Under the pieces are notes generated by a model. The model had not been told where the DNA came from and made no database searches. It was given only the letters and a program-made list of their open reading frames with translations. A program made the translations under genes and the position numbers. This document shows, piece after piece, positions 1 through 64,000 of a DNA stretch of 64,000 nt (positions are counted from its first letter, which is position 1; every line of letters starts with the position of its first letter). Source of the DNA: Pseudomonadota bacterium (GTDB taxonomy: Bacteria > Chloroflexota > UBA6077 > JAJPHF01); assembly GCA_021325365.1 (NCBI GenBank), contig JAJPHF010000146.1:29450-93449 (forward strand), written 5' to 3'.

Positions 1-1830
1 CTGGGCGCCCGCGAGCGCATCGCCGCGCTCGCCGATCCGGGCTCGTTCCGCGAAACCCACCCCGAGATGATCTCCGTCGACCCGCTGGAGTTCCGCGACC
101 GCCTCCCCTACCGCGACCGCTTGCTCGACGCCCAGTCGCGCACGGGGCTGAGCGAGGCCGCGGTGACCGGCACGCTGCGCATCGGCGGGCGGCCGGCGGT
201 CGTCGCGGTGCTCGATTTCGAGTTCCTGGGCGGCAGCATGGGCTCGGTCGTCGGCGAGAAGGTGGCGCTCGCCTTCGAGCTGGCCGTGAAGCATCACCTG
301 CCGATGATCACGATCGTCGGCAGCGGCGGCGCGCGCATGCAAGAGGGCATCCTGTCGCTGATGCAGATGGCCAAGACGGCCGCGGCCGTGGCGCGCTTGC
401 ACGCCGCCCGACTGCCGTACGTCTCGGTGCTCACCCACCCCACGACCGGCGGCGTCTTCGCCAGCTTTGCCAGCCTGGGCGACGTGACGCTCGCCGAGCC
501 CGGCGCGCTCATCGGCTTCGCGGGCCCCCGCGTGCTGGAGCAGACCGGCGTCGCCCGCAAGGACGACGCCGCGCGCGCCGGCCGGGACGGCGCCGACACG
601 CCGCTCGCCGCGGAGGCGGCGCCCGCCGCGCCGCCTCCTGCCGAGGCGCCGGCACAGGGCTCTGCGCCGCCGCCTCCCGTCGTCCAGGCGCGCTTGGAGA
701 CGCCCCCGCCGCCGGCCGCCAGCACGCCCCCGCCCGCGCCGCCCGCCGAGCGCTCGCACAGCGCCGAGTTCCTGCTGGCCCACGGGATGCTGGACGCCGT
801 GGTCGACCGCACGCGGCTGCGCGAAGTGCTGGCCAGCCTGCTGGGCTATCTCAGCCCCGAGTACCGGCTGAGCCGCGGCCGCGAGCACGAGATCGTCTCC
901 GCCGGCTGGCGCGGGTCCGCGTGGGACACCGTCCAGCTCGCGCGCCACGCCGCGCGGCCCACCGCGCTCGACTACATCCACCGGCTGATGCCCGACTTCC
1001 TCGAGCTGCACGGCGACCGGCTCTTTGGCGACGATCCGGCGGTCATCATCGGCCTGGGCGACCTGGCCGGCATTCCCGTGGCCGTGATCGGCCAGGAGCG
1101 CGATCCCGACGACCCCGAGCGCCACGGTGGCCGCGCGCGCCCCGAGGGCTATCGCAAGGCCGACCGCATGATGCGCCTGGCGGCGAAGTTCCACTTGCCG
1201 CTGCTCACGTTCATCGACACGCCGGGTGCCGAGGCGGGTGTCGAGTCGGAGGCGCGGGGCCTGGCCTCCGCGATGGCCACCTGTCTCGCCCGCATGTCGC
1301 GGCTCCCGGTGCCGACCGTCGCCGCGGTCATCGGCGAGGGCGGCAGCGGCGGCGCGCTCGCCTTCGGCGTGGCCGATCGCGTGCTCATGCAGGAGCACGC
1401 CATCTACTCGGTGATCTCGCCGGAGGGCGCGTCGGCCATCCTCTTCCGCGACGCGGCGCTGGCACCCGATCTCGCGCCCTCGCTGCGCCTCACCGCGCCC
1501 GACCTGCGCGAGCTAGGCGTGATCGACGCGATCGTGCCCGAGCCGACCGGCGGCGCTCACCTCGATCCCGACGCCGCCGCCCGCTACCTGAAGGACGCTA
1601 TCCTGCACGAGTTGATCGGCCTGCAAGAGGTGCCGCCCGCCCGCCTGGTGCGTCAGCGCTACGCGCGCTACCGCGGCATTGGCGCCTACACCTCGCGCCG
1701 GCGGGCGGCCTTCGCGCGCCATCTCACGCAGGTGCAGGACCACCTCCAGCGCACCGTGGACCTCCTGCGCGAGCGGCTGCCCCACGGCCGCGCCCCCGCT
1801 GCTCCGCCGGAGCCCGAGGCGCAATCGTGA
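1..1830 (+). CDS. accDA: Acetyl-CoA carboxylase carboxyltransferase, fused beta-alpha subunits (5' truncated)
   Basis: Makes malonyl-CoA by transferring a carboxyl group from biotin to acetyl-CoA, the first step of fatty acid synthesis. The frame is open from base 1, so the N-terminal zinc finger lies outside the window. The AccD half shows GGSMGSVVGEK (about nt 230-262) and GGARMQEGILSLMQMAKT (about nt 324-377). The AccA half starts near nt 930 (ARPTALDYIHR) and carries GEGGSGGA and YSVISPEGA (about nt 1333-1435). The two subunits are separate genes in most bacteria. A Pro/Ala-rich stretch of about 70 residues (nt 550-756) interrupts the AccD fold between RVLEQT and AEFLLAHGM, where only about ten residues are usual. 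The stop overlaps the next start (GTGA). Confidence 0.95.
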   Translation: MGARERIAALADPGSFRETHPEMISVDPLEFRDRLPYRDRLLDAQSRTGLSEAAVTGTLRIGGRPAVVAVLDFEFLGGSMGSVVGEKVALAFELAVKHHLPMITIVGSGGARMQEGILSLMQMAKTAAAVARLHAARLPYVSVLTHPTTGGVFASFASLGDVTLAEPGALIGFAGPRVLEQTGVARKDDAARAGRDGADTPLAAEAAPAAPPPAEAPAQGSAPPPPVVQARLETPPPPAASTPPPAPPAERSHSAEFLLAHGMLDAVVDRTRLREVLASLLGYLSPEYRLSRGREHEIVSAGWRGSAWDTVQLARHAARPTALDYIHRLMPDFLELHGDRLFGDDPAVIIGLGDLAGIPVAVIGQERDPDDPERHGGRARPEGYRKADRMMRLAAKFHLPLLTFIDTPGAEAGVESEARGLASAMATCLARMSRLPVPTVAAVIGEGGSGGALAFGVADRVLMQEHAIYSVISPEGASAILFRDAALAPDLAPSLRLTAPDLRELGVIDAIVPEPTGGAHLDPDAAARYLKDAILHELIGLQEVPPARLVRQRYARYRGIGAYTSRRRAAFARHLTQVQDHLQRTVDLLRERLPHGRAPAAPPEPEAQS

Positions 1831-3059
1831 GCGCCCACGACCCCACTCAGCCCTCAGCACTCGGCGCTCAGCACCCCGGTGGCCCGCTCGCCGGCGTGAT
1901 CGTCGTGGACCTGACCCGCGCCCTGGCCGGGCCCTACTGCACGCTGATGCTCGGCGACCTCGGCGCCGACGTGCTGAAGGTCGAGGCGCCGGAGGGCGAC
2001 GAGTCCCGCACCTGGGGCCCCCCCTTCGTCAACGGCGAGACCAGCTACTTCATGACCGTCAACCGCAACAAGCGGTCGATGACGCTCAACCTCAAGGCGC
2101 CGCGCGGCCTCGAAGTGCTGGAGCGGCTCGTGCAGGCCGCCGACGTGCTGGTCGAGAACTTTCGCCCCGGCACGCTCGCCCGCCTGGGGCTGAGCCCCGA
2201 GGCCGCCCTCGCGCTCAACCCGCGGCTCGTCTACTGCGCGATCACCGGCTTCGGCCAGGACGGCCCGCGCCGCGACCAGCCCGCCTACGACCAGATCTTG
2301 CAGGGCATGGGCGGCGTGATGAGCCTCACAGGGCCGCCCGACGGCGGCCCGAACAAGGCGGGCATCCCGATCGCCGACCTGGCGGCCGGCATGTTCGCGG
2401 CCTACGCCGTCGCCGCCGCGCTCTACGAGCGCTCGCGCTCGGGCCAGGGCCAGTTCGTCGACACGTCGATGCTCGGCGGCCAGGTCGCGCTGCTCTCGTA
2501 CCAGGCCGGTGCCTACTTCGCCACCGGCCGCCCCCCCGGCCGCGCGGGCAACCGCCACTCCCAGATCGCCCCCTACGAGACGTTCGCCACGGCCGATGGC
2601 CACGCGAACCTCGCCGTGGCCAACGACGCCCTGTGGGGGCGCTTCTGCGAGGCGCTCGGGCTTGCGGACCTGCGCCACGACCCCCGCTTCGCCACCAACG
2701 GCGACCGCGTCACGAACCGCGCGGCGCTCGTCGCCGTGATCGGGCCGCGCCTCCGCGAGCTAACGACCGACGAGGTGCTCGCCCGCCTCCAGCCGGCCGG
2801 CGTGCCCTGCGGCCCGATCTACGATCTCGCCCAGGTCTTCGCCGATCCCCAGGTCGAGCACCTCGGCCTCAAGCCCACCGTGCAGCACCCGCGCGCCGGC
2901 GAGTGGCCGATGCCCGGCCTGCCCTATCGCCTGTCGCGCACCCTCGGCGGCGTGCGCCTCCCCGCGCCCCTCCTCGGCGAGCACACCGACGCCGTCCTCG
3001 CCGCCCTCGGCTACCCGCCCGCCGACGTCGCCGCCCTCCACGCCGCCGGCACCGTCTGA
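1827..3059 (+). CDS. CaiB/BaiF family III CoA-transferase
   Basis: A 410-residue family III CoA-transferase, which moves CoA between carboxylic acids through an aspartyl-CoA intermediate. Visible family features are the N-terminal VVDLTRALAGPYCTLMLGDL, LVENFRPGTLARLGL, and the expected active-site Asp in IPIADLAAGM. The substrate cannot be read from sequence. The GTG start overlaps the accDA stop by four bases, which implies translational coupling. The first codons encode a degenerate copy of the CTCAGCACT repeat (TQPSALGAQHP), so the natural start may be later, near GVIVVDL. Placement behind accDA suggests acyl-CoA metabolism, but that is inference. Confidence 0.9.
   Translation: MSAHDPTQPSALGAQHPGGPLAGVIVVDLTRALAGPYCTLMLGDLGADVLKVEAPEGDESRTWGPPFVNGETSYFMTVNRNKRSMTLNLKAPRGLEVLERLVQAADVLVENFRPGTLARLGLSPEAALALNPRLVYCAITGFGQDGPRRDQPAYDQILQGMGGVMSLTGPPDGGPNKAGIPIADLAAGMFAAYAVAAALYERSRSGQGQFVDTSMLGGQVALLSYQAGAYFATGRPPGRAGNRHSQIAPYETFATADGHANLAVANDALWGRFCEALGLADLRHDPRFATNGDRVTNRAALVAVIGPRLRELTTDEVLARLQPAGVPCGPIYDLAQVFADPQVEHLGLKPTVQHPRAGEWPMPGLPYRLSRTLGGVRLPAPLLGEHTDAVLAALGYPPADVAALHAAGTV
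1845..1874 (+). repeat. CTCAGCACT-type short tandem repeat, copy 1 (degenerate)
   Basis: Three degenerate CTCAGCRCT-like units sit inside the first codons of the CoA-transferase. Cleaner copies occur at 8771-8801 (start of pfkA) and 39390-39418 (start of murT). Confidence 0.6.
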
Positions 3060-3123
3060 TGCGCAGCTTTTCCGACCAGTAATCCCGGCCTTCGAGGGCG
3101 AGAGCGGCAACCTGCCGCCGGGT

Positions 3124-3519
3124 GTGTGGGAGGCTACCTGGGAGGAATTCGCCTCGCGGTTTGCTTTCACGGACCGGCGCCGCGCACTGCTCGGCGGGCT
3201 TCGAGCAGCCTTGTTGGAGCTACAAGCAGCCGGCTGTAGTCGGGCCTACATCAATGGCAGTTTCGTGACCGCCAAGGCAGAGCCGAACGACTTCGACGGC
3301 TGCTGGGAGGGTGAGGGGGTGGACCTCGATCGCCTCGATCCGGTGTTGCAGGATATGGTACCGCCGCGCGCCGCGCAGAAAGCTAAGTACGGCGGGGAGA
3401 TGTTTGAGGTAGACTCAAGCGTAGGTGGATGGCGCACGGCAATGTTGTATTTCTTTCAGAGTGACCGCCGCGGCCGGCCGAAAGGGATTGTTGCGATTGA
3501 TCTGGGAACGCTGACATGA
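3124..3519 (+). CDS. DUF6932-like nucleotidyltransferase-fold protein (N-terminus uncertain)
   Basis: Small protein of 131 residues if it starts at GTG 3124. The central GSFVTAKAEPNDFDGCW resembles the GS...D.D strand-loop of minimal nucleotidyltransferases, as found in DUF6932 proteins, which are often in toxin-antitoxin-like pairs. Similarity to the family (IPAFEGESGNLPPG) continues upstream in the same open frame to about nt 3082, where no ATG, GTG or TTG is available (the codon there is GTA). The annotated N-terminus may therefore be a remnant, or an unusual start is used. The end overlaps the next gene by ATGA. Base composition is lower in GC than the neighbours, suggesting acquisition. 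Confidence 0.6.
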   Translation: MWEATWEEFASRFAFTDRRRALLGGLRAALLELQAAGCSRAYINGSFVTAKAEPNDFDGCWEGEGVDLDRLDPVLQDMVPPRAAQKAKYGGEMFEVDSSVGGWRTAMLYFFQSDRRGRPKGIVAIDLGTLT

Positions 3520-3731
3520 TCGCCGACGAGCACGAGTACCGTGTCACCCTCGAGCAGGCTGAGCGGCTGGCTCTTGCTCTCGCCGAGGCGGATAGAGAGG
3601 CTAGCGCTCCCGATGCCCGCCACCGGCGTTTGATGCGCGCCGCCCTCGAAAGCCAGCTAGACGACTTGCGCGCGGAGCTAGCCGACTATGAGGCGAGGCA
3701 AGTGAGCCGTCAGGCAGGAACTCGCCGTTAA
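3516..3731 (+). CDS. Small antitoxin-like protein paired with DUF6932 gene
   Basis: A 71-residue protein rich in charged helices (EYRVTLEQAERLALAL, then ESQLDDLRAELADYEAR). This N-terminal pattern is familiar from helix-turn-helix antitoxin-like proteins, but the protein ends before any HTH, so it may be a truncated or minimal version. It overlaps the preceding DUF6932-like gene by four bases, the usual layout of a two-gene module. No function can be assigned directly. Confidence 0.55.
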   Translation: MIADEHEYRVTLEQAERLALALAEADREASAPDARHRRLMRAALESQLDDLRAELADYEARQVSRQAGTRR

Positions 3732-3748
3732 CCGCTAACCTGGTCGCG

Positions 3749-3777
3749 TTGACAGCGCGCGCCCCCGCGCCTACACT
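3749..3777 (+). promoter_or_regulatory. Sigma-70-type promoter upstream of exported binding protein
   Basis: TTGACA at 3749-3754, 17-base spacer, TACACT at 3772-3777. The next start codon is at 3851, leaving a leader of roughly 65 bases. A perfect -35 with optimal spacing in such GC-rich DNA is unlikely by chance. Confidence 0.75.
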
Positions 3778-3850
3778 GACCCCACCGCGAACGAAGCGGT
3801 GCATACGTGGCGGGCGCCCCAATAGCGCGGCCGCCGACGGGAGGGCGACG

Positions 3851-4942
3851 ATGCGGTGTCGGCGCGGCGTGCTCGGTGTGGCGCTTCTCGTCCTGGCGCT
3901 CGGGCTGCAGACCGTGGGGCCGCCCGCCGCTCCAGCCGTCCAAGCCGGCCCCCTGCCCGCCCCCGGGGCTCAGCAAGGCCCCGGCCCGCTCAGCCCGCCC
4001 CTGTCCGTCCGCGTCGGGCTCCTCGCAAGCGTCTCGGACTCCGGCGTCTACATCGGGCTAGCGCGCGGCTACTACCACGAGCTAGGGCTCGACCTGAACG
4101 TGGAGACGATCGGGGACCCGAACACCATCGTCACGCTCACCAGCGCCAACCAGCTCGACGTCGGCGGCTCCGGCGTCACCGCCAACCCCTTCCAGGCCGC
4201 CGCGCGCGGCATCCCCGTGAAGATGGTGGCCGACAAGGGCCAGCAGCGCCCCGGCTTCGGCTACTACCCGCTGATCGTCCGCCAGGCCCTGTGGGACGAC
4301 GGCGAGCTGCGTACCTTCGCCGACCTCCGTGGTCGCCAGATCGGCAAGCTCAGCCGCTGCGACTCCCAGGACCCGCAGCTCGAGCGGGCGCTGGAGCGCG
4401 GCGGCCTCACCCGCGACGACGTCGAGCTGCGCTACATGGGCTTCCCCGACATGAACGCCGCGCTCGCCAACGGCGGGCTCGACGCCACCTGGCAGGTCGA
4501 GCCGCTGGCCACGCTCGCCGAGGCCAACGGCATCGCCCACCGCCTCGCGGGCGGCGACGAGATCTACCCCAACCAGCAGCTCGCCGCGCTCTACTACGCC
4601 CCAGACTTCGCCGCGCGCACCGACGCCGCCCAGCGCTTCATGATCGCCTACATCCGCTCGCTGCGCGACTACAACGACGCCTTCGTGCGGAACGTCGGCC
4701 GCGCCGACGTGGCCCAGATCCTCGCCCAGTACACGACCGTGACCGACCTCTCGCTCTACGACCGCATCGTGCCGGCGGGCCTCGACCCCGATGGGCGCCT
4801 GAACGTGCCGGGCATCCGCGACGACGTGGCCCTCTTCGAGCGCCTCGGCTGCATCACCGGCACCGCGCCCGACGTGAGCCAGGTGGTGGACGAGTCCTAC
4901 GTCAACTACGCCCTCGGCGTCCTCGGCCCCTACGCGCGCTGA
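3851..4942 (+). CDS. Exported NMT1/SsuA-like substrate-binding protein
   Basis: A 363-residue exported protein of the NMT1/THI5/SsuA class, which captures small organic or anionic solutes for ABC importers. The ATG at 3851 is chosen because a GGGAGG ribosome site lies just upstream and a signal peptide follows (Arg-rich start, hydrophobic core, cut near AVQA, no lipobox Cys). The mature part shows VRVGLLASVSDSGVYIGLA, GYYHELGLDLNVE and the domain hinge TSANQLDVGGSGVT, typical of the family. It is monocistronic with its own promoter. No permease or ATPase is adjacent; the only matching pair in the window is at 31427-33238. Substrate unknown. Confidence 0.85.
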   Translation: MRCRRGVLGVALLVLALGLQTVGPPAAPAVQAGPLPAPGAQQGPGPLSPPLSVRVGLLASVSDSGVYIGLARGYYHELGLDLNVETIGDPNTIVTLTSANQLDVGGSGVTANPFQAAARGIPVKMVADKGQQRPGFGYYPLIVRQALWDDGELRTFADLRGRQIGKLSRCDSQDPQLERALERGGLTRDDVELRYMGFPDMNAALANGGLDATWQVEPLATLAEANGIAHRLAGGDEIYPNQQLAALYYAPDFAARTDAAQRFMIAYIRSLRDYNDAFVRNVGRADVAQILAQYTTVTDLSLYDRIVPAGLDPDGRLNVPGIRDDVALFERLGCITGTAPDVSQVVDESYVNYALGVLGPYAR

Positions 4943-5025
4943 GCCGGCCGACCCGATGCTCCCGGCCTATTGCCGCCGGCCCCACGCCCTCCCCACTGCA
5001 TGGCACCCGCGCCAGCCGAACGGCG

Positions 5026-5277
5026 CTAACGTCGGCCCTCAATCGGCTCGGCGCTCGCGGCGTGGGCGGCATCCACGGCGGCCCGACGGACGAACTGCGC
5101 GCTGTTCAACCCGGCGCGTCGTGCTGCCGCCGCTACCGCGCGCAGGTCAGCGCGGCTGAAGGATACGACGAGTTCCATCGTCGGATCCGACTCGCCCGGA
5201 TGCGTCTCGCCCTTCTCCCAATCCCACATCTCAGCGCTCTGTAACTCATCTAGCTCGCGTTGATCTTTCGGGTTCAT
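5026..5277 (-). CDS. Ribbon-helix-helix-like antitoxin
   Basis: An 83-residue protein. The N-terminus (NPKDQRELDELQSAEMWDWE) is acidic, and the C-terminal half (ELVVSFSRADLRAVAAAARR, then LNSAQFVRRAAVDAA) has the strand-helix-helix pattern of RHH DNA-binding antitoxins. It lies 49 bases downstream of a frameshifted DUF4258/BrnT-like toxin gene on the same strand, the usual partner order. The antitoxin appears intact whereas the toxin is broken. Confidence 0.6.
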   Translation of the reverse strand: MNPKDQRELDELQSAEMWDWEKGETHPGESDPTMELVVSFSRADLRAVAAAARRAGLNSAQFVRRAAVDAAHAASAEPIEGRR

Positions 5278-5326
5278 CCTTTATCTCCGTGGCCCGAATC
5301 CCCAAGCGACCGCACATGCCATCAGT

Positions 5327-5640
5327 CTAGTCCAGTGGCGGTAACTGTGCCCACTCCGCTGGCTTGCAGTACCATGCAGTCACCGGAACCCAGATGGTCG
5401 GAGACTCGGCCGGAAAGATGGGCGCCGCGATGCACGCGCCATCGTGATCCTGGCCGATGAAGAGATACGGGGCGCCTGGCTTCGGCGGTTAGGAATCACA
5501 CGATACGGGTTTGATAGCGCCTGCTCCAGCTGCTCTTCGTAGACGCGGTGAACCGCCATCTTGTCCAGCGCTCGTTCGGTTAGCCGGAATCCCGCGACCT
5601 GGATGCGGCGCCGCGATCCGCGGCCCCGGCGTTGTCTCAT
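5327..5640 (-). pseudogene. DUF4258/BrnT-like toxin, frameshifted
   Basis: Reading from ATG 5640, the protein begins with FRLTERALDKMAVHRVYEEQ and continues to NPYRVIPNRR, a match to the start of small DUF4258/BrnT-like RNase-fold toxins. From there the family sequence continues in another frame: GAPYLFIGQDHDGACIAAPI, then SPTIWVPVTAWYCKPAEWA, ending at TAG 5327. Losing one base in the CGCCGAAGCC stretch near 5494 explains the shift. The start codon overlaps the stop of the MetE-like gene. Sequencing error is the alternative explanation. Confidence 0.65.
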
Positions 5641-6785
5641 TCGCCCCAGACGCGCCGGGCCGTCTCGACCACGGCCTCCAGCTTGCGGCGCTGGTCGTCC
5701 GCGCTGATCAGGTTGCCCACCACGCTCGACGCGAACCCGCACTGCGGGCTGATCGCCAGCTGCTCCAGCGGCACGTAGCGCGCCGCCTCGTCGATCCGAC
5801 GCTGCAGCTCGTCCACGCTCGGCGTCTCGGGCACTTTGGTGCTGATGAGCCCGAGCACCACCACTTTGCCCTTCGGCACGAAGCGCAGCGGCTCGAAGCT
5901 GCCCGCGCGCTCCGTGTCGTACTCCAGCAGGAAGCGGTCGTGCCGCAGCTCGTTGAACAGCCGCTCGGCGATCGCGTCGTAGCTGCCCTCGCGGTGCCAG
6001 CGGCTGCTCTCGTTGCCGCGGCAGAGGTGGATGCCGAACGTCACGCCGGGGAAGTCGGCGATCACCGCGTTGTCGGCGCGTAGGCCGCGGGCGAAGTTCG
6101 TGTCCGGGTCCTCGCCGCGCGCCGTCATCTGCGCCCGCGACGGCGCGTCCACGTAGGCCGTGTAGCTGGGCGCGTCGATCTGCACGTACGGGCAGCCCGC
6201 GTCCACCAGCCCCTGCACGATCTGCCGCTGGATCGCCACCACGTCCGCCACGAACGCGTCCAGCCCGTCGTACACCGGCGCCGACCGCGCGTAGTCCCAG
6301 CGCTGCTGAATGCGGTCCGGGCCAATCAGCGTCACCTTCGCGGGGATGCGCGCGATGCCGCTGACGAACTCGTACTCTTCCAACGGCTGGTTCCGCACCA
6401 GGCGCAGCCGCTCGCGCACCGGACGCCGCTGCGCCACCGCCGGCCCCGCCACCTCGCCCTCCGGGTGGTCCAGGCGCGTGTGTGGCGGCGCGATCTCCGC
6501 CCGCTGCTCGTGCCAGCCGATGTCCTGCGCCCCGGCCTCGTAGCCCGCCACCGCGTGGCCGAAGCTGTCCTGGAAGTTCAGGCGACGGAACTCGCCGTCC
6601 GTGAGCACGTCGAGCCCCACGCTCTCCTGCAGCGCGACGGCCTCGCGGATTGCCCGGTCCTCGGCCGCGCGCAGCCCCGCGTCGTCGAGCGCGCCCCGCG
6701 CGTGTGCGCGCCACGCTTCCTTCAGGGCCTCGGGCCGCAGCAAGCTGCCCACCACGTCGGTGCGGATGTGCGTCAGATCGGCCAT
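5637..6785 (-). CDS. Cobalamin-independent methionine synthase-like (MetE C-terminal domain) protein
   Basis: A 382-residue protein with the single (beta/alpha)8 catalytic domain of the MetE C-terminal half. These enzymes use zinc to activate a thiol for methyl transfer, though short stand-alone versions can have other substrates. Start region RTDVVGSLLRPEALKEA is diagnostic. Zinc ligands appear as His/Cys in FGIHLCRGNES and Cys in ISPQCGFAS, with an acidic residue in FLLEYD. GLDVLTDGEFRR and YVQIDAP also match the family. Full-length MetE is about twice this size. A GGGAGA ribosome site precedes ATG 6785. Confidence 0.85.
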   Translation of the reverse strand: MADLTHIRTDVVGSLLRPEALKEAWRAHARGALDDAGLRAAEDRAIREAVALQESVGLDVLTDGEFRRLNFQDSFGHAVAGYEAGAQDIGWHEQRAEIAPPHTRLDHPEGEVAGPAVAQRRPVRERLRLVRNQPLEEYEFVSGIARIPAKVTLIGPDRIQQRWDYARSAPVYDGLDAFVADVVAIQRQIVQGLVDAGCPYVQIDAPSYTAYVDAPSRAQMTARGEDPDTNFARGLRADNAVIADFPGVTFGIHLCRGNESSRWHREGSYDAIAERLFNELRHDRFLLEYDTERAGSFEPLRFVPKGKVVVLGLISTKVPETPSVDELQRRIDEAARYVPLEQLAISPQCGFASSVVGNLISADDQRRKLEAVVETARRVWGE

Positions 6786-7082
6786 CGTGCGGTCTCCCTT
6801 GCAGCGAGCTACGGGGATGCGGCGCGCGTGACAGCGCCGGGGCCGAGTTGGGGGATCGAGGTAATCCGTGCGTGCGCTCTCGCGCCCTCTGGCGTCCGCG
6901 TGTCGCGCGTCTCCTGAGAGGATAGGGGGACGGGCGAGCCGGCCGCAACTGCGCCGCGCGTCGCCGCCGTCGGCCCCTCGCACGGCCCGCCGCCCGCATC
7001 CCGCGTCGGCAGCGACGTGCCAGATGAACCGGCTGCGCCCTACGCTGCTCCGCCCTCCCCGAGCCGCCCCGCCAGCGGTCCC

Positions 7083-7088
7083 TATAAT
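7083..7088 (+). promoter_or_regulatory. Possible -10 element (TATAAT)
   Basis: A perfect TATAAT lies about 60 bases before the molybdopterin oxidoreductase start. No recognisable -35 is found 16-18 bases upstream, so this is tentative. Confidence 0.3.
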
Positions 7089-7148
7089 CAAGAGGGTCTG
7101 CCAAACGCGACGAGCGCGCCGGTTCCAGCCGCCAGAGGAGGGCACACG

Positions 7149-7754
7149 ATGTCCTTGGACTTCTTCAAGCAGGGACGCACTGGCCAGCCGGCCGACGCGC
7201 GACTGCCGCCCGGCCAGTACCTCACCAAAGGCTGGCCCGTGCTCCATTACGGCGACGTGCCGCGCCCGCGGCTGGTCGATTGGACCTTCCGCGTCTGGGG
7301 CCTCGTCGAGCAGCCTCAGGAATGGACCTACGAGCAGTTCCTGGCGCTTGGACAGACGCGCGTCGAGTGCGACATCCACTGCGTCACGCGCTGGAGCAAG
7401 CTCGACGTGGTGTTCGAGGGCGTGCCGTTCCAGACGGTGGCGGCGGCCGTGCGGCCCAAACCGGAAGCTAAGTACGTCATGGTCCACGCCGAGCAGGGCT
7501 TCACCGCGAACCTGCCGCTCGCCGACCTCGACCGCCCCACCGTCCTCTTCGCCCACCGCGCCGAGGGCCAGGAGCTAGCGCTCGACCACGGCTGGCCGCT
7601 CCGCCTGGTGGTGCCCCACCTCTACTTCTGGAAGAGCGCCAAGTGGGTGCGCGGGCTCGAGTTCCGCGCCGACGACGCCCCCGGCTTCTGGGAGGGCTAC
7701 GGTTACCACATGCGCGGCGATCCCTGGCAGGAGCAGCGCTACTGGGGAGATTAA
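7149..7754 (+). CDS. Molybdopterin-dependent oxidoreductase (sulfite oxidase/YedY-like domain)
   Basis: A 201-residue stand-alone Moco-binding domain. The molybdenum-ligating Cys is in CDIHCVTRWSKLD; family landmarks are WTFRVWGLVEQPQEWTYEQF, LDHGWPLRLVVPHLYFWKS and KWVRGLEF. No twin-arginine or signal peptide is seen, so it is probably cytoplasmic, unlike YedY. A strong GGAGG site (about nt 7135) sets the ATG. The acceptor is unknown; likely a small reductase acting on oxidised metabolites or sulfur compounds, by analogy only. Confidence 0.88.
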   Translation: MSLDFFKQGRTGQPADARLPPGQYLTKGWPVLHYGDVPRPRLVDWTFRVWGLVEQPQEWTYEQFLALGQTRVECDIHCVTRWSKLDVVFEGVPFQTVAAAVRPKPEAKYVMVHAEQGFTANLPLADLDRPTVLFAHRAEGQELALDHGWPLRLVVPHLYFWKSAKWVRGLEFRADDAPGFWEGYGYHMRGDPWQEQRYWGD

Positions 7755-7779
7755 GGGAGTAGCCTTCGGGGAAACTCCC
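7755..7779 (+). terminator. Weak hairpin between convergent genes
   Basis: GGGAGT (7755-7760) pairs with ACTCCC (7774-7779), directly after the oxidoreductase stop and facing the convergent sirtuin gene. Short stem and no T-run. Confidence 0.35.
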
Positions 7780-7804
7780 CCAGGCCCGCTGCTCCCAGAG
7801 CGCC

Positions 7805-8566
7805 CTACTCGGGCGCCTCGATGGCGGCCACGGCCGCCGGCAGGACCGAGCCGGCGCGGGCGCGGATGACCAGCTCGGCGTGGCCGTCCTGGGGCGTCGC
7901 GCTCTCGTTCACGATCACCAGCGGCGCCCCGTGCTCCCGCGCGATCGTCGGCACGAGGGCCGCGGGATACACCACGAGCGACGACCCGACGACCAGACAG
8001 AGGTCGCACGTGCGGGCGGCCCGCTCGGCGGCATGCAACGCGCCCTCCGGCAGCGCCTGCCCGAACGAGATCGTGGCGTTCTTCAGCAGCCCGCCGCAGC
8101 GCGCGCAGTGCGGCACCTCGACCCCGGCCACCAGCTCGGCCTGGATCGCCTGGCGGGGCGTGCGCGCGTCGCACGCGATGCACAGCACCTCGTGGTTGTT
8201 GCCGTGCAGCTCCACCACCTTGGCGGTCCGCACGCCCGCCCGCTGGTGGAGGCCGTCGATGTTCTGCGTCACGACCAGGCACAGCTTGCCGAGCGCGTCC
8301 AGCCGGGCGATCGCCTCGTGTGCCGGGTTGGGCGCCGCCGCGGCCAGCACCGGGTACGTCTCGCGGCTCCGCAGCCAGTAGCGCCGCTGCGCCTCCGGGT
8401 CGCGCAGAAACTCGTCATAATACACGATCGGGTAGCGGTCCCAGATGCCGCCCGGGCTGCGGAAGTCGCGGATGCCCGATTCTGTGCTCACGCCCGCGCC
8501 CGTGAACACCAGCACGCGCTCCGCCCGGCGCAGCAGCGCCGCGAGCGCCCGCACGTCGTCGTTCAC
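7805..8566 (-). CDS. SIR2-family NAD-dependent protein deacylase
   Basis: A 253-residue sirtuin that removes acyl groups from lysines using NAD+. It shows the NAD-binding GAGVSTESGIRDFRS, the TQNIDGLH motif, catalytic His in ELHGNN, a four-Cys zinc site (CIAC then CARC) and the late GSSLVVYPAA. GTG 8566 is chosen because the protein then has typical length and the fold starts about 20 residues in; longer readings add an unrelated basic tail. Possibly counteracts acetyl-CoA-driven lysine acylation; no neighbour fixes the target. Confidence 0.92.
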   Translation of the reverse strand: MNDDVRALAALLRRAERVLVFTGAGVSTESGIRDFRSPGGIWDRYPIVYYDEFLRDPEAQRRYWLRSRETYPVLAAAAPNPAHEAIARLDALGKLCLVVTQNIDGLHQRAGVRTAKVVELHGNNHEVLCIACDARTPRQAIQAELVAGVEVPHCARCGGLLKNATISFGQALPEGALHAAERAARTCDLCLVVGSSLVVYPAALVPTIAREHGAPLVIVNESATPQDGHAELVIRARAGSVLPAAVAAIEAPE

Positions 8567-8751
8567 GCCACCCCCGCATGGCACAAGAGTGCCGCCAAGC
8601 GCGTGACGCTCTCGGGGCGCTGCTTGCTCGCCCTGCCCGGTCCCCGCTCGGCTCGGTTGACTCCGCCCGCATTGTATACGATTAGAACGACAGGTGGGTT
8701 GTCCCTCGCGGTCCAAATCAGCACCCAGCAGCACGCCGTACCGGAGGCGGG

Positions 8752-9888
8752 ATGCCCCAACAGCAGACCGCTCAGCACTCAGCGCTCAGCACTCAGCACT
8801 CTTCCGTCCAGCGCATCGGCGTGCTGACGGGGGGCGGCGACTGTCCGGGGCTGAACGCCGTCCTGCGCGGGCTGGTCAAGACCGCCGTGGGGAGCTACGG
8901 CTGGGAAGTGCTCGGCTTCGAGGACGGCTTCGACGGCCTGCTCGACCCCGAGCGCGTGCAGCCGCTCACCCTCGACGCCGTCCGCGGCATCCTCCCGCGC
9001 GGCGGCACCATCCTGGGCACCACCAACCGCAGCAACCCCTTCGACTATGTCTGGAAGGAGCACGGCGCCGTGCGCCGCGCCGATCGCTCGGCCGAGGCGC
9101 TGGCGCGGTTCGCCGCCCTGAGCCTGGACGCGCTCGTGGTCGTCGGCGGCGACGGCACGCTCGCCATCGCCGAGCGGTTCTACCGGCTCGGCGTGCCCGT
9201 CGTCGGCGTGCCCAAGACGATCGACAACGACCTCTCCGCCACCGACGTGACCTTTGGCTACCAGACCGCGCTGCAAACCGCCACCGAGGCCATCGATCGC
9301 CTGCACACAACCGCCGAGAGCCACCATCGCGTGCTCGTGGTCGAGGTGATGGGGCGCCATGCCGGGTGGATCGCCATCGAGTCCGGCCTGGCGGGCGGCG
9401 CCGACGTGATCCTGCTGCCCGAGCTCCCCTTCGACATCGACCAGGTCGTCATCGCGCTGGCGGCGCGCCAGCGCCGCGGCCGCGGCTTTAGCATCGTGGT
9501 GGCCGCCGAGGGCGCCGCCCCGCGCGGCGGCGCGCCGTTCGTCCAGCCCTCGGCCGACAAGACCAGCCCCACCCGCCTGGGCGGTATCGGCGCCTGGCTC
9601 GTAGCTGAGATCGAGGCGCGCATGGAGGTCGAGGCGCGTGCCGTCGTGCTAGGCCACCTGCAGCGCGGCGGCAGCCCCGTGGCCTTCGACCGCGTGCTGG
9701 GCACGCGCTTCGGCGCTGCGGCCGCCCGCCTGATCGCGGCCGGCGGCTTTGGCCAGATGGTCGCGCTCCAAACGCCGCGCGTCGTCCCCGTCCCCCTGGC
9801 GGAGGCCGTCGGCGCGCTGAAGCGCGTCCCCCCCGACGGCGAGCTGGTCCAGACTGCGCGCGGCCTCGGCATCGGCTTCGGCGACTAA
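8752..9888 (+). CDS. pfkA: 6-phosphofructokinase
   Basis: A 378-residue glycolytic enzyme phosphorylating fructose 6-phosphate. Motifs: GVLTGGGDCPGLNAVLRG, VVVGGDGTLAIAE (132-136 GGDGT), PKTIDNDLSATDVTFGY (154 on), VVEVMGRHAGWIA. Gly in GGDGT is typical of ATP users, while Lys in PKTIDND occurs in PPi enzymes and in actinobacterial-type group III ATP enzymes; ATP is the more likely donor. The first ~18 residues (QQTAQHSALSTQHSS) come from a CTCAGCACT repeat and are probably not part of the fold. A GGAGG site lies four bases before ATG 8752. Confidence 0.93.
   Translation: MPQQQTAQHSALSTQHSSVQRIGVLTGGGDCPGLNAVLRGLVKTAVGSYGWEVLGFEDGFDGLLDPERVQPLTLDAVRGILPRGGTILGTTNRSNPFDYVWKEHGAVRRADRSAEALARFAALSLDALVVVGGDGTLAIAERFYRLGVPVVGVPKTIDNDLSATDVTFGYQTALQTATEAIDRLHTTAESHHRVLVVEVMGRHAGWIAIESGLAGGADVILLPELPFDIDQVVIALAARQRRGRGFSIVVAAEGAAPRGGAPFVQPSADKTSPTRLGGIGAWLVAEIEARMEVEARAVVLGHLQRGGSPVAFDRVLGTRFGAAAARLIAAGGFGQMVALQTPRVVPVPLAEAVGALKRVPPDGELVQTARGLGIGFGD
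8771..8801 (+). repeat. CTCAGCACT-type short tandem repeat, copy 2
   Basis: Perfect or near-perfect CTCAGCACTCAGCGCTCAGC-type units inside the 5' codons of pfkA, encoding HSALSTQHS. Confidence 0.8.
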
Positions 9889-9986
9889 CCCGCTCCCGCC
9901 CCTCGCTAAGGCGACGGCTGACACATCCGAGTCCGTCCCTGCCGCCTCCTCCACGTCCGGGGGGCCGAGGCGGTAGTGATGCACGC

Positions 9987-10022
9987 TCCCCTTTCCTTCA
10001 GGGAGGGGGGCCGGGGGGTAGG
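9987..10022. repeat. GA-rich hairpin repeat (family D) abutting ftsZ stop
   Basis: CTCCCCTTTCCTTCAGGGAG followed by GGGGGCCGGGGGGTAGG ends exactly where the ftsZ stop codon (10023) begins. Related copies end at the stops of a binding protein (34457), a hydrolase (45750) and galE (59528), and one lies inside cobA-hemD. Confidence 0.7.
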
Positions 10023-11279
10023 TCAGCGCTGCCGCCGTCGGCGCAGGAACGCGGGCAGGTCCAGGTCATCCTCGTCCGGGGCTTCGGCCAGCGGCGGCTC
10101 GCGGTCCCAGTCCCGCTCGCGGTCACGGTCCCAATCGTGGTCCCAGTCGCGCTCCCGGTCGCGCTCGCGCTCGTAGCCGGCGTCGCGCTCGCGCGCCGGC
10201 GGCGCCGCCCGGCGGTCGCGGCTCTCGCGGGCGGGCACGCTGTCCGTGCCCGGCAGGCCGGTCGCGATCAGCGTCAGCTTCACCTCGGGCTGCGGCCGCG
10301 GGTGGACCACGGCGCCGACGAGGATGTTCGCCCCCGGATCGACGACCTCGTAGATGGCGTTCGCCGCCTCGCTCACCTCGGTCAGGGTCAGGTCCGGCCC
10401 GCCGGTGATGTTGATCAGCACGCCGCGCGCCCCGGCGATCGAGGCGTCGAGCAGGGGGCTGTTGATCGCCGCGTGCGCCGCCTGCAGCGCCCGCGAGTCG
10501 CCGCGCGCCTCGCCGACCGCCATCAGCGCCGTGCCGGCGTCGGTCATCACCGACTTCACGTCGGCGAAGTCGAGGTTGATCAGGCCGGTGTAAGTCACCA
10601 GGTCGGCGATGCCCTGTACCCCCTGGCGCAGCACGTCGTCGGCCAGGCGGAACGCCTCGACCATCGGCAGGTGCCCGTCGCTGAGCCGCATCAGGCGGTC
10701 GTTCGGAATGACGATCAGCGCGTCGACGTGCTCCCGCAGCGCCTGCAGGCCCCCCTCCGCCGACCGCCGGCGGCGCGAGCCCTCGAACGCGAACGGCAGC
10801 GTCACCACCGCCACCGTTAGCGCCCCCTCCTCGCGCGCGAGGCCCGCGACCACCGGGGCCGCGCCCGTCCCCGTGCCGCCCCCCATGCCGGCCGTGATGA
10901 ACACCATGTCCGCGCCGGCCACCGCCTCGCGCAGCTCGCCCTCGCTGGCCTGCGCCGCCCGCTCGCCCTGGAAGGGGTCGCCCCCCGCCCCAAGGCCGCG
11001 GGTCGTGCCGCTGCCGATGCAGATGCGGCGCAGCGCGTGCGACTGCGCCAGCGCTTGCGCGTCCGTGTTCACGGCGATGAACTCGACGCCCCGCACGTCG
11101 GCCTCGATCATCCGGTTCACGGCGTTGCCGCCGCCGCCGCCCACGCCGACGATCCGCACCTCCGTGAAGCCGCGGGCTTGCGCCACGGTGGGGGTGGTCT
11201 CCAGTATACGCGGCACCACGGGCTCGGGCCGGGTGGGCTCGCCGAGCCGGTCCGGGTTGAAGCCGCCCTGCTTAGCCAC
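10023..11279 (-). CDS. ftsZ: Cell division protein FtsZ
   Basis: A 418-residue tubulin-like GTPase that forms the division ring. Visible: VGVGGGGGNAVNRM, GTP signature GGGTGTG (133-139), PFAFEGSRRR, NLDFADVK (T7 loop) and GGPDLTLTEV. A 35-residue N-terminal tail precedes the fold. The C-terminal linker carries an Arg/Asp/Trp repeat (RERDWD units, DNA about 10095-10190) before the conserved end DDLDLPAFLRRR, which in other bacteria binds partners. GTG start 11279 overlaps the parA stop by eight bases, so the two are translationally coupled. A hairpin repeat directly follows the stop. Confidence 0.97.
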   Translation of the reverse strand: MAKQGGFNPDRLGEPTRPEPVVPRILETTPTVAQARGFTEVRIVGVGGGGGNAVNRMIEADVRGVEFIAVNTDAQALAQSHALRRICIGSGTTRGLGAGGDPFQGERAAQASEGELREAVAGADMVFITAGMGGGTGTGAAPVVAGLAREEGALTVAVVTLPFAFEGSRRRRSAEGGLQALREHVDALIVIPNDRLMRLSDGHLPMVEAFRLADDVLRQGVQGIADLVTYTGLINLDFADVKSVMTDAGTALMAVGEARGDSRALQAAHAAINSPLLDASIAGARGVLINITGGPDLTLTEVSEAANAIYEVVDPGANILVGAVVHPRPQPEVKLTLIATGLPGTDSVPARESRDRRAAPPARERDAGYERERDRERDWDHDWDRDRERDWDREPPLAEAPDEDDLDLPAFLRRRRQR

Positions 11280-12033
11280 GCTCTACCACCTCTCGGGCCA
11301 GGGCCAGGTACATCTCCGCGGCGCGCTCCGCGCCGGTGTAGCGGAACACCGAGGTGCCCGCCGAGCCTGCCTCTAGTATCTTACTGTTCGTGCCGATCTC
11401 CGTGCGAAACACCAGCTCGCCCCAGCGGTCGCGCAGGTACTCCGCCACGGCGCGCTCCTCGCGCAGGCGGCGGTCGAGCTTGCTCAGCAGAATCCCCAGG
11501 ATGCGCAGGCGCGGATTCAAATAGGTAATCTCCTCGATGCTCTCCTGTAGCATCTGCAGTCCCTGCAGCGAGAAGAAGCGCGCCTCCGTCGGCACGACCA
11601 CGGCGCCCGCGGCCACCAGCGCGTTGATGGTCAGCAGGCCCAGCGCCGGCGGCGTGTCGATCAGCACGAAGTCGTACGCCTCCTCGACGGTCGCCAGCTG
11701 GTCGCGCAGGCGCAGCTCGCGGCCCAGCTTGTTCATCAGCGCCGCCTCGGCGCCCGCCAGCGGAATGGCCGAGGGCACCAGGTCCAGGCCCGCGTGTGTC
11801 TGCAGGTTGACGGCCACGATGGGGAGCGGGCACTGGCGGTCGAGCAGGGCGTCCGCAATGGTCCGCTCGGTCTGCTTCTCCAGGCCGAACGCCGCGGTCA
11901 GGTTGCCCTGGGGGTCCATGTCGATCAGCAGCACGCGGCGGTCGAGCAGGGTGAGAGAGGCGCCCAGGTTGGCCGTGGTGGTTGTCTTGCCGACGCCACC
12001 CTTCTGATTGGCGACGGCGATGATGCGCGCCAT
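11272..12033 (-). CDS. parA: ParA/Soj-type partition ATPase
   Basis: A 253-residue deviant Walker ATPase of the ParA/Soj family. Motifs: NQKGGVGKTTTTANL (Walker A at 11-19, signature Lys present), LLIDMDPQGNLT, VLIDTPPALGLLTINAL. It probably positions the chromosome or another cargo. No parB lies beside it; instead it is directly upstream of, and overlaps, ftsZ, which suggests a role linking segregation or placement with division. The C-terminus lacks the MinD-type amphipathic membrane helix, so ParA is a better call than MinD. Confidence 0.93.
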   Translation of the reverse strand: MARIIAVANQKGGVGKTTTTANLGASLTLLDRRVLLIDMDPQGNLTAAFGLEKQTERTIADALLDRQCPLPIVAVNLQTHAGLDLVPSAIPLAGAEAALMNKLGRELRLRDQLATVEEAYDFVLIDTPPALGLLTINALVAAGAVVVPTEARFFSLQGLQMLQESIEEITYLNPRLRILGILLSKLDRRLREERAVAEYLRDRWGELVFRTEIGTNSKILEAGSAGTSVFRYTGAERAAEMYLALAREVVERG

Positions 12034-12580
12034 GTGTGGTGTCGTTCTCCCTCTCCGCTCGGGGACCCGCAGAGCGCGGTATGAGGCTGCCGGATGGTAG
12101 CATAGCCCCCGTGCGGGCGCAACGCGCCCGCGGGGCGCCGGGTCTCCCTCCCAAGCCCCGGCGGCTCGTCGCCCTCACGCGCCGGGCCGACCCGGTGGCC
12201 TCTCGAAGCTTCGCTCGCGCGGCGCCCGCCTGTTCGTCGCCGCTGGATGCCGCGCCGCCGCGGAGTGTAACGTTTGGGCTGCCGCGCCGTTTAATACGGT
12301 GACAGGGAGGGACCGTCCCACGCCGGCCCGGCACTCGGGGCGTGGTGGCATGCCCTGAATCCTGCAACGGATTCGCTCGCGCGGCTCGCGTCGCGGCAAC
12401 CCGGCGCAGGGAACGGGGCCAGGTGCGCGTCCCCCGGCAAGCGAAGGGAGGTGGCGGCGCGGCGACGGTACGGGGCAGGCCCAACGCCAGCTCCTGCAAC
12501 TCTCAACCTATCCCAGCCCGCGCCCCGGCTGGCGTCCGGCCGCCGCGTGGCTAGGGGCACCCAGCGGAAGGAGATACTGA
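12034..12580. other. Intergenic region between parA and secreted-protein cluster
   Basis: 547 bases between two divergent transcription units. I see no credible gene. It must hold promoters in both directions, but no consensus pair stands out. The part at about 12340-12520 is very GC-rich with many short complementary stretches and could be a structured leader for the first secreted-protein gene; I cannot match it to a known riboswitch. Confidence 0.5.
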
Positions 12581-13279
12581 ATGCGGCGACTATTTGCGGC
12601 GTTCGTGCTGGCCAGCACGGTGTCGCTGAGCGCGATGATCCCCAGCGCCTCGGCGCAGATTCCCGGGTTCCAGTCCTTCGGCTTCAACGGCAACACGCCG
12701 TTCTTCAGCACGGGCCTGAACGCCGGCCCGGTGCAGTGCCAGGCGGGCGGCCAGATCAACCCGACCACCGGCTCGGTGACGCCGTTCTTCCAGGCAATCG
12801 CGGTGGCGCCGGTGCTCGGCCCCGGCCCCTGCGTGCCGCCCGTCGGCTTCGGTCTGGGCGGCATCGGTCTGGGCGGCATCGGCCTCGGCGGGCTGGGCGC
12901 CGGCGGCCTCGCGAACCTGACGCTCGCGCAGGCGATCAGCCTCGGCTTGGGCACCGTGACCGTGGCCGGCAACGTCATCACCTTCGTCCCGACGGGCGGC
13001 ACGGGCGTCGCGCTGACCGCGGGCCAGTCGCTGAACACCACCACCCTCGGCCAGCTCTGTGCCGCGAACCCGACTGCCTGCGCGAACTTCGGGCTGAACG
13101 GCGGGTTTGGCCTGAACGGCGGGCTCGGCGGGTTCGGGTCCCCCTTCGGTCTCGGCGGCTTCGGCTTCGGCGGCATCGGTGGTCTCAGCCCGGTCGGCGT
13201 CAACGGTGCGCTCAGCGGCTTTGGGATTACCAACGGCCTGAACTGCACCCCCCAGGGCGCCTTCTTGGTCTGCCAGTAG
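12581..13279 (+). CDS. Secreted Gly-rich protein, cluster member 1
   Basis: A 232-residue exported protein of unknown function. Signal peptide MRRLFAAFVLASTVSLSAMI, cut after ASA. The mature chain is Gly/Leu/Phe-rich, with GLGGIGLGGIGLGGLGAGG near the middle and FGLNGGFGLNGGLGGFG later. It has six Cys, including the terminal pair in LNCTPQGAFLVCQ. An AAGGAG site six bases before ATG 12581 supports the start. First of six collinear genes with the same MRR..ASAQ start. Not recognised as an enzyme; composition suggests a surface or matrix component. Confidence 0.8.
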   Translation: MRRLFAAFVLASTVSLSAMIPSASAQIPGFQSFGFNGNTPFFSTGLNAGPVQCQAGGQINPTTGSVTPFFQAIAVAPVLGPGPCVPPVGFGLGGIGLGGIGLGGLGAGGLANLTLAQAISLGLGTVTVAGNVITFVPTGGTGVALTAGQSLNTTTLGQLCAANPTACANFGLNGGFGLNGGLGGFGSPFGLGGFGFGGIGGLSPVGVNGALSGFGITNGLNCTPQGAFLVCQ

Positions 13280-13308
13280 GCCGGCCGGCGGGAGAGGAGA
13301 GACAGCTG

Positions 13309-13974
13309 ATGCGACGACTATTGCCAGCGCTGGCGCTCGCCGCGACCACGGTGCTGTGCGCAGCGCTGCCCGCGAATGCCCAGACCGGCGGCATGGGCTC
13401 CGGCTCGGGCACCGATATGGGCTCCGGGTCGTCCGGCATGAGTATGCCAGGCGGCATGGACATGTCCGGCGGGATGAGCATGCCGGGCGGGATGAGCATG
13501 CCGGGCGGCATGAGCATGCCGGGCGGCATGAGCATGCCGGGCGGGATGAGCATGCCGGGGATGAGCGTGCCGGGGATGAGCATGTCCGGCATGAGCATGG
13601 CCGGGATGGGCATGCCGGGTGGGCAGGGCTACACCTGCGCCATCGGGCAGGTCGTGCCGTTCTTCATGCCGGAGCAGGGCTTCGACCTGGCGGGCCGCCC
13701 GTACTTCTACCAGGTGCAGGGCATCTACGGTCCGTACGACGGCTTCGGCTACCCGGTGCAGGTCATGACGCAGGGCTTGAACGCCGGCGTGCCGTTCGGT
13801 CGCCAGACGATCGGCTACTTGCCGTCGCCGTGCCCGGCGAGCGCTTTCGGCGGCCTGGGCAGCCTGAGCGGTCTGGGCATGGGGGGCGGCGTGTCGGGCA
13901 TGTCCTCGGCCGGCAGCTGGGGCGGCTGGTGGAGCCCCTGGGGCCCGCCCCCACCACAGCAGAGTGGCTGGTAG
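13309..13974 (+). CDS. Secreted Met/Gly-rich repeat protein, cluster member 2
   Basis: A 221-residue exported protein. Signal peptide MRRLLPALALAATTVLCAAL, cut near ANAQ. Residues ~35-105 consist of MSMPGG repeats (about 30 Met), followed by a domain with GYTCAIGQVVPFFMPEQGF, YFYQVQGIYGPYDGFGYPVQ and GYLPSPCP (two Cys), then a Gly/Trp/Pro-rich tail. Dense MxM motifs occur in copper-binding proteins, so metal binding is possible, but none is demonstrated. GGAGAGGAGA lies upstream of ATG 13309. Same signal peptide style as its neighbours. Confidence 0.8.
   Translation: MRRLLPALALAATTVLCAALPANAQTGGMGSGSGTDMGSGSSGMSMPGGMDMSGGMSMPGGMSMPGGMSMPGGMSMPGGMSMPGMSVPGMSMSGMSMAGMGMPGGQGYTCAIGQVVPFFMPEQGFDLAGRPYFYQVQGIYGPYDGFGYPVQVMTQGLNAGVPFGRQTIGYLPSPCPASAFGGLGSLSGLGMGGGVSGMSSAGSWGGWWSPWGPPPPQQSGW
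13471..13560 (+). repeat. Five 18-bp tandem coding repeats (MSMPGG)
   Basis: Five consecutive 18-base units of the form GGSATGAGCATGCCGGGC, differing at one or two positions, with degenerate units on both sides. In-frame and coding, hence prone to copy-number change. Confidence 0.9.
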
Positions 13975-14054
13975 TGTCCGATCCCCCACTCCGTTCGGTA
14001 GTCCGGGGGGCTCGTGAGTTCCGCAGCTTCGGCTGCTAGCGCGAGGTGAGGCGA

Positions 14055-14537
14055 GTGCGGCGAGTTCTGAGCGCGCTCCTACTGTTGGGAGCCTTGACCC
14101 TGTTGGCCGTGCCCGGGGCGTCCGCGCAGTACTGTAGCTTCGGTCCGGGTGCCGGGTTCTACTCGGGCGCGTTCGGGACGCCGGTCTACGGCGACATACC
14201 GTACGCCTACTACCCGTACTACCCGGTCAACCAATACGGTAGCTACTACCCGTACTACGGCGCGCCGCTGTACGGCGGCTTCGGGGGCTACGGTGGCTCG
14301 GGCGCGATCTCGGTCGGCGGCCCGGCCACCTACCCCTACTATCCCTTCACCGGCGCCGGGTACTATCCCTACCCGGCGGGGGTCGGCTTCGGTACCGCTC
14401 AGCCCTATTCGGTCCTGGCGTCCGGGGTGCCCTACGTCGGGAACGGCTTGCCCGTAGGCTTCGGCGGCCGGGGCTTCGGGATCGGCGGCTATCCAAGCAG
14501 TTTCAGCACCACCGGCTACGGCGGGTACGCCTGCTGA
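14055..14537 (+). CDS. Secreted Tyr/Gly/Pro-rich protein, cluster member 3
   Basis: A 160-residue exported protein of unknown function. GTG 14055 is preferred over GTG 14046 because a GAGGTGAGG ribosome site precedes it and the product then starts MRRVLSALLLLGALTLLAVP like its neighbours. Cleavage after ASA leaves QYC at the mature N-terminus; the last residue is also Cys (GGYAC). The body is built from PYYPxxxYG and YYPY motifs with very high Tyr content. No catalytic motif is visible. Confidence 0.8.
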   Translation: MRRVLSALLLLGALTLLAVPGASAQYCSFGPGAGFYSGAFGTPVYGDIPYAYYPYYPVNQYGSYYPYYGAPLYGGFGGYGGSGAISVGGPATYPYYPFTGAGYYPYPAGVGFGTAQPYSVLASGVPYVGNGLPVGFGGRGFGIGGYPSSFSTTGYGGYAC

Positions 14538-14553
14538 GTGTTGGAGGCAGTTC

Positions 14554-15159
14554 GTGCGACAGTTGCTGGGCGCCCTGCTGCTCCTCGGGGGGCTACTGCT
14601 AGCCGCACCCCCGGCGCATGGGCAGTACTGCGGTCAAGGCTTCGGCGGCGGGCAGAACAACCTGTACGCCGCCAACTATACGGGTGGCATCTACCCCACC
14701 TATCCCAACGCCTACGGCGGCTTCTACGGGTATCCGTACTATGGCGGGTCGTACCCCTATCCGTCGTACGGCGGCTACTACCCGTACAGCTCCAACTTCC
14801 TGAACGGCTATACGTTCTTCGGCGCGGGGGGCTACTACCCGAGCTACACCTACGGGGCGTTCAACCCCCAGTTCGGCTTGCCCTACTGGGACTACCCGTC
14901 GGTCGACTTCGGCTATCGCGGGCTCCCGGCGAGCGTCGGCTACTACTATGGTGGCTACCCGTTCTACGGCGGCTACGGCGGCAGCAGCGCCCTCTCGCAG
15001 TATGGCGCCTACCCGCTGGCCGGCGGCAACTACGGCAGCGCCCCGTCGCTCTATCCCGGCACGCCGCCCTACGCCGGCGGCTACGCCCCCTACGCGTCGG
15101 CGCTCTACCTGCCCACCTACTTCACGGGCGGGCAACCGTTCTCGATTCTGTACTGCTAA
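14554..15159 (+). CDS. Secreted Tyr/Gly-rich protein, cluster member 4
   Basis: A 201-residue exported protein. GTG start at 14554 follows TTGGAGG. Signal peptide MRQLLGALLLLGGLLLAAPP ends at AHGQ, leaving QYC as the mature N-terminus; the chain ends in LYC. The body has repeated YGGYYPY, GYPYYGG and FYGGYGG units, over one fifth Tyr by eye. Seventeen bases separate it from member 3, so the cluster is probably one transcript. Function unknown; cross-linking through terminal Cys or through Tyr is a possibility. Confidence 0.8.
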   Translation: MRQLLGALLLLGGLLLAAPPAHGQYCGQGFGGGQNNLYAANYTGGIYPTYPNAYGGFYGYPYYGGSYPYPSYGGYYPYSSNFLNGYTFFGAGGYYPSYTYGAFNPQFGLPYWDYPSVDFGYRGLPASVGYYYGGYPFYGGYGGSSALSQYGAYPLAGGNYGSAPSLYPGTPPYAGGYAPYASALYLPTYFTGGQPFSILYC

Positions 15160-15253
15160 CCTTCCCGGGCGGGGGCGAGGAGCCTGCCGGGCGCGGCCCG
15201 GCCCCGGCCGTTCCCTGGACACTCGCGTTAGTTGTGGTGAGGAGTAGCGGCTC

Positions 15254-15841
15254 ATGTGGCGTCTGCTCGTGGGACTGGCTTTCCTGGGGAGCCTCTTCGT
15301 GGCGGCGCCCAGCGCCTCGGCGCAGTACTGCTCCCTCGGCACGTCCAATACCTATCCCGGCTTCCGCTCGGCGGCGAACATCAACCCCGTCTACGGCGGC
15401 GGCTATCCGGGCTACCAGTACTATCCGTTCCAGCAGTCCTGGTACGGTGGCATCCCGAGCTACTACGCCAGCTACACGAACGGCTACCCGTATGGGCAGA
15501 ACGCCTCGGGCGGCGGCGCCTACGCCGGCTATCCGTACTATGGCGGCGTGGCCGGCGGCGGCAGCCAGCCGTACTTCGGCGCCGGCTACGTCGATCCGAC
15601 GTTCTATGACACCGCGACGCTCGGCAACTACCTGAACCCGTACTACTCTGACATCTTCGGGAACATGCCCTTCTGGACCGGGCAGTACGGCGGCGAGTAC
15701 CCCTACTACAGCACGTTCTACGGCGGCTACCCGGCCTACGGCGGCTTTGCGTACAACGCGGCCTGTGGCTACTATCCCTACGGCTACAACGGGGCGTGCT
15801 CGCCCGCGTGGGTGGGCAGCAACATCTACCAGTGCCGCTAA
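15254..15841 (+). CDS. Secreted Tyr/Gly-rich protein, cluster member 5
   Basis: A 195-residue exported protein. Signal peptide MWRLLVGLAFLGSLFVAAPS, cut after ASA, mature N-terminus QYC. Tyr/Gly-rich body (GGGYPGYQYYPFQ, YGGEYPYYSTFYGGYPAYGG). Four further Cys cluster near the C-terminus, with the final pair in CSPAWVGSNIYQCR. TGAGGAG precedes ATG 15254. Closest in design to members 3 and 4. Confidence 0.8.
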   Translation: MWRLLVGLAFLGSLFVAAPSASAQYCSLGTSNTYPGFRSAANINPVYGGGYPGYQYYPFQQSWYGGIPSYYASYTNGYPYGQNASGGGAYAGYPYYGGVAGGGSQPYFGAGYVDPTFYDTATLGNYLNPYYSDIFGNMPFWTGQYGGEYPYYSTFYGGYPAYGGFAYNAACGYYPYGYNGACSPAWVGSNIYQCR

Positions 15842-15896
15842 GCGCGGCGCCCCCGGTGGGAGCCGAGTGACGGTAGCGAGCGAGAGGAGAAGGTTG

Positions 15897-16376
15897 ATGC
15901 GGCGACTGATGGTGGTCCTGGCGCTGGGGGCCACGCTGCTCGGCGCGGGGGTCCCCGCGGCGTCCGCACAGATGGACCCGTCCGGGGGCTACGGGTACGC
16001 CGGTGCCGGGTACGGCAGCCCTGGCTACGCGAGCTACGGGTACGGCGGCTACTACGGCCCGGGCTACACGCCGGGCGGCCCGATCGGGCCGCTGGCCATC
16101 CCGGGGCCTTATCCTATCGGGCCGTACGGCTCGGGTGGCTACGGCGGCATCGCCGGTTATGCCGGCGTCCCCTACGGGCCCTGGCCGTACTACGCCGCGC
16201 CTGCCCTGAGCGGCATCTACAACGCCACCGGCTATCCCACCTTCGGCTTGTTCCCCTACTTGGCGCAAAACGGCAACGTTAGCAACCCGTCGCCGTACCT
16301 GTACAACCAGCCCTACGCCTTCTTCATGGGCTGCACATCCACCTACGGCGGCAGCAACTACTACGTCTGCCGCTAG
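15897..16376 (+). CDS. Secreted Gly/Tyr/Pro-rich protein, cluster member 6
   Basis: A 159-residue exported protein. Signal peptide MRRLMVVLALGATLLGAGVP, cut after ASA. The N-terminal mature part has GYGSPGYASYGYGGYYGPGY; the C-terminal part is less repetitive (NATGYPTFGLFPYLAQNGN) and ends with the Cys pair in CTSTYGGSNYYVCR. GAGGAGAAGG precedes ATG 15897. Last gene of the cluster; a strong terminator follows within 16 bases of the stop. Confidence 0.8.
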   Translation: MRRLMVVLALGATLLGAGVPAASAQMDPSGGYGYAGAGYGSPGYASYGYGGYYGPGYTPGGPIGPLAIPGPYPIGPYGSGGYGGIAGYAGVPYGPWPYYAAPALSGIYNATGYPTFGLFPYLAQNGNVSNPSPYLYNQPYAFFMGCTSTYGGSNYYVCR

Positions 16377-16391
16377 CTCGCTCGCGCACCA

Positions 16392-16428
16392 GAAGCCCCG
16401 GGGCGCTTACAGAGCGCCCCGGGGCTTC
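16392..16428 (+). terminator. Strong terminator after secreted-protein cluster
   Basis: A perfect 16-bp stem (16392-16407 with 16413-16428) around a five-base loop, 15 bases after the last stop of the cluster. No T-run follows, as is common in GC-rich genomes. Confidence 0.85.
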
Positions 16429-16510
16429 CGTGTTCCCGTCCCCGGCTCGCCCGTGCTCCGCGCCCGGCGCCGCCGTCCGTCTCTTCCTCGGTCGCGTCGG
16501 GCCCGGCCCC

Positions 16511-17617
16511 TCAGGCGAGCCGCGCCCCATCCGGCTGGAGAGCCGCCCGGGCTGCTGCCGACTCGGCGAGCAGCTCGTGCAAGCGCGACAGGCAGCGCAG
16601 ATACTTCTTGCGGTACCCCTTGTCGCGATACTCGGCCAAGAACAGATCGGGCAGCGGGCAGGTGGCCGATAGCCCCAGCCGCACTTCCTGGTCGTAGAGC
16701 TTGTCGACCAGGTGGACGAACCGCAGCGCCATGTCCTGATCCTGAAAGGGCTCCAGGTCCTCGATGTATAGCGCCTCGAGCGGCGCGACCAAGCGCACGT
16801 AGCGGATCGGGTGCAGCGTGCTTAGCCGAGCGAGCAGCGCGGGCGCGCTCACCAGCACCTTCGCGCCTCGCGTCGCCGTGTGCTGCGCGTACGCCGCGTG
16901 CAGCGCAGCCCGGCTCAAGCGCCCGTCCGCCGCGGCCGCCTCCGACCGCGGTCGATGGCGGTAGTCTTCGCCCGCGATGTGGACCGTCTCGAAGACCGCC
17001 GCGATCTCCCCGATCTCCCGCCGAAAATCGTCCGCCGCGAAGCGCCCCGCGCCCAGGTCCGTGGGCACCGTGTTCGATGTCGTGATCACGCGCAGGCCGT
17101 GGCCGCTCTCGCGCAAGCCTCGTAGGAAGCTGGCGGCCAGCCGCGTGTTCGCCACGTCGTCCAGCTCGAATTCATCGATGCACAGCACCCGCTCCTCACG
17201 GAACGCCGCGAGCGTCGCCGCGAGGCCGAGAGCCGTGATAGTGTACGACAGCTCCGCGAACGAGAGATACGCTTTCGGGCCGGGCGCGGCATGATAGGCT
17301 GCCGCCAGCAGGTGCGTCTTGCCTACCCCGAACCCCCCGTCCAGGTAGAGCCCCTGCAGCGGCGCGCTCCCGCCCCGGCCGCGGAGCCGCGCCAGCAGCC
17401 CCCTCGGCGGCGGCTCCGCCGCTGCCACAAACTGCTGCACGCGCTTGCGGGCCGCCGCCTGGCTCGGCTCGCGCGGATCGGGCTGGTAACTGGCGAACGA
17501 GACGTGCGCGAAGCGCGGCGTGGGCTCGAAGCCGCGCACCAGCTCGGCGGGGGTGGCGTCCGTGGGGATGTCGTCTAGCGAGCGCAGCGCGGACACGTCT
17601 GGGCCGCCGCGATCCAT
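16511..17617 (-). CDS. zapE: ZapE/AFG1-like ATPase
   Basis: A 368-residue P-loop ATPase of the AFG1/ZapE family, which in Proteobacteria destabilises FtsZ polymers during late division and in mitochondria aids protein quality control. Visible: Walker A GGFGVGKTHLL (94-104), Walker B VLCIDEFELDD (144-154), sensor ITTSNTVP, and RFVHLVDKLYDQEVRLGLSA near the C-terminus. Family identity is clear; a link to the ftsZ operon five kilobases away, across the secreted-protein cluster, is suggestive only. Confidence 0.88.
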   Translation of the reverse strand: MDRGGPDVSALRSLDDIPTDATPAELVRGFEPTPRFAHVSFASYQPDPREPSQAAARKRVQQFVAAAEPPPRGLLARLRGRGGSAPLQGLYLDGGFGVGKTHLLAAAYHAAPGPKAYLSFAELSYTITALGLAATLAAFREERVLCIDEFELDDVANTRLAASFLRGLRESGHGLRVITTSNTVPTDLGAGRFAADDFRREIGEIAAVFETVHIAGEDYRHRPRSEAAAADGRLSRAALHAAYAQHTATRGAKVLVSAPALLARLSTLHPIRYVRLVAPLEALYIEDLEPFQDQDMALRFVHLVDKLYDQEVRLGLSATCPLPDLFLAEYRDKGYRKKYLRCLSRLHELLAESAAARAALQPDGARLA

Positions 17618-17758
17618 GTGTTCAACCTGCCTGACGATGGACTAACCTCAGTATCCCCTACGCGCGCACCCTGCTTCCACGTGTGCTTGCACGCCCCGGC
17701 CTCGCCTGCCTCCCTTCGAGCGGCGCCGCTCGGCCCCAAACCTGCATTCCCTGGGGGT

Positions 17759-17807
17759 TAACACCCTGGTGAGGGTGCGCGCGACACGCACCCTCACCAG
17801 GGTGTTA
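17759..17807. repeat. 21-bp perfect inverted repeat
   Basis: Arms 17759-17779 and 17787-17807 are perfectly complementary, separated by seven bases. The repeat sits alone in the gap between the zapE-like start and the next minus-strand gene. It could terminate transcription of the gene at 17899-18195 or serve as a protein-binding site; no T-run flanks it. Confidence 0.8.
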
Positions 17808-17898
17808 TTACGGCCCTCGCCTGCCCCGCTCGGGCGCCAGCCTCGGCTACCGCACGCCCTGGACCGCGGCCAATCCTGGCCACCAGCTCGGAATTCGC

Positions 17899-18195
17899 TT
17901 AGCTGCGCTTTCGCCCGCGCGCGCCCCCGCGCGTCTTCGGCGCCTCTTGCGTCGGCCAGAACACGATGGTGGACCCTCGCCGCTGAATGTGCAGGTTTAC
18001 GCCCTCCGACTTCGCCGCCGCCTTCAATCGTGCGCGCTCGGTAATCGGCCGATCGTTCTCCTCAAGTTCCAGCTTCCCCGCGCTGTCCGCGTTAAGCTGC
18101 CGCACGTACTCCCGATAGCGCTCCTGCGTCGCCCGCCGGGGCGGAAGCACCGACTCTCGTGCCTCCTTCATGGATACCGTGGAGAATCTTGCCAT
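17899..18195 (-). CDS. Small conserved-looking hypothetical protein
   Basis: A 98-residue protein with no recognised domain. It is helical and highly charged, with the readable core GKLELEENDRPITERARLKA, then SEGVNLHIQRRGSTIVFWP and a basic tail (GGARGRKRS). ATG 18195 is chosen over 18198 because AGGAGG then has a six-base spacing. The tail and size suggest nucleic-acid binding, but this is a guess from composition. Confidence 0.6.
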   Translation of the reverse strand: MARFSTVSMKEARESVLPPRRATQERYREYVRQLNADSAGKLELEENDRPITERARLKAAAKSEGVNLHIQRRGSTIVFWPTQEAPKTRGGARGRKRS

Positions 18196-18592
18196 CATCC
18201 ACCTCCTGCACCATTATATCCCCATGCCCCGGCAGGCGTGAAGAAGCAACACTCCGTGGCCAAGGTAATCGGTTGCGGGTACTCGCTGCCATCTTGGTCG
18301 CCGCGCGTCCTCTCACCTGGCCGTCGCTGCTGAGGAGCCGTACGATTCGCGGGCAGCCGCTCACGAACCGCCCGGTCCTGCGGCAACCTGACATCCTTTG
18401 TGTCCGATATACCGATCGAGTCAAGCCGCCGCGCCCGCCGCACCGCGGCGGGCATCCTTCGCTGAAGCGAGGCCCATCACGCGCCCCACGGCCACTGCCC
18501 GCTGCCACCGCCGCGTCCATCCTGGGATCGTTTCTGCCCGGCCCTGTTCTCCGTCCCCTGTCGGGCCTGTGGGGTCAGCCTCTCCCGTCTCA

Positions 18593-18621
18593 TTGACATC
18601 CTGTCGCTCCGACCGCACTAT
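18593..18621 (+). promoter_or_regulatory. Possible promoter without an adjacent gene
   Basis: TTGACA (18593-18598), 17-base spacer, CACTAT (18616-18621). The -35 is perfect, the -10 weak. No reading frame follows for 280 bases. Confidence 0.35.
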
Positions 18622-18846
18622 ACGCACGGCCGCTCGCCACTTCGCCACACACGCGCGCCTCAACTCGACGCGATCCGCTGCCGATTATGCTCTTGAGCGC
18701 TCGACTGACCGTTCCGTGGTCCCAGCCCGCGCGACTGCCGGCTTGCGAGTGGTGCCGCGGCCTGATATCCCGCGGAGAATTTTGGGTTGTGCGAACTGCG
18801 CGTCCTCGCGCGGCCATTCGCCGCCGATCACTTCGCTCGCATACCA

Positions 18847-18875
18847 TTGACAATCTGCGCTAAGAACTCTATTAT
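18847..18875 (+). promoter_or_regulatory. Sigma-70-type promoter of exported hydrolase
   Basis: TTGACA (18847-18852), 17-base spacer, TATTAT (18870-18875), 32 bases before ATG 18908. Five of six matches in the -10 and six of six in the -35. Confidence 0.85.
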
Positions 18876-18907
18876 CGGGCTACCCGTGCGTTAAGGAGAC
18901 CCTCCCT

Positions 18908-19978
18908 ATGCTCCAGCCCAGCTATCGGCCCGCCCGCCGCGTGCGCCCGCGCCAGCCGGCTCGCGCATCTGCGGCTGCGCTGCTCGTCGGCGTCCTGGTG
19001 CTCGCGCTCGGCGGTCTCGTCCTGGCCGGCCCCGGGCGCTCCGCGGCCGTGGCCGCCTCTGGCAGCCACGATGGCCAGTCGCGTGTCGCCCTCGCGCGTC
19101 CCCCGGCGCTGGCGGCCGATCCCGCGCCGCTCGTGAACGTCGCTCCCGGGCCGCGCGCCCGGGCCACGGACGGGCAGGCCGCCGTCGTCGCCCCGCCCCC
19201 GCCAGCGCGCCCCCCGCTCGTCGCGCCGCGCAGCGACAACGACTTCGGCGAGTTCTACGTCCACGTCCCCCCCGTCACCAGCGGGCGGCTCCGCGTGCTC
19301 GTCGCGCTGCACGGTATGGGCCAGGAGGCGCACAGCTTCTGCAACGCGCTGCTCGCGCGGGCCGAGTTTGAAGACTGGCTCGTCGTGGCGCCGACCTACA
19401 ACTACGGCGACTGGCACGACCCCAACCAGGTAGCTCGGGAGGAGAGCAGTCGCTTCATCCCGCGCCTGCACGAGTTCTTGCAGGAGCTACCCGCACGCAC
19501 CGGCCTCGACGTGGACTCCCGCGCCGCCCTGCTCGGCTTCTCGCGCGGGGCCCAGCTCGCCCAGCGGTTTGCCATGATCTATCCCGAGCAGACGTTGGCC
19601 GTCGCCGCCTTCTCGGCCGGCACTTACACCCTCCCAGACAGCCGCGCCCAGGTCCAGGGCCGCGCTGTGACCCTGAACTACCCGATCGGCACCGCTGACC
19701 TCCGCGATCGGTTCGGCCGCGGCTTCGATAGCGCCGCGCTCCAGCCCATCCCCTTCCTGATCGGCGTCGGCGCCGACGACCGCGACCCGGGCGACCTCCC
19801 GCGCCAGTGGGACCCCTATTTGGGTGACAACCGGGTGGCGCGAGCGCAGGCGATGGTCAACCGCCTCACGGACCTGGGCGTGTCGGCCGAGCTCGTCCTC
19901 TTCCCCGGCATGGGCCACGGCCTAAACGACGCGATGCGCACGCGCGCGCTCGACTTCATCGCCGGGCTCGCCTCCTAG
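18908..19978 (+). CDS. Exported alpha/beta-hydrolase
   Basis: A 356-residue serine hydrolase with an N-terminal membrane anchor or signal (hydrophobic stretch at about residues 22-45) followed by a low-complexity Ala/Pro linker to about residue 105. The catalytic domain has the oxyanion region LVALHGMGQEA, nucleophile elbow GFSRG, acid in GADDRDP and His in FPGMGHGLND, a complete triad of the esterase/phospholipase type. AAGGAG precedes the ATG. It is monocistronic with a near-consensus promoter. Substrate unknown. Confidence 0.85.
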   Translation: MLQPSYRPARRVRPRQPARASAAALLVGVLVLALGGLVLAGPGRSAAVAASGSHDGQSRVALARPPALAADPAPLVNVAPGPRARATDGQAAVVAPPPPARPPLVAPRSDNDFGEFYVHVPPVTSGRLRVLVALHGMGQEAHSFCNALLARAEFEDWLVVAPTYNYGDWHDPNQVAREESSRFIPRLHEFLQELPARTGLDVDSRAALLGFSRGAQLAQRFAMIYPEQTLAVAAFSAGTYTLPDSRAQVQGRAVTLNYPIGTADLRDRFGRGFDSAALQPIPFLIGVGADDRDPGDLPRQWDPYLGDNRVARAQAMVNRLTDLGVSAELVLFPGMGHGLNDAMRTRALDFIAGLAS

Positions 19979-20250
19979 CCTGTCGCCCGTCCTCCTTCGG
20001 TCGGACCGCCCACCCCTCCCGCTTCTAGCTACTCTCCTCACGTCTCTCCGCCGGCGCCCCGCCAGCATCCCCATCCCGCGCGCCGGGGACACCGCGCGCG
20101 GTGCGTCCGCGCTGTCGGGTCGGATGCACGGCCCCGCGGCTGCCCTCATCGCCGCCGCCCGCCACAAGCCCCCGAGACGCCCCCTACCGTCCCTCCGTGC
20201 TGCCGACGCGGCGGCAATGATACCCTTGAGCAGGGGCAGTAGGTGGGCTC

Positions 20251-21873
20251 ATGGACGGTGGCAAGGTCTATCTCGTCGGCGCGGGGCCGGGCGATCCAGG
20301 GCTACTCACCGTGCGTGGTCGCGAGGTGCTCGCGCGCGCTGAGGTGCTCGTCTACGACCGACTGGCCGCGCCCGAGATCGTGGCGCTCGCGCCGCTGTCG
20401 GCCGAGCGGGTCTACGTCGGCAAGGCGCCCGGCCGCCACACGCTACGCCAGCCCGAGATCAATGCGCTGCTGGTGGACCGCGCGCGAGCGGGCAAGCAGG
20501 TCGTGCGGCTCAAGGGCGGCGACCCGTTCGTCTTCGGCCGCGGCGGCGAAGAGGCCGAGGCGCTTGCCACGGCCGGGCTGCCCTTCGAAGTGGTGCCGGG
20601 CATCAGCGCCGCGCTGGCTGTCGCCGCCTACGCCGGCATCCCCGTCACCCACCGCGCCGTCGCCTCCTCGTTCGCCGTCGCCACCGGCCAGGAAGGCGAG
20701 GCGCGCGGCACCCAGACGCTCGCTTACGACCGCCTGGCGGGCGCCGCCGACACGCTCATCTTTCTCATGGGCGTCGAGCGGCTGCCCGCCATCGTCGCGG
20801 GGCTGCTCGCCGGCGGGCGCGACCCGGCCACCCCCGTTGCCGTGATCGCCGCCGGCACCTTGCCCGAGCAACGCACGCTCGTCGCCACGCTGGCCGATGT
20901 GGTCGACCGGGTCGAGGCGGCCGGCCTGCGTCCGCCCGCCGTCACCGTCGTCGGCGAAGTCGTCCGGCTCCGTGAGCGGCTGCGCTGGTTCGACCGTCGC
21001 CCCCTCTTCGGCCGGCGCGTGCTCGTCACGCGCACTCGCGAGCAAGCCAGCACCCTCGTCGCGCTCCTCCGCGCGGCTGGCGCCCGTCCTATTGAGCTAC
21101 CCACCATCGCCATCCGCCCGCCCGACAGCTTCGCCGACCTGGACGCCGCGCTCCTGGCGCTCGCCGACTCTACCTCCCCGGCCCCCCTTCCGCAGCGGCC
21201 AGGGGGCGAACCGGCGTCGGCGGACTCATCTCCCCCCTTCCTTCCCAGGGAAGGGGGGCCGGGGGGGTTAGATCCCTGGGTGATCTTCACCAGTGCCAAT
21301 GGGGTGGAGGCAGTGTTCGCGCGCTTGGAGGCGCTCGGGCTCGACGCGCGCGTCTTTGGCGGCGTGCGACTCGGCGCGATCGGCCCGGCCACGGCGGCGG
21401 CCCTGCGCCAGCACGGCCTTCGCGCCGACTACGCGCCGACCGAGGCCCTGGCGAGCGCCATCCTGGCCGACTTCCAGGGGCGCGACCTGCGGGGCGTGCG
21501 CGTGCTCCTGCCGCGCGCCGACATCGCGCCGCCCGCCCTGGCCGACGGCCTGGCCGCGCTCGGCGCCGACGTGGAGAGCGTCGTCGCCTACCGCACCGTG
21601 CCGGCCGAGGGCCTCGCCGCCGAGGCGCGGCGCGTGCTAGCGGACGGCGCGGTCGATACGGCCTGCTTCACCAGCTCGTCCACCGTGCGCAACCTGGTCG
21701 ACGCGCTGGACGGCGACACGTCGCTGCTCGCGCCGCTGACCGTAGCCTGCATCGGCCCGGTCACTGCCGCCACTGCCCGCGAGCTGGGCCTGCACGTCGA
21801 TATCGTCGCCCGCGAGCACACCGTCGAGGGCCTGGTCGCCGCCCTCTGCCAGGCGGCGCGTGCCGCGAGCTAG
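20251..21873 (+). CDS. cobA-hemD: Uroporphyrinogen-III C-methyltransferase / uroporphyrinogen-III synthase fusion
   Basis: A 540-residue bifunctional protein of tetrapyrrole synthesis. Residues 1-~250 are SUMT (VYLVGAGPGDPGLLTVRG, VVRLKGGDPFVFGRGGEE, GIPVTHR), which methylates uroporphyrinogen III to precorrin-2. Residues ~258-540 are HemD (VLVTRTREQASTLV, WVIFTSANGVEAVF, ACFTSSSTVRNLVDAL), which closes the ring. Such fusions are common in Gram-positives. The HemD part carries an in-frame insertion of about 35 residues (DNA 21170-21283) containing a GA-rich hairpin repeat, in a loop between two strands. Likely transcribed with hemB, 76 bases downstream. Confidence 0.93.
   Translation: MDGGKVYLVGAGPGDPGLLTVRGREVLARAEVLVYDRLAAPEIVALAPLSAERVYVGKAPGRHTLRQPEINALLVDRARAGKQVVRLKGGDPFVFGRGGEEAEALATAGLPFEVVPGISAALAVAAYAGIPVTHRAVASSFAVATGQEGEARGTQTLAYDRLAGAADTLIFLMGVERLPAIVAGLLAGGRDPATPVAVIAAGTLPEQRTLVATLADVVDRVEAAGLRPPAVTVVGEVVRLRERLRWFDRRPLFGRRVLVTRTREQASTLVALLRAAGARPIELPTIAIRPPDSFADLDAALLALADSTSPAPLPQRPGGEPASADSSPPFLPREGGPGGLDPWVIFTSANGVEAVFARLEALGLDARVFGGVRLGAIGPATAAALRQHGLRADYAPTEALASAILADFQGRDLRGVRVLLPRADIAPPALADGLAALGADVESVVAYRTVPAEGLAAEARRVLADGAVDTACFTSSSTVRNLVDALDGDTSLLAPLTVACIGPVTAATARELGLHVDIVAREHTVEGLVAALCQAARAAS
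21232..21270. repeat. GA-rich hairpin repeat (family D) inside cobA-hemD
   Basis: CCCCCCTTCCTTCCCAGGGA and its complementary continuation AAGGGGGGCCGGGGGGG lie in frame within the HemD coding region, adding residues such as PPFLPREGGPGG. Confidence 0.75.
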
Positions 21874-21949
21874 CCGGCGGGTAAGATAGCTAGGGGCGCC
21901 CAGCTCATCCAGAGCGTCGGTAGCGCCAGTAGGCTGGGAGTGAACCACG

Positions 21950-23020
21950 ATGCAGATCGAAGAACGGACAGCACCGGGCGCCGCCAATAGCGCCCCTGTG
22001 GCACTCAGCCGGGTGCAGCCAGCAGCGCCCCTGCAGCCCGCCTCGCCCGGCTTTCCCGCCGTGCGCCTGCGCCGGCTGCGCCGCACGCCCGCGCTCCGCC
22101 GCCTGGTGCGCGAGACGACGCTGGCCGTCGACGACCTGATCTTGCCGCTGTTCGTCGCGCCGGGCCGCGGCGTCCGCGAGCCCATCGCCAGCATGCCCGG
22201 CCACGCCCAGCTCTCGCTCGACGAGCTGGCGCGCGAGGCGCGCGAGGTGCGCGATCTCGGCGTGCCCGCCGTACTGCTGTTCGGCCTGCCCTCGCGCAAG
22301 GATCCCCTCGGCTCCGAGGCCTACGATCCCCACGGTATCGTGCAGGACGCCATCCGCACCGTGAAGGAGCACGCCCCCGAGCTGGTGGTGATGACCGACG
22401 TGTGCCTGTGCGAGTACACCAGCCACGGCCACTGCGGCGTGGTCGAGGACGGCTACGTGCAGAACGACCCCACGCTGGAGCTACTCGCGCGGACGGCGCT
22501 CTCCCACGTCGAGGCCGGCGCCGACCTGGTGGCGCCCTCCGACATGATGGACGGCCGCGTGGGCGCCATCCGCCGGGCGCTGGACGGCGCGGGCTACGTC
22601 GAGACGCCGATCCTGGCCTATGCCGCCAAGTTCGCCTCGGCGTTCTACGGCCCGTTCCGCGAGGCGGCCGACTCCGCGCCCCAGTTCGGCGACCGCCGCG
22701 CCTATCAGATGGACCCCGCCAACGGCCGCGAGGCGCTGCGCGAGGTCGAGCTGGACGTGGCCGAGGGCGCCGACCTGGTGATGGTGAAGCCCGCGCTCGC
22801 CTACCTCGACCTCGTCTGGCGCGTGCGCGAGCGCTTCGGCCTGCCCGTCGTCGCCTACAGCGTGAGCGGCGAATACGCGATGGTGAAGGCCGCCGGCCAG
22901 CTCGGCTGGATCGACGAGCGCGCCATCGCCCTGGAGCAGCTCACCGGCATCCGCCGCGCCGGCGCCGACCTCATCATCACTTACTTCGCCAAGGACGTCG
23001 CCCGCTGGCTGGGCGCCTGA
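21950..23020 (+). CDS. hemB: Delta-aminolevulinic acid dehydratase (porphobilinogen synthase)
   Basis: A 356-residue enzyme condensing two 5-aminolevulinates to porphobilinogen. Both Schiff-base lysines are visible ([16 protein letters not shown] and [10 protein letters not shown]). The zinc-binding Cys set is in [13 protein letters not shown], so it is the zinc-dependent type. A 45-residue N-terminal tail precedes the conserved [15 protein letters not shown]. It lies between cobA-hemD and hemL on one strand, as in classical Gram-positive hem operons. Confidence 0.96.
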
Positions 23021-23025
23021 AGTAG

Positions 23026-23061
23026 CCCCTCTCCCCCTGGGAGAGGGGTTGGGGTGAGGGC
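23026..23061. repeat. CCCTCTCCCCCTGGGAGAGGG hairpin repeat (family B), copy 1
   Basis: CCCCTCTCCCCCTGGGAGAG plus GGGTTGGGGTGAGGG between hemB and hemL. Other copies at 30095, 40821, 50429 and 50480. Confidence 0.85.
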
Positions 23062-23088
23062 TCGCGGCGCCAGCGGATTGAGAGGCAC

Positions 23089-24375
23089 ATGCGAACGCAG
23101 GTATCACGAGAGCTATTTCAGCGCGCGCAGCGGCTACTCCCGGGCGGCGTGGACAGCCCCGTGCGCGCGTTTCGCGCCGTGGGCGGCACGCCGCGCTTCC
23201 TCGTGCGCGGCGAGGGCGCGCGCGTGGTCGACGCCGACGGCAACGTGTACCTCGACTACCTGGGCTCCTGGGGCCCGCTGATCCACGGCCACGCGCCGCC
23301 GGCGGTCGTCGCGGCGATCACCGCCGCGGCGCGCGACGGCACCAGCTTCGGCGCCCCCACGCCGGGCGAGGTCGAGCTGGCCGAGCTAGTCACGGCCGCC
23401 GTGCCGAGCGTCGAGATGGTGCGCTTCGTCAATTCCGGCACCGAGGCGACGATGAGCGCGCTGCGCCTGGCGCGCGCCGCCACCGGCCGCGACACGATCC
23501 TCAAGTTCGACGGCTGCTACCACGGCCACGCCGACGGCCTGCTGGTCAAGGCCGGCTCGGGGCCGCTCTCGCTCGGCGCCCCCGACAGCCCGGGCGTCCC
23601 CGCTGCGATGGCGCGGCACACGCTCTCCGTGCCCTACAACGATCTGGCCGCCGTCGAGGCGGCGTTCGCGGCCCAGCCCGAGGCGATCGCGGCCGTCATC
23701 GTCGAGCCGATCGCGGGCAACATGGGCTGCGTGCCGCCGGCCGACGGCTTCCTCGCCGGGCTGCGCGCCGTCACGGAGCGCTACGGCGCCCTCCTGATCT
23801 TCGACGAGGTCATCACCGGCTTCCGCGTGGCCTACGGCGGCGCACAGGCGCTCTACGACGTGACGCCCGACCTGACGTGCCTCGGCAAGGTGCTGGGTGG
23901 CGGGCTGCCGGTGGGGGCCTACGGCGGCCGCCGCCCGCTGATGGAGCAGATGGCGCCTGCCGGGCCGGTCTACCAGGCCGGCACGCTGGCGGGAAACCCG
24001 ATCGCCATGGCGGCCGGCTGCGCGGCCCTGCGGCTGCTCTACGGCGGCGACGCCTACGCCCGCCTCGACGCGCTGGGGCAGCGGCTAGCCGCCGGGCTCG
24101 CGGCGGAGGCGGCCGCCGCGGCCATCCCCGCGCAGGTGAGCCGCGTCGGCTCGATGCTGACGCTGTTCTTCACGGAGCGGCCCGTCCGGGACTACGCGAG
24201 CGCGCGTACGGCCGATACCGCGCGCTATGCCCGCTTCTTCCACGCCATGCTAGCGCGCGGCGTGTATCTGCCGCCGTCGCAGTTCGAGCTGTGGTTCGAC
24301 AGCCTGGCGCACACCGAGGCCGACGTGGACGCCACCGTGGCGGCGGCGCGCGCCGCCTTCGCGGAGCTGTCGTAG
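23089..24375 (+). CDS. hemL: Glutamate-1-semialdehyde 2,1-aminomutase
   Basis: A 428-residue PLP enzyme making 5-aminolevulinate from glutamate-1-semialdehyde (C5 route). Motifs: [82 protein letters not shown] and the PLP lysine in [17 protein letters not shown]. Third of three tetrapyrrole genes; hemA and hemC are not in the window. Confidence 0.96.
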
Positions 24376-24382
24376 GCGCCGG

Positions 24383-24652
24383 CTACGGGGGGGGAGCGCC
24401 GGCACGCTGGCCGTGCATGCGACGCTGGTACGCCACCTGGAGGAGCGCGCGCAGGTCTTCTTCCGTGAAGAGGTAGGCCTCGTGCTCGTCTGCCAGCGTG
24501 CCGTCCTCACGCAGCGGCACCCCCTGCACGACGATGCCCTCCTCCGTCTCCAGGACCCGCACGTTGGTATAGCGGTGCTCGTCGACGTACAGGCCAATGG
24601 CGCGAAAGATGTCCTGGTAATCCGAGTGGTCCAGGCCGACGAAGAGCTTCAT
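24383..24652 (-). CDS. Hypothetical protein (89 aa)
   Basis: No family recognised. The sequence starts MKLFVGLDHSDYQDIFRAIG and continues with a strand-turn-strand pattern (NVRVLETEEGIVVQGVPLRE) and an acidic helix (FTEEDLRALLQVAYQRRM). Soluble and probably cytoplasmic. Five bases downstream of the next gene on the minus strand, so the two form a small operon with a clear promoter. Its stop lies eight bases from the hemL stop, convergent. Confidence 0.65.
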   Translation of the reverse strand: MKLFVGLDHSDYQDIFRAIGLYVDEHRYTNVRVLETEEGIVVQGVPLREDGTLADEHEAYLFTEEDLRALLQVAYQRRMHGQRAGAPPP

Positions 24653-24657
24653 GTAAG

Positions 24658-24876
24658 CTAGTGCTCCCGCGCCATCTCTTCGCAGAGCGCGTCCAGCTCG
24701 CCGTGGCTGATTTCCAGCGTGCGACCGACTCGCGCCACGCCCCCCAGCTGCGGCGCCACCCCCAGGCCGACGACGAGAAAGCCCTCCTCGACCTCGGTCA
24801 CGCAGACGCTGGAAACCTGCTCCGTGTCGATCCGCCGCCCGAGCGCGCGGAGGCGGTCCTCGTACGTCCAGGCCAT
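24658..24876 (-). CDS. Hypothetical protein (72 aa)
   Basis: No family recognised. Starts MAWTYEDRLRALGRRIDTEQ, then two short strands (VSSVCVTEVEEGFLVVGLGV) and an acidic C-terminal helix (HGELDALCEEMAREH). First gene of a two-gene operon with a near-consensus promoter 23 bases upstream of ATG 24876. Its fold (helix, hairpin, helix) resembles that of its partner, so the two may work together. Confidence 0.65.
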   Translation of the reverse strand: MAWTYEDRLRALGRRIDTEQVSSVCVTEVEEGFLVVGLGVAPQLGGVARVGRTLEISHGELDALCEEMAREH

Positions 24877-24898
24877 GCACCCCCCATCGCCTGCGCGC

Positions 24899-24927
24899 AT
24901 TCTACGGAGCGGCTATCCCAGTGTCAA
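24899..24927 (-). promoter_or_regulatory. Sigma-70-type promoter of the 72-aa/89-aa operon
   Basis: On the minus strand TTGACA (24927-24922), 17-base spacer, TAGAAT (24904-24899), just upstream of ATG 24876. Confidence 0.85.
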
Positions 24928-24986
24928 CAGGCGGATCGCCATCGCGCTGCGCCCGCCGCGTCCGTCGGACCGACCGTGTGCGGCGC

Positions 24987-25964
24987 TCAGAACAGCCGGC
25001 GCACCGCCGCCACGATGTCCTGCTCCTGCGGGATGGCGGCGCGCTCCAGGTTCACGTTGTAGGGGATCGGCACGTTCTTGCCCGCCACCCGGACCACGGG
25101 CGCGTCGAGGTAGTCGAAGGCGCGCTCCGTGACCTGCGTGGCGATCTCGCCGGCGATGCCGCCCCGCTCGTACGCTTCGTGGCCGATTACCAGCCGCCCC
25201 GTCCGCTTCACCGACTCGACGATCGTGTCCACGTCCAGCGGCACGAGCGTGCGCGGGTCGATGACCTCCAGCGAGATCTCGTCCTCGCGCTCCAGCACTT
25301 CGGCCGCCGCCAGCCCGCGCTGCACCATCGTGTGGATGCCGACGAACGTCACGTCCTCGCCGCGCCGCCGCACGGCGGCCTGCCCGAAGGGGATCGTGTA
25401 CTCGCCCTCGGGCACGTCGCCCTTTGCGAAGTAGAGCACCTTGTGCTCCAGGAAGATCGTCGGGTTGTCGTCGCGGATCGCCGTCTTCAGCAGCCCCTTG
25501 GCGTCCTCCGGCGTGGCGGGCACCACGACCTTCAGCCCGGGAATGTGGACGAACCACGCCTCGAGGCTCTGCGAGTGCTGCGCCGCATTGCCCCGCCCCG
25601 CGCCCTCCTGCGCCCGCAGGACCATCGGCACGCGCGCCTTGCCGCCAAACATGTACCGCAGCTTCGCCGCCTGGTTGACGATCTGGTCCATCGCCAGCCC
25701 CACGAAATCCAGATACATCAGCTCGGCCACCGGACGCGTGCCCGTGACAGCGGCTCCCACGGCCGAGCCGACGATGATCTCCTCGGACAGCGGCGTGTTG
25801 CGCACGCGCTCGGCGCCAAAGCGGTCGAGCAGGCCGCGCGTCACCCCGAAGATGCCGCCGCGCCCGGCCGCGATGTCCTCGCCGAGCACCCACACCGTCG
25901 GGTCGCGCGCCATCTCCTCGTGCAGCGCCTCGTTCAGCGCCTGCGCGTACGTCAGCTCTCGCAT
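24987..25964 (-). CDS. 2-oxo acid dehydrogenase E1 component, beta subunit
   Basis: A 325-residue TPP-dependent E1-beta subunit (pyruvate, branched-chain or acetoin dehydrogenase). Motifs: LTYAQALNEALHEEMARD, VLGEDIAAGRGGIFGVTRGL, NTPLSEEIIVGSAVGAA, LRAQEGAGRGNAAQHSQSLE and SLEVIDPRTLVPLD. The substrate cannot be told from E1-beta alone. Normally the alpha subunit is directly upstream; here the upstream gene is an unrelated 131-residue protein, so the partner must be elsewhere. Confidence 0.93.
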   Translation of the reverse strand: MRELTYAQALNEALHEEMARDPTVWVLGEDIAAGRGGIFGVTRGLLDRFGAERVRNTPLSEEIIVGSAVGAAVTGTRPVAELMYLDFVGLAMDQIVNQAAKLRYMFGGKARVPMVLRAQEGAGRGNAAQHSQSLEAWFVHIPGLKVVVPATPEDAKGLLKTAIRDDNPTIFLEHKVLYFAKGDVPEGEYTIPFGQAAVRRRGEDVTFVGIHTMVQRGLAAAEVLEREDEISLEVIDPRTLVPLDVDTIVESVKRTGRLVIGHEAYERGGIAGEIATQVTERAFDYLDAPVVRVAGKNVPIPYNVNLERAAIPQEQDIVAAVRRLF

Positions 25965-26025
25965 ACGGCCTCGCAGCGATGGGGCTCGCGGTGACGAGCG
26001 ATGAGCCCTGCCGAGCCCGCCCCGC

Positions 26026-26421
26026 TTATTGCTGGGCGGTCAGGCGCGCGGCGGTCGCCTGGACCACGATGTCGAGCAGGTGGGCGCCGTTCTCGTCCAG
26101 GTAGCGCTTCACGCCGTTCAGCGCGGCATCGCGCAGCGTCGCCGCCGCCGGCGACTGCGCCAGCCACTGCTCTGCTGAGGCGACCGCTAGCCCGCCCGCC
26201 TCGGTCTGGAGCGCGCGGCCGAGTGCCCCCAGCGCCGCGCCCATTAGCTCGCCCCCGACGGCCGGCCGCGGAAACTCCACACGACCGATCGCCTCCTGCA
26301 CCAGCGCCGCGACGACCGTGCCCATCAGGTCGCGCTCGACGGCGGCCTGGTAGACCTGCTGCTCGACGGCCGGCGCGGCCTGGGCCGCTAGCTCCGGCAG
26401 GCGGTCCCACGGCATGCTCAT
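26026..26421 (-). CDS. Hypothetical helical protein (131 aa)
   Basis: No family recognised. An Ala-rich, almost wholly helical protein: MSMPWDRLPELAAQAAPAVE, then ERDLMGTVVAALVQEAIGRV and repeated Gly/Ala helices. ATG 26421 follows a GGAGAGGAGC site. It sits 61 bases upstream of the E1-beta gene and may share its transcript. No membrane segment is evident. Confidence 0.6.
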   Translation of the reverse strand: MSMPWDRLPELAAQAAPAVEQQVYQAAVERDLMGTVVAALVQEAIGRVEFPRPAVGGELMGAALGALGRALQTEAGGLAVASAEQWLAQSPAAATLRDAALNGVKRYLDENGAHLLDIVVQATAARLTAQQ

Positions 26422-26526
26422 GGCTCGCTCCTCTCCGTTCCGCCGCGCCGCGTCCTCGCGCCGTGCCCGGCGCACTCGTATCCTCAGCGAGCTACCCGGC
26501 AGGGGCCTGCGCCAGCCGGCGGCCCG

Positions 26527-27594
26527 TCAACCCACGGGCTGGTGCCCGTCGTGCGCGGCGTAAGCCTCCTCGCGGTAGAGGTCCAGCGCCTCCATCGCGG
26601 GCAGGTCGGTGATCGAGAAGAGGACGGCCTCCTCGTCGCCCGTGTTGGCGTGCTCGTGCCAGGCCCAGGTGGGCAGCGCCAGGAAGTCGCCCTGCTGCCA
26701 GTCGAGCCGCTCCCCGTTCACCACGCTGTAGCCGCGCCCGCGGAACACCTGGTACACGGCGCTGCTCGTGTGGCGGTGCGCCCGCGTGCGTACCCCCGGC
26801 CGCAGGAGCTGAATCCAGCAGCCGAGCGCCGGCAGCGCGTGGCCGCCCGTCCGCGGGTCGGTGTACTCTAGCGCCACGTCGTCGTAGGGGCTCGCGTCCA
26901 CCGCCGCCAGCCGCCGCAGCGCCGCATACGTGTCCGCCCACCGATAGGTGAGGAGAGGCGGGCGGGTCGGTTGCACCGCTCGCAGCGCGGCGCCGTAGCG
27001 GTGCTGCGAGCTATCGGCCGGCCGCGTCTCAGGCTGGCGCTCGGCGGGGTGGCGCTCGAAGAACACGCCGTTCAGCAGGATGACGAGCGGGAAGTCGAGG
27101 CCGTCCATCCACATCACCGGCTCGTCGCCGGCGTTGCCGTGGTGGTGCCAGCTCCAGCGCGGCGTCAGCACCAGGTCGCCCGGCTCCATCGTGCAGCGCT
27201 CGCCGTCGATCGTCGTGTAGGCGCCGTGGCCCTGGATGATGAAGCGGATCGCCGCGGGCGTGTGGCGGTGCGTGGGCGCGACCTCGCCGGGGCGGATGAG
27301 CTGCACGGAGGCGGCCAGCGTGTGCGTGGCGCAGTGCTGCGCCACCAGGCCCGGGTTGACCAGGCGGATCGTCCGCCGTTCGGCCGCCGCGTCGTGCTGC
27401 ACCAGCTCGCCGGCGCGCTCCAGCACGCGCCGCACGTCGGCGCCCCGCCAGACGTACGGGCGCGCGACCAGCCGCGGCTCCGCCGCCTGCACCTCGTCGC
27501 CCAGCCGCCACAGCCCTTCGAGCTGCAGCCCCGCCATCTCCGCGTGCAGCGCGTCCAGCGCCGCCGTCCCGCTCACCGGCTCCGCAACCATCAC
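26527..27594 (-). CDS. Bicupin dioxygenase (gentisate 1,2-dioxygenase-like)
   Basis: A 355-residue two-cupin protein. Cupin 1 has THRHTPAAIRFIIQGHGAYT with the late metal His in WSWHHHGN; cupin 2 has RAHRHTSSAVYQVFRGRGYS and WAWHEHANTG. This layout fits gentisate/salicylate/1-hydroxy-2-naphthoate ring-cleaving Fe(II) dioxygenases. Both cupins keep their His ligands, whereas many homologues keep only the first. No aromatic-degradation neighbours are seen, so the substrate is open. Confidence 0.85.
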   Translation of the reverse strand: MMVAEPVSGTAALDALHAEMAGLQLEGLWRLGDEVQAAEPRLVARPYVWRGADVRRVLERAGELVQHDAAAERRTIRLVNPGLVAQHCATHTLAASVQLIRPGEVAPTHRHTPAAIRFIIQGHGAYTTIDGERCTMEPGDLVLTPRWSWHHHGNAGDEPVMWMDGLDFPLVILLNGVFFERHPAERQPETRPADSSQHRYGAALRAVQPTRPPLLTYRWADTYAALRRLAAVDASPYDDVALEYTDPRTGGHALPALGCWIQLLRPGVRTRAHRHTSSAVYQVFRGRGYSVVNGERLDWQQGDFLALPTWAWHEHANTGDEEAVLFSITDLPAMEALDLYREEAYAAHDGHQPVG

Positions 27595-27668
27595 GCCTCC
27601 GCAATCCCTACCGCCGGGCCGCGAATCCCCGCGCCGCTGCGCGACCGGTCACGCCTTGCGGCCAGCCG

Positions 27669-28364
27669 CTATCCTAGCAAGTCCAGCATCTCCCCCGGGC
27701 GCATGGCGATGCAGGTGAAGATCGGCGTGTCGCGCTCCGTGTACGAGCTGGCCTCCGTCTCGCGTAGCGCCATCACCAGGTCCAGGAAGTCGCTCGGCAC
27801 GTCGGACTCGAACGCCAGCACGAACTCCTGGTCGTCGAGCCCGTAGGAATACGTCGTGTTCAGCTTGACGCTCGGGAACGTATGCCCCAGCTTGATGTGG
27901 GCGTCCATCATCTCCTGGCGCCGCTCTTTCGACAGCGCGTACCAGGCGCGCGTCTTCACGAACGGATAGACGAAGAGGTACTTCGCCTTGCCCGGCGTGA
28001 CGGTGAGCCGCGAGCCTTCCTGGCCCTCGTGGCGGTGCTTGTCCACGTACATCGAGCGCCGCGTCTGGCTCAGGTAGGAGTAGGGCAGCGAGGCGTAGTT
28101 GCCGAGCCCCGTCGCCAGCAGCTCGGCCATGAACGGGGGGAACACGTCCAGGTCCTCGCTGATCGTCCAGAGCAGGAAGTCGCAGTCGCCGCGAATGCCG
28201 ACGAGCGAGTAGCTCCGCAGGATCATGCGCTCGGCGTACCGCTCCAGCACGGCCTGGAAGGCCCGCTTGCCCGCGTCGCGCTCGCTCGGCGGGAGCCGCC
28301 GCCACGCCGGATCGATCTTGAAGAAGTTAAACTTAACGAACTGGCGCCGCATCTGCTCGGCCAT
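27669..28364 (-). CDS. hemQ: Coproheme decarboxylase (HemQ, chlorite dismutase family)
   Basis: A 231-residue enzyme of the last step in the coproporphyrin-dependent heme route, converting coproheme to heme b with peroxide. Diagnostic: QFVKFNFFKIDPAWRRL, DCDFLLWTIS, YPFVKTRAWYALSKERRQEM (with the radical-forming Tyr region), HIKLGHTFP and LNTTYSYGLDDQEFVLAFE. True chlorite dismutases keep a distal Arg that HemQ lacks. GGGAGGG precedes ATG 28364. Its presence with cobA-hemD, hemB and hemL supports a monoderm-type heme pathway. Confidence 0.93.
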   Translation of the reverse strand: MAEQMRRQFVKFNFFKIDPAWRRLPPSERDAGKRAFQAVLERYAERMILRSYSLVGIRGDCDFLLWTISEDLDVFPPFMAELLATGLGNYASLPYSYLSQTRRSMYVDKHRHEGQEGSRLTVTPGKAKYLFVYPFVKTRAWYALSKERRQEMMDAHIKLGHTFPSVKLNTTYSYGLDDQEFVLAFESDVPSDFLDLVMALRETEASSYTERDTPIFTCIAMRPGEMLDLLG

Positions 28365-28438
28365 GGTCCCTCCCTGGGCGAACGCGTTAGCTGCTCTATT
28401 ATCGCCCGAGCGCCCGCCCCCGCGCCGAACTCGGCGCG

Positions 28439-29281
28439 CTAGTGCGCGTGCGGCGGGAGCACCGATTGCTCCGCGGGCGCGGCGAGCACGTCCTGGTCGG
28501 TGAGCAGCCAGCGGTCCCCGCGCCGCACCACCCGGCCATCGTGCTCCAGCTTCAGCAGGTGCGCCAGCACCGAGCGCCCCGCCGCGCCGTGCAGCCGCGG
28601 GTCCACGTCCGCGTACAGCCGCGCCACCATCGCCCCGATCGTCTCGTCGCCCAGCCGCAGGCAGGCCAGCACTTGCCGCTCGCGCAGCAGGCGGTGGTCG
28701 ATGTACTCCGTGATCTTCGCCTCGGGATCCTCCACCGGGTCCCAGTGGCCGGGCAGCATGCGCCGGATCGGGTACTGCCGCAGCAGCGCCAGCGAGTCGA
28801 GATACGCTGCCATGTCGCCGTCCGGCGGGCTCACCACCACCGTGCCGGAGCCGACCACGTGGTCCCCCGAGAACAACAGCTCGCGCGCCCGCAGCAGGAA
28901 GCACAGGTGCGTGCTCGCGTGCCCCGGCGTCGCCAGCACCTCCAGCATCTCGCCGTCAACCGGCACCTCCTGGCCGTGGCGCAGCGTGCGATCGGCGTGC
29001 CGAATGCCCTCGTGGGCCGCCAGCGGGGCGCCCGTCTTGCGGCGCAGCAGGTCCGCGCCGGGCAGGTGGTCCAGGTGATGGTGCGTCACCAGGATCAGGC
29101 CGACCCGCGCGTTCAGCTCGCCCACTGCCTCCACGATGCGGTCGATGTGTACAGGGTCGTCCGGCCCCGGATCGACCACGGCCAGCTCGCGCTCGCCGAT
29201 CAGATAGGTATTCGTGCCCGGGCCCGTGTACGGGCCAGGATTAGCGGCCAGCAGCTTGTGAATCCGTGGCGCTACCAGCAC
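28439..29281 (-). CDS. Metallo-beta-lactamase-fold hydrolase (LACTB2-like)
   Basis: A 280-residue MBL hydrolase. Metal motif THHHLDH, further ligands in ATPGHASTHLCF, SGDHVVG and LPGHWDP. A C-terminal winged-helix-like segment (LAHLLKLEHDGRVVRRGDRW) matches the LACTB2/RNase-like subgroup rather than glyoxalase II. GTG 29281 overlaps the end of the upstream Nudix gene by ten bases, so the two are coupled; a LACTB2-Nudix pairing is common in this kind of genome. Confidence 0.88.
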   Translation of the reverse strand: MLVAPRIHKLLAANPGPYTGPGTNTYLIGERELAVVDPGPDDPVHIDRIVEAVGELNARVGLILVTHHHLDHLPGADLLRRKTGAPLAAHEGIRHADRTLRHGQEVPVDGEMLEVLATPGHASTHLCFLLRARELLFSGDHVVGSGTVVVSPPDGDMAAYLDSLALLRQYPIRRMLPGHWDPVEDPEAKITEYIDHRLLRERQVLACLRLGDETIGAMVARLYADVDPRLHGAAGRSVLAHLLKLEHDGRVVRRGDRWLLTDQDVLAAPAEQSVLPPHAH

Positions 29282-30204
29282 TCGGCCACCTCCGGCGGGA
29301 TGACGATTCGGGGTGGGGTCACGTCCACCTCCATGCGGGGCAGCACCGTGACCACCGGCTTGTTCTCCGTGTGCGCCCACAGCGCCTCCAGCGTCGGGAA
29401 CATGGCCAGACGCTGGAGATGGCTGAGCGTGGCGAAGACCAGCGGGAACTCGTGGGCGGCGTGGCGCCTCAATGCCACGTCCGGCGCGATCCACACACCG
29501 TCCGTCGTCTCCGGCGTGCAGGCGAGCGCCTCCGGCACCGTCTGGGCGCCGCAGTGCAGCGCCTCCTGGCGCGGCGGCATGAGCGCCAGGAAGAAGCGCG
29601 TGTCGAAGCGGTGCTTGGCCGCCTCCGGCGTGATCCAGTGCGCCCAGTAGCGCAGGGCGCCAGGCGCCAGCGTCAGCCCCTCGCGCCGCGCCAGCTCCCA
29701 GAGCGACATCTCGCCGCTTGCCACGCTGGCGCGGTGGACGGCGAAGCGCCGGGCCGTTTCTGGCTCGTCGAGCGCCACCCACGCGCCCCGCGCGTCGCGG
29801 GCGAGCAGCACACCCGCCTCCTCGTAAAGCTCGCGCAGGGCATTGATCCACAGTGCCAGACTGCCCTCGGGCGTGTCCAGGCCCGCCTTCGCGCTCCCGC
29901 CCAGGCGCGCGTGCGCGGCCGCGGCGCTCAGATCGGCGGGCGGGTGCGCGCCGGGCGGCCAGTCGTCCGCTTGCAGGCTGCCGCCCGGGAACACGTACAC
30001 GTCGGGCGCGAAATTGCTCCCCGCCGGCCGCCGCACCATGAAGATCTCGTACGGCGTCGCCCCACCCCCCGGCGTCCACTCCCCCTGGCCGCTGCCCCCT
30101 CTCCCCCTGGGAGAGGGCTGGGGTGAGGGCGACTCCGCGGCCCGCACGGCCGGCCGCACGAGAATCACCGTCGCCGATTCACGCGGCTCCACGGGCGTAG
30201 CCAC
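29272..30204 (-). CDS. Nudix hydrolase (NUDT7/NUDT19-like)
   Basis: A 310-residue Nudix hydrolase. Features: VYVFPGGSLQADDW followed, after an insertion, by the core ALRELYEEAGVLLARD (REUXEEXGU intact). The long form with a large insertion resembles CoA/acyl-CoA pyrophosphatases. Residues ~24-45 (SPSPQPSPRGRGGSGQGEW) come from a family B hairpin repeat in frame, splitting the first strand (ATVILVRPA) from YEIFMVRRPAG. Overlaps the downstream MBL gene. Probably hydrolyses a CoA derivative; inference. Confidence 0.85.
   Translation of the reverse strand: MATPVEPRESATVILVRPAVRAAESPSPQPSPRGRGGSGQGEWTPGGGATPYEIFMVRRPAGSNFAPDVYVFPGGSLQADDWPPGAHPPADLSAAAAHARLGGSAKAGLDTPEGSLALWINALRELYEEAGVLLARDARGAWVALDEPETARRFAVHRASVASGEMSLWELARREGLTLAPGALRYWAHWITPEAAKHRFDTRFFLALMPPRQEALHCGAQTVPEALACTPETTDGVWIAPDVALRRHAAHEFPLVFATLSHLQRLAMFPTLEALWAHTENKPVVTVLPRMEVDVTPPRIVIPPEVAECW
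30095..30130. repeat. CCCTCTCCCCCTGGGAGAGGG hairpin repeat (family B), copy 2, in coding sequence
   Basis: Same core as the hemB-hemL copy, located in frame near the 5' end of the Nudix gene (minus strand). Confidence 0.85.
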
Positions 30205-30271
30205 GGGCCACCTCCTGGGGGCGCAAGAGCGCTGTCGCCACTCTTATACTACCCGCTCGTCCGCCCCTGGC

Positions 30272-31000
30272 TCAGTCCGCCATCCCCACCCGCTTGCGCC
30301 AGGCGTGCCAGGCGCGCTCGAAGCCGCGCGGATCGAGCTGATAGCCGCCCATCCGCGCGATCTCGCCGGGGCTCAGGTACTGCACGTCGCCCAGCGCCAT
30401 CGCCTGCATCTGCAGCCGCGCGTTCTCCGCCATGTAGACACACGTCCAGACGACCTCCGGCAGCGAGCCGCCGGCCACCGCGCTGCCGTGCCCCCGCATC
30501 AGCACGACCCGGCGGGCGCCCAGCGCCCGGGCGAGCGAGCGGCCCTGCTCCATCGTCCGCACCAGCAAGTCCGTCTCTGCGCCGAAGTCGGCCGCGATGT
30601 CCCACTTGGGGACCTCCGGCCCCAGCAGCGCGGCCATGTGGTAGATTGGCCGCAGCGGCGTGTTGGTGATAGTGAAGGGGATCACGGACGGCGCGTGGTT
30701 GTGGCAGATCGCATGCACGTCGGGGCGAGCCTCGTAGATGGCGCCGTGGATGAAGCGCTCGGAGTAGGGCGTGCCCGCGGCGCCGCCCAGTTGGCGGCCA
30801 TCGAGGGAAAAGCGCTGCAAGTCGGCCCCCGTGACCAGCTCCGGGCCGAGCGAGCGCGCGATGACGTACTCCTCGGGGCGCGCGGGATGGCGGATGCTCA
30901 CGTGCCCGAACGCGTCGAGCACGCCCTCGTGCGCCAGGATACGGTTGGCGGCCACCAAGTCGCTCAGCGCCGCCGGATTGGCCAGCAGGGTGTCGGTCAT
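30272..31000 (-). CDS. Class II aldolase/adducin family protein
   Basis: A 242-residue zinc aldolase-fold protein. Metal His pair in ICHNHAPSV and third His in RGHGSAVAG; LDAFGHVSIRHP and YSERFIHGAIYEARPD match the family (catalytic acid near SERFIHG). Members cleave sugar phosphates or decarboxylate small aromatic acids. Neighbour genes give no clue to the substrate. Confidence 0.9.
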   Translation of the reverse strand: MTDTLLANPAALSDLVAANRILAHEGVLDAFGHVSIRHPARPEEYVIARSLGPELVTGADLQRFSLDGRQLGGAAGTPYSERFIHGAIYEARPDVHAICHNHAPSVIPFTITNTPLRPIYHMAALLGPEVPKWDIAADFGAETDLLVRTMEQGRSLARALGARRVVLMRGHGSAVAGGSLPEVVWTCVYMAENARLQMQAMALGDVQYLSPGEIARMGGYQLDPRGFERAWHAWRKRVGMAD

Positions 31001-31286
31001 GGCAACGTCACTCCTCGCCCGCGCGGATGGCCAGAAGTATACGGCCCATGCTCGGCGCCGCGGCTGCGGGAAGTCCTCGGCAGCCCTCGCCCCCGACCGT
31101 CCGCCCGCCGGCTGCCGAGCGTGTCCTGCCGGTCGCCGCGCCTGCAAGCCTCGCTGGCCCGCAACGTGCGGTACTTTCGCTGAGCAGCCGGTCGACTGCC
31201 GGCGACGTCGCGCGGACCAACCGACAGGCGGCGAGGCCCACGGCATGGCGCGGAATCAACCGCCCCGACCCTAATAGGTCGTGGGA

Positions 31287-31299
31287 CGATAAATTATCG
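31287..31299. promoter_or_regulatory. Palindrome (possible operator) upstream of ABC promoter
   Basis: CGATAAATTATCG is a perfect inverted repeat (6-bp arms, one central base), AT-rich in a GC-rich genome and ten bases upstream of the -35 of the ABC transporter promoter. A candidate regulator-binding site. Confidence 0.5.
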
Positions 31300-31308
31300 C
31301 CGATCCCC

Positions 31309-31337
31309 TTGCGCGTTCCGGACACTTCGCGTACAGT
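31309..31337 (+). promoter_or_regulatory. Promoter of ABC transporter operon
   Basis: TTGCGC (31309-31314), 17-base spacer, TACAGT (31332-31337), with the ATPase ATG at 31427. Confidence 0.55.
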
Positions 31338-31426
31338 AGTTGCACGCGTCCAGTAGACAGAAACCCCCGCGTCGGTCGTGGGGCGCGGGGTGCGGTTCTG
31401 TGAATGCGGGAGATGAGGCGTTAGCG

Positions 31427-32314
31427 ATGGCGACGACCGAGCGGGTAACGGGAGCCCCCCCCGGCAGCGCCGGACACGCGGGCGACAAGATCGTCGTCCG
31501 CGACCTCTACAAGACCTTCACGGTGCGCGGCAGCATCGTGCGGGCGCTTGTGAACATGAACGTCACCATCAAGGACGGCGAGTTCTTCGCCATCGTGGGC
31601 CCGAGCGGCTGTGGAAAGACGACGCTCCTGCGCATCCTGGCCGGCCTCGAGAAGCAGACCACCGGCACCCTGGACATGCACAGCTCTGACCCCAGCAAGC
31701 CGATCAACTCCATGGTCTTTCAGGAGCAGTCCGTTTTCCCGTGGATGACCGTGCGTGACAACGTGGCCTACGGCCTGCGGATGCGCGGCGTGCCGAAGAA
31801 GCAGCGGGACGAGACCGTCGCCTACTACATCGACAAAGTGGGCCTGACGAAGTTCACGAAGGCCTATCCGTTCCAGCTCTCGGGTGGCATGAAGCAGCGC
31901 GTGAGCCTTGCCCGCGCCTTCGCCAACGACCCCGAGATTCTCCTCATGGACGAGCCGTTCGGCGCGCTCGATGAGCAGACGAAGCTGCTGCTCCAGGAAG
32001 AGCTGCTGCGCATCTGGCAGGAAACGGCCAAGACCGTCGTCTTCATCACCCACAGTATCGACGAGGCGATCGTGCTCGCCGACCGGATCATGGTGATGAC
32101 CGCTCACCCGGGCCAGACCAAGGCTTACGTCCAGGTGCCCTTCGAGCGGCCCCGCGCCGTCTACGAGATTCGCGCCACGCCGCAATACGGTCAGCTGATG
32201 TACAGCATCTGGGAGCTCCTCCGCGACGAGGTCTTGCGGGCCAAGCGCGAGGAGGGCACCGAGGGCGGCGCCGATCTCAACCCGTCGTTCAAGCCGCCCA
32301 CGCGCGGACGCTAG
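31427..32314 (+). CDS. ABC transporter ATPase (nitrate/sulfonate/taurine type)
   Basis: A 295-residue ATP-binding subunit of the SsuB/TauB class. Walker A VGPSGCGKTTLLRI, Q-loop VFQEQSVFPWMTVRDNVAYG, signature LSGGMKQRVSLARA, Walker B ILLMDEPFGALDEQT, switch His FITHSIDEAI. WMTVRDNV is characteristic of this importer class. The C-terminal tail after ~residue 275 is charged. ATG 31427 follows GGGAGATGAGG. The permease follows 54 bases downstream. Confidence 0.93.
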   Translation: MATTERVTGAPPGSAGHAGDKIVVRDLYKTFTVRGSIVRALVNMNVTIKDGEFFAIVGPSGCGKTTLLRILAGLEKQTTGTLDMHSSDPSKPINSMVFQEQSVFPWMTVRDNVAYGLRMRGVPKKQRDETVAYYIDKVGLTKFTKAYPFQLSGGMKQRVSLARAFANDPEILLMDEPFGALDEQTKLLLQEELLRIWQETAKTVVFITHSIDEAIVLADRIMVMTAHPGQTKAYVQVPFERPRAVYEIRATPQYGQLMYSIWELLRDEVLRAKREEGTEGGADLNPSFKPPTRGR

Positions 32315-32368
32315 TAGTCGCTCGCCGTGCCACCCGGGCGCGGCAGAGCACAGACGAGGAGGGAGGCA

Positions 32369-33238
32369 ATGGCTCAGGAGCGGGTCAGCACCGGAGACAT
32401 CCAGGGCCTTATCACTACCGCGCGACTCGCCGACGTCACTGCCGACCGCACGGCAGTCGAGGCGGAGCGGCCCACACTCGGGCTTAGCCGCCAGAACCAG
32501 GAGCGGCTGCTCTCGATCTTCTCCCCGATCCTGCTGCTCGTGCTGTGGGAGATCCTCGTCCAGGTCGGCGTGCTGGACAAGCGCTTCTTCCCCGCGCCTA
32601 GCTCGATCGTGGGCACCTTCACGACGCTCGTCACGTCGGGTGAGCTGTGGAAGCACCTGACGGCCAGCGTCACCCGCATCGTCATCGGCTTTGCGATGGG
32701 CGCTATCCCGGCGCTGCTCCTCGGTATCACGATGGGGCTCTCCCGCTGGGTGCGGGCGTTCTTCAGCCCGATGATCGCGGCGCTCTACCCGATCCCGAAG
32801 ATCGCCATTCTGCCGCTCATCATGCTCATCTTCGGCCTGGGCGAGCCGAGCAAGTGGGTCATCATCGCCATCGGCACGTTCTTCCTCGTGCTCTACAACA
32901 CGATGGCCGGCGTCATGAACATCCCGAACATCTACCTCGACGTCGGCAAGAACTTCGGCGCCAACCGCGCGCAGTTCTACTGGACCATCGCGCTGCCCGG
33001 CGCGCTGCCGCTGATCTTCACCGGCATCAAGCTCGCCGCGGGCGTCGCGCTGCTGATCATCGTCGCCGCGGAGTTCGTGGGTGCCAAGACCGGCATCGGC
33101 TACCTGATCTGGCAGTCGTGGCAGACCTTCTCGGTCGAGACGATGTACGTCGGCCTGATCGTGATCGCCGTGCTCGGCTACCTCGTCTCGCTGGCGATGG
33201 ACGAGCTAGAGCACTTCCTGATCCCCTGGCGCCTCTAG
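32369..33238 (+). CDS. ABC transporter permease (nitrate/sulfonate/taurine type)
   Basis: A 289-residue inner-membrane permease of the SsuC/TauC class with about six membrane spans and the ATPase-contact loop NFGANRAQFYWTIALPGALP (EAA-type loop). GGAGG precedes ATG 32369. No binding protein is in the operon; three orphan binding proteins of the right class (3851, 34457, 62420) occur in the window. A terminator follows. Confidence 0.92.
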   Translation: MAQERVSTGDIQGLITTARLADVTADRTAVEAERPTLGLSRQNQERLLSIFSPILLLVLWEILVQVGVLDKRFFPAPSSIVGTFTTLVTSGELWKHLTASVTRIVIGFAMGAIPALLLGITMGLSRWVRAFFSPMIAALYPIPKIAILPLIMLIFGLGEPSKWVIIAIGTFFLVLYNTMAGVMNIPNIYLDVGKNFGANRAQFYWTIALPGALPLIFTGIKLAAGVALLIIVAAEFVGAKTGIGYLIWQSWQTFSVETMYVGLIVIAVLGYLVSLAMDELEHFLIPWRL

Positions 33239-33265
33239 CCGCGCCACCCGCACTCAGACCGCAAA

Positions 33266-33300
33266 CAGCCCCCGGCACGTGCCGGGGGCTGCTTCTTCTG
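33266..33300 (+). terminator. Rho-independent terminator of ABC operon
   Basis: CAGCCCCCGGC (33266-33276) pairs perfectly with GCCGGGGGCTG (33281-33291), loop ACGT, followed by CTTCTTCTG. Lies 28 bases after the permease stop. Confidence 0.85.
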
Positions 33301-33315
33301 CCTGGACCAAGAATC

Positions 33316-33345
33316 GTAGGGCAGGGGCTCGTCCCTTGCCGCCCG
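33316..33345 (+). repeat. GTAGGGCAGGGGCTCGTCCC hairpin repeat (family C), copy 1
   Basis: 30-base repeat containing the hairpin GCAGGGG-CTCGT-CCCTTGC. The second copy at 34260-34289 differs at one base; both face the same way and flank rpiA. Confidence 0.85.
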
Positions 33346-33449
33346 CCGTGCCCGCCGCCACGCGCCGCGCTAGCGCGGCCCCGCTGGTTCCGGATCGTTC
33401 AGCGGCACGATGCTACGCCCCGCCCACCGCGCCGCCCGGCGTCCTGCCG

Positions 33450-34154
33450 TTATGCCCGCTGCCGCACCTCAATGCGTCCGTCGGTGTAGGCCACCACGGC
33501 CGTGTCGGCCATGCCGAGGAAGAAGCCGTGCTCCACGACGCCCGGCAGCGCGCGGATCGCGGCCGCGAGCGCCGTGGCGTCCGGCGTTGGCTCGAACGTG
33601 CAGTCGAGAATCCAGTTGCCGTTGTCGGTCACGAACGGCTGCGCGGCGCCGCCGCGCAGCGTCGGGCGCAGGCCCCGGCGCGCCAGCCGCAGCGCGCACC
33701 AGGCCGCCGCGAACGGCACCACCTCCACCGGCACGGGCGCCCGCGCGCCCAGCATCGGCACCAGCTTCGTCGCATCCGCGACGATCACCAGCCGCCGCGC
33801 TGCCGTCGCCACTACCTTCTCCCGCAGCAGCGAGCCGCCGCGTCCCTTCACCAGGTCCAGCCGCGGGTCGATCTCGTCCGCGCCGTCCAGCGCCAGGTCG
33901 AGGTCCGGGCGCTCGGCTAGCGTGGCCAGCGGGATGCCGAGCGCTCGGGCGCGGGCGGCCGTCGTCTCCGAGGTTGGCACGCCGACCACCCGCAGCCCCG
34001 TCCGCACCCGCGCGCCCAGCGCGTCCAGCACGTGCTGCATCGTCGTGCCCGAGCCGAGCCCCAGCGCCATGCCGTCCGCCACGTACTCGACCGCGCGCCG
34101 CGCCGCCGCCTGCTTCTCGGCGGCCATCGCGTCCTGCCTCGGATCAGCGGCCAT
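33450..34154 (-). CDS. rpiA: Ribose-5-phosphate isomerase A
   Basis: A 234-residue enzyme interconverting ribose 5-phosphate and ribulose 5-phosphate. Motifs: MALGLGSGTTMQHVLDALG, VGVPTSETTAARARALGI, DLALDGADEIDPRLDLVKGR (catalytic Asp and Lys region), GGSLLREKVVA and TDNGNWILDC. Flanked by two direct copies of a 30-base hairpin repeat; otherwise monocistronic. Confidence 0.95.
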   Translation of the reverse strand: MAADPRQDAMAAEKQAAARRAVEYVADGMALGLGSGTTMQHVLDALGARVRTGLRVVGVPTSETTAARARALGIPLATLAERPDLDLALDGADEIDPRLDLVKGRGGSLLREKVVATAARRLVIVADATKLVPMLGARAPVPVEVVPFAAAWCALRLARRGLRPTLRGGAAQPFVTDNGNWILDCTFEPTPDATALAAAIRALPGVVEHGFFLGMADTAVVAYTDGRIEVRQRA

Positions 34155-34259
34155 CGCAGCCCTCGCGCCCCTACAGGGATATTCCTAGCGACTGAGCCGG
34201 CTGACTCGTCCGGCCCGTAGCGCGGGCGGCAGGGACGCTCGCATTCCGGCGACCACAAC

Positions 34260-34289
34260 GTAGGGCAGGGGCTCGTCCCCTGCCGCCCG
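34260..34289 (+). repeat. GTAGGGCAGGGGCTCGTCCC hairpin repeat (family C), copy 2
   Basis: Second copy of the 30-base repeat, hairpin GCAGGGG-CTCGT-CCCCTGC, 945 bases from copy 1 on the other side of rpiA. Confidence 0.85.
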
Positions 34290-34390
34290 GCGGCCGGGCT
34301 AACTCTAGCATCATGAAAATCGCTCTATACTACGCCGCGAGCGGCCGACAATACCAGCGGCGCCAGCGCACGGACCTCACCCCCAGGCCC

Positions 34391-34470
34391 GCTTCCCTGT
34401 GAAGGAAGGGGGGAGCCGGCTCCGCCGGTTCCCCCTTCCCACATTGGGCGGGGGGGCTAGGGGGGTAGGT
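34391..34470. repeat. GA-rich hairpin repeat (family D) at end of binding-protein gene
   Basis: Contains CTTCCCTGTGAAGGAAGGGG, a GGAGCCGGCTCCGCCGGTTCC palindrome-like centre and a final GGGGGGCTAGGGGGGTAGG. The repeat supplies the TAG stop (34457-34459) and the last codons of the minus-strand binding protein. Confidence 0.7.
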
Positions 34471-35521
34471 AAGCCGGCGCCTCCTCCAGAAAGCTCCGAT
34501 CGACCGCTTGGCTAAGATCGGCGGGGTGGGCCAGCAAGGCGGCGTCTAGGAAGTAGGCTTGCGTCGTGGCCAGGCTCAGCACATCCGGCGCGCCGTCGGG
34601 CGGGTAGGCGACCGGACTGAGCCGCGCCAGCGTCTTCGGGTCGTCGATCCCCAGCAGCGGCGCCAGCTCTTGCCACAAGGCCGCGCGCGTCGCCTCCGAC
34701 CGCAGCGCGGCCGTGTACTCGCCTAACGCGCGCAGGTACGCCGCCAGCAGCCGCGCCCCGACGCTGGGGCGGTGCGCCGCGAAGTTCGGCGAGAACAGCA
34801 CCACCGCGAGTTCCTGGCCGGGGTCCAGCGTGTCCACGCCCAGCCAGCGCGCGGCGCGGCCCGCGGCCTCCAGCCGCGCCGCGTCGGGCTCGACCACGAA
34901 CGCCGCGTCGAGCTGGCCGTCGGCCAGCGCGTCGGCGGCGCGGTCGGGTGGGAGGTCCACGAGGTTCACGTCGCTCGGCGTCAGGCGCAGCCGTGCCAGC
35001 GCGAGCGCCGCCTCGCGCCCGCCGAGCCCGTACAGGTCGACGCCAATCGGCCGTCCCCGCAGGCTCAGGTCTGGGCGGCGGGCCAGGTCAGCGCGCAGCA
35101 CGAACGCCGCCGGGCTCGCGCCCGGCTGCGCCTCGCCGGCCGACGCGACGATGCGGGGCGCGGCCGGCTTCGCCAGCGCGTCGAAAAAGTCGACGCTGGG
35201 CGACGCGGTGCCCACGTCGAGCTGGCCGGCGACGACGGGCCAGAGCACGCCGAACGGTGTCGAGAAGCCAACCTGCTCCAGCTCGATGCCTTGCTCCGCC
35301 AGGTAGCCGCGACCGATGGCAAGCAACAGCCCCGTGTCGTACAGGCTGCCGCCCGTCCCCACGCGGACGATGGGCGCGACGGGAGCGCCGGGGCGCGGGC
35401 CGGGGCGCTCGGGCGGCGGCGTGCAGCCGGCCAGCAGCGCCGCCACCACCGCAACCGCCCCCGCGACTCGGCTCGCCCGGCTAGCGCGCAAGCGCCGCGC
35501 GCCGCCGGCCCACCACGTCAC
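34457..35521 (-). CDS. NMT1/SsuA-like substrate-binding lipoprotein
   Basis: A 354-residue exported lipoprotein: hydrophobic segment then lipobox LLAGC (Cys 33). The mature part shows VRVGTGGSLYDTGLLLAIGR, GYLAEQGIELEQVGF, VVAGQLDVGTASPSVDFFDA and GLGGREAALALARL, typical of NMT1/SsuA-like proteins. Third gene of an operon with a conserved unknown protein and a UGSC selenoprotein, 19 bases downstream of the latter. No transporter genes adjoin. GTG 35521 is the start; a hairpin repeat provides the stop. Confidence 0.83.
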   Translation of the reverse strand: MTWWAGGARRLRASRASRVAGAVAVVAALLAGCTPPPERPGPRPGAPVAPIVRVGTGGSLYDTGLLLAIGRGYLAEQGIELEQVGFSTPFGVLWPVVAGQLDVGTASPSVDFFDALAKPAAPRIVASAGEAQPGASPAAFVLRADLARRPDLSLRGRPIGVDLYGLGGREAALALARLRLTPSDVNLVDLPPDRAADALADGQLDAAFVVEPDAARLEAAGRAARWLGVDTLDPGQELAVVLFSPNFAAHRPSVGARLLAAYLRALGEYTAALRSEATRAALWQELAPLLGIDDPKTLARLSPVAYPPDGAPDVLSLATTQAYFLDAALLAHPADLSQAVDRSFLEEAPAYLPP

Positions 35522-35540
35522 GTGGCGCTCGCCCCCGTCG

Positions 35541-36092
35541 CTATCCGCCAGCGGTGGTGAGCAGCCTCACGACGTCGCGCAGCGCCGCCGCGGCGCGGGC
35601 ACGCAGCTGTTCGGGGCTGAGGCGGCCCACCGGGTGAGGCACCATCAGGAACGGGTAGTCGGGCAGCCCGGCCACGGCCGCCGTCGCGCGCGCCATCCGC
35701 TCGAAGGCGTCCGTGCAGATGACCGCGGCCGGGATGCCCCGGCGCTCCAGCGCGATGCCGTCGTGCACACTGCACGAGCTGCACGACCCTCAATCGCCGA
35801 CCGCGGTCACCACCGCGTCGCACTGCCCCGTAAGCTGGTCCAGCGTCTCCGCGGGCGCCACGCGGCTGGCGCTCGGCTTGCCCACGAGCGCCACCGGCAC
35901 CGCGCCGTGCCGCTCGCGCAACAGCGTCCCCAGCGCCGTCAGGAACTCCTGCGAGTTCGGCTTGCCATTCGCCAGCAGCCCCACGCGTTGGCCGCGCAGG
36001 TTGGCCAGCCGCGGCGCCCGCGTCGCGCCCGCCGGCCGCGCGGCCGTCCGCGGGTCGAGCAAGGTCAGCGTCTTCTCGCTGGCAATCGCCAT
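35541..36092 (-). CDS. UGSC-family selenoprotein (in-frame UGA read as Sec)
   Basis: A 183-residue protein if TGA at 35792-35790 is decoded as selenocysteine (residue 101). The N-terminal half (LRGQRVGLLANGKPNSQEFL, DAVVTAVGD) runs straight into U-GSC, then SSCSVHDGIALERRGIPAAV and a C-terminal VPHPVGRLSPEQL. Codon usage and frame are continuous on both sides of TGA, and the UGSC motif names a known but uncharacterised (seleno)protein family. A hairpin with bSECIS geometry follows the TGA. GGAGG lies four bases before ATG 36092. Second gene of a three-gene operon. A thiol/selenol redox role is likely but unproven. Confidence 0.85.
35761..35792 (-). promoter_or_regulatory. UGA codon and candidate bSECIS hairpin
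   Basis: Twelve bases after TGA (35792-35790), TCGTGCA (35777-35771) pairs perfectly with TGCACGA (35767-35761) around the loop GTG. The UGA-to-loop distance is 19 nt and the loop starts with G, as expected for bacterial selenocysteine insertion elements. An alternative 8-bp pairing beginning nearer the UGA (GTCGTGCA with TGCACGAC) competes. Confidence 0.65.
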
Positions 36093-36109
36093 GCTGCCTC
36101 CTCGCGGCG

Positions 36110-37207
36110 CTAATGCGCGCCGCCCTCCTCCGACCCAAGCGTCGGCGCGGCGCTGTCGGCCGGCACCGCGCAGTCCGCGCAGGCGGCTACGGCGCGCGTC
36201 ACCGGCTCCGACGAGCGCCCGCCGGCCCACGGCGGCACTACGGCCGAGAACGTGCCGCCCGTCCCTCCGGCCGTGATAATCAACAGGTCCGACTCCCGGA
36301 CGAGCGGGGGGAAGCGCTGCGCGTCGCCCGGCTCGACAGCGCCGCGCAGGTAGCCCGCGCGCTTGAGCTCGGCCGCCGAGCGGCGCGCGTGCTCCGCCAG
36401 GTAGGCGCGCACGTCGGCCTTGCTCCACCCCGCGCGCTCGATCACGGCGCGGTGCTCGGGTGCCACGACGACGAGATACGCGCCCTGCGTGTAGCCGCCG
36501 TGCGCCATCACGTCGGCCACCGTGGCGAGCACGTCCTCCGGCGTCTGCCCGAAGGCGTTGCGCACGTAGTGCGGCGCCTCCGCGGCCATCACCGTCACCG
36601 CGCTCGTGTCGCGCGCCAGCCCGCGCTCGACGTGCAGCGGCTGCCAGCCCGTCGCCTCCTCGTTCTCCGCGATGCAGTAGCTATACTTGCCCGGATGCCC
36701 CAGCGTCGATTGGTCCAGCACGCCCGGCTCGGCGCCGCAGACGTTCAGCAGCAGGAGCCGGATCGCCCGCCCGATGGTCGCGTTCGCCCGCCGCCCGGGG
36801 CCAAAGACGTTGCCGCCCGCGTTCAAGTCGATCTGCTGGCGAATCGGCCCGTTCACGATCAGGAGCGGCGCCGCGCCGCCCGTGCTCGCCATGCTGCCGT
36901 GCAGGCAGAAAGCGTCGTCGGTCAGCGCCTGGATGGCCGCGACGACGACCGGGAAGTAGGCGGGCAGGCAGCCGGCCATCACCGCGTTGATGGCCGCCTT
37001 CTCGGCGGTGATCGCCCGCCCGCGGTCGGCCACCTCGCCTAGCACCGTGCCCGGATCGAGCGTCGCCACTGCCAGGAACTCCGCCACCCGCTCCGGCGTC
37101 GGCGGCACCACCGGCAGGCCGTCGGTCCAGCCCTGCTGGTAGCAGAACTCGATCGCCTCCAGCGTATCGGGCACCTCGTAGCGCGGCGATGCTAGCTCCG
37201 TCGCCAT
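36110..37207 (-). CDS. Conserved protein of unknown function in UGSC operon
   Basis: A 365-residue protein, no enzyme family recognised. Readable conserved blocks: YQQGWTDGLPVVPPTPERVA, AEKAAINAVMAGCLPAYFPV, APLLIVNGPIRQQIDLNAGG, FGPGRRANATIGRAIRLLLL and KYSYCIAENEEATGWQPLHV. These look like a widespread but unnamed bacterial family. Several Cys (MAGC, NVCG, YSYC, and CADC near the C-terminus) suit thiol or metal chemistry. The stop lies 17 bases before the UGSC gene start, so the two are almost certainly co-transcribed. No signal peptide or membrane span. Confidence 0.75.
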   Translation of the reverse strand: MATELASPRYEVPDTLEAIEFCYQQGWTDGLPVVPPTPERVAEFLAVATLDPGTVLGEVADRGRAITAEKAAINAVMAGCLPAYFPVVVAAIQALTDDAFCLHGSMASTGGAAPLLIVNGPIRQQIDLNAGGNVFGPGRRANATIGRAIRLLLLNVCGAEPGVLDQSTLGHPGKYSYCIAENEEATGWQPLHVERGLARDTSAVTVMAAEAPHYVRNAFGQTPEDVLATVADVMAHGGYTQGAYLVVVAPEHRAVIERAGWSKADVRAYLAEHARRSAAELKRAGYLRGAVEPGDAQRFPPLVRESDLLIITAGGTGGTFSAVVPPWAGGRSSEPVTRAVAACADCAVPADSAAPTLGSEEGGAH

Positions 37208-37294
37208 GCTCTCTCCCTGCCGCGTCGCGTTCGGGGGCCAGCCCTCGCCGGATTCTAGCCCCGCGCTCCGCTTACAGCAATGTCAGTCGGGTCG

Positions 37295-38032
37295 TCACCG
37301 CGCCGCGAGCGGGCGCTTGGCAGGCAGGCCGGGGCGGCGCGGGTAGGCCGCCGGCGTGGCGGCGGCTTTCTCGACGACGACGAGGGCGCGGCCGTCGTCG
37401 AGCGGCGGGACCGTGACCGGCATGATCCTCGGCGGGCCGCCGCCCAGTGTCTGGCAGGCGAACGCCGCGCCAGCGATCTCCTCGGCCAGGTCGCCGCGCC
37501 GCTGGGCCACCAGCAGCCCGCCGACGCGCAGGAACGGCAGCGTCAGCTCCAGCAGCACGGGCAGCGGCGCCAGCGCCCGCGCGAACACGACGTCGTAGCT
37601 CTCGCGGTGCGCGGGCGCGTGCGCCAGCGTCTCCGCCCGCTCGGCGATCGCCGCCACCTCCGACAGCCCGAGCGCGGCGATCAGGTGGTCGAGAAACTCG
37701 ACCTTCTTCCCCGTGGCCTCTAGCAGCGTCATGCGCAGCCGGGGGAGCGCCAGCTTGAGCGGCACGCCGGGGAAGCCACCGCCGCTCCCCACGTCCAGGC
37801 AGCGCAGTGGCAGGACGGATGCCGCCGCGCCCCAGCGGGCCAGCAGCGGCGTCGCGCCGGTGAGCGAGTCGAGGAAGTGGTGCGTCTCGACGGCGGCCGG
37901 CGCGACGATGCGGGTCAGGTTGACGCGCGCGTTCCAGGCCAGCAGCTCGTCGCGGTAGCGCGCGAAGGCGGCAAGCTGCTCCGGGCCGAGCGGCACCCCG
38001 AGCGCCGCCGCGCCCGCCGCGAGTGTCTCCAT
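37295..38032 (-). CDS. rsmG: 16S rRNA (guanine-N7)-methyltransferase RsmG
   Basis: A 245-residue SAM-dependent methyltransferase (GidB) that modifies 16S rRNA in the 530 loop. Motifs: LLAWNARVNLTRI, HHFLDSLTGATPLL, LDVGSGGGFPGVPLKLALP, LLEATGKKVEFLDHLI and VVFARALAPLPVLLEL. Stands alone, not beside gidA or parAB as in many genomes. Divergent from the greA-like gene. Confidence 0.94.
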   Translation of the reverse strand: METLAAGAAALGVPLGPEQLAAFARYRDELLAWNARVNLTRIVAPAAVETHHFLDSLTGATPLLARWGAAASVLPLRCLDVGSGGGFPGVPLKLALPRLRMTLLEATGKKVEFLDHLIAALGLSEVAAIAERAETLAHAPAHRESYDVVFARALAPLPVLLELTLPFLRVGGLLVAQRRGDLAEEIAGAAFACQTLGGGPPRIMPVTVPPLDDGRALVVVEKAAATPAAYPRRPGLPAKRPLAAR

Positions 38033-38039
38033 CGTTCCC

Positions 38040-38069
38040 TTGAGGCGGCGCCCTGCGCTCGGCTATAAA
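38040..38069 (+). promoter_or_regulatory. Possible promoter of greA-like gene
   Basis: TTGAGG (38040-38045), 18-base spacer, TATAAA (38064-38069); start codon at 38115. Confidence 0.5.
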
Positions 38070-38114
38070 CTGAAGTTCACCCAAGATTGTAACTAGCATC
38101 GAGGTGGTCCCACC

Positions 38115-38948
38115 ATGTCCAGCAGCCAGCCGCCCGGCGCCCCCAGCGGGATGCAGCTCGGTCAGGCCGTGAGCACCTATCTGGGAACCCTCCCGGCTGC
38201 GGAGCGTGAGGCGCAGGCGCCAATGCTCCTGCGCTTTTCCCGCTGGCTCGGCCCCGACCGCGACCTGAACGCGATCATGCCAATCGAGCTAGAGCGCTAT
38301 CAGGAGCAGCTTGGCGAGGTCGGCATCGATCCCACGCGCAGCCTGGATGGGCTCAAGAACTTCCTGGCCGACGCGAAGAAGCGGGGCTGGACCGACACCA
38401 ATCTCGGCCTACACGTCAAGGTTCGCCGCAAGCCCGCGGCTACCCGCGCGACCGCCAACAACAATACCGCGACCGCCGAGGCGCGCGTCGAGATGACCCA
38501 GGAGGGCCTGGCAGCGCTCCAGCAGGAGCTATATCGGCTCGAGCACGAGGTGCGCCCGCGCGTCACCGCGACCATGCAGCGCGCCGCGGCCGACAAGGAC
38601 TTCCGCGAGAACGCTCCCTATCACGCGGCGAAGGAAGAGCTGTCCGCGGTGCAGTCGCGTATCAACGCGCTGCGCGACACGATCTCGGCGGCCGCCATCG
38701 TGGAGCGCAGCGCGGCGGACCGCGCCGGCCTGGGCACCTGCGTCGTCGTCCGCGATTTGGTCGAGGACGAGGAGTTCCGCTACACGCTGGTCGGCCCGGG
38801 CGAGATCGACCCCCGCCGCGGCAAGATCTCCATCCAGTCGCCCGTCGCGCAAGCGCTCGTCGACCACGCGGCCGGCGACGTGGTCGAGGTCGAGACGCCC
38901 GCCGGCATCGTCCACTACCGCATCGAGCGGATCGAGCCGGCGAAGTGA
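38115..38948 (+). CDS. GreA/GreB-family transcript cleavage factor with N-terminal extension
   Basis: A 277-residue protein. Residues ~125-277 are GreA-like: coiled coil with acidic tip region [20 protein letters not shown] and FKBP-like C-terminal domain ([20 protein letters not shown]). Residues ~13-100 ([20 protein letters not shown] ... [20 protein letters not shown]) resemble the SAM-like core-binding domain of tyrosine recombinases, an unusual fusion, joined by an Ala/Thr/Asn linker. Gre factors rescue backtracked RNA polymerase. The stop overlaps the next gene's GTG. A canonical paralogue is at 44879. Confidence 0.82.
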
Positions 38949-39364
38949 GCGACGGGCCGCCGCGCACGCCGCTGCTCACCGTCGACGGCGTGGTGGTCGA
39001 GAACGGCGCCGTGCTGCTCATCCGCCGGCGCAATCCCCCGTTCGCGGGCCAGTACGCCCTCCCCGGCGGCTTCGTGGACGTCGGCGAGACGGTCGAGGCC
39101 GCCGTCGTCCGCGAGGTGCGCGAGGAGACCGGCCTCGACACGGCGATCGACTGCCTGCTCGGCGTCTACTCCGACCTCCACCGCGACCCGCGCGGGCACA
39201 CGGTCAGCGTGACCTACCTCCTGCGCCGCCTCGGCGGCACCCTGGCCGGCGCCGACGACGCCGACGACGCCCGCTTCTTCCCCCTCGACGCCCTCCCCGC
39301 GCTGGCCTTCGACCACGCCCACATCCTCGCCGACGCCCGCCGCGCGCTGCGCGCCGACCGCTGA
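38945..39364 (+). CDS. Nudix hydrolase (ADP-ribose pyrophosphatase-like)
   Basis: A 139-residue Nudix enzyme with intact box [24 protein letters not shown] (positions about 42-65) preceded by LPGG. Short proteins of this type hydrolyse ADP-ribose or other nucleoside diphosphates. GTG 38945 overlaps the greA-like stop (GTGA), so the two are coupled. Confidence 0.92.
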
Positions 39365-39384
39365 GGGCTGAGCGGAGACAGCGC

Positions 39385-40806
39385 TTGTCACTCAGCACTC
39401 AGCACTCAGCACGCAGCGCTGACTGGCGCTTGGCAGGCGCGGTGCTCGCGGGCCGCGCGGCCAGCGCGCTCAGCCGTCGCCTGGGGCGCGGCGGCGGCAC
39501 GGTCATCGCCGGCCACGTCGTGCCGCGCCTCGCGCCCGACGCGCTCAGCCGCCTGAGCGCCGCGCTGCCGGACGGCGTGGTGCTCGTGTCGGGCACCAAC
39601 GGCAAGACGACCACCGCGCGGCTGCTCGCGCAGGTGCTCGACGCGAGCGGGCGGCGCGTCGTCCACAACCGCGCGGGCGCCAACCTGCTCACCGGCATCG
39701 TCAGCGCCCTGGCCCAGGCGGCCGACACGCGCGGCCGGCCGCGCGCCGACGTGGGGCTGTTCGAGGTGGACGAGGCAACGCTGCCCCGGGCGCTTCCCCC
39801 CACGCGCCCCCGCGTCGTCGTGCTCACCAACATCTTCCGCGATCAGCTCGACCGCTACGGCGAGGTCCACTACGTCGCCGCGATCTGGCGGCGCGCGCTG
39901 GCCGCCCTGCCTCCTGGCGCCACGCTCGTGCTGAACGCCGACGACCCGCTCGTCGCCAGCCTGGGCGCCGTCCACCCGGGGCCGGTGCTGTACTACGGCG
40001 TGGCGGTGCCAGCCCTCGCCACGCCCGGCCTGTCGCACGCCGCCGACGCGCGCCTCTGCCCCGTCTGCGGCGCCCCGCTCGCCTACGCGCGCAGCTACTA
40101 CGGTCACCTGGGCGCCTATCGCTGCTCCGCCTGCCCGTTCGCCCGCCCCACGCCCGCCGTCGTCGCCGTCGAGCCCGTGCAGCTCGGCCCCGCGCAGACC
40201 CGCTTCCAGGTCGACACCCCGGCGGGCGCGCTGCGCCTCACCCTACCGTTGCCGGGGCTGTACAACGTGTACAATGCCCTCGCCGCCACGGCGGGAGGCC
40301 TGGCGCTGGGTGCCGCCCCCACGGCCGTAGCGGCCGGGCTGGCGCGCGTCAGCGCCGCCTTCGGGCGCCTGGAGCGCATCGCCGTCGGCGATCGCGCCGT
40401 CTCGCTCGCGCTCGTCAAGAATCCCGTCGGCTGCACGGAGGTGCTGCGCACGCTGACGACCGATCCCGCGCCGAAGACGCTGCTCGTCGCCATCAACGAT
40501 CTGTTCGCGGACGGCACCGACGTCTCCTGGCTGTGGGACGCCGACTTCGAGCTGCTCGGCGGGCAGGTGGCCTGCGCGGTGTGCAGCGGCACGCGGGCGG
40601 CCGACATGGCGCTGCGGCTCAAGTACGCGCTCGTCGCGCCCGAGCGCCTCCTAGTCGAGCCCGACGTGGCCCGCGCATTGCAGCAGGCGCTGGCGCGAAC
40701 GCCCGTCGGCGGCACCCTGCACGTGCTGCCGACCTACACGGCGCTCTTGGCGCTCCGCGAGGCGCTGCGCCGCCAGGGCGCCGTCGCCGGCTTCTGGGAA
40801 GACTAG
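39385..40806 (+). CDS. murT: Lipid II isoglutaminyl synthase, MurT subunit
   Basis: A 473-residue Mur-ligase-fold subunit that, with GatD, amidates the D-Glu of lipid II. Mur motifs: LVSGTNGKTTTARLLAQVL, NRAGANLLTGIVSAL, FEVDEATLP, LTNIFRDQLDRYGEVHY. A zinc ribbon (CPVCGAPL ... CSACPF) and the C-terminal MurT domain (VKNPVGCTEVLRTL, AINDLFADGTDVSWLWDADF) distinguish it from MurC-F. The TTG start and first codons lie in a CTCAGCACT repeat, so the true start may be slightly downstream. gatD follows 50 bases later. Confidence 0.95.
   Translation: MSLSTQHSARSADWRLAGAVLAGRAASALSRRLGRGGGTVIAGHVVPRLAPDALSRLSAALPDGVVLVSGTNGKTTTARLLAQVLDASGRRVVHNRAGANLLTGIVSALAQAADTRGRPRADVGLFEVDEATLPRALPPTRPRVVVLTNIFRDQLDRYGEVHYVAAIWRRALAALPPGATLVLNADDPLVASLGAVHPGPVLYYGVAVPALATPGLSHAADARLCPVCGAPLAYARSYYGHLGAYRCSACPFARPTPAVVAVEPVQLGPAQTRFQVDTPAGALRLTLPLPGLYNVYNALAATAGGLALGAAPTAVAAGLARVSAAFGRLERIAVGDRAVSLALVKNPVGCTEVLRTLTTDPAPKTLLVAINDLFADGTDVSWLWDADFELLGGQVACAVCSGTRAADMALRLKYALVAPERLLVEPDVARALQQALARTPVGGTLHVLPTYTALLALREALRRQGAVAGFWED
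39390..39418 (+). repeat. CTCAGCACT-type short tandem repeat, copy 3
   Basis: Three perfect CTCAGCA units plus a CGCAGCGCT end, in the 5' codons of murT (encoding LSTQHSA). Confidence 0.8.
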
Positions 40807-40820
40807 CAGCGCGTCTGACT

Positions 40821-40854
40821 CCCTCTCCCCCTGGGAGAGGGCTGGGGTGAGGGC
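40821..40854. repeat. CCCTCTCCCCCTGGGAGAGGG hairpin repeat (family B), copy 3
   Basis: Lies between murT and gatD and ends two bases before the gatD GTG, so the gatD ribosome site is formed by the repeat (GGTGAGGGC). Confidence 0.85.
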
Positions 40855-40856
40855 AA

Positions 40857-41618
40857 GTGGACCTGCGGCTGGGGCACCTATACCCCGAGCTAATGAGCAC
40901 CTACGGCGATCGCGGCAACATTCTGACCTTGCTGCGGCGCGCGGAATGGCGCGGCCTTCGCCTGCACGTCGACGGGATTGGCCTGGGCGAGCGCCCCGAT
41001 CCCGCCGCCTACGACCTCTACTTCTTCGGCGGCGGGCAGGACCGCGAGCAGGCGGTGGTCGCGGCCGATCTGGTCAGCCACAAGGGCGCTGCCCTGCGCG
41101 AGGCCGCCGAGGCCGGGGCGGTGATGCTCGCCGTCTGCGGCGGCTACCAGCTGCTCGGCCGCGAGTTTCGCACGGGCAGCGGCGCGGTGCTGCCCGGTAT
41201 CGGCCTGCTCGACGCCTGGACCGTCGCCGGCGAGCGGCGCAACATCGGCAACGTCGTCGTGCGCTGCCCCTGGGACGCCGCGCGCCGCACGCTGGTCGGC
41301 TTCGAGAACCACAGCGGCAAGACGTACCTCGGGCCAGGCTGCGCGCCGCTCGGGCTGGTGGCGGTCGGCGCCGGCAACAACGGCGAGGACCGCACCGAGG
41401 GAGCCGTGTACCGCGACGTCTACGCCTGCTACCTGCACGGCTCGCTGCTGCCGAAGAACGCCTGGTTCGCCGACCACCTGCTGCACCGCGCGCTCGTGCG
41501 CCGCTACGGCGCCGGCGTGCCGTTCCCGCCCCTCGACGACCGCCTGGAAGAGGCCGCCCACCAGGCGATCCTGGCCCGCGTGCAGCAGGTGGGCCGCGCG
41601 GCGGTGAGCGTGCAGTGA
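40857..41618 (+). CDS. gatD: Lipid II isoglutaminyl synthase, glutaminase subunit GatD
   Basis: A 253-residue class I glutamine amidotransferase supplying ammonia to MurT. Start LRLGHLYPELMSTYGDRGN; nucleophile Cys in AVCGGYQLLG; catalytic His in CYLHGSLLPKN; GFENHSGKTYL is typical of GatD/CobB-like enzymes. Stop overlaps the murJ start. The pair implies amidated, Gram-positive-type peptidoglycan. Confidence 0.94.
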   Translation: MDLRLGHLYPELMSTYGDRGNILTLLRRAEWRGLRLHVDGIGLGERPDPAAYDLYFFGGGQDREQAVVAADLVSHKGAALREAAEAGAVMLAVCGGYQLLGREFRTGSGAVLPGIGLLDAWTVAGERRNIGNVVVRCPWDAARRTLVGFENHSGKTYLGPGCAPLGLVAVGAGNNGEDRTEGAVYRDVYACYLHGSLLPKNAWFADHLLHRALVRRYGAGVPFPPLDDRLEEAAHQAILARVQQVGRAAVSVQ

Positions 41619-43237
41619 CGACGGCGTCGTATCCGCGCAAGGACGACGAGGCGGGGCTGCGCGGCCGCTTGCGGCCGCTCGCCGGCGCGGCCGGCATCCT
41701 GATGGCCGGCTTTATCGCCAGCCGCGTGCTCGGGCTGGTCCGCAACGCGGTGCTCGCCAGTTACTTCGGCGACTCCCCGCAGTACGAGGCCTACGTCGCC
41801 GCTATCGCCGTGCCCGACGCCGTGTTCCAGGTGCTCGCGGGCGGGGTCATGGGCGCGGCCTTCATCCCGGTGTTCACGCGCTACCTGGCCGCCGGCGACG
41901 AGGAGGACGCCTGGCGGCTCAGCAGCTCGGCCATTAACCTCGCGGCGCTCCTCACCGGCGGCCTCGCCCTGCTGCTGATTGTCTTCGCGCGCCCCGTCAT
42001 GGCGGTCGTCGTCTCAGGGCGCCCTGACCTTCAAGAGATGGCCACCGGCCTCGTGCGCATCATGCTGGTGTCGCCGGTCATCTTCGCCGTCAGCGGCTTC
42101 GCGACCAGCATCCTCAACACTTTCCAGCGGTTCTTCTGGGCCGCGCTGGCGCCGCTCATGTACAACCTCGGCATTATCGCCGGCACGGTCCTGCTGCACG
42201 CCCGCTGGGGCATCTACGGCGTGGCGATCGGCGTGGCGGCGGGCGCCTGCGGCCACCTGCTGATTCAGGCGCCGGGGCTGGTGCAGATCCGCGCGCGCTA
42301 CTGGCCCGTCCTCGACTGGCGGGCGCCGGGCGTGCGCGAGGTCGGCAAGCTGATGCTCCCCCGCATGTTCGGCCTCGGCGTCGCGCAGGCCAACCAGCTC
42401 ATCACCACGGTCTTCCTGGCCTCGTTCCTGGTCGCGGGCAGCATGGCCTACCTGAACTACGCCTGGCTGGTGCTGATGGTGCCGCTGGGGGTGTTTGGCA
42501 TGGCCGTGTCCACCGCCGTCTTCCCGACCCTCGCCCGCCAGAGCGCCGCCGGCGAGAGCGCCGCGATGGGCGAGTTATTCGGCCTGACGCTGCGGATGAT
42601 CCTGTACCTCACCATCCCGGCCGCGGTCGGCCTCGTCGTGCTGGGCGAGCCGATCGTGCGGCTGCTGTTCGAGCGGGCCTCGTTCACCCCGGACGTCACG
42701 CGTGCCACGGCCCTCGCGGTCGGCGTCTACGCGCTCGGCCTGCCGGGCCACAGCGTCGTCGAGATCGTCGACCGGGCGTTCTACGCCCTCCACGACACTC
42801 GCACCCCCGTGAAGGCCGCGGCCCTGGCGGTGCTGCTGAACGTCCTGCTGAGCGCCGCGGTGGTGCTCGGCGCCCTGCACGGCCCGCTGCCGGCCGATCG
42901 CGCCTACGCCGGGCTGGCGCTCGCGAACGCCGCCGCGGCCTGGGTCGAGGCGAGCCTGCTCGTGGTGTGGCTGCGCTGGCGTTCGGGCGATCTCGGGCTG
43001 CGCGGCCTGGGCCGCGACCTCCTGCGCTACGTGGCCGCGGCGCTGCTCATGGGCGCCGTGCTGAGCGGCCTGGACCGTGGGCTGCTCGGCGCGCTGGACA
43101 GGCGCGGCCTCGGCGGCGAGCTGGTGGCCGTCGGCACGCTGATCGTCGTCGGCCTCGCGACCTACCTCGCCGGCGGCCTGCTGCTGCGGTGCCGCGAGCC
43201 GCGACTGCTCCTCAGCCTCTTGCGCCGTGGCCGGTAA
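41615..43237 (+). CDS. murJ: Lipid II flippase MurJ (MviN)
   Basis: A 540-residue membrane protein of the MOP superfamily with about 14 spans, moving lipid II across the membrane. Motifs: SRVLGLVRNAVLASYFG, EAYVAAIAVPDAVFQVLAGG, GAAFIPVFTRYL and, near the C-terminus, DRAFYALHDTRTPVKAAAL. GTG 41615 overlaps the gatD stop (GTGA). Completes a murT-gatD-murJ cell-wall operon, followed after 90 bases by a PASTA kinase. Confidence 0.95.
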   Translation: MTTASYPRKDDEAGLRGRLRPLAGAAGILMAGFIASRVLGLVRNAVLASYFGDSPQYEAYVAAIAVPDAVFQVLAGGVMGAAFIPVFTRYLAAGDEEDAWRLSSSAINLAALLTGGLALLLIVFARPVMAVVVSGRPDLQEMATGLVRIMLVSPVIFAVSGFATSILNTFQRFFWAALAPLMYNLGIIAGTVLLHARWGIYGVAIGVAAGACGHLLIQAPGLVQIRARYWPVLDWRAPGVREVGKLMLPRMFGLGVAQANQLITTVFLASFLVAGSMAYLNYAWLVLMVPLGVFGMAVSTAVFPTLARQSAAGESAAMGELFGLTLRMILYLTIPAAVGLVVLGEPIVRLLFERASFTPDVTRATALAVGVYALGLPGHSVVEIVDRAFYALHDTRTPVKAAALAVLLNVLLSAAVVLGALHGPLPADRAYAGLALANAAAAWVEASLLVVWLRWRSGDLGLRGLGRDLLRYVAAALLMGAVLSGLDRGLLGALDRRGLGGELVAVGTLIVVGLATYLAGGLLLRCREPRLLLSLLRRGR

Positions 43238-43327
43238 GGCCAGCGTCGGGGCGGGCTGGTATACTGCTTGCAGCGCACCGTCATGCCTCGCACCGCCGAC
43301 CGCCGCAAATCCATCCCAGGTGAGAGC

Positions 43328-44857
43328 ATGAGTGCCACTGCCGACGATCCCCTGGCCGTCCGTCGCCTGCCGGACGGCCCGCCGTCCGATGGCCGCGCCG
43401 CGCCCGACAGCGCCGGTTTTCCGCCGGGCCTCACCGCGCGCTACCGTCTGCCCAGCCTGCTCGGCCGCGGCACGCTGACAGCCACCTATCGCGCCACCGA
43501 CCTCGAGCTGCGGCGGCAGGTGGCCGTCAAGCTGTTCCCCTCGCACCTGGCAGCCGACGAGACGTTCCGCGCCCGCTTCCTCGAGAAGGGCCAGGTGGCC
43601 GCGCGTCTGACGCATCCGAACATCGGCCAGGTGTTCGAGGCGGGTGTCGCCGACGGCCGTCCCTATCTAGTCATGGAGCTGATCGACGGCCAATCGCTGC
43701 GCACCCTGCTGGACCTGCGCGGGCGGCTGCCGCTGCACACGGCGCTCAGCCTGGCCGTGCCGATCGCCGATGCCCTCTCCCACGCGCACAACCAGGGCGT
43801 GTTTCACGCCGACCTGCGGCCCGAGAACGTGCTGCTCGACCGCCAGGGCCGCCCGAAGGTCGTCGACTTCGGCCTCTGCCACGTGGCGGTGGCGACGGGC
43901 GTCGTGTCGCTGGACACGATCGCGCGCCGCGCGGCCTACCTGGCGCCCGAGCAGGTGCGCGGCGACTCCATCGGCCCGCGCACCGACGTCTACGCGCTGG
44001 CGGCCATGCTCTACGAGATGCTGGTCGGCACGCCGCCGCTCGCCGGGCCGAACGCGCTGGCGACGGCCTCGCGGCGGCTGTTCGCGGAGCCGCCCCGCCT
44101 GCGCGCCGAGCGGCCGGACGTGTCCTGGGGCCTGGAGTACGTGATCCGCCAGGCGCTCGCCCCCGACCCCGCCGACCGCCCGCCGACCGCCGAGGCGTTC
44201 CGGACGGCGCTGCTCGCGCCCCCGCGCGACAGCGACCTGTCGGCCGGGTTGAAGCAGACGGAGTGGGCGTTCCGCTCGGCGCTGCAAGGCGAGCGCGTCG
44301 ACCCGGGCGCCATCGCCGTGCCCGGTCGGCGGCGCGCGGGCGGCTGGAGCCTCCCGTCGCTGACCGTGATCCTGCCGCTGCTCGGCACCCTGGTGGTCGT
44401 GGTGGCGCTCACCGGGCTGTTCGACTTCTTGCCGCCCCTCCTGCTGCCGCTGCAGTCCGTGCGCGCGCCCGAGCTGCGCAATCGCACGCTGGCCGAGGCC
44501 GAGCTGATCGGGCGCGACAGCGGCCTGGAGGTCGTCAAGGCGCACCCCGAGCCCTGCGACGACAACCCGCGCGACTGGGTCATGCGCCAGGATCCCGACC
44601 CCGGCGCGCTCATGCGGCGGGGCGCCAAGGTGCGGCTGACGACCTGCTCCGGCATCCGCGTGCCGAGCCTCGTCGGCCAACGCGAGGAAGATGCCCGCGT
44701 CCAGCTCGTGCAGCACGGCTGGACCGTGCGCGCCGTGCGCACCGAGCCCACCGCCAGCCTGCCCCCGGGCACGATCCTCGCCCAGGAGCCGTCGGCCGAG
44801 CTGATCCTGCCCGACCGCGAGCCGCTCACACTCACCGTCGCGGAAGCGCCCAAGTAG
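43328..44857 (+). CDS. PASTA-domain Ser/Thr protein kinase
   Basis: A 509-residue membrane kinase. Kinase domain at ~39-297: Lys 68 (AVKLF), DFG at 180-182, APE at 206-208. The catalytic loop reads HADLRPEN (160-167) instead of HRDLKPEN, losing the Arg and changing the usual Lys to Arg; the Gly-loop is LGRGTL, with only two Gly. Membrane segment ~341-370, then two extracellular PASTA repeats (~378-445, ~446-505; VPSLVGQREEDARVQLVQHG). PASTA kinases sense peptidoglycan, in keeping with the upstream murT-gatD-murJ. Activity may be reduced. Confidence 0.9.
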   Translation: MSATADDPLAVRRLPDGPPSDGRAAPDSAGFPPGLTARYRLPSLLGRGTLTATYRATDLELRRQVAVKLFPSHLAADETFRARFLEKGQVAARLTHPNIGQVFEAGVADGRPYLVMELIDGQSLRTLLDLRGRLPLHTALSLAVPIADALSHAHNQGVFHADLRPENVLLDRQGRPKVVDFGLCHVAVATGVVSLDTIARRAAYLAPEQVRGDSIGPRTDVYALAAMLYEMLVGTPPLAGPNALATASRRLFAEPPRLRAERPDVSWGLEYVIRQALAPDPADRPPTAEAFRTALLAPPRDSDLSAGLKQTEWAFRSALQGERVDPGAIAVPGRRRAGGWSLPSLTVILPLLGTLVVVVALTGLFDFLPPLLLPLQSVRAPELRNRTLAEAELIGRDSGLEVVKAHPEPCDDNPRDWVMRQDPDPGALMRRGAKVRLTTCSGIRVPSLVGQREEDARVQLVQHGWTVRAVRTEPTASLPPGTILAQEPSAELILPDREPLTLTVAEAPK

Positions 44858-44878
44858 CCGCTGGAGACGCCGCCCGGC

Positions 44879-45346
44879 CTACGTGAGGCGCGTGATCCGC
44901 ATCGTGAAGCTGCCGCCGGGGGCGCTGATGGTCACCTCGTCGCCCACGGTGCGGCCCAGCAGCGCGTGCCCCACGGGCGACTCGTTGGAGATGCGGCCGT
45001 GGCGGGGATCGGCCTCCGCCGAGCCGACGATCAGGTACTCCTGCGTCTCGCCGTTCTCGTCCTCGACCACGACGTGCGAGCCGAGCCGCACGCAGTCCAC
45101 GGCGGGGTGCTCGTCGATGATCTGCGCGGTGGCCAGCATGCGCTCCAGATCCTGAATGCGCCCTTCGATGAACGCCTGGTCCTGCTTGGCGTCGTCGTAC
45201 TCCGCGTTGTCCACCGTGTCGGTGAACTCCTTCGCCTTGCGGATACGCTCTGCCACGGCCGGCCGACGCACGGTCCGCAGATCGTGCAGCTCCTGGTCCA
45301 GGCGCTCATAGCCCTCCGGTGTCAGGTAAACGGGCTTCTCGGGCAT
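44879..45346 (-). CDS. greA: Transcription elongation factor GreA
   Basis: A 155-residue GreA: coiled-coil domain with tip FTDTVDNAEYDDAKQDQAFI and C-terminal FKBP-like domain (YLIVGSAEADPRHGRISNES). The usual tip pair Asp/Glu (DLSEN) is Asp/Asp here (DTVDN), keeping both charges. Restarts stalled RNA polymerase. ATG 45346 gives the standard MPEKPVYLTPEGYERL start. A strong promoter 300 bases upstream implies a long structured leader. Confidence 0.93.
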   Translation of the reverse strand: MPEKPVYLTPEGYERLDQELHDLRTVRRPAVAERIRKAKEFTDTVDNAEYDDAKQDQAFIEGRIQDLERMLATAQIIDEHPAVDCVRLGSHVVVEDENGETQEYLIVGSAEADPRHGRISNESPVGHALLGRTVGDEVTISAPGGSFTMRITRLT

Positions 45347-45496
45347 GGTCTTCTCCCGCGTTGTTCCCAGGCTAGGTCGCTTGCGGCCCACCCGCGCCGC
45401 GTGGACCGCCACTCGACCCGAAGCGAGCGGCCGGCCGCTGGCAGCCACCAGCGTGCGCCGGCCGTCTTGCACACTCTAAGCACTCGGCCAGAGGGA

Positions 45497-45529
45497 GTGT
45501 GTCCGTTTGGCTTCGCCAAACCTACACAC
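45497..45529 (-). promoter_or_regulatory. Hairpin in greA leader
   Basis: GTGTGT (45497-45502) and GTTTGGC (45505-45511) pair with ACACAC (45524-45529) and GCCAAAC (45515-45521), loop TTC. Located in the ~295-base leader between the promoter and greA; may be an attenuator or mRNA stabiliser. Confidence 0.5.
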
Positions 45530-45647
45530 CCAACCTGGGCCGGCCGCTTAGGCCGCTGTACAACGCGGCCCAATCCGGCGATTGAGTGCATCCCCGAATA
45601 AAAGGACACGAGACCAGGAGCACGACTCCCAGTCCCGAGCTTCGCTA

Positions 45648-45676
45648 TTGATACCGCACTTACCAGCAAGTGTCAA
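45648..45676 (-). promoter_or_regulatory. Sigma-70-type promoter of greA
   Basis: Minus strand TTGACA (45676-45671), 17-base spacer, TATCAA (45653-45648). The closest start downstream is greA at 45346. Confidence 0.75.
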
Positions 45677-45691
45677 GCATATACGCGAAAA

Positions 45692-45750
45692 ACCTACCCC
45701 CGGCCCCAGCGACGCTTGCCGTGTTCCGCGTCGCAGGGCCGGGGGTAGGT
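45692..45750. terminator. Long hairpin (family D repeat) at hydrolase stop
   Basis: ACCTACCCCCGGCCC (45692-45706) pairs perfectly with GGGCCGGGGGTAGGT (45736-45750), and GCGACG (45709-45714) with CGTCGC (45729-45734). It begins at the first base of the hydrolase stop codon (minus strand) and separates that gene from the greA promoter, so it probably terminates. Confidence 0.7.
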
Positions 45751-46568
45751 CACTCCGCCAGGAACTCCCGCACGGCCGCGATGAGCGCGGGCGCGTTGTC
45801 CTCCTGCACCGGATGGCCCGACCGCGGCGCCACCACGAGCCGCGCGTTCGGCAGCTCCCGCACCATGCGCTCGGCCACGTCCTGCGACAGCACGGGGCTC
45901 TCCGCGCCGCGCACCACCAGCACGGGGCAGCGGATCGAGCGCCACTCCGCCCAGGTGTCCCAGCCGCCGCGTCGTCCTGTCAGCAGCCCCGGCGCCCACT
46001 TCCACTCGTAGCGTCCGTCGGGGCGCTGGCGCACCGAGTGGCGGGCCACCTCCTGACGGTAGTCCTCGGGCGGGTACGGGTCCTGGCCGCGCAGGAAGTC
46101 GGCCACCTGGCTCGGGTTGTCGAAGATGCCGGGGTCCTGGGGCGCATCCGGGCGCGGCGCCGCGGGCGCCGGCGCCTGGGGGCCAATGTCCACGATGACC
46201 AGCTTCGCCACGGCCTCGGGGTGCCGCGCCGTGTAGACGATGGCGTTGCGGCCCCCCATGCTCATGCCCACGAGCACGAAGCGCGTCAGGCCGAGCGCCG
46301 CCGCGAACCGCTCCAGGTCGCCCACGTAGTCGTCGGTGGTGTACGAGTCGCCCGGCGCGGCGCCGGTGTCGCCGTGCCCCCGCTGGTCGAGCGCCAGGAT
46401 GCGGTAGTCGCTCGCCAGGTCGCGCGCGAACAGGTCCCACGTGCGCGCGTGCGCCATGAAGCCGTGCAGCAGCACCATCGGCGGCGCCGTCGGCTCTCCC
46501 CACTCCGTGTAGTGCAGGTTCAGGTCGCCGAGCTGGACCGCTTGGGCGCGCGGGCTCTCCGCGGGCAT
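45750..46568 (-). CDS. Alpha/beta-hydrolase
   Basis: A 272-residue cytoplasmic hydrolase. HGFMAHARTWD (oxyanion region), LALDQRGHGDTG, nucleophile elbow GMSMGG, His in PRSGHPVQED; the acid is probably in VVRGAESPV. Resembles haloperoxidase/esterase-type enzymes of broad specificity. GGAGGAA precedes ATG 46568. A hairpin repeat directly follows the stop. Confidence 0.88.
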   Translation of the reverse strand: MPAESPRAQAVQLGDLNLHYTEWGEPTAPPMVLLHGFMAHARTWDLFARDLASDYRILALDQRGHGDTGAAPGDSYTTDDYVGDLERFAAALGLTRFVLVGMSMGGRNAIVYTARHPEAVAKLVIVDIGPQAPAPAAPRPDAPQDPGIFDNPSQVADFLRGQDPYPPEDYRQEVARHSVRQRPDGRYEWKWAPGLLTGRRGGWDTWAEWRSIRCPVLVVRGAESPVLSQDVAERMVRELPNARLVVAPRSGHPVQEDNAPALIAAVREFLAE

Positions 46569-46583
46569 ACGTTCCTCCGTCGC

Positions 46584-46661
46584 CAGCCTTCAGCCGTCAG
46601 CCAACAGCCGCCAGCGCGTTCCCCGCGTCTGCTGACGGCTGACGGCTGACCGCTGACCGCT
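46584..46661. repeat. CAGCCGTCAGC / GCTGACGGCTGAC inverted repeat block
   Basis: Left part (46584-46616) has CAGCCNTCAGCCGTCAGCC units and right part (46630-46661) the complementary GCTGACGGCTGACGGCTGAC units, able to form a long hairpin. It fills the gap between the hydrolase start and the alcohol dehydrogenase stop. Confidence 0.75.
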
Positions 46662-47742
46662 AGAAAGTAATCACCGAGCGCAGCGTCTCGCCGCGCTCCA
46701 TCGCCTGGAAGGCGTCCTCTACCTCGGCCAGCGCGATGCGTTGCGTAATTAGCTCGTCCAGCAACAGGTCGCCGCGCAGGTACCACTCCGCGAGCAGCGG
46801 GAAGTCGCGAGTGGGTAGGCAATCGCCGTACCAGCTCACGCGCAGCGAGCCGCCGAGGTCGAAGAAGCGCGGCAGGTCGAGCGCCAGCGTGCTGCCGTGC
46901 CCGGCCACGCCGATAAGCGTTGCCACGCCGGCCAGGTCGCGGCACGCCAGCACCTGCGCCAGCACGTCCGGCTGCCCCACGCACTCGAACGCGTAGTTCG
47001 CGCCGTACCCGTCGGTCAGCGCCCGGATCTGCTCTACCGCATCCCCATCGCGCGGGTTCACCGTGTGCGTCGCGCCAAACGTCCGCGCCCATTCCAGCTT
47101 TCGCGGCTCCAGGTCGACCGCGATGATCTTCGACGCGCGGGCCAGCCGCGCGCCCTGAATCACGCTCGTGCCCACCGCGCCCGCGCCGAATACCGCCACG
47201 CTGCTGCCCGGCCGCACGCCCGCCGTGTACAGCGCCGCCCCCACGCCGGTCATCACGCCGCACGCAATCAGGCACGCCTGGGCCGGCGGGATGTCGGGCG
47301 AGACGGGCACCGCCTGGTTGGCGTGGACGACGGTGTGCGTGGCGAACGTGCCCAGCCCCATGATCGGCGGCGGGTATTCGCCGGCCGGCGTGTGCTGGCG
47401 CGGCTGCCCGTTCAGGCTGTTGGCGCACAGGTGCAGCTGGCCGATGCGGCAGAAGCGACAGTTGCCACACGGCGCCCGCCACGCCAGGATCACGTAGTCG
47501 CCGACCCGCGGCTGCGCGACGCCCGGCCCCACGGCCTCGACGATGCCGGCGCCCTCGTGGCCGAGCAGCATCGGCAGGCTGGCGATCGCGCCGTTGCGGA
47601 TGTGCAGGTCGGTGTGGCACACCCCGCTCGCCTGCACGCGCACCAACACCTCGCCCGGGCCGGGCTCGTCGATTACCAGTGGCTCCGGCGCGACCGCCCC
47701 GCGCACCTCGCGCGCCACGATCCCTTCGCCCTGCACGGCCAT
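46660..47742 (-). CDS. Zinc-dependent alcohol dehydrogenase (class III-like)
   Basis: A 360-residue medium-chain dehydrogenase. Catalytic zinc ligands in SGVCHTDLHIRNG and LGHEGAGIVEAVG; structural zinc in CGNCRFCRIGQLHLC; NAD-binding VAVFGAGAVGTSVIQGARLA followed by IIAVD (Asp favours NAD+). Long-chain/class III style, as in thiol-dependent formaldehyde dehydrogenases and NDMA-dependent enzymes; substrate not assigned. ATG 47742 is chosen for its GGAGG site; the frame is open further upstream but without family similarity. Confidence 0.92.
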   Translation of the reverse strand: MAVQGEGIVAREVRGAVAPEPLVIDEPGPGEVLVRVQASGVCHTDLHIRNGAIASLPMLLGHEGAGIVEAVGPGVAQPRVGDYVILAWRAPCGNCRFCRIGQLHLCANSLNGQPRQHTPAGEYPPPIMGLGTFATHTVVHANQAVPVSPDIPPAQACLIACGVMTGVGAALYTAGVRPGSSVAVFGAGAVGTSVIQGARLARASKIIAVDLEPRKLEWARTFGATHTVNPRDGDAVEQIRALTDGYGANYAFECVGQPDVLAQVLACRDLAGVATLIGVAGHGSTLALDLPRFFDLGGSLRVSWYGDCLPTRDFPLLAEWYLRGDLLLDELITQRIALAEVEDAFQAMERGETLRSVITF

Positions 47743-47819
47743 GGCGTCCTCCAGTAGCTCGCTGCGATGATCCTCTGCTCGGGCTAGGTGCTGGCTGGTT
47801 TCCGGCTTGAGCGCCATCC

Positions 47820-47961
47820 CTATGTGGCAGAAAGCGCGATGGGCCGTGCGTCCTCGGGGAGTTCCGTCAGGGGACCGTTGCCTTCATACCACTCGGCGTT
47901 GAGGATGTGTACGACGAATTCGATCGATCTCCGCTAGCCGCGCGTCAGGATAGATGGCCAA
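47820..47961 (-). pseudogene. Small frameshifted gene
   Basis: After an AGGAGG site, TTG 47961 starts AIYPDARLAEI. The frame then breaks, and continues in the next frame as IEFVVHILNAEWYEGNGPLT, ELPEDARPIALSAT to TAG 47820. The break lies in GATCGATC, so a four-base GATC duplication explains it. The joined product would be about 46 residues. No family name recognised. Explains part of the gap upstream of the dehydrogenase. Confidence 0.55.
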
Positions 47962-48092
47962 CGGCGCGCCTCCTCTGCCGAGGGTGCAGGCTGCTCCCCG
48001 GCCTCACTATAGCACCGACTCCGCTGGGCGATCGCTGATGCGTTCGGTATTGCGCCAAAAGCCATCGCGTGGGCTGCCTCCACGCGTCCCCC

Positions 48093-50237
48093 TCAGCGGG
48101 TCAGATAAGCGTACTGGTTCTTGTCCAGGCTCACCGTCAAGCGCCCGCCGTTGGCGTCCAGGCGCTGCGTCAGGTAGCCGCTCGCGTCCGCCAGCCAGCC
48201 GCGGCCGGGGAACGGCAGGCGCACCTCCGTCTGTAACCTGCCCCCGATCGTGTACAGCAGCGCGTCGTCGGCCGTGGCGACGTAGAAGCCGCCGTCCACC
48301 GCCCGGTCCACGCCAAACGCTTGCCGCCACAGCGACCGCTTCTGCGCGTCTGAGGTGTCGGCGAACGCCTCCTCGACGCGGTCGCCGTCCACGTACTCCG
48401 CCTGCGGCCCCAGCACGCCGCTCAGGTGGCGCGGCGCGATCACCATGCCGCCGCGGCTCAGGTAGTCGCGCAGGCGCGCGGCGTCGTCGGCGGGCAGGTC
48501 CTGCGCGTAGCGCGACAGCACCACGATCGCCGCCAGCCGGTCCACCGGCTCGCCGTCGAGCGTCGACACCACTGCCGCGGGCACGTTGTCGCGGGCGAAC
48601 ACCGCCAGCCGGTGGAAGTCATAGGAGCGGAACGCGAACGGGTCCACCGTGCGCGACGCGCCCAGCAGCCGGAAGGGGAAGCCGGTCGGCGCCAGGATCA
48701 GCACCCGCGCGGCCCCGGCCGGGGCCGCCATGATCTGGCGGATGCGCGGGAAGCTCTCCGACACGCGCGCGAACATCGTGTCGGGGTCGTAGGCCGTGCG
48801 GTTCGTGTCGTTGTAGAGGCCCTGGCCGATGATGTTGTAGTTCCACGCGGCGATGCCCTGGAGCCAGCCGCCGGTCTGGCGCGCGAGCAGGGCCAGGTAG
48901 TAGTCGTTGGCCACCGCGTCCGCCACGTTGGCCGGCTGCGGGCTCGCCTGCGACAGCCCCCAGCTATTGGCCGTGGACCACAGCCAGAACGGCCGGTTGT
49001 AGCGCGCCGAGTAGTGGCCCAGACTGCGCACCAGCGTGAACAGCCGAATCAGCTCGGTATCGTCCAGCGGCAGGTCCATCGGGCCGTCGCGCGGGTAGGC
49101 GTCGTACGTCGGATAAAACGTGGGCGGCGTGCGCGCGAATACCGCCTCCACCTGCGGCAGCTGGAAGTGGATGCGCGCCGTGGCGCCCTCGAACGACATG
49201 GTGGTCGGCAAGTCGGGCTCCAGCTCCGCCCACTGCCCCGCGCTCCAGGCGGCGTAGTCCGCAATATAGTTCGTCTGGAACTGCCCGAGCTGCGTGATGC
49301 GTCCGGGATCGTCGCCCACGTCGGCGAAGCCGTAGCCGTTGCGCGCCTTGAACGCCGCGTCCGCCCAGGTCGAGTAGTCGCCGCCCGACGGCTCGTCGGC
49401 CAGGTTCAGCATCAGGATCACGTCGCGGTAGGGCTGCACGAACCGCGTGTCCACCCACTCGTAGTAGCGGCGAATGTCCCGCTGGTAGTCGGGCGAGTAG
49501 AACGACGCGTTGACCACCGCTGTCGTGCGATCGATGCCGCCCCGGCTCTCGGTGCGCAGCGCGTCGGGGTGCGCTGCCGACCAAACGCTGCCCATCTGGC
49601 TCTGGTAGCCGATCGGCAGCACGGCCTTCAGCCCCTGCGCGCGGACCGCGCTCAGCAAGCGCTCTTGCGCGGCCACGATGGCGCGGGCGTCGGCGTTGAG
49701 CGGGCTGCTGTCGTCCACGAACGCCTCGTAGACGGCATACGACAGGCCCGGCTCGGCGCCCTGGGCGTTCACCTCGCCAGGGTTGTTCTGGCCGATCCAC
49801 ACGACGTTCGCGCCCGCCGCCTGCTGCCGCGCGACGATCTGCTCCATCGTGCTGCTCGACAGCGTCGGGTAGGCCTCCATCGCCCAGCCCGCATAGCGCG
49901 GCCCGTGGTCGTCGCTCTCCGGCCGGCCGGTGAGCGTGGCGATGGCTTGCGGCGTGGGCACGGGGCCGGCGCCGGGAGCGTCTACCTGCGGCGCGGGCAG
50001 CACGCCGGCGGCCGCGGGGAGGGGCACCGGCGACAGCGCGCCCGCCGACGCGGTCGGCAGCGGCGCCAAGGTGGGCACCGCGCTCGCGGCGAGCGGCGGC
50101 ACGCGGTCGTTCGGGGCGGGCGCCCGCTCCGGGGGTGCCTGGAAGGCCAGGCTGCCCAGGAGCACGACGAACAGGGCGACGGTCCTGAGCGCCCGCGTCG
50201 CGGGCTGGCGATAGCAGCGGCTGAACAGGCGGCTCAA
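48093..50237 (-). CDS. Exported glycosidase-like TIM-barrel protein
   Basis: A 714-residue exported or membrane-anchored protein: hydrophobic segment at ~15-35, Pro/Ala-rich linker to ~110, then a barrel-like region beginning YAGWAMEAYPTLSSSTMEQI. MLNLADEPSGGDYSTWADAA has the N-x-x-[DE]-E pattern of clan GH-A acid/base residues, and WLQGIAAWNYN and FWLWSTANSWG look like late barrel strands. A following alpha/beta domain (LAAIVVLSRYAQDLPADDAA ... LRDYLSRGG) resembles the trimerisation/glutaminase-like domain of GH42 enzymes. A specific activity cannot be given. The only start is TTG 50237. Confidence 0.65.
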   Translation of the reverse strand: MSRLFSRCYRQPATRALRTVALFVVLLGSLAFQAPPERAPAPNDRVPPLAASAVPTLAPLPTASAGALSPVPLPAAAGVLPAPQVDAPGAGPVPTPQAIATLTGRPESDDHGPRYAGWAMEAYPTLSSSTMEQIVARQQAAGANVVWIGQNNPGEVNAQGAEPGLSYAVYEAFVDDSSPLNADARAIVAAQERLLSAVRAQGLKAVLPIGYQSQMGSVWSAAHPDALRTESRGGIDRTTAVVNASFYSPDYQRDIRRYYEWVDTRFVQPYRDVILMLNLADEPSGGDYSTWADAAFKARNGYGFADVGDDPGRITQLGQFQTNYIADYAAWSAGQWAELEPDLPTTMSFEGATARIHFQLPQVEAVFARTPPTFYPTYDAYPRDGPMDLPLDDTELIRLFTLVRSLGHYSARYNRPFWLWSTANSWGLSQASPQPANVADAVANDYYLALLARQTGGWLQGIAAWNYNIIGQGLYNDTNRTAYDPDTMFARVSESFPRIRQIMAAPAGAARVLILAPTGFPFRLLGASRTVDPFAFRSYDFHRLAVFARDNVPAAVVSTLDGEPVDRLAAIVVLSRYAQDLPADDAARLRDYLSRGGMVIAPRHLSGVLGPQAEYVDGDRVEEAFADTSDAQKRSLWRQAFGVDRAVDGGFYVATADDALLYTIGGRLQTEVRLPFPGRGWLADASGYLTQRLDANGGRLTVSLDKNQYAYLTR

Positions 50238-50428
50238 TCCCTGCCCAGTCTTGCGACTGAGCCCAGTACTTGGGGCCGTGTCACGCGAACCGCGCCATTA
50301 TGCCACGCCCGAGCGGGCGGCGTCCCCCATTGCCGCGCTGCCGCGACGCCCTCTGCCCGGACGCGCGGCGCCCCGCTCGATCGCCACCCGGCCTGGTCCC
50401 GCCGAACCCCGCGGTGGACTTCCCCGAC

Positions 50429-50515
50429 TCCCTCTCCCAGGGGGAGAGGGCCGGGGTAAGGGCGCCTTCCCTGGTCCCTCCCCCTCTCCCCCTGGGAGAG
50501 GGCCGGGGTGAGGGC
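50429..50515. repeat. Two tandem family B hairpin repeats (copies 4 and 5)
   Basis: CTCCCTCTCCCAGGGGGAGA (50429 on; centre varied) and CCCTCTCCCCCTGGGAGAGG (50482 on), each followed by G(C)CGGGGTRAGGG. Same orientation, about 50 bases apart. Confidence 0.85.
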
Positions 50516-50535
50516 CCGCCCCGCCAGCGATGACG

Positions 50536-50566
50536 AAGCGCCCCTGGCGGCGTCTCCACCAGGGGC
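50536..50566 (-). terminator. Terminator of microprotein gene
   Basis: GCCCCTGG (50540-50547) pairs with CCAGGGGC (50559-50566), and the flanking bases extend the stem (one mismatch inside). It lies 34 bases downstream of the 31-residue minus-strand gene. Confidence 0.6.
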
Positions 50567-50599
50567 ACTTCAGGTCGGTGCCGCCGCGGCGACCACCGG

Positions 50600-50695
50600 C
50601 TACCAGAAATACGGGTAGGCTAGCGGCGCGGGATACGCGACCACCGGCGCATACGCCGGCACCCACCGATACCCGTAAACCGTCCACACCCACAT
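50600..50695 (-). CDS. 31-residue aromatic/proline-rich microprotein
   Basis: Very small gene: ATG 50695 to TAG 50600, product starting MWVWTVYGYRWVPAYAP and ending PYFW. Eleven of 31 residues are Trp, Tyr or Phe and six are Pro; there are no acidic residues or Cys. An AAGGAG site lies eight bases upstream of the ATG and a hairpin follows the stop, which together argue for real expression. Hydrophobic enough to associate with membranes, but Pro-rich for a helix. Composition recalls the Tyr-rich secreted cluster at 12-16 kb, though without a signal peptide. No homologue known to me. Confidence 0.5.
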   Translation of the reverse strand: MWVWTVYGYRWVPAYAPVVAYPAPLAYPYFW

Positions 50696-51005
50696 GATCG
50701 TTCTCCTTCCTTACGTTGGCGCCTGGGCGCTGCCAGGTCGCTCATCACGTTCCTACTGTACCGCCCTCGCGGCAAACGGCCTGTAAAGGCGCTCACAGCG
50801 CGCCTGTGAACCGCGTCACAGCCGTCGGCGAGCGCGACGCGGCGACCGAGAGCCGTGCCGAGCGTGGCGAGCGTGTGGGCGAGCGCCGAGTGCTCCCCGG
50901 CCGGGGAGCGCGGCCGACCCGCCGCCGCGCCGGGACGGGCGGGGCCGGCCGGATGGCAAGCCGGCCGCGCTGTCGGGGCCAAACCACGCCGCTGAGGACC
51001 GCCGG
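50696..51005. other. Intergenic region upstream of microprotein
   Basis: 310 bases with no gene. A minus-strand TACAGT (50760-50755) could be a -10 for the microprotein, but no matching -35 is found. Confidence 0.4.
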
Positions 51006-51710
51006 CTACCGGGCCGCGGGTTCGAGCGCCTGGCGCAGCCGCGCCACTTCCGGCGGGCGCAGGCTGCCTTTGTCGCGCTGGATGTGGGCGCGCAGGTCGC
51101 GGCCGCGCGTGACCGGGTAGTGGCTGCCGTCGATCTCCAGGACCGCCTTCGGGTTCGTAAACACAATGCTTGCCGTCACCAGCGCCCCGGCCGGCTCCGC
51201 GTCCAGCGCGCGCTCCAGCCGGCGCGTTACCTGCGCCACGCCGCGCGTGGCGTCGGCGGCCGGGTTGCCCAGGTGGTCGGTGCTCACCACGTCCAGCCAG
51301 CCAACGGCACCAGGGCGCGACCAGCGATCGCGCTGGCAGCGCACGCGACCCGCCAGCCCCCGCGCCACCAGCACGCGTACGCCGCCCGGGCCGACCAGCA
51401 GGTGGTCCGGTAGCTCGCGGTCCGCGAAGTTCACCAGCGTGTAGCGGTTGTCCAGCCCCTTGAGGGCTCTCTCCAGCGGGGCGTCCTGCCGGTAGCGCGC
51501 GCCAACCCGCCGGATGTACGTCTGGCTGAGCAGCCAGAGCGCCGTCCCCACGACTAGCCCGGCGATGGACAGCGCGTCGGAGAGCGGGTTCGCCGGCACC
51601 AGCCAGGCCTGCCCGAACCCCGCCAGGTAGACCAGCATGGCGCCGATCAGCAGCCAGTTGCCCTTGCGCTGCTCGCCGCGCGCCCGCGCCTCGTTCGTGA
51701 CGACCTGCAC
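51006..51710 (-). CDS. Membrane protein with NERD-like domain
   Basis: A 234-residue protein. Two membrane segments at about 18-36 (NWLLIGAMLVYLAGFGQAWL) and 44-62 are followed by a cytoplasmic domain: LKGLDNRYTLVNFADRELPD, HLLVGPGGVRVLVARGLAGR, and later VTASIVFTNPKAVLEID. This strand pattern resembles the nuclease-related NERD domain, although catalytic residues are not clear. GTG 51710 start has a weak ribosome site. 51 bases downstream of plsX on the same strand. Confidence 0.6.
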   Translation of the reverse strand: MQVVTNEARARGEQRKGNWLLIGAMLVYLAGFGQAWLVPANPLSDALSIAGLVVGTALWLLSQTYIRRVGARYRQDAPLERALKGLDNRYTLVNFADRELPDHLLVGPGGVRVLVARGLAGRVRCQRDRWSRPGAVGWLDVVSTDHLGNPAADATRGVAQVTRRLERALDAEPAGALVTASIVFTNPKAVLEIDGSHYPVTRGRDLRAHIQRDKGSLRPPEVARLRQALEPAAR

Positions 51711-51761
51711 GCCGCCCCGCTCCTTCGCCGCCTGCCGGGGTGCTCGCCGGCGGCCCAGCCC

Positions 51762-52925
51762 CTAACCCACGTAGCCGCCCACCTCGTCGCGCGCCGGCAC
51801 GGACTGCCGCGCGCGCATGCCGGCCGCGATGTGCTCCACCAGCCCGCCCGCCGCGGCCTCCCCGGCCACGCGCAGCGCGTTCTTCAGCGCCCGCCCGTGC
51901 GAGCGCCCGTGCCCGATGATGCACACCCCGTTCACGCCCAGCAGGGGCACGCCGCCGTGCTCCGCCCAGTCCAGGCGGCGCACCAGCCGCGTGACCGCCG
52001 GCGCAAACCCCAGCGCCAGCAGCCCGCCGCCCACCACCGCCGCCCCGGCGAGCGCGGCCGCCGGCCGCCGCAGCGGCGGCGTCGCCACGGCCGCCAGCGC
52101 CGTGCCCGCCAGCAGCGGCAGCCCGATGCGCTCCGGTTTGTGCGGCAGTAGCTCCGCCCGCACGATCTGCGCCAGCGCCCGCGGCGTCCCCTCCGCGAAC
52201 TTCAGCACCACGTTGCCCGTGAACCCGTCCGTCACCACCACGTCCGCGTTGCCGAGCGGGATGTCCTTGCCCTCCACGTTGCCGACGAACCGCAGCGGCA
52301 GCTCTTGCAGCAACGGGTAGCTCTCGCGCACGAGCTGGTTGCCCTTGCCGCCCTCCTCGCCGATGCTCAGCAGCCCCACCTTCGGCGTGGCGATGCCCAG
52401 CACGCGCTCGGCGTAATCCGCGCCCATCATGGCGAACTGGGCCAGGTACTCTGGCTTGCAGTCGGCGTTGGCCCCCACGTCGAGGATCAAGCAATGCCCG
52501 CGCGCCGTGGGCATGACGGCGCCCAGCGCCGGCCGCGCCACGCCTCGGATGCGCTTCAGCTCCAGCAGGGCGGCGGTCATCACGGCCCCCGTGTTCCCCG
52601 CCGATACGAACGCATCCGCCTCGCCGTGGGCCACCCGGCGCAGGCCGACGCGGAGCGACGACTGCTCGCGCTGCCGAACGGCGACCGCCGGCGCCTCCGC
52701 CATCGCCACGATGTCGGGCGCGTCGATCACGGTGAGCGGTAGGTCGCGGACGCGGCGACGCGCCAGTTGGGCGTGCAGCAGATCGGCCGGCCCGACGAGG
52801 TCGACCGCTAGGCCGTACTCGCGCGCCGCGGCGACGGCGCCCGCGACCGCCGCGCCCGGGGCGTGATCGCCGCCCATGGCGTCGATCACAACGCGGCGGC
52901 CCACGGCCCAATCCGCTTGCTTCAC
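51762..52925 (-). CDS. plsX: Phosphate acyltransferase PlsX
   Basis: A 387-residue peripheral enzyme making acyl-phosphate from acyl-ACP for phospholipid synthesis. Motifs: VVIDAMGGDHAPGAAVAGAV, DAFVSAGNTGAVMTAALLEL, LDVGANADCKPEYLAQFAMM, GLLSIGEEGGKGNQL, VVVTDGFTGNVVLKFAEG and VNGVCIIGHGRSHGRALKNA. An Ala/Gly-rich insertion (about residues 270-325, from LPLLAGTALAAVATPPLRRP) widens the C-terminal part relative to typical PlsX. GTG 52925 is chosen because the fold starts ten residues in and a GGGGGAG site precedes it. Confidence 0.93.
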   Translation of the reverse strand: MKQADWAVGRRVVIDAMGGDHAPGAAVAGAVAAAREYGLAVDLVGPADLLHAQLARRRVRDLPLTVIDAPDIVAMAEAPAVAVRQREQSSLRVGLRRVAHGEADAFVSAGNTGAVMTAALLELKRIRGVARPALGAVMPTARGHCLILDVGANADCKPEYLAQFAMMGADYAERVLGIATPKVGLLSIGEEGGKGNQLVRESYPLLQELPLRFVGNVEGKDIPLGNADVVVTDGFTGNVVLKFAEGTPRALAQIVRAELLPHKPERIGLPLLAGTALAAVATPPLRRPAAALAGAAVVGGGLLALGFAPAVTRLVRRLDWAEHGGVPLLGVNGVCIIGHGRSHGRALKNALRVAGEAAAGGLVEHIAAGMRARQSVPARDEVGGYVG

Positions 52926-53113
52926 GCTCTCCCCCGGGGGCCGCCGCGTCGCGCCAACCGCCGCTCGGCGAGCGGGGGTAGAGGGAAGGTCCCACGCCGG
53001 GCGGCGTGCGGCTGGCCACGCCCCATCATACTGGATTTGCCCCGCCCGGGCGATAAATCGGCCCCTCGCCCGCCAGTGCGCCGCGCACCTTTGCCGCCGG
53101 CCGCCGGATAGCA

Positions 53114-53142
53114 AGACGGAGGCCGAGCCTCGGCCTCCGTCT
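53114..53142 (-). terminator. Terminator of DksA/TraR-type gene
   Basis: AGACGGAGGCCGA (53114-53126) pairs perfectly with TCGGCCTCCGTCT (53130-53142), three-base loop; 20 bases after the minus-strand stop at 53163. Confidence 0.85.
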
Positions 53143-53162
53143 CGCCGCGAGTGCGGTAGCCC

Positions 53163-53618
53163 CTACGGCAGGTGCGCCGCGTGCTCCTTCTCGCGGGCGC
53201 AGGCGATACACAGCGTCGCCTCGGGCCGCGCCCGCAGGCGCTCCGGGTCGATCGGCTGCCCACAGCTCGCGCAGATGCCGTAGGTGCCCGCCCGCTGTCG
53301 CGCTAGCGCCTCCTCGACCTCGGCCACTCGCTGCTCCGCGATGTTCCGCACCGTCAGGTCTAGCTCGCGCTGGAACGTCATGTCCGAGGTGTCGGCCGGG
53401 TGCTGGTCGGCGTTGCTCAGCTCGCCCGTGACGTCTTCCTCGGTGCCGCCGAGCGTCGTGCGGTCCACGAACCCGACGATGCTCTCGGCCTCCTCGGCGC
53501 GGCGGCGCAGCGCCTCCTCGGGCGAGAATCCCGTCTCGCCTGCGCCCGGCGCGTTCGCCGGCGCCGCCCCCTGGGCTGGGGCTGCCTGCTTACCCGTGGC
53601 TGGCTTCTTCTCCGCCAT
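53163..53618 (-). CDS. DksA/TraR-type zinc-finger protein
   Basis: A 151-residue protein. The C-terminal C4 zinc finger (YGICASCGQPIDPERL ... CIACAREKE) follows a long acidic coiled coil (LDLTVRNIAEQRVAEVEEAL), the layout of DksA/TraR factors that enter the RNA polymerase secondary channel. The first ~45 residues are a Lys/Ala/Pro-rich tail (AEKKPATGKQAAPAQ). Starts at ATG 53618 and has a clear terminator. Regulatory target unknown. Confidence 0.88.
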   Translation of the reverse strand: MAEKKPATGKQAAPAQGAAPANAPGAGETGFSPEEALRRRAEEAESIVGFVDRTTLGGTEEDVTGELSNADQHPADTSDMTFQRELDLTVRNIAEQRVAEVEEALARQRAGTYGICASCGQPIDPERLRARPEATLCIACAREKEHAAHLP

Positions 53619-53983
53619 TGTCCGTGCGCGCGACGAGCGCTCCTCGTCTCCGTTGACGCGGCGCGTCGCACCCTCCTTTCTCGCGTTTGCCGGCGGGCCG
53701 GCCTCCAGTTGCCGAGCCGGCCGGGGCGCCGCGCCCCGGCCGGTTTGCCTACACCTGACGCCGCTGAAACAGCCGGCCGCATCGTAGCGACCTACGAGCG
53801 CAAGATGCGTACCAGAGCGCGAGCCGACGGGGATTCGCGCGCCGCGCCCGGCGCGCGGGCCGACGCCAGCGGCCCGCATCCCGAGGAAGCTCGGATCGGG
53901 CAGGGGGAGCGTCCGGGAGCAGGGAATGGCAGCGGGGCGGCGCGGGCGGGCCGCCAGGCCCGCCCACGCCGCCCCCCCGCGCG
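53619..53983. other. Intergenic region with terminator
   Basis: 365 bases between the cupin gene and the DksA/TraR-type gene, holding one strong hairpin (53717-53743). No gene seen. Confidence 0.5.
53717..53743 (-). terminator. Hairpin between cupin and DksA/TraR-type genes
   Basis: CCGGCCGGGGCG (53717-53728) pairs perfectly with CGCCCCGGCCGG (53732-53743), loop CCG. Confidence 0.55.
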
Positions 53984-54448
53984 CTACTCGTAGAAGGCGC
54001 CCTCCATCACGATGGGCGGCACCGTCTTGTTCTCCAGCGAGTCGCCGGGGATCGGGCGGCCGTCCGTCGTCACCCGCGGCACCTCGGCCGTGCCCACCTT
54101 CGCGCCCACGCGCATCAGCACCAGCGGCTCGTCCGCGCAGCTCTCGAACTTGTAGAACGCGCCGCGCGGAAGCATGATGCCCTCGTTGCGGCCCAGCGTC
54201 GCGATCTCGCCCTCGGGGTTGGAGAACCGCGCCTGCCCCGCCAGCACCACGAACGTGTGGTCCTCGGCCGCGTGGGCGTGGAACTCGTTCTCGCCGCCCG
54301 CCGCGTAGCACTTGATGCGCACCGTCATGTTCTCGGTCTTCGAGAGCGTGATGTCCGACCGCCCCTGCTTCATCAGCGGCGTCCGCAGGCGGTAGATCTC
54401 CGGCTGCGCGTTGGTCGGCGCCTGGGACCGCGTCTCCGTCTGGGTCAT
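53984..54448 (-). CDS. Single-domain cupin protein
   Basis: A 154-residue small beta-barrel protein. Metal-type motif FHAHAAEDHTFVVLAGQARF, then LGRNEGIMLPRGAFYKFESC. It is typical of cupins binding a metal and small carboxylates; function unknown. GAGGAGAG precedes ATG 54448. Confidence 0.8.
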   Translation of the reverse strand: MTQTETRSQAPTNAQPEIYRLRTPLMKQGRSDITLSKTENMTVRIKCYAAGGENEFHAHAAEDHTFVVLAGQARFSNPEGEIATLGRNEGIMLPRGAFYKFESCADEPLVLMRVGAKVGTAEVPRVTTDGRPIPGDSLENKTVPPIVMEGAFYE

Positions 54449-54558
54449 CGTGCCTCTCCTCTCTGATGCGCTTGTCCGCATTCTATACCCGGACGCCCCG
54501 CCGCGTCCCTAGTGAGCTACCCCACTCCCGACATGTGAGCCCGGCCACTGCCGCCGGC

Positions 54559-54585
54559 CTCACCCAGTGGCACACTTTGGGTGAG
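54559..54585. promoter_or_regulatory. Inverted repeat upstream of small secreted protein
   Basis: CTCACCCA (54559-54566) and TGGGTGAG (54578-54585) form an 8-bp inverted repeat with 11-base spacing, 36 bases before ATG 54622. Could be an operator or a leader hairpin. Confidence 0.4.
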
Positions 54586-54621
54586 CAGCGCGCAGTGCTG
54601 CCCCTTTGGAGGAACGATACG

Positions 54622-54930
54622 ATGCGATTCGTGCTTGCCGCCGTCCTGGCGAGCGGCGTGATGCTCGGCCTCGCCGGCCCGACCTTCGCCCAGGACGGCG
54701 CCCCGCCCCTGACGTTCAATCAGCCCACCGTGCCGCGCGAGTTCATGATGGGCGGCCCCGCCCAGCCGGCCTACGGCACCCCCGAGGTGGCGCCGCCGGC
54801 CAGCGACCAGACCGCGGGCGCGCAGTTCCTGCGCTCGGGCATGCCCGGCGAGACGGCCTACATCCCCGGCAACCAGTTCACCCTCGGCCGCCGCAGCGGC
54901 TGCGCCCTCTGGGACTGGGAAAGCTGCTAA
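54622..54930 (+). CDS. Small secreted protein with C-terminal Cys pair
   Basis: A 102-residue exported protein. Signal peptide MRFVLAAVLASGVMLGLAGP, cut near TFAQ. The mature chain (about 80 residues) is Pro/Gly-rich and ends SGCALWDWESC. The C-x7-C ending and the signal peptide recall the secreted cluster at 12.6-16.4 kb, although the body is not Tyr-rich. GGAGG eight bases before the ATG; hairpin terminator downstream; monocistronic. Confidence 0.75.
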   Translation: MRFVLAAVLASGVMLGLAGPTFAQDGAPPLTFNQPTVPREFMMGGPAQPAYGTPEVAPPASDQTAGAQFLRSGMPGETAYIPGNQFTLGRRSGCALWDWESC

Positions 54931-54953
54931 TAGCGATCCAACCGGGCTGACGC

Positions 54954-54976
54954 GCGGGCGGCGTCTCGCCGCCCGC
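54954..54976 (+). terminator. Terminator of small secreted protein gene
   Basis: GCGGGCGGCG (54954-54963) pairs perfectly with CGCCGCCCGC (54967-54976), loop TCT; 23 bases after the stop. Confidence 0.75.
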
Positions 54977-55106
54977 CCGGTCCTGGCGCGGCCTCCGTGC
55001 TAGGTGAGCAGCCAGCGTGTCGTATCGGCGACTCGCGTGGCCGCCGCTACGACACGCTGGCCGTGGCCCCGGCTCGGCCGCCTGCTCAGCGCGGCTGCAA
55101 ACCGCT

Positions 55107-55838
55107 TCAGGCCGGCGGCACGCTGACGCCGGGCACGCGGTATTTCGCGATCAGCTCCGCCACGAGCCCGCGCTTGATGTCCTGCACGAACTCGCGCAGG
55201 TAGGCCGCCGCGGCGGTCCGCTGAATCGGCGTGCCGATCGCTTGCTGGATGGCGGTGAAGCGGCCCTCCAGCACGCGGGTGCCCGGGCGCTTCGGCTGGT
55301 CGTTGAGCAGCTGCACCTTCAGCCCGGCCATCGCGTCGAGCCCCTCCCGCTGGAATAGCTCATACGTGGCCTCGCCCCCTTGGGCATGGTGCAGCGTGGC
55401 GTGCTTGAGCGCGCCCCGCAGGTACATGTCGTAGGCGGTCTTCTCCGCGACGGCGATCCGCATCCCGGGGCGGTCGACCTCCTCGACCCGCTGAATCGGC
55501 GAGTCGGCGGGCACCAGGTAGGTCGCCTCGATCTCGATGTACGCCGGCGTGAACACGATCTCGCTGGCCCGCAGCGGGTCGGCGCCGATCAGGCCCACGT
55601 CCCACACGCCGCTGGACACCGCCTCGACCAGCTCGCCCGGGCTGGGAAACCGCACGAACGCCACGGGCACGCCCAACCGGCCCGCCAGCTCGCGGCCGAG
55701 GTCGGGCGCGATGCCGGTCGGCTCGCCGTCCGCCGGCGCGCTGCTCACCAGTAGGGTGTTCGAGAGGTTGAGCCCGACGCGCAGCGTGCCCGTGGGCGCC
55801 AGTTCGCCGCGCAGGGCGGGAGTAACCAAGCTCGTCAT
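55107..55838 (-). CDS. Periplasmic-binding-like protein (family 3) without signal peptide
   Basis: A 243-residue protein with the amino-acid-binding fold: GTLRVGLNLSNTLLVSS, GIAPDLGRELAGRLGVPVAF, VWDVGLIGADPLRASEI and FTPAYIEIEATYLVP. No signal peptide or lipobox is seen at ATG 55838, so it may act in the cytoplasm as a sensor or be wrongly started; nothing upstream restores a leader. No transporter genes adjoin. Confidence 0.78.
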   Translation of the reverse strand: MTSLVTPALRGELAPTGTLRVGLNLSNTLLVSSAPADGEPTGIAPDLGRELAGRLGVPVAFVRFPSPGELVEAVSSGVWDVGLIGADPLRASEIVFTPAYIEIEATYLVPADSPIQRVEEVDRPGMRIAVAEKTAYDMYLRGALKHATLHHAQGGEATYELFQREGLDAMAGLKVQLLNDQPKRPGTRVLEGRFTAIQQAIGTPIQRTAAAAYLREFVQDIKRGLVAELIAKYRVPGVSVPPA

Positions 55839-55915
55839 CTACGCTCCCTCTCGGTGGATGGGTGCCGCGGTCCTCGCCCTCACGTGAAGGCGCCTGCCGC
55901 CGCGGCGAACGCCCT

Positions 55916-56029
55916 TTACTGCCCCCGGTGGTACGGGCCGAGCCCGGGCTTGAAGCGCTTCTCATCGAGGAACGGCGTGATGCCCTGCTCGCGCTCCACC
56001 TGCACGTTCGCGTACTCGCGCAGCGCCAT
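55916..56029 (-). CDS. Possible short protein (37 aa) or gene remnant
   Basis: ATG 56029 to stop 55916, product MALREYANVQVEREQGITPF ... FKPGLGPYHRGQ. The pattern EREQGITPFLDEKRFKPG faintly resembles the C-terminal end of crotonase-family proteins (compare DEGSAAFAQKRRPAFSG in the gene at 63761), so this may be a remnant. It lies 26 bases downstream of the nitronate monooxygenase-like gene. Confidence 0.35.
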   Translation of the reverse strand: MALREYANVQVEREQGITPFLDEKRFKPGLGPYHRGQ

Positions 56030-56055
56030 CGCCGCCTCCTCGCCTCGCCGTGCCG

Positions 56056-57057
56056 CTACCGCCCGCCCGCCACGGCGCCCGCCCCGCTCACCAGCCCCGC
56101 CAGGCGCTCGGCGATGATCCGCTCGCCCTCCGCGCTGATGCGGCGCACGATGTCGCCCGCCGGCTCGATGCGGTCGATCAGCCCCGCGATCTGCCCGGTG
56201 CCCACACTGCCCCACTCGCGGTCGCCCGCCTCGCGCGCGCGGGCCAGCGCCGCCGCCTCCTCGGCGCGGTGCTGCCGCAGCGCCGGCTCGCGCCCCAGCC
56301 ACTTCTCGATCAAGCGGTTGCGCACCACCCGGTTCGTGGCGCCCGGCCATTCCCGCGCCTGGATGATGTCCGGGATGTCCGTCAGAATCGTGTCCGTGCC
56401 GTCGCTGTCGACAATCGCCTGCTTGTAGTTCGGGTGGATCGGCGCCTCGGGCGTCGCCAGGAAGCGCGTGCCGAGCAGCACGCCGTCGGCGCCGAACGCC
56501 AGCGCCGCCGCCAGCCCCGCCCCATTGGCCACCCCGCCCGCCGCCAGGATCGGCCGGTCGGGCACCGCGCGCACCACCTGCGGGATCAGCACCATCGACG
56601 CCATCTGCCCGACGTGGCCGCCCCCCTCCGTGCCCTGTGCCACGATCACGTCGGCGCCCGCCGCCGCCACGCGCACCGCCTCCGCCGCCGTCGAGACCAT
56701 GTGGACCACCAGCGCGCCGATCTCGTGGGCGCGGGCGAAGTGCGCGCTCAGGTCCTGGTCGAGCCGCGGCCAGGCGAACGACATCACCTTCGGCCGCAGC
56801 GCCAGGCCGATCGCCACGTGCTCGTCGTCGCAGAACGCCAGCAGGTAGTTCAGCCCGAACGGACGGTCGGTGGCCGCGCGGATCGCCGCGACCTCGGCGC
56901 GCAGCTTCTCCGGCGAGATGTGGCTCGCGCTCAGGATCCCCAGGCCGCCGGCCGCCGACACCGCGCTCACCAGCGGCGCCGACGTGCCGGTGCCCATCCC
57001 CCCGAGCACGACCGGGTGCTCGACGCCCGCCAGCCGCGTAAACCGTGTCGTCAACAT
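56056..57057 (-). CDS. Nitronate monooxygenase (2-nitropropane dioxygenase family)
   Basis: A 333-residue FMN TIM-barrel enzyme oxidising nitroalkane anions, or a relative such as enoyl-ACP reductase FabK. Motifs: HPVVLGGMGTGTSAPLVSAV, ISPEKLRAEVAAIRAATDRP, IVAQGTEGGGHVGQ, ILAAGGVANGAGLAAALAFG. The HVGQ and GGV motifs bind FMN phosphate. NMO is favoured by length and by the lack of fatty-acid genes beside it. Confidence 0.87.
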   Translation of the reverse strand: MLTTRFTRLAGVEHPVVLGGMGTGTSAPLVSAVSAAGGLGILSASHISPEKLRAEVAAIRAATDRPFGLNYLLAFCDDEHVAIGLALRPKVMSFAWPRLDQDLSAHFARAHEIGALVVHMVSTAAEAVRVAAAGADVIVAQGTEGGGHVGQMASMVLIPQVVRAVPDRPILAAGGVANGAGLAAALAFGADGVLLGTRFLATPEAPIHPNYKQAIVDSDGTDTILTDIPDIIQAREWPGATNRVVRNRLIEKWLGREPALRQHRAEEAAALARAREAGDREWGSVGTGQIAGLIDRIEPAGDIVRRISAEGERIIAERLAGLVSGAGAVAGGR

Positions 57058-57267
57058 GGGGAGTCTCCTCGTACCGCGGTCGCCGCCCGTGGGCGGTGTC
57101 GGCCCAGTGTACACCCGCCCGCCGTCGCGCGTCGCGGCCCGCCCCGCCGCCCGCCTGGCTGACGCGCGCGGCCTGCTCGCGCTATCCTGAGGCGGGCTAT
57201 GGCGCCGTCCGTCAGCACACACCGCCGCCCGCGCCCCGGCTGCCCGGCGCGGCGCGAGGAGGTTCCG

Positions 57268-58065
57268 ATGAGCAACCCCGCCGCTTCCAGCGGCGTCGTC
57301 GTGGAGCGCGACGGCGCTGTGCTCACCCTGCGCCTCGACCGCCCCGCCAAGCGCAACGCCCTCGACACCGCCATGCTCGGCGCCTTGGAGCAAGCGCTGC
57401 GCGCCGCCGCCACGGACCGCGCCGTGCGCGCGGTGATCATCACGGGCGGCGACCGGGCGTTTGCCGCCGGCGTGGATATCGGCGAGTTCGCCACTTCCCA
57501 CGCCGGCGTGGCCAACGCCTACGCCGCCGCGCTCGCGCGCGCCCGCTGCTGGGAGGCCCTGGCCCGCCTGCCCCAGCCGACCATCGCCGCCGTGGCCGGC
57601 TACTGCCTCGGCGGCGGCTGCGAGCTGGCGCTGGCCTGCGACCTGCGCCTGGCGGCCGAGTCGGCGGTCTTCGGCCAGCCCGAGATCAAGCTCGGCCTGA
57701 TTCCCGGCGCCGGCGGCACGCAGCGCCTGCCGCGCCTCATCGGCGCTGCCCGGGCCAAGGAGGTCATCTTCTTCGGCGACTCTATCGACGCCCAGGAGGC
57801 CTACCGCCTCGGCCTGGTGAACCGCGTCGTGCCCGCCGAGCGCCTCCTGGACGAGGCGCGGGCCTGGGCGCGCCGGCTCGCCGTGCAGCCGCCCCTCGCC
57901 CTCGCGATGGCCAAGCGCGCCGTCGATCTCGGCGCCGACCTGTCGCTGCAAGCCGCCCTCGAGCTAGAGCAGCAGAGCTTCGTCGCTCTCTTCGGCACCG
58001 CCGACGAGCAAGAGGGCGTCGCCGCCTTCCTGCAGAAGCGCCCGCCCCACTTCGAGGGGCGCTAG
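57268..58065 (+). CDS. Enoyl-CoA hydratase
   Basis: A 265-residue crotonase hydrating trans-2-enoyl-CoA in beta-oxidation. Both catalytic Glu are present ([16 protein letters not shown] and [20 protein letters not shown]), so it is probably a true hydratase. [10 protein letters not shown] is the oxyanion region. AGGAGG precedes ATG 57268. Substrate range unknown; a second family member is truncated at 63761. Confidence 0.93.
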
Positions 58066-58070
58066 CGCCC

Positions 58071-58589
58071 TCACCCCGCCAGGTGCGTGGCGAGCCCGAT
58101 CGCCGCCGCGCCGCCGACGATCCACACCACGTCCACGCGCGTGAACGACAGCAGCGTGAACGCGGCCACCGCGATCGCCAGGTCGAGCGGGCCGTGGATC
58201 GTCGCGACCAGGATCGTCCAGCCGAGCGTCAGGATGAGCCCCAGCGTCGCCGCCTGGATGCCCCGCAGCGCGGCCTTCGTGGCCGGGCGGTGGGCAATGT
58301 ACTTGTGCAGCCACAAGAGCAGCAGCACCGTCAGTGCGACGCAGCACAGCGACAGCGCCGCCACCAGCGCGCCCGGCACGCCCGCCACGAAGTAGGCGAT
58401 CGGGATGACGAACAGCCCGTTTGGCCCGGGCGTGATCAGCCCGATGGCCAGCGCCGACGCGAAGTCGGCGTCTTGCAGGATGCCCCGGTGCGCCACCAGC
58501 TCGTCGCGCAGCAGCGGCAGCGGCGCCGACCCGCCGAAGGTAATCAGCGACACCTTCAGCCAGGTCAGGAACAGGCTAATGAGGTCCAT
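58071..58589 (-). CDS. chrA: Chromate transporter, second CHR subunit
   Basis: A 172-residue membrane protein with one CHR domain: FLTWLKVSLITFGGSAPLPL, LVAHRGILQDADFASALAIG, TPGPNGLFVIPIAYFVAG. Short-chain CHR proteins act in pairs for chromate efflux. Start overlaps the end of the upstream CHR gene by 14 bases. The missing acidic helix residue of full-length ChrA cannot be judged here. Confidence 0.85.
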   Translation of the reverse strand: MDLISLFLTWLKVSLITFGGSAPLPLLRDELVAHRGILQDADFASALAIGLITPGPNGLFVIPIAYFVAGVPGALVAALSLCCVALTVLLLLWLHKYIAHRPATKAALRGIQAATLGLILTLGWTILVATIHGPLDLAIAVAAFTLLSFTRVDVVWIVGGAAAIGLATHLAG

Positions 58590-59172
58590 CGGCCTCTCCG
58601 AAGCGGCGGAACAGCACGATGGCCAGCGCCCCCGCCCCCAGCACGGCGACGACCGACGACACGTGGAAGAACGCCATCAGCACGAAGCTGCCCAGCGCCA
58701 GCGCGATCACCATCGCCCCCGCCGCCCGCGACTGGCCCACCACCTCCGCCCGCCCGAAGCGATACGCCACGGCGAACGCCAGCCCGGCCGTCGCCGGCAG
58801 CACCCCGGCGATCATGCCCGCGCCGAGCGGGTTGTCCCGCAGTACCAGGAAGAACGCCGTGAACAGGATCGTCACGGCTGTCGCCGGCACCATCATGCCG
58901 AGCAGACACGCCAGCCCCCCGACCAGCCCCCGCAGCCGGTGGCCAATCAGCACCGCCTGAGCGATCAGGTGGACGCCCGGCCACATCTGGCTCAGCGCCA
59001 TCGTCAGCAGGAACTCGCGGTTGTCGAGCCACCCGCGGCGGTCCACCACCTCCTGCTGCATCAGCACCATCGTCGTCGAGCCGCCGCCGAACGACAGCAG
59101 CCCCACCTTGCCGAAGGCCAGGAACAGCGTGGCCAGGCCGGGCGCGCGCGTGGCGGTAGCCGGAGCCTCCAT
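58576..59172 (-). CDS. chrA: Chromate transporter, first CHR subunit
   Basis: A 198-residue membrane protein with one CHR domain: LATLFLAFGKVGLLSFGGGS, REFLLTMALSQMWPGVHLIA, GMMVPATAVTILFTAFFLVL. With the overlapping second gene it forms a heterodimeric transporter. ATG 59172 fits the TM start. A promoter with TTGACA lies 155 bases upstream. Confidence 0.85.
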   Translation of the reverse strand: MEAPATATRAPGLATLFLAFGKVGLLSFGGGSTTMVLMQQEVVDRRGWLDNREFLLTMALSQMWPGVHLIAQAVLIGHRLRGLVGGLACLLGMMVPATAVTILFTAFFLVLRDNPLGAGMIAGVLPATAGLAFAVAYRFGRAEVVGQSRAAGAMVIALALGSFVLMAFFHVSSVVAVLGAGALAIVLFRRFGEADGPH

Positions 59173-59326
59173 GAGCGGACCTTTCGCGAGGGATCGCATG
59201 GCGAGGCGCCGGGTCGCCGTTGCCGGCACTCGCGTTCAGCGCGATGGGCGGACCGCTCGCGAGCAATCGTGGCACGGGAGCAGGCGGCGCCAGGCGCGGC
59301 GCGGGGTGGTGCGGCCGACACCCGCT

Positions 59327-59356
59327 ACTATGGCGCCGCGCCCCGCGCCCTGTCAA
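59327..59356 (-). promoter_or_regulatory. Promoter of chromate transporter operon
   Basis: Minus strand TTGACA (59356-59351), 18-base spacer, CATAGT (59332-59327). Confidence 0.6.
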
Positions 59357-59374
59357 CCGCGCGCACAGCCCGTA

Positions 59375-59527
59375 CCCTTCCCTATAAGGGCGGGCGTGCT
59401 CATCCCGTGGCTGTCCACCGCCAGCGGCGTGGCCCCCTTCCCCATAAGGGGCGGGGACTCTCGGCTCCGCCGCTCCCGGCTCCCCCCTTTCCCCTATGGG
59501 GGAGAGGGGGGCAGGGGGGGAGAGGGG
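59375..59527. repeat. GA-rich hairpin repeats (family D) abutting galE stop
   Basis: Two or three partly matching units (CCCTTCCCTATAAGGG, CCCCTTCCCCATAAGGGG, CCCCTTTCCCCTATGGGGG) followed by GAGAGGGGGGCAGGGGGG. The last unit ends at the first base of the galE stop (59528, minus). Confidence 0.65.
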
Positions 59528-60508
59528 TCACTCCCCATACCCGCGCGGGTGCGCCTGCATCCACGCCCAGGCCGACGCGACGATCTCCCGCAGGTCCTGC
59601 AGCCGCGGCTCCCAGCCCAGCTCTGCGCGGATCTTCGCCGAGCTAGCGATCAGCACCGCCGGGTCGCCCGCCCGCCGCGGCCCCAGCCGCACCGGAATCG
59701 TCCGCCCCGTCACCGCGCGCGCCGTGTCGATCACCTCGCGCACCGTGTAGCCCTCGCCCCCGCAGCCCAGGTTGTAGATGGCGCTCCGCGCGTCCAGGAT
59801 GCCGAGCGCCAGCACGTGCGCGCGCGCCAGGTCCACCACGTGGATGTAGTCGCGCACGCAGGTGCCGTCGCGCGTCGGGTAGTCGTCGCCGAAGACCGTC
59901 ACCGCCGGCAGCCGCCCGGCCGCCGCTTGCAGCACCAGCGGGATCAGGTGCGTCTCGGGGCTGTGGACCTCCCCGTTCCGCGCCGTCGCGCCCGCCGCGT
60001 TGAAGTAGCGCAGGCTGGCATAGCGCAGCCCGTAGGCGCCCTCGTACCAGTCGAGCGCCCGCTCGAAGGCCAGCTTCGTGTCGCCGTAAGGGTTCGTCGG
60101 CGCGGTCGGGTCGCTCTCCTCGATCGGCTGCTTCGCCGGCTCGCCGTACACCGCTGCCGTCGACGAGAACACCAGCCGCGGCACGCCGCACGCCCGCATC
60201 GCGTCCAGCAGCGCCAGCCCCGCCACGACGTTGTTGCGGTAATACTTCGCCGGGTCCTGCACCGACTCGCCCACGAGCGAGTCGGCCGCCATGTGGACGA
60301 CCGCCTCGACGCCGTGCGCCCGCAGCGCGCCCCGCAGCGCGTCCCCGTCCAGCAGGTCGCCCTGCACGAACGCTGCCTCCGGCACGACCGCGTCGCGGTG
60401 CCCCTTGTACAGGCTGTCGTACACGACCACGGCATGCCCGTCGCGCAGCAGCTCCTCCACCACCACGCTGCCGATGTACCCCGCCCCGCCCGTCACCAAC
60501 ACCCGCAC
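59528..60508 (-). CDS. galE: UDP-glucose 4-epimerase
   Basis: A 326-residue SDR epimerase interconverting UDP-glucose and UDP-galactose. NAD-binding VLVTGGAGYIGSVVVEELL; MAADSLVGESVQDPAKYYRN; VFSSTAAVYGEP; catalytic Tyr-x3-Lys in NPYGDTKLAFE; RYFNAAGA. It starts at GTG 60508. Feeds surface polysaccharide synthesis; no glycosyltransferase is nearby. Confidence 0.94.
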   Translation of the reverse strand: MRVLVTGGAGYIGSVVVEELLRDGHAVVVYDSLYKGHRDAVVPEAAFVQGDLLDGDALRGALRAHGVEAVVHMAADSLVGESVQDPAKYYRNNVVAGLALLDAMRACGVPRLVFSSTAAVYGEPAKQPIEESDPTAPTNPYGDTKLAFERALDWYEGAYGLRYASLRYFNAAGATARNGEVHSPETHLIPLVLQAAAGRLPAVTVFGDDYPTRDGTCVRDYIHVVDLARAHVLALGILDARSAIYNLGCGGEGYTVREVIDTARAVTGRTIPVRLGPRRAGDPAVLIASSAKIRAELGWEPRLQDLREIVASAWAWMQAHPRGYGE

Positions 60509-60620
60509 GCTACCCTCGCCCTCGCCTTAATTTCTCCGCTACACGCTCTGCCGAGGTACTATGATGGTACTCGAATGAGGAACCGTTGCTCGGCAAGCAC
60601 TGCCGGCTCGCTCGGGGAAG

Positions 60621-61331
60621 ATGATGCCAACGCTCTATACGTACTGTATACGGTATGATAATGGCGCCGCGCCCAATCCTTACTGGGGCATCTGTACGCT
60701 TGTCATCTGTAAGCCACAAATACGAAGGGCGGCTCAGGTCGGCGACTGGATCGTTGGCACCGGCTCTCGCTCATCCCCGTTGGGGGATATTAGCGGTCAG
60801 GTGGTGTACGCTATGAAGGTTACCAAGAAGATGACGATGGCCGAGTACGACTCGTTTACTATTGACCAATTGCCCCAGAAGATACCCGACTGGGGTGGCT
60901 CGGACTATCGCCGGCGGATCGGGGACTCGATCTATGACTTCTCTGTCGATCCACCGGCCCAGCGCCGGGGCATACACACCGAGGACCGTCGGGAGCGCGA
61001 TCTTGGCGGCCACTTTGCGCTCCTGTCGGATCACTACGTCTATTTCGGCGATCAACCGAAGCGCTTGCCTGAACACCTGCTGCCAATCGTCCGACATGGC
61101 CAGGGTCATCGCTCGCGTGCCAATGATCCTTACCTCGACGATTTCGTCGACTGGATAGCCGGACTCGGCTGCCCGTCGAACATGCTCGACGGGCAGCCGC
61201 AACAACTGCATCGTCCATCATTCGCCCGATGGTGCGGTATCGATGGTCGGGGTAATCGACGTTCGACCTGCGAGCCTGCCGTAATCGCACGCGTCGGCAA
61301 ATGCCTAACCGCAGAAAGGGCCCAGTGCTGA
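60621..61331 (+). CDS. Nmad2-type putative nucleotide-modification protein
   Basis: A 236-residue protein. The N-terminus reads YTYCIRYDNGAAPNPYWGIC, TLVICKPQIRRAAQVGDWIV and GTGSRSSP, matching the Nmad2 (nucleotide modification associated domain 2) pattern, a domain predicted to act in DNA base modification in phages and mobile elements. FALLSDHYVYFGDQP lies in the C-terminal half. GC content is lower and codon use differs from neighbours, suggesting horizontal acquisition. No phage or restriction genes adjoin. GGGGAAG precedes ATG 60621. Confidence 0.75.
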   Translation: MMPTLYTYCIRYDNGAAPNPYWGICTLVICKPQIRRAAQVGDWIVGTGSRSSPLGDISGQVVYAMKVTKKMTMAEYDSFTIDQLPQKIPDWGGSDYRRRIGDSIYDFSVDPPAQRRGIHTEDRRERDLGGHFALLSDHYVYFGDQPKRLPEHLLPIVRHGQGHRSRANDPYLDDFVDWIAGLGCPSNMLDGQPQQLHRPSFARWCGIDGRGNRRSTCEPAVIARVGKCLTAERAQC

Positions 61332-61391
61332 CACCGCGGGGGTTCCGAGTGGCCGCGCGCCGCGCCGGGTGGAGACGCACGCCGCGGCGCC

Positions 61392-61847
61392 TTACTGCCC
61401 CCCAGCGCGCCGCGCCCGCGCGGCCGCCTTGGCGGCGTTGATGTCCGCCCACGGGATGCGCGGGCGGGGGAGGTGGCGGGCGGCGAGGTAGCGCCTCGCG
61501 TTGCGGCGCGCGGTGATGACGAAGCGCACCAGCCCCTTCACGCCCTCCACGCCGATGCCCGGCACGAGCTGCGTCGGCTGGAACATCCAGGCGTCGCCCT
61601 GCCGGACCAGACGGCCGCGCGCAAGGAAGCTGCGCTGGTTCCAGAGCACCTCGTCGTGCCGGTGGCAGAGCAGGCTCGCGGGGCCGGGCTGGAGCGGCGT
61701 CTCGGCCGCCAGCCGCACGCGCAGCGTCTGGCTGGCGGCGTCCGGGTCCGGCTGGCAGCGCACGCTGTACGGATACCCCGCGGCGTCCAGTCCCGTCAGC
61801 ACCGCGCTATCGTAGCGCCCTAGCTCGCGCACGAGCTTAACCCACAC
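61392..61847 (-). CDS. Pyridoxamine-5'-phosphate-oxidase-like flavin-fold protein
   Basis: A 151-residue protein with the split-barrel flavin-reductase fold: LGRYDSAVLTGLDAAGYPYS, then SLLCHRHDEVLWNQRSFLAR. Its GTG start 61847 lies inside the first unit of a 37-base duplication that also covers the stop of the upstream paralogue. Flavin/F420 binding is likely for the family; substrate unknown. Confidence 0.72.
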   Translation of the reverse strand: MWVKLVRELGRYDSAVLTGLDAAGYPYSVRCQPDPDAASQTLRVRLAAETPLQPGPASLLCHRHDEVLWNQRSFLARGRLVRQGDAWMFQPTQLVPGIGVEGVKGLVRFVITARRNARRYLAARHLPRPRIPWADINAAKAAARARRAGGQ

Positions 61848-61897
61848 GGGATCCCTCGACCTCGCGCACGAGCTTAACCCACACCGGGCACCTCGAC
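61824..61897. repeat. 37-bp tandem duplication at gene junction
   Basis: Units 61824-61860 and 61861-61897 share 24 identical bases (CTCGCGCACGAGCTTAACCC + ACAC) and a closely similar remainder. Unit 2 carries the stop of the upstream gene; unit 1 carries the start of the downstream gene. Confidence 0.9.
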
Positions 61898-62404
61898 CTC
61901 GCGCGGTGCCGCCAGGAAGTCGCCCTCTGGCCACCAGCGGATGCGGCGCGGCGTGATGACGATGCCGAGCCGCATGTAGTACCAGTCGAACAGCCAGCGC
62001 ATCACCCGGTTGCTGCTGTACATGCCGCTCGCGGGCTGGCGCTCGAAGACGAGCTGTAGCTTGTCCTCGAAGCCGCGCACCGACGTCAGCACCTCGTCGG
62101 GCGCCGTCGCGTCGCCCTGCACCAGCACCGCCGGCGGCCGGGCCAGGCCGCTCGCGGTCGGGTTCGAGAACAGCAGCGCGACGCGCGGGTTGCGGCGGAT
62201 GTTGAACGCCTTCTGCGCCAGCGCGATGGAGGTCGAGAGCAGGAACCGCCCCGGCGCCGGCTCCCAGAACGCCAGCGTCGGCCAGGTGATCGGCGTGCCG
62301 TCGCGGGCCAGCGTCGAGAACTCGCAGGTGCGGAACTCGCGGAACACCGCGGCCACCTCGGGCGGCAGCGCGAGGTCGCTCGGCGCGGGCGATGCGGCGG
62401 ACAC
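61874..62404 (-). CDS. Pyridoxamine-5'-phosphate-oxidase-like flavin-fold protein
   Basis: A 176-residue split-barrel protein: LPPEVAAVFREFRTCEFSTL, TPITWPTLAFWEPAPGRFLL, AQKAFNIRRNPRVALLFSNP. Typical of F420- or FMN-dependent PPOX-like proteins. Upstream of and co-directional with the smaller paralogue at 61392, 27 bases apart. Confidence 0.83.
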   Translation of the reverse strand: MSAASPAPSDLALPPEVAAVFREFRTCEFSTLARDGTPITWPTLAFWEPAPGRFLLSTSIALAQKAFNIRRNPRVALLFSNPTASGLARPPAVLVQGDATAPDEVLTSVRGFEDKLQLVFERQPASGMYSSNRVMRWLFDWYYMRLGIVITPRRIRWWPEGDFLAAPREVEVPGVG

Positions 62405-62419
62405 CGGCCTCCCCGCGCC

Positions 62420-63586
62420 CTAACGCCCGTACAGCCGCTCGACGAGCCCGCTCTGCACGATCTCGTCCACGAAGCGGTTGTCGTACATCGTGGTTGGGTC
62501 GACGTTGGCCGCCTCGGGCCGCGTGCGCGCCAGCTCTTCGAGCGCCGTCTGGAACTGCGCGCGGCTCACCCGCAGGTCGCGCTCGAAGACGCCCGAGTAC
62601 ACGTCGTAGGCGTCCTCGTTCGCGCGCGCGTCATCGCTCTTCAGCTTGTCGGCGAGCACCTTCACCGTGAACGCCCGGTCCGTCTTCACCCGATGGGTGC
62701 CCTCGACCAGCGCCCGCATAACCCGCCGGATCGCCTCGTCCTGCTCGGGCGTGCGCTGCTTGTGGACGTTCACCGAGATCGCCGGATACTCCAGCGCCGA
62801 GGTCCACAGGTTGCCTAGCTCGACCATGCCCAGGTCCTTCGCCGCCAGGTTGAACGGCGGCGCGATGATCCCCGCGTCGATCCCGTCCGAGCTGAGCGCG
62901 CCGACCATCTCGGGGTAGCCGCCGATCTGCCGCAGGCTCACGTCCGTGTCCGGGTCGAGGCCCCACTGCCGCAACAAGTAGCGCACCGCCGACTCGCTCA
63001 GCGCCCCGAAGCGAGTGATGCCCACCGCCTTGCCCTTGAGCAACGCCGGCTGCGTGATCGACGGTTGGGCGTACAGCGCCTGGACGATCTTGCCGAGCGA
63101 CGTCCCCACCGACGTGACGTCGCCGCCGTCCACGCCCACCGCGATAGCCGCCTCCGGCGCGCCCACGAACAGGTCGATCTCGTTGGCCAGAAACGCTGCC
63201 ATCGCGGCCGGGTTCGTGGCCTGCAAGCTCATGTCCAGGTCGACGCCGTTCTCCGTGAAGTAGCCCGCCTCCTGCGCCACCCACACTGGCATGTACGAGC
63301 CGCTCGGCGTCGTGAGCCCCATTCGCACCTTGAGCGGTGGGCCGGGCGGCGTCGTGCTCGCGGCCGCCGGCGGCGGGGCGCCCGCCGCCGGTGCCGCCCC
63401 GCTGGCCTGCGCCGCCGCGGACGCATTGCCGCTGCTCCCCGCGGCCGCCGGCTGGCTCGCGGGCGCACGCGCCGGCGCGGCCGTCGGCGCGCAGGCGCCG
63501 GCGAGCAGCGCGAGCGCCGCCACCCCGGCCAGCAGCGCCGCGCGTCCTCGGCCGGACTCCCGCCCGATCCCGCTCGTGGGACTCAT
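62420..63586 (-). CDS. NMT1/SsuA-like substrate-binding lipoprotein
   Basis: A 388-residue exported lipoprotein: lipobox LLAGAC near residue 32, then an Ala/Pro-rich linker to ~85. Mature domain: LKVRMGLTTPSGSYMPVWVA, QEAGYFTENGVDLDMSLQAT, NEIDLFVGAPEAAIAVGVDG, LLKGKAVGITRFGALSESAV. Third protein of this class in the window without its own permease. ATG 63586 follows GGGGGAGA. Substrate not predictable. Confidence 0.87.
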   Translation of the reverse strand: MSPTSGIGRESGRGRAALLAGVAALALLAGACAPTAAPARAPASQPAAAGSSGNASAAAQASGAAPAAGAPPPAAASTTPPGPPLKVRMGLTTPSGSYMPVWVAQEAGYFTENGVDLDMSLQATNPAAMAAFLANEIDLFVGAPEAAIAVGVDGGDVTSVGTSLGKIVQALYAQPSITQPALLKGKAVGITRFGALSESAVRYLLRQWGLDPDTDVSLRQIGGYPEMVGALSSDGIDAGIIAPPFNLAAKDLGMVELGNLWTSALEYPAISVNVHKQRTPEQDEAIRRVMRALVEGTHRVKTDRAFTVKVLADKLKSDDARANEDAYDVYSGVFERDLRVSRAQFQTALEELARTRPEAANVDPTTMYDNRFVDEIVQSGLVERLYGR

Positions 63587-63707
63587 CGTGGCTCTCCCCC
63601 TCCTCATGTTCTTGCCCGCGCGCCGTGCCCCCGTGCTGCCGCTCACTGTAACAGCCCGCGGCCCCACGCGCACGCCTGTACAGGCCCCGACGGCCGCGCC
63701 CGCGGCC

Positions 63708-63738
63708 CGGGCGCCGCCCGCCCCGTGGGCGGCGCCCG
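63708..63738 (-). terminator. Terminator of crotonase-family gene
   Basis: CGGGCGCCGCCC (63708-63719) pairs perfectly with GGGCGGCGCCCG (63727-63738), loop of seven; 22 bases after the stop at 63761. Confidence 0.8.
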
Positions 63739-63760
63739 CCGGCTGGTGCGCTCGGCGCCG

Positions 63761-64000
63761 CTACTGCTTGGGGCGGGCGCCGGTGGGGGTGCCGCTGAAC
63801 GCCGGGCGCCGCTTCTGGGCAAACGCGGCCGAGCCCTCGTCGTAGTCCGGGCTCTGGCGGATGCGCTGGTAGTACACCTGCTCCATCTTCTCGGCCATGC
63901 TGAGCGGCATGTCCAGCGAGTTGTAGATGTACTCCTTGGTCCCCTGCACCACGATCGGCCCGTTCGCGTTGATCGTCTCCGCCAGCTTGGTGGCCTCGTC
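63761..64000 (-). CDS. Enoyl-CoA hydratase/isomerase family protein (C-terminal part)
   Basis: The frame is open to the window end, giving the last 79 residues: LAETINANGPIVVQGTKEYI, MPLSMAEKMEQVYYQRIRQS, EGSAAFAQKRRPAFSG. This matches the C-terminal trimerisation helices of crotonases. The catalytic part lies outside the window, so hydratase versus isomerase cannot be decided. Confidence 0.75.
   Translation of the reverse strand, partial: DEATKLAETINANGPIVVQGTKEYIYNSLDMPLSMAEKMEQVYYQRIRQSPDYDEGSAAFAQKRRPAFSGTPTGARPKQ

What the first reader, a model, noticed from the sequence alone, without database searches (positions are those of the whole stretch)
34457..37207. UGSC selenoprotein operon with an unnamed conserved protein and a binding lipoprotein
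The UGA at 35792-35790 sits in one continuous frame between two conserved halves and is followed by Gly-Ser-Cys, giving the UGSC motif of an uncharacterised (seleno)protein family. The gene is packed between a 365-residue Cys-containing protein (17 bases apart) and an NMT1/SsuA-like lipoprotein (19 bases apart). The three together look like a coherent unknown system, perhaps capture plus thiol/selenol processing of a small molecule. The function is inference; the motif and layout are directly visible.
Basis: partly seen in the sequence, partly recalled or inferred. Interest (0 to 1): 0.92.

Follow-up and report, generated by a model that had tools for sequence, protein, structure and literature searches.

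The report
Two-part selenoenzyme: UGSC plus partner
A bacterial gene pair encodes a small selenium-containing protein and an unnamed larger partner that are found side by side, evolve together and are sometimes fused, and the selenium part is a distant relative of the catalytic part of glycine reductase, so this is probably an unstudied two-subunit selenium enzyme.

Summary
The UGA at 35792-35790 is codon 101 of one frame (35541-36092, minus, 183 residues) that matches the UGSC family PF24696 across the UGA (E 7.5e-63). It is very probably a Sec codon: the mRNA behind it forms a 7-bp hairpin with a GUG loop that meets the bacterial SECIS model; in 67 distinct Sec relatives the stem is 95% paired and the loop is GUN in 67; three Cys homologues lack it. 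The window's own genome is not held; 16 of 16 relatives' genomes have selA and tRNA-Sec hits.

The real unit is two genes. The 365-residue neighbour A (no Pfam or NCBIfam match) has UGSC within 900 nt in 68 of 81 loci; of 47 UGSC copies in 15 genomes 30 lie beside A and 11 are fused to it; the two co-evolve. The lipoprotein is lineage-specific (2 of 81).

UGSC is a remote homologue of the Sec half of GrdB/PrdB (HHalign 94.9%); A is unrelated to GrdE. Best reading: a two-subunit selenolate reductase that cleaves C-X bonds of varied small molecules. Sec and pairing are well supported; the chemistry is inferred.

The parts
36110..37207 (-). Protein A, 365 aa, unnamed conserved family; partner subunit of UGSC
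   Evidence: No Pfam/NCBIfam match at E 0.1; 7999 of 7999 scored candidates are homologues, a capped list; UGSC within 900 nt in 68 of 81 loci; fused to UGSC in 11 genes
36170..36181 (-). C-terminal CxxC (C343-A-D-C346) on A's low-confidence tail; possible reducing arm
   Evidence: CxxC in the last 35 residues of 20 of 81 A proteins, the window included; model pLDDT below 50 at 344-363
35541..36092 (-). UGSC family selenoprotein, 183 aa with Sec at 101
   Evidence: PF24696 7.5e-63 and NF041046 156 bits, cut-off 125; frame and codon-position GC
35790..35792 (-). UGA codon for selenocysteine 101 (D-U-G-S-C)
   Evidence: Sec in 65 and Cys in 3 of the 68 UGSC near A, the window counted
35761..35777 (-). 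Bacterial SECIS hairpin: 7-bp stem, GUG loop at 35768-35770, 19 nt between UGA and loop
   Evidence: -8.9 kcal/mol alone; family alignment 95.3% of cells paired, covariation score 0.198 against shuffled 0.098, 0 of 500 as high; GUN loop in 67 of 67
34457..35521 (-). NMT1/SsuA-like substrate-binding lipoprotein, 354 aa; lineage-specific companion
   Evidence: PF09084 E 1.1e-7; TIGR01728 46.8 bits, below cut-off 163.5; same cluster beside A only in the window and L001
31340..32314 (+). ABC transporter ATPase, possible partner of the lipoprotein
   Evidence: PF00005 1.1e-32; best NCBIfam matches SaoA, NtrCD, TauB, all below cut-off
32327..33238 (+). ABC permease of SsuC/TauC type, possible partner of the lipoprotein
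   Evidence: PF00528 1.8e-23; SsuC 156.2 bits, cut-off 347

Best explanation
A and UGSC are the two subunits of one selenoenzyme. Supported by sequence: UGSC carries a SECIS-directed Sec codon; it and A are encoded together, co-evolve and occur as one fused chain; UGSC is a remote homologue of the Sec-bearing C-terminal half of GrdB/PrdB. Inferred: A forms the substrate pocket in place of the pyruvoyl subunit of those enzymes. The selenolate of Sec101, at the start of a helix in a Rossmann-like domain (model), attacks an activated carbon of a small molecule and expels the leaving group (N, O, S or halogen). The selenoether or selenenyl-sulfide is resolved by Cys104 (UxxC) and re-reduced by a dithiol arm: A's C-terminal CxxC in the window, a NifU-like domain on some UGSC, outside thiols elsewhere. 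Several paralogues per genome beside different catabolic genes suggest that A sets substrate specificity; in this Chloroflexota lineage a sulfonate/taurine-type lipoprotein may feed it.
For: SECIS: against the model quoted. Linkage: 68 of 81 A-anchored loci; 41 of 47 UGSC copies beside or fused to A; in 10 of 11 fused genes exactly one in-frame UGA, with the A domain behind it. Co-evolution: within-genome distance correlation 0.70, 0 of 2000 partner shuffles as high. GrdB homology: HHalign 94.9%, score 64.4 against at most 24.8 in 60 column shuffles, Sec on Sec; PrdB-like 83.9%, no shuffle control. Sec machinery: selA and tRNA-Sec hits in 16 of 16 genomes. Arms. GrdB-type chemistry reaches beyond glycine: GrdB-complex relatives proposed for fluoroacetate reduction (abstract and passages of PMC10838667); Se-C bond rupture in glycine and D-proline reductase (abstract and passages of PMC10298544).
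Confidence: 0.5

Rival explanations
1. UGSC-A is a general thiol redox enzyme (peroxidase, disulfide or sulfoxide reductase) that protects the cell; the UxxC pair cycles as selenenylsulfide and A is a scaffold or docking subunit.
For: UxxC is a common redox motif; the 2008 GOS paper calls UGSC likely Trx-like (passages); CxxC tails and NifU fusions could be electron donors.
Against: The model of UGSC is Rossmann-like and its profile relative is GrdB; up to 7 copies over the cut-off per genome and varied catabolic and transport neighbours argue for many substrates.
Confidence: 0.22
2. The selenolate is a covalent nucleophile in a non-reductive reaction (isomerase, lyase or hydrolase), with A as catalytic partner; no electrons are consumed.
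Against: The Cys of UxxC is invariant in the 53 aligned UGSC, which a pure nucleophile would not need; GrdB and PrdB are reductases.
Confidence: 0.2
3. The UGA is an ordinary stop and the gene is truncated or decayed.
For: Open frames of this length behind a TGA are common in this GC-rich window (211 of 1006); the own genome's Sec machinery could not be checked.
Against: Profile match across the UGA, equal codon-position GC on both sides, covarying SECIS, Sec in 65 of 68 UGSC near A, conserved A domain behind the UGA in fusions.
Confidence: 0.02

Closest known systems
UGSC family (PF24696; NF041046 'UGSC family (seleno)protein')
   Same: Window protein scores far above both cut-offs; same D-[UC]-G-S-C motif.
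   Different: In the passages read it has no function; partner A by name, covarying SECIS and GrdB homology were not mentioned there.
Glycine reductase selenoprotein B (GrdB) and D-proline reductase PrdB (PF07355, TIGR01917, TIGR01918)
   Same: C-terminal Sec domain, UGTC/UGSC motif in register.
   Different: UGSC lacks the N-terminal part of GrdB, scores far below the TIGR cut-offs, its third Cys is not conserved, and its partner A is not GrdE-like.
UGSC/Unknown_1 fusion of the 2008 Global Ocean Sampling study (PMC2398784, passages)
   Same: UGSC fused to an unknown domain that also occurs alone.
   Different: Whether Unknown_1 is A could not be checked: the figure is in a supplement, and supplements could not be opened here.
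SsuABC/TauABC-type sulfonate importers
   Same: Lipoprotein, ATPase and permease of this superfamily near the pair.
   Different: All three below the curated SsuA/SsuC/TauB-type cut-offs; binding protein and ATPase/permease are on opposite strands with rpiA between.

Membership tests
UGSC family (PF24696 / NF041046) | Profile score above the curated cut-off over the domain | tested here: met
   212.2 bits (cut-off 25), 156 bits (cut-off 125)
Bacterial selenoprotein gene | In-frame UGA with conserved sequence on both sides and Sec/Cys pairs among homologues | tested here: met
   65 Sec and 3 Cys among 68 UGSC near A; 43 of 47 copies in 15 genomes with one in-frame TGA
[quoted passage not shown]
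   GUG loop, 7 bp, 19 nt, -8.9 kcal/mol; family-wide covariation
Bacterial selenoprotein gene | selA, selB, selC and selD in the same genome | tested here: inconclusive
   Own genome not held; no tRNA gene in the window; selA and tRNA-Sec hits in 16 of 16 relatives' genomes; selB and selD not searched
GrdB/PrdB selenoprotein B | Score above TIGR01917/TIGR01918 cut-offs with full-length architecture | tested here: not met
   19.4 against 602.2 and 15.9 against 65.45 bits
GrdB/PrdB selenoprotein B | Homologous Sec domain with Sec aligned to Sec | tested here: met
   HHalign 94.9%, E 4.7e-8; 60 column shuffles reach at most score 24.8
GrdB/PrdB selenoprotein B | Pyruvoyl proprotein partner (GrdE/PrdA) | tested here: not met
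   A against nine GrdE sequences: 0.2%; PrdA was not compared
Thioredoxin-like fold (proposed for UGSC in 2008) | Thioredoxin fold of the Sec domain | tested here: inconclusive
   Model (pLDDT 92) alternates strands and helices; no thioredoxin among the 50 Foldseek and 50 VIA rows shown; not excluded
SaoA/SaoP transporter of the Sec-assisted organometallic system | Scores above NF040729 and NF040733 cut-offs | tested here: not met
   220.5 against 360 and 124 against 295 bits

The most novel reading that the evidence does not exclude
UGSC-A is a widespread branch of the glycine/proline-reductase selenoenzyme superfamily, seen in Chloroflexota, Rokubacteria, alpha-, beta- and deltaproteobacteria and actinobacteria, in which a subunit of unknown fold (A) replaces the pyruvoyl subunit, so that selenium-dependent reductive cleavage of C-N, C-O, C-S or C-halogen bonds is applied to many different environmental molecules, one paralogue per substrate.
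Probability: 0.35. Interest if true: 0.88.

Novelty: new variant of a known kind. Interest (0 to 1): 0.68.

Why it matters
UGSC was among the most abundant selenoprotein families in the Global Ocean Sampling data, with 255 Sec sequences, and the most used in its non-marine samples (passages of PMC2398784); a 2026 review lists it among selenoproteins whose functions remain largely uncharacterized (passage of PMC13188914). Naming its partner, showing natural fusions and placing its Sec domain with GrdB/PrdB turns an orphan into a testable two-subunit enzyme, with protein pairs and named isolates (for example the Hyphomicrobium strain of L080) in which to look for the substrate.

Tried and rejected

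Rows dropped: 74 Sec loci chosen by the motif DU[GA][SG]C, 73 of full length, 67 distinct; L103, L120 and L121 left out as duplicates of L128, L108 and L101 in the 47-copy tally, L125 (same score as L124) also left out. One of the 40 pairs (first UGSC of L102) is matched to the downstream A because its own A is cut off. Of the GrdB/PrdB-like loci, eight GrdB and 24 PrdB-like were aligned; L085, L091, L093, L094, L095, L098, L099, L164 and L171 were not used. The 80 loci are the best 80 of 326 confirmed. One search translated L097 with wrong coordinates; its product was not used. selB and selD were not searched in any genome, nor sel proteins in the window.

Full report
What is there. On the minus strand three genes follow each other: protein A (36110-37207, 365 aa), the UGSC gene (35541-36092) and an NMT1/SsuA-like lipoprotein (34457-35521), with 17 and 19 bases between them. 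The UGA at 35792-35790 is codon 101 of an ATG...TAG frame of 184 codons; GC by codon position is alike on both sides. The translated protein matches PF24696 (E 7.5e-63) and NF041046 (156 bits, cut-off 125). A is identical to a protein of a Chloroflexota MAG (P0001); the whole genome is not held, and the window has no tRNA gene or Rfam family.

The UGA is very probably a selenocysteine codon. Behind it lies a hairpin of 7 bp with a GUG loop, 19 nt after the codon (35761-35777; -8.9 kcal/mol alone). This meets each point of the bacterial SECIS model as given in the 2026 review PMC13188914 (passages). In 67 distinct 48-mers from Sec relatives (A3; the window among them) the loop is GUN in 67 of 67; 95.3% of cells pair (shuffled mean 88.7, 0 of 500 as high); 19 cells have changes on both sides (shuffled mean 2.5, 0 of 500); the covariation score is 0.198 (shuffled 0.098, 0 of 500); pairs with changes on both sides (3; 36 of 500) and further pair types (7; 95 of 500) do not stand out; sliding the partner drops pairing to 7-59%. 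Some changes alter the amino acids of both codons together (for example Cys/His to Gly/Leu, a U-A to G-U change), so the RNA seems to constrain the protein. In the three Cys homologues looked at, all actinobacterial (L108-L110), the GU loop is gone and 4, 4 and 6 of 7 pairs remain. Recoding with synonymous codons: mean z -1.17 at the UGA (n 73) against -0.08 (n 74) and -0.26 (n 73) at two control places; the window alone is only -0.57, and its 59-nt fold gave no signal (z 0.66). In 16 of 16 genomes of relatives the best tRNA-Sec hit is 63.8 bits or more, the next-best hits at most 54.2 (the family cut-off is also passed in 5 of 14 named control genomes), and the best selA hit is 324 bits or more.

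The unit is A plus UGSC. Starting from A: 80 genome loci (the best 80 of 326 confirmed) plus the window give 81; a UGSC gene lies on the same strand within 350 nt in 66 and within 900 nt in 68; of the other 13, three have it 1.1-1.6 kb away, two are cut by the contig end and eight have none in the fetched locus. The residue is Sec in 65 and Cys in 3 of the 68. Starting from UGSC: 15 of 16 genomes hold 47 copies over the cut-off, 43 with exactly one in-frame TGA; all 47 were fetched: 30 lie beside A on the same strand within 350 nt (A first in 21, UGSC first in 9), 11 are fused to A in one frame, 6 are not so linked. Five of these six are in G007, G008 and G016, whose A locus (L024, L030, L038) was itself unlinked, so the pair may be split there rather than lost; two of the six (L128, L147) have an A on the other strand of the fetched stretch. 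G001 (L001), the genome of the best A match, has A and the lipoprotein but no UGSC match. The genomes were entered through A, so this tally is not a random sample.

Fusions. Eleven genes carry UGSC first and A behind it in one stop-to-stop frame of 552-705 codons; ten have a single in-frame UGA at the Sec place and L119 has Trp there. As one chain these can be made only if the UGA is read. A 2008 ocean study already reported a UGSC/Unknown_1 fusion (PMC2398784, passages); whether Unknown_1 is A could not be checked.

Co-evolution. For 40 pairs, UGSC and A distances correlate at 0.81; among 60 within-genome comparisons of paralogues in 10 genomes the correlation is 0.70, and 0 of 2000 shuffles of partners within genomes reach it (highest 0.65).

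Surroundings. Outside the pair the neighbours vary: short-chain dehydrogenases, luciferase-like monooxygenases, enolase superfamily, amidohydrolase, PrpD, TctC, MFS, LysR (Pfam for 20 of them). The lipoprotein cluster of the window recurs beside A only in L001 (2 of 81). An SsuBC/TauBC-like ATPase and permease lie 1.2-3.1 kb beyond the lipoprotein on the other strand, so an importer is possible here.

Mechanism, with its status. Supported by sequence: Sec signal, pairing, fusion, homology of the Sec domain to GrdB/PrdB. From published work: glycine and D-proline reductase show an unusual rupture of a Se-C bond, with selenolate attack proposed (PMC10298544, abstract and passages), and relatives of the GrdB complex are proposed to reduce fluoroacetate (PMC10838667, abstract and passages). 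Inferred: A makes the substrate pocket, Sec101 attacks a carbon bearing a leaving group, Cys104 resolves and a dithiol arm regenerates. Rivals: a general thiol-redox enzyme; a non-reductive nucleophilic reaction.

Known and new. UGSC is a named family and the window protein is an ordinary member of it. Of the papers found (8 with UGSC and selenoprotein; 15 with any of six terms, of which the same eight concern selenium or trace elements) I read passages of three on UGSC and saw the other five only as listings; the passages give no function, no named partner and no GrdB relation. No paper held has both SAR202 and selenoprotein. Two Haft papers on selenoprotein neighbourhoods are not held, so priority for the partner cannot be claimed.

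Noticed in passing
L086-L173 (loci): Many genomes carry small PrdB/GrdB-like proteins (about 160-240 codons before an in-frame UGA, motifs such as UPVC or UGIC). The PF07355 matches end right before the Sec, so the C-terminal half is probably missed by annotation.
   Followed up: partly
P0164, P0186, P0194, P0198, P0201, P0202: UGSC fused to a NifU-type domain (PF01106); the two with a named organism are actinobacterial. Possible built-in reductant.
   Followed up: no
window 31340-33238 (+): ABC ATPase and permease whose nearest NCBIfam models are SaoA/NtrCD/TauB and SsuC/TauC/SaoP, all below cut-off.
   Followed up: partly
window 26527-31246 (-): Gentisate/5-aminosalicylate dioxygenase-like cupin, chlorite dismutase family protein and class II aldolase (dihydroxyphthalate decarboxylase-like, below cut-off): perhaps an aromatic-acid catabolic stretch near the pair.
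   Followed up: no
window 20251-24375 (+): Tetrapyrrole cluster: uroporphyrinogen methyltransferase/synthase fusion, ALAD, class-III aminotransferase.
   Followed up: no
L119 3162-4763: UGSC-A fusion in the genome of L019 (Actinophytocola oryzae) with Trp at the Sec place and the UGSC motif lost: perhaps a non-catalytic paralogue.
   Followed up: no
L142 and L145: UGSC followed by two A genes in a row on the same strand; A may have duplicated or heteromeric forms.
   Followed up: no
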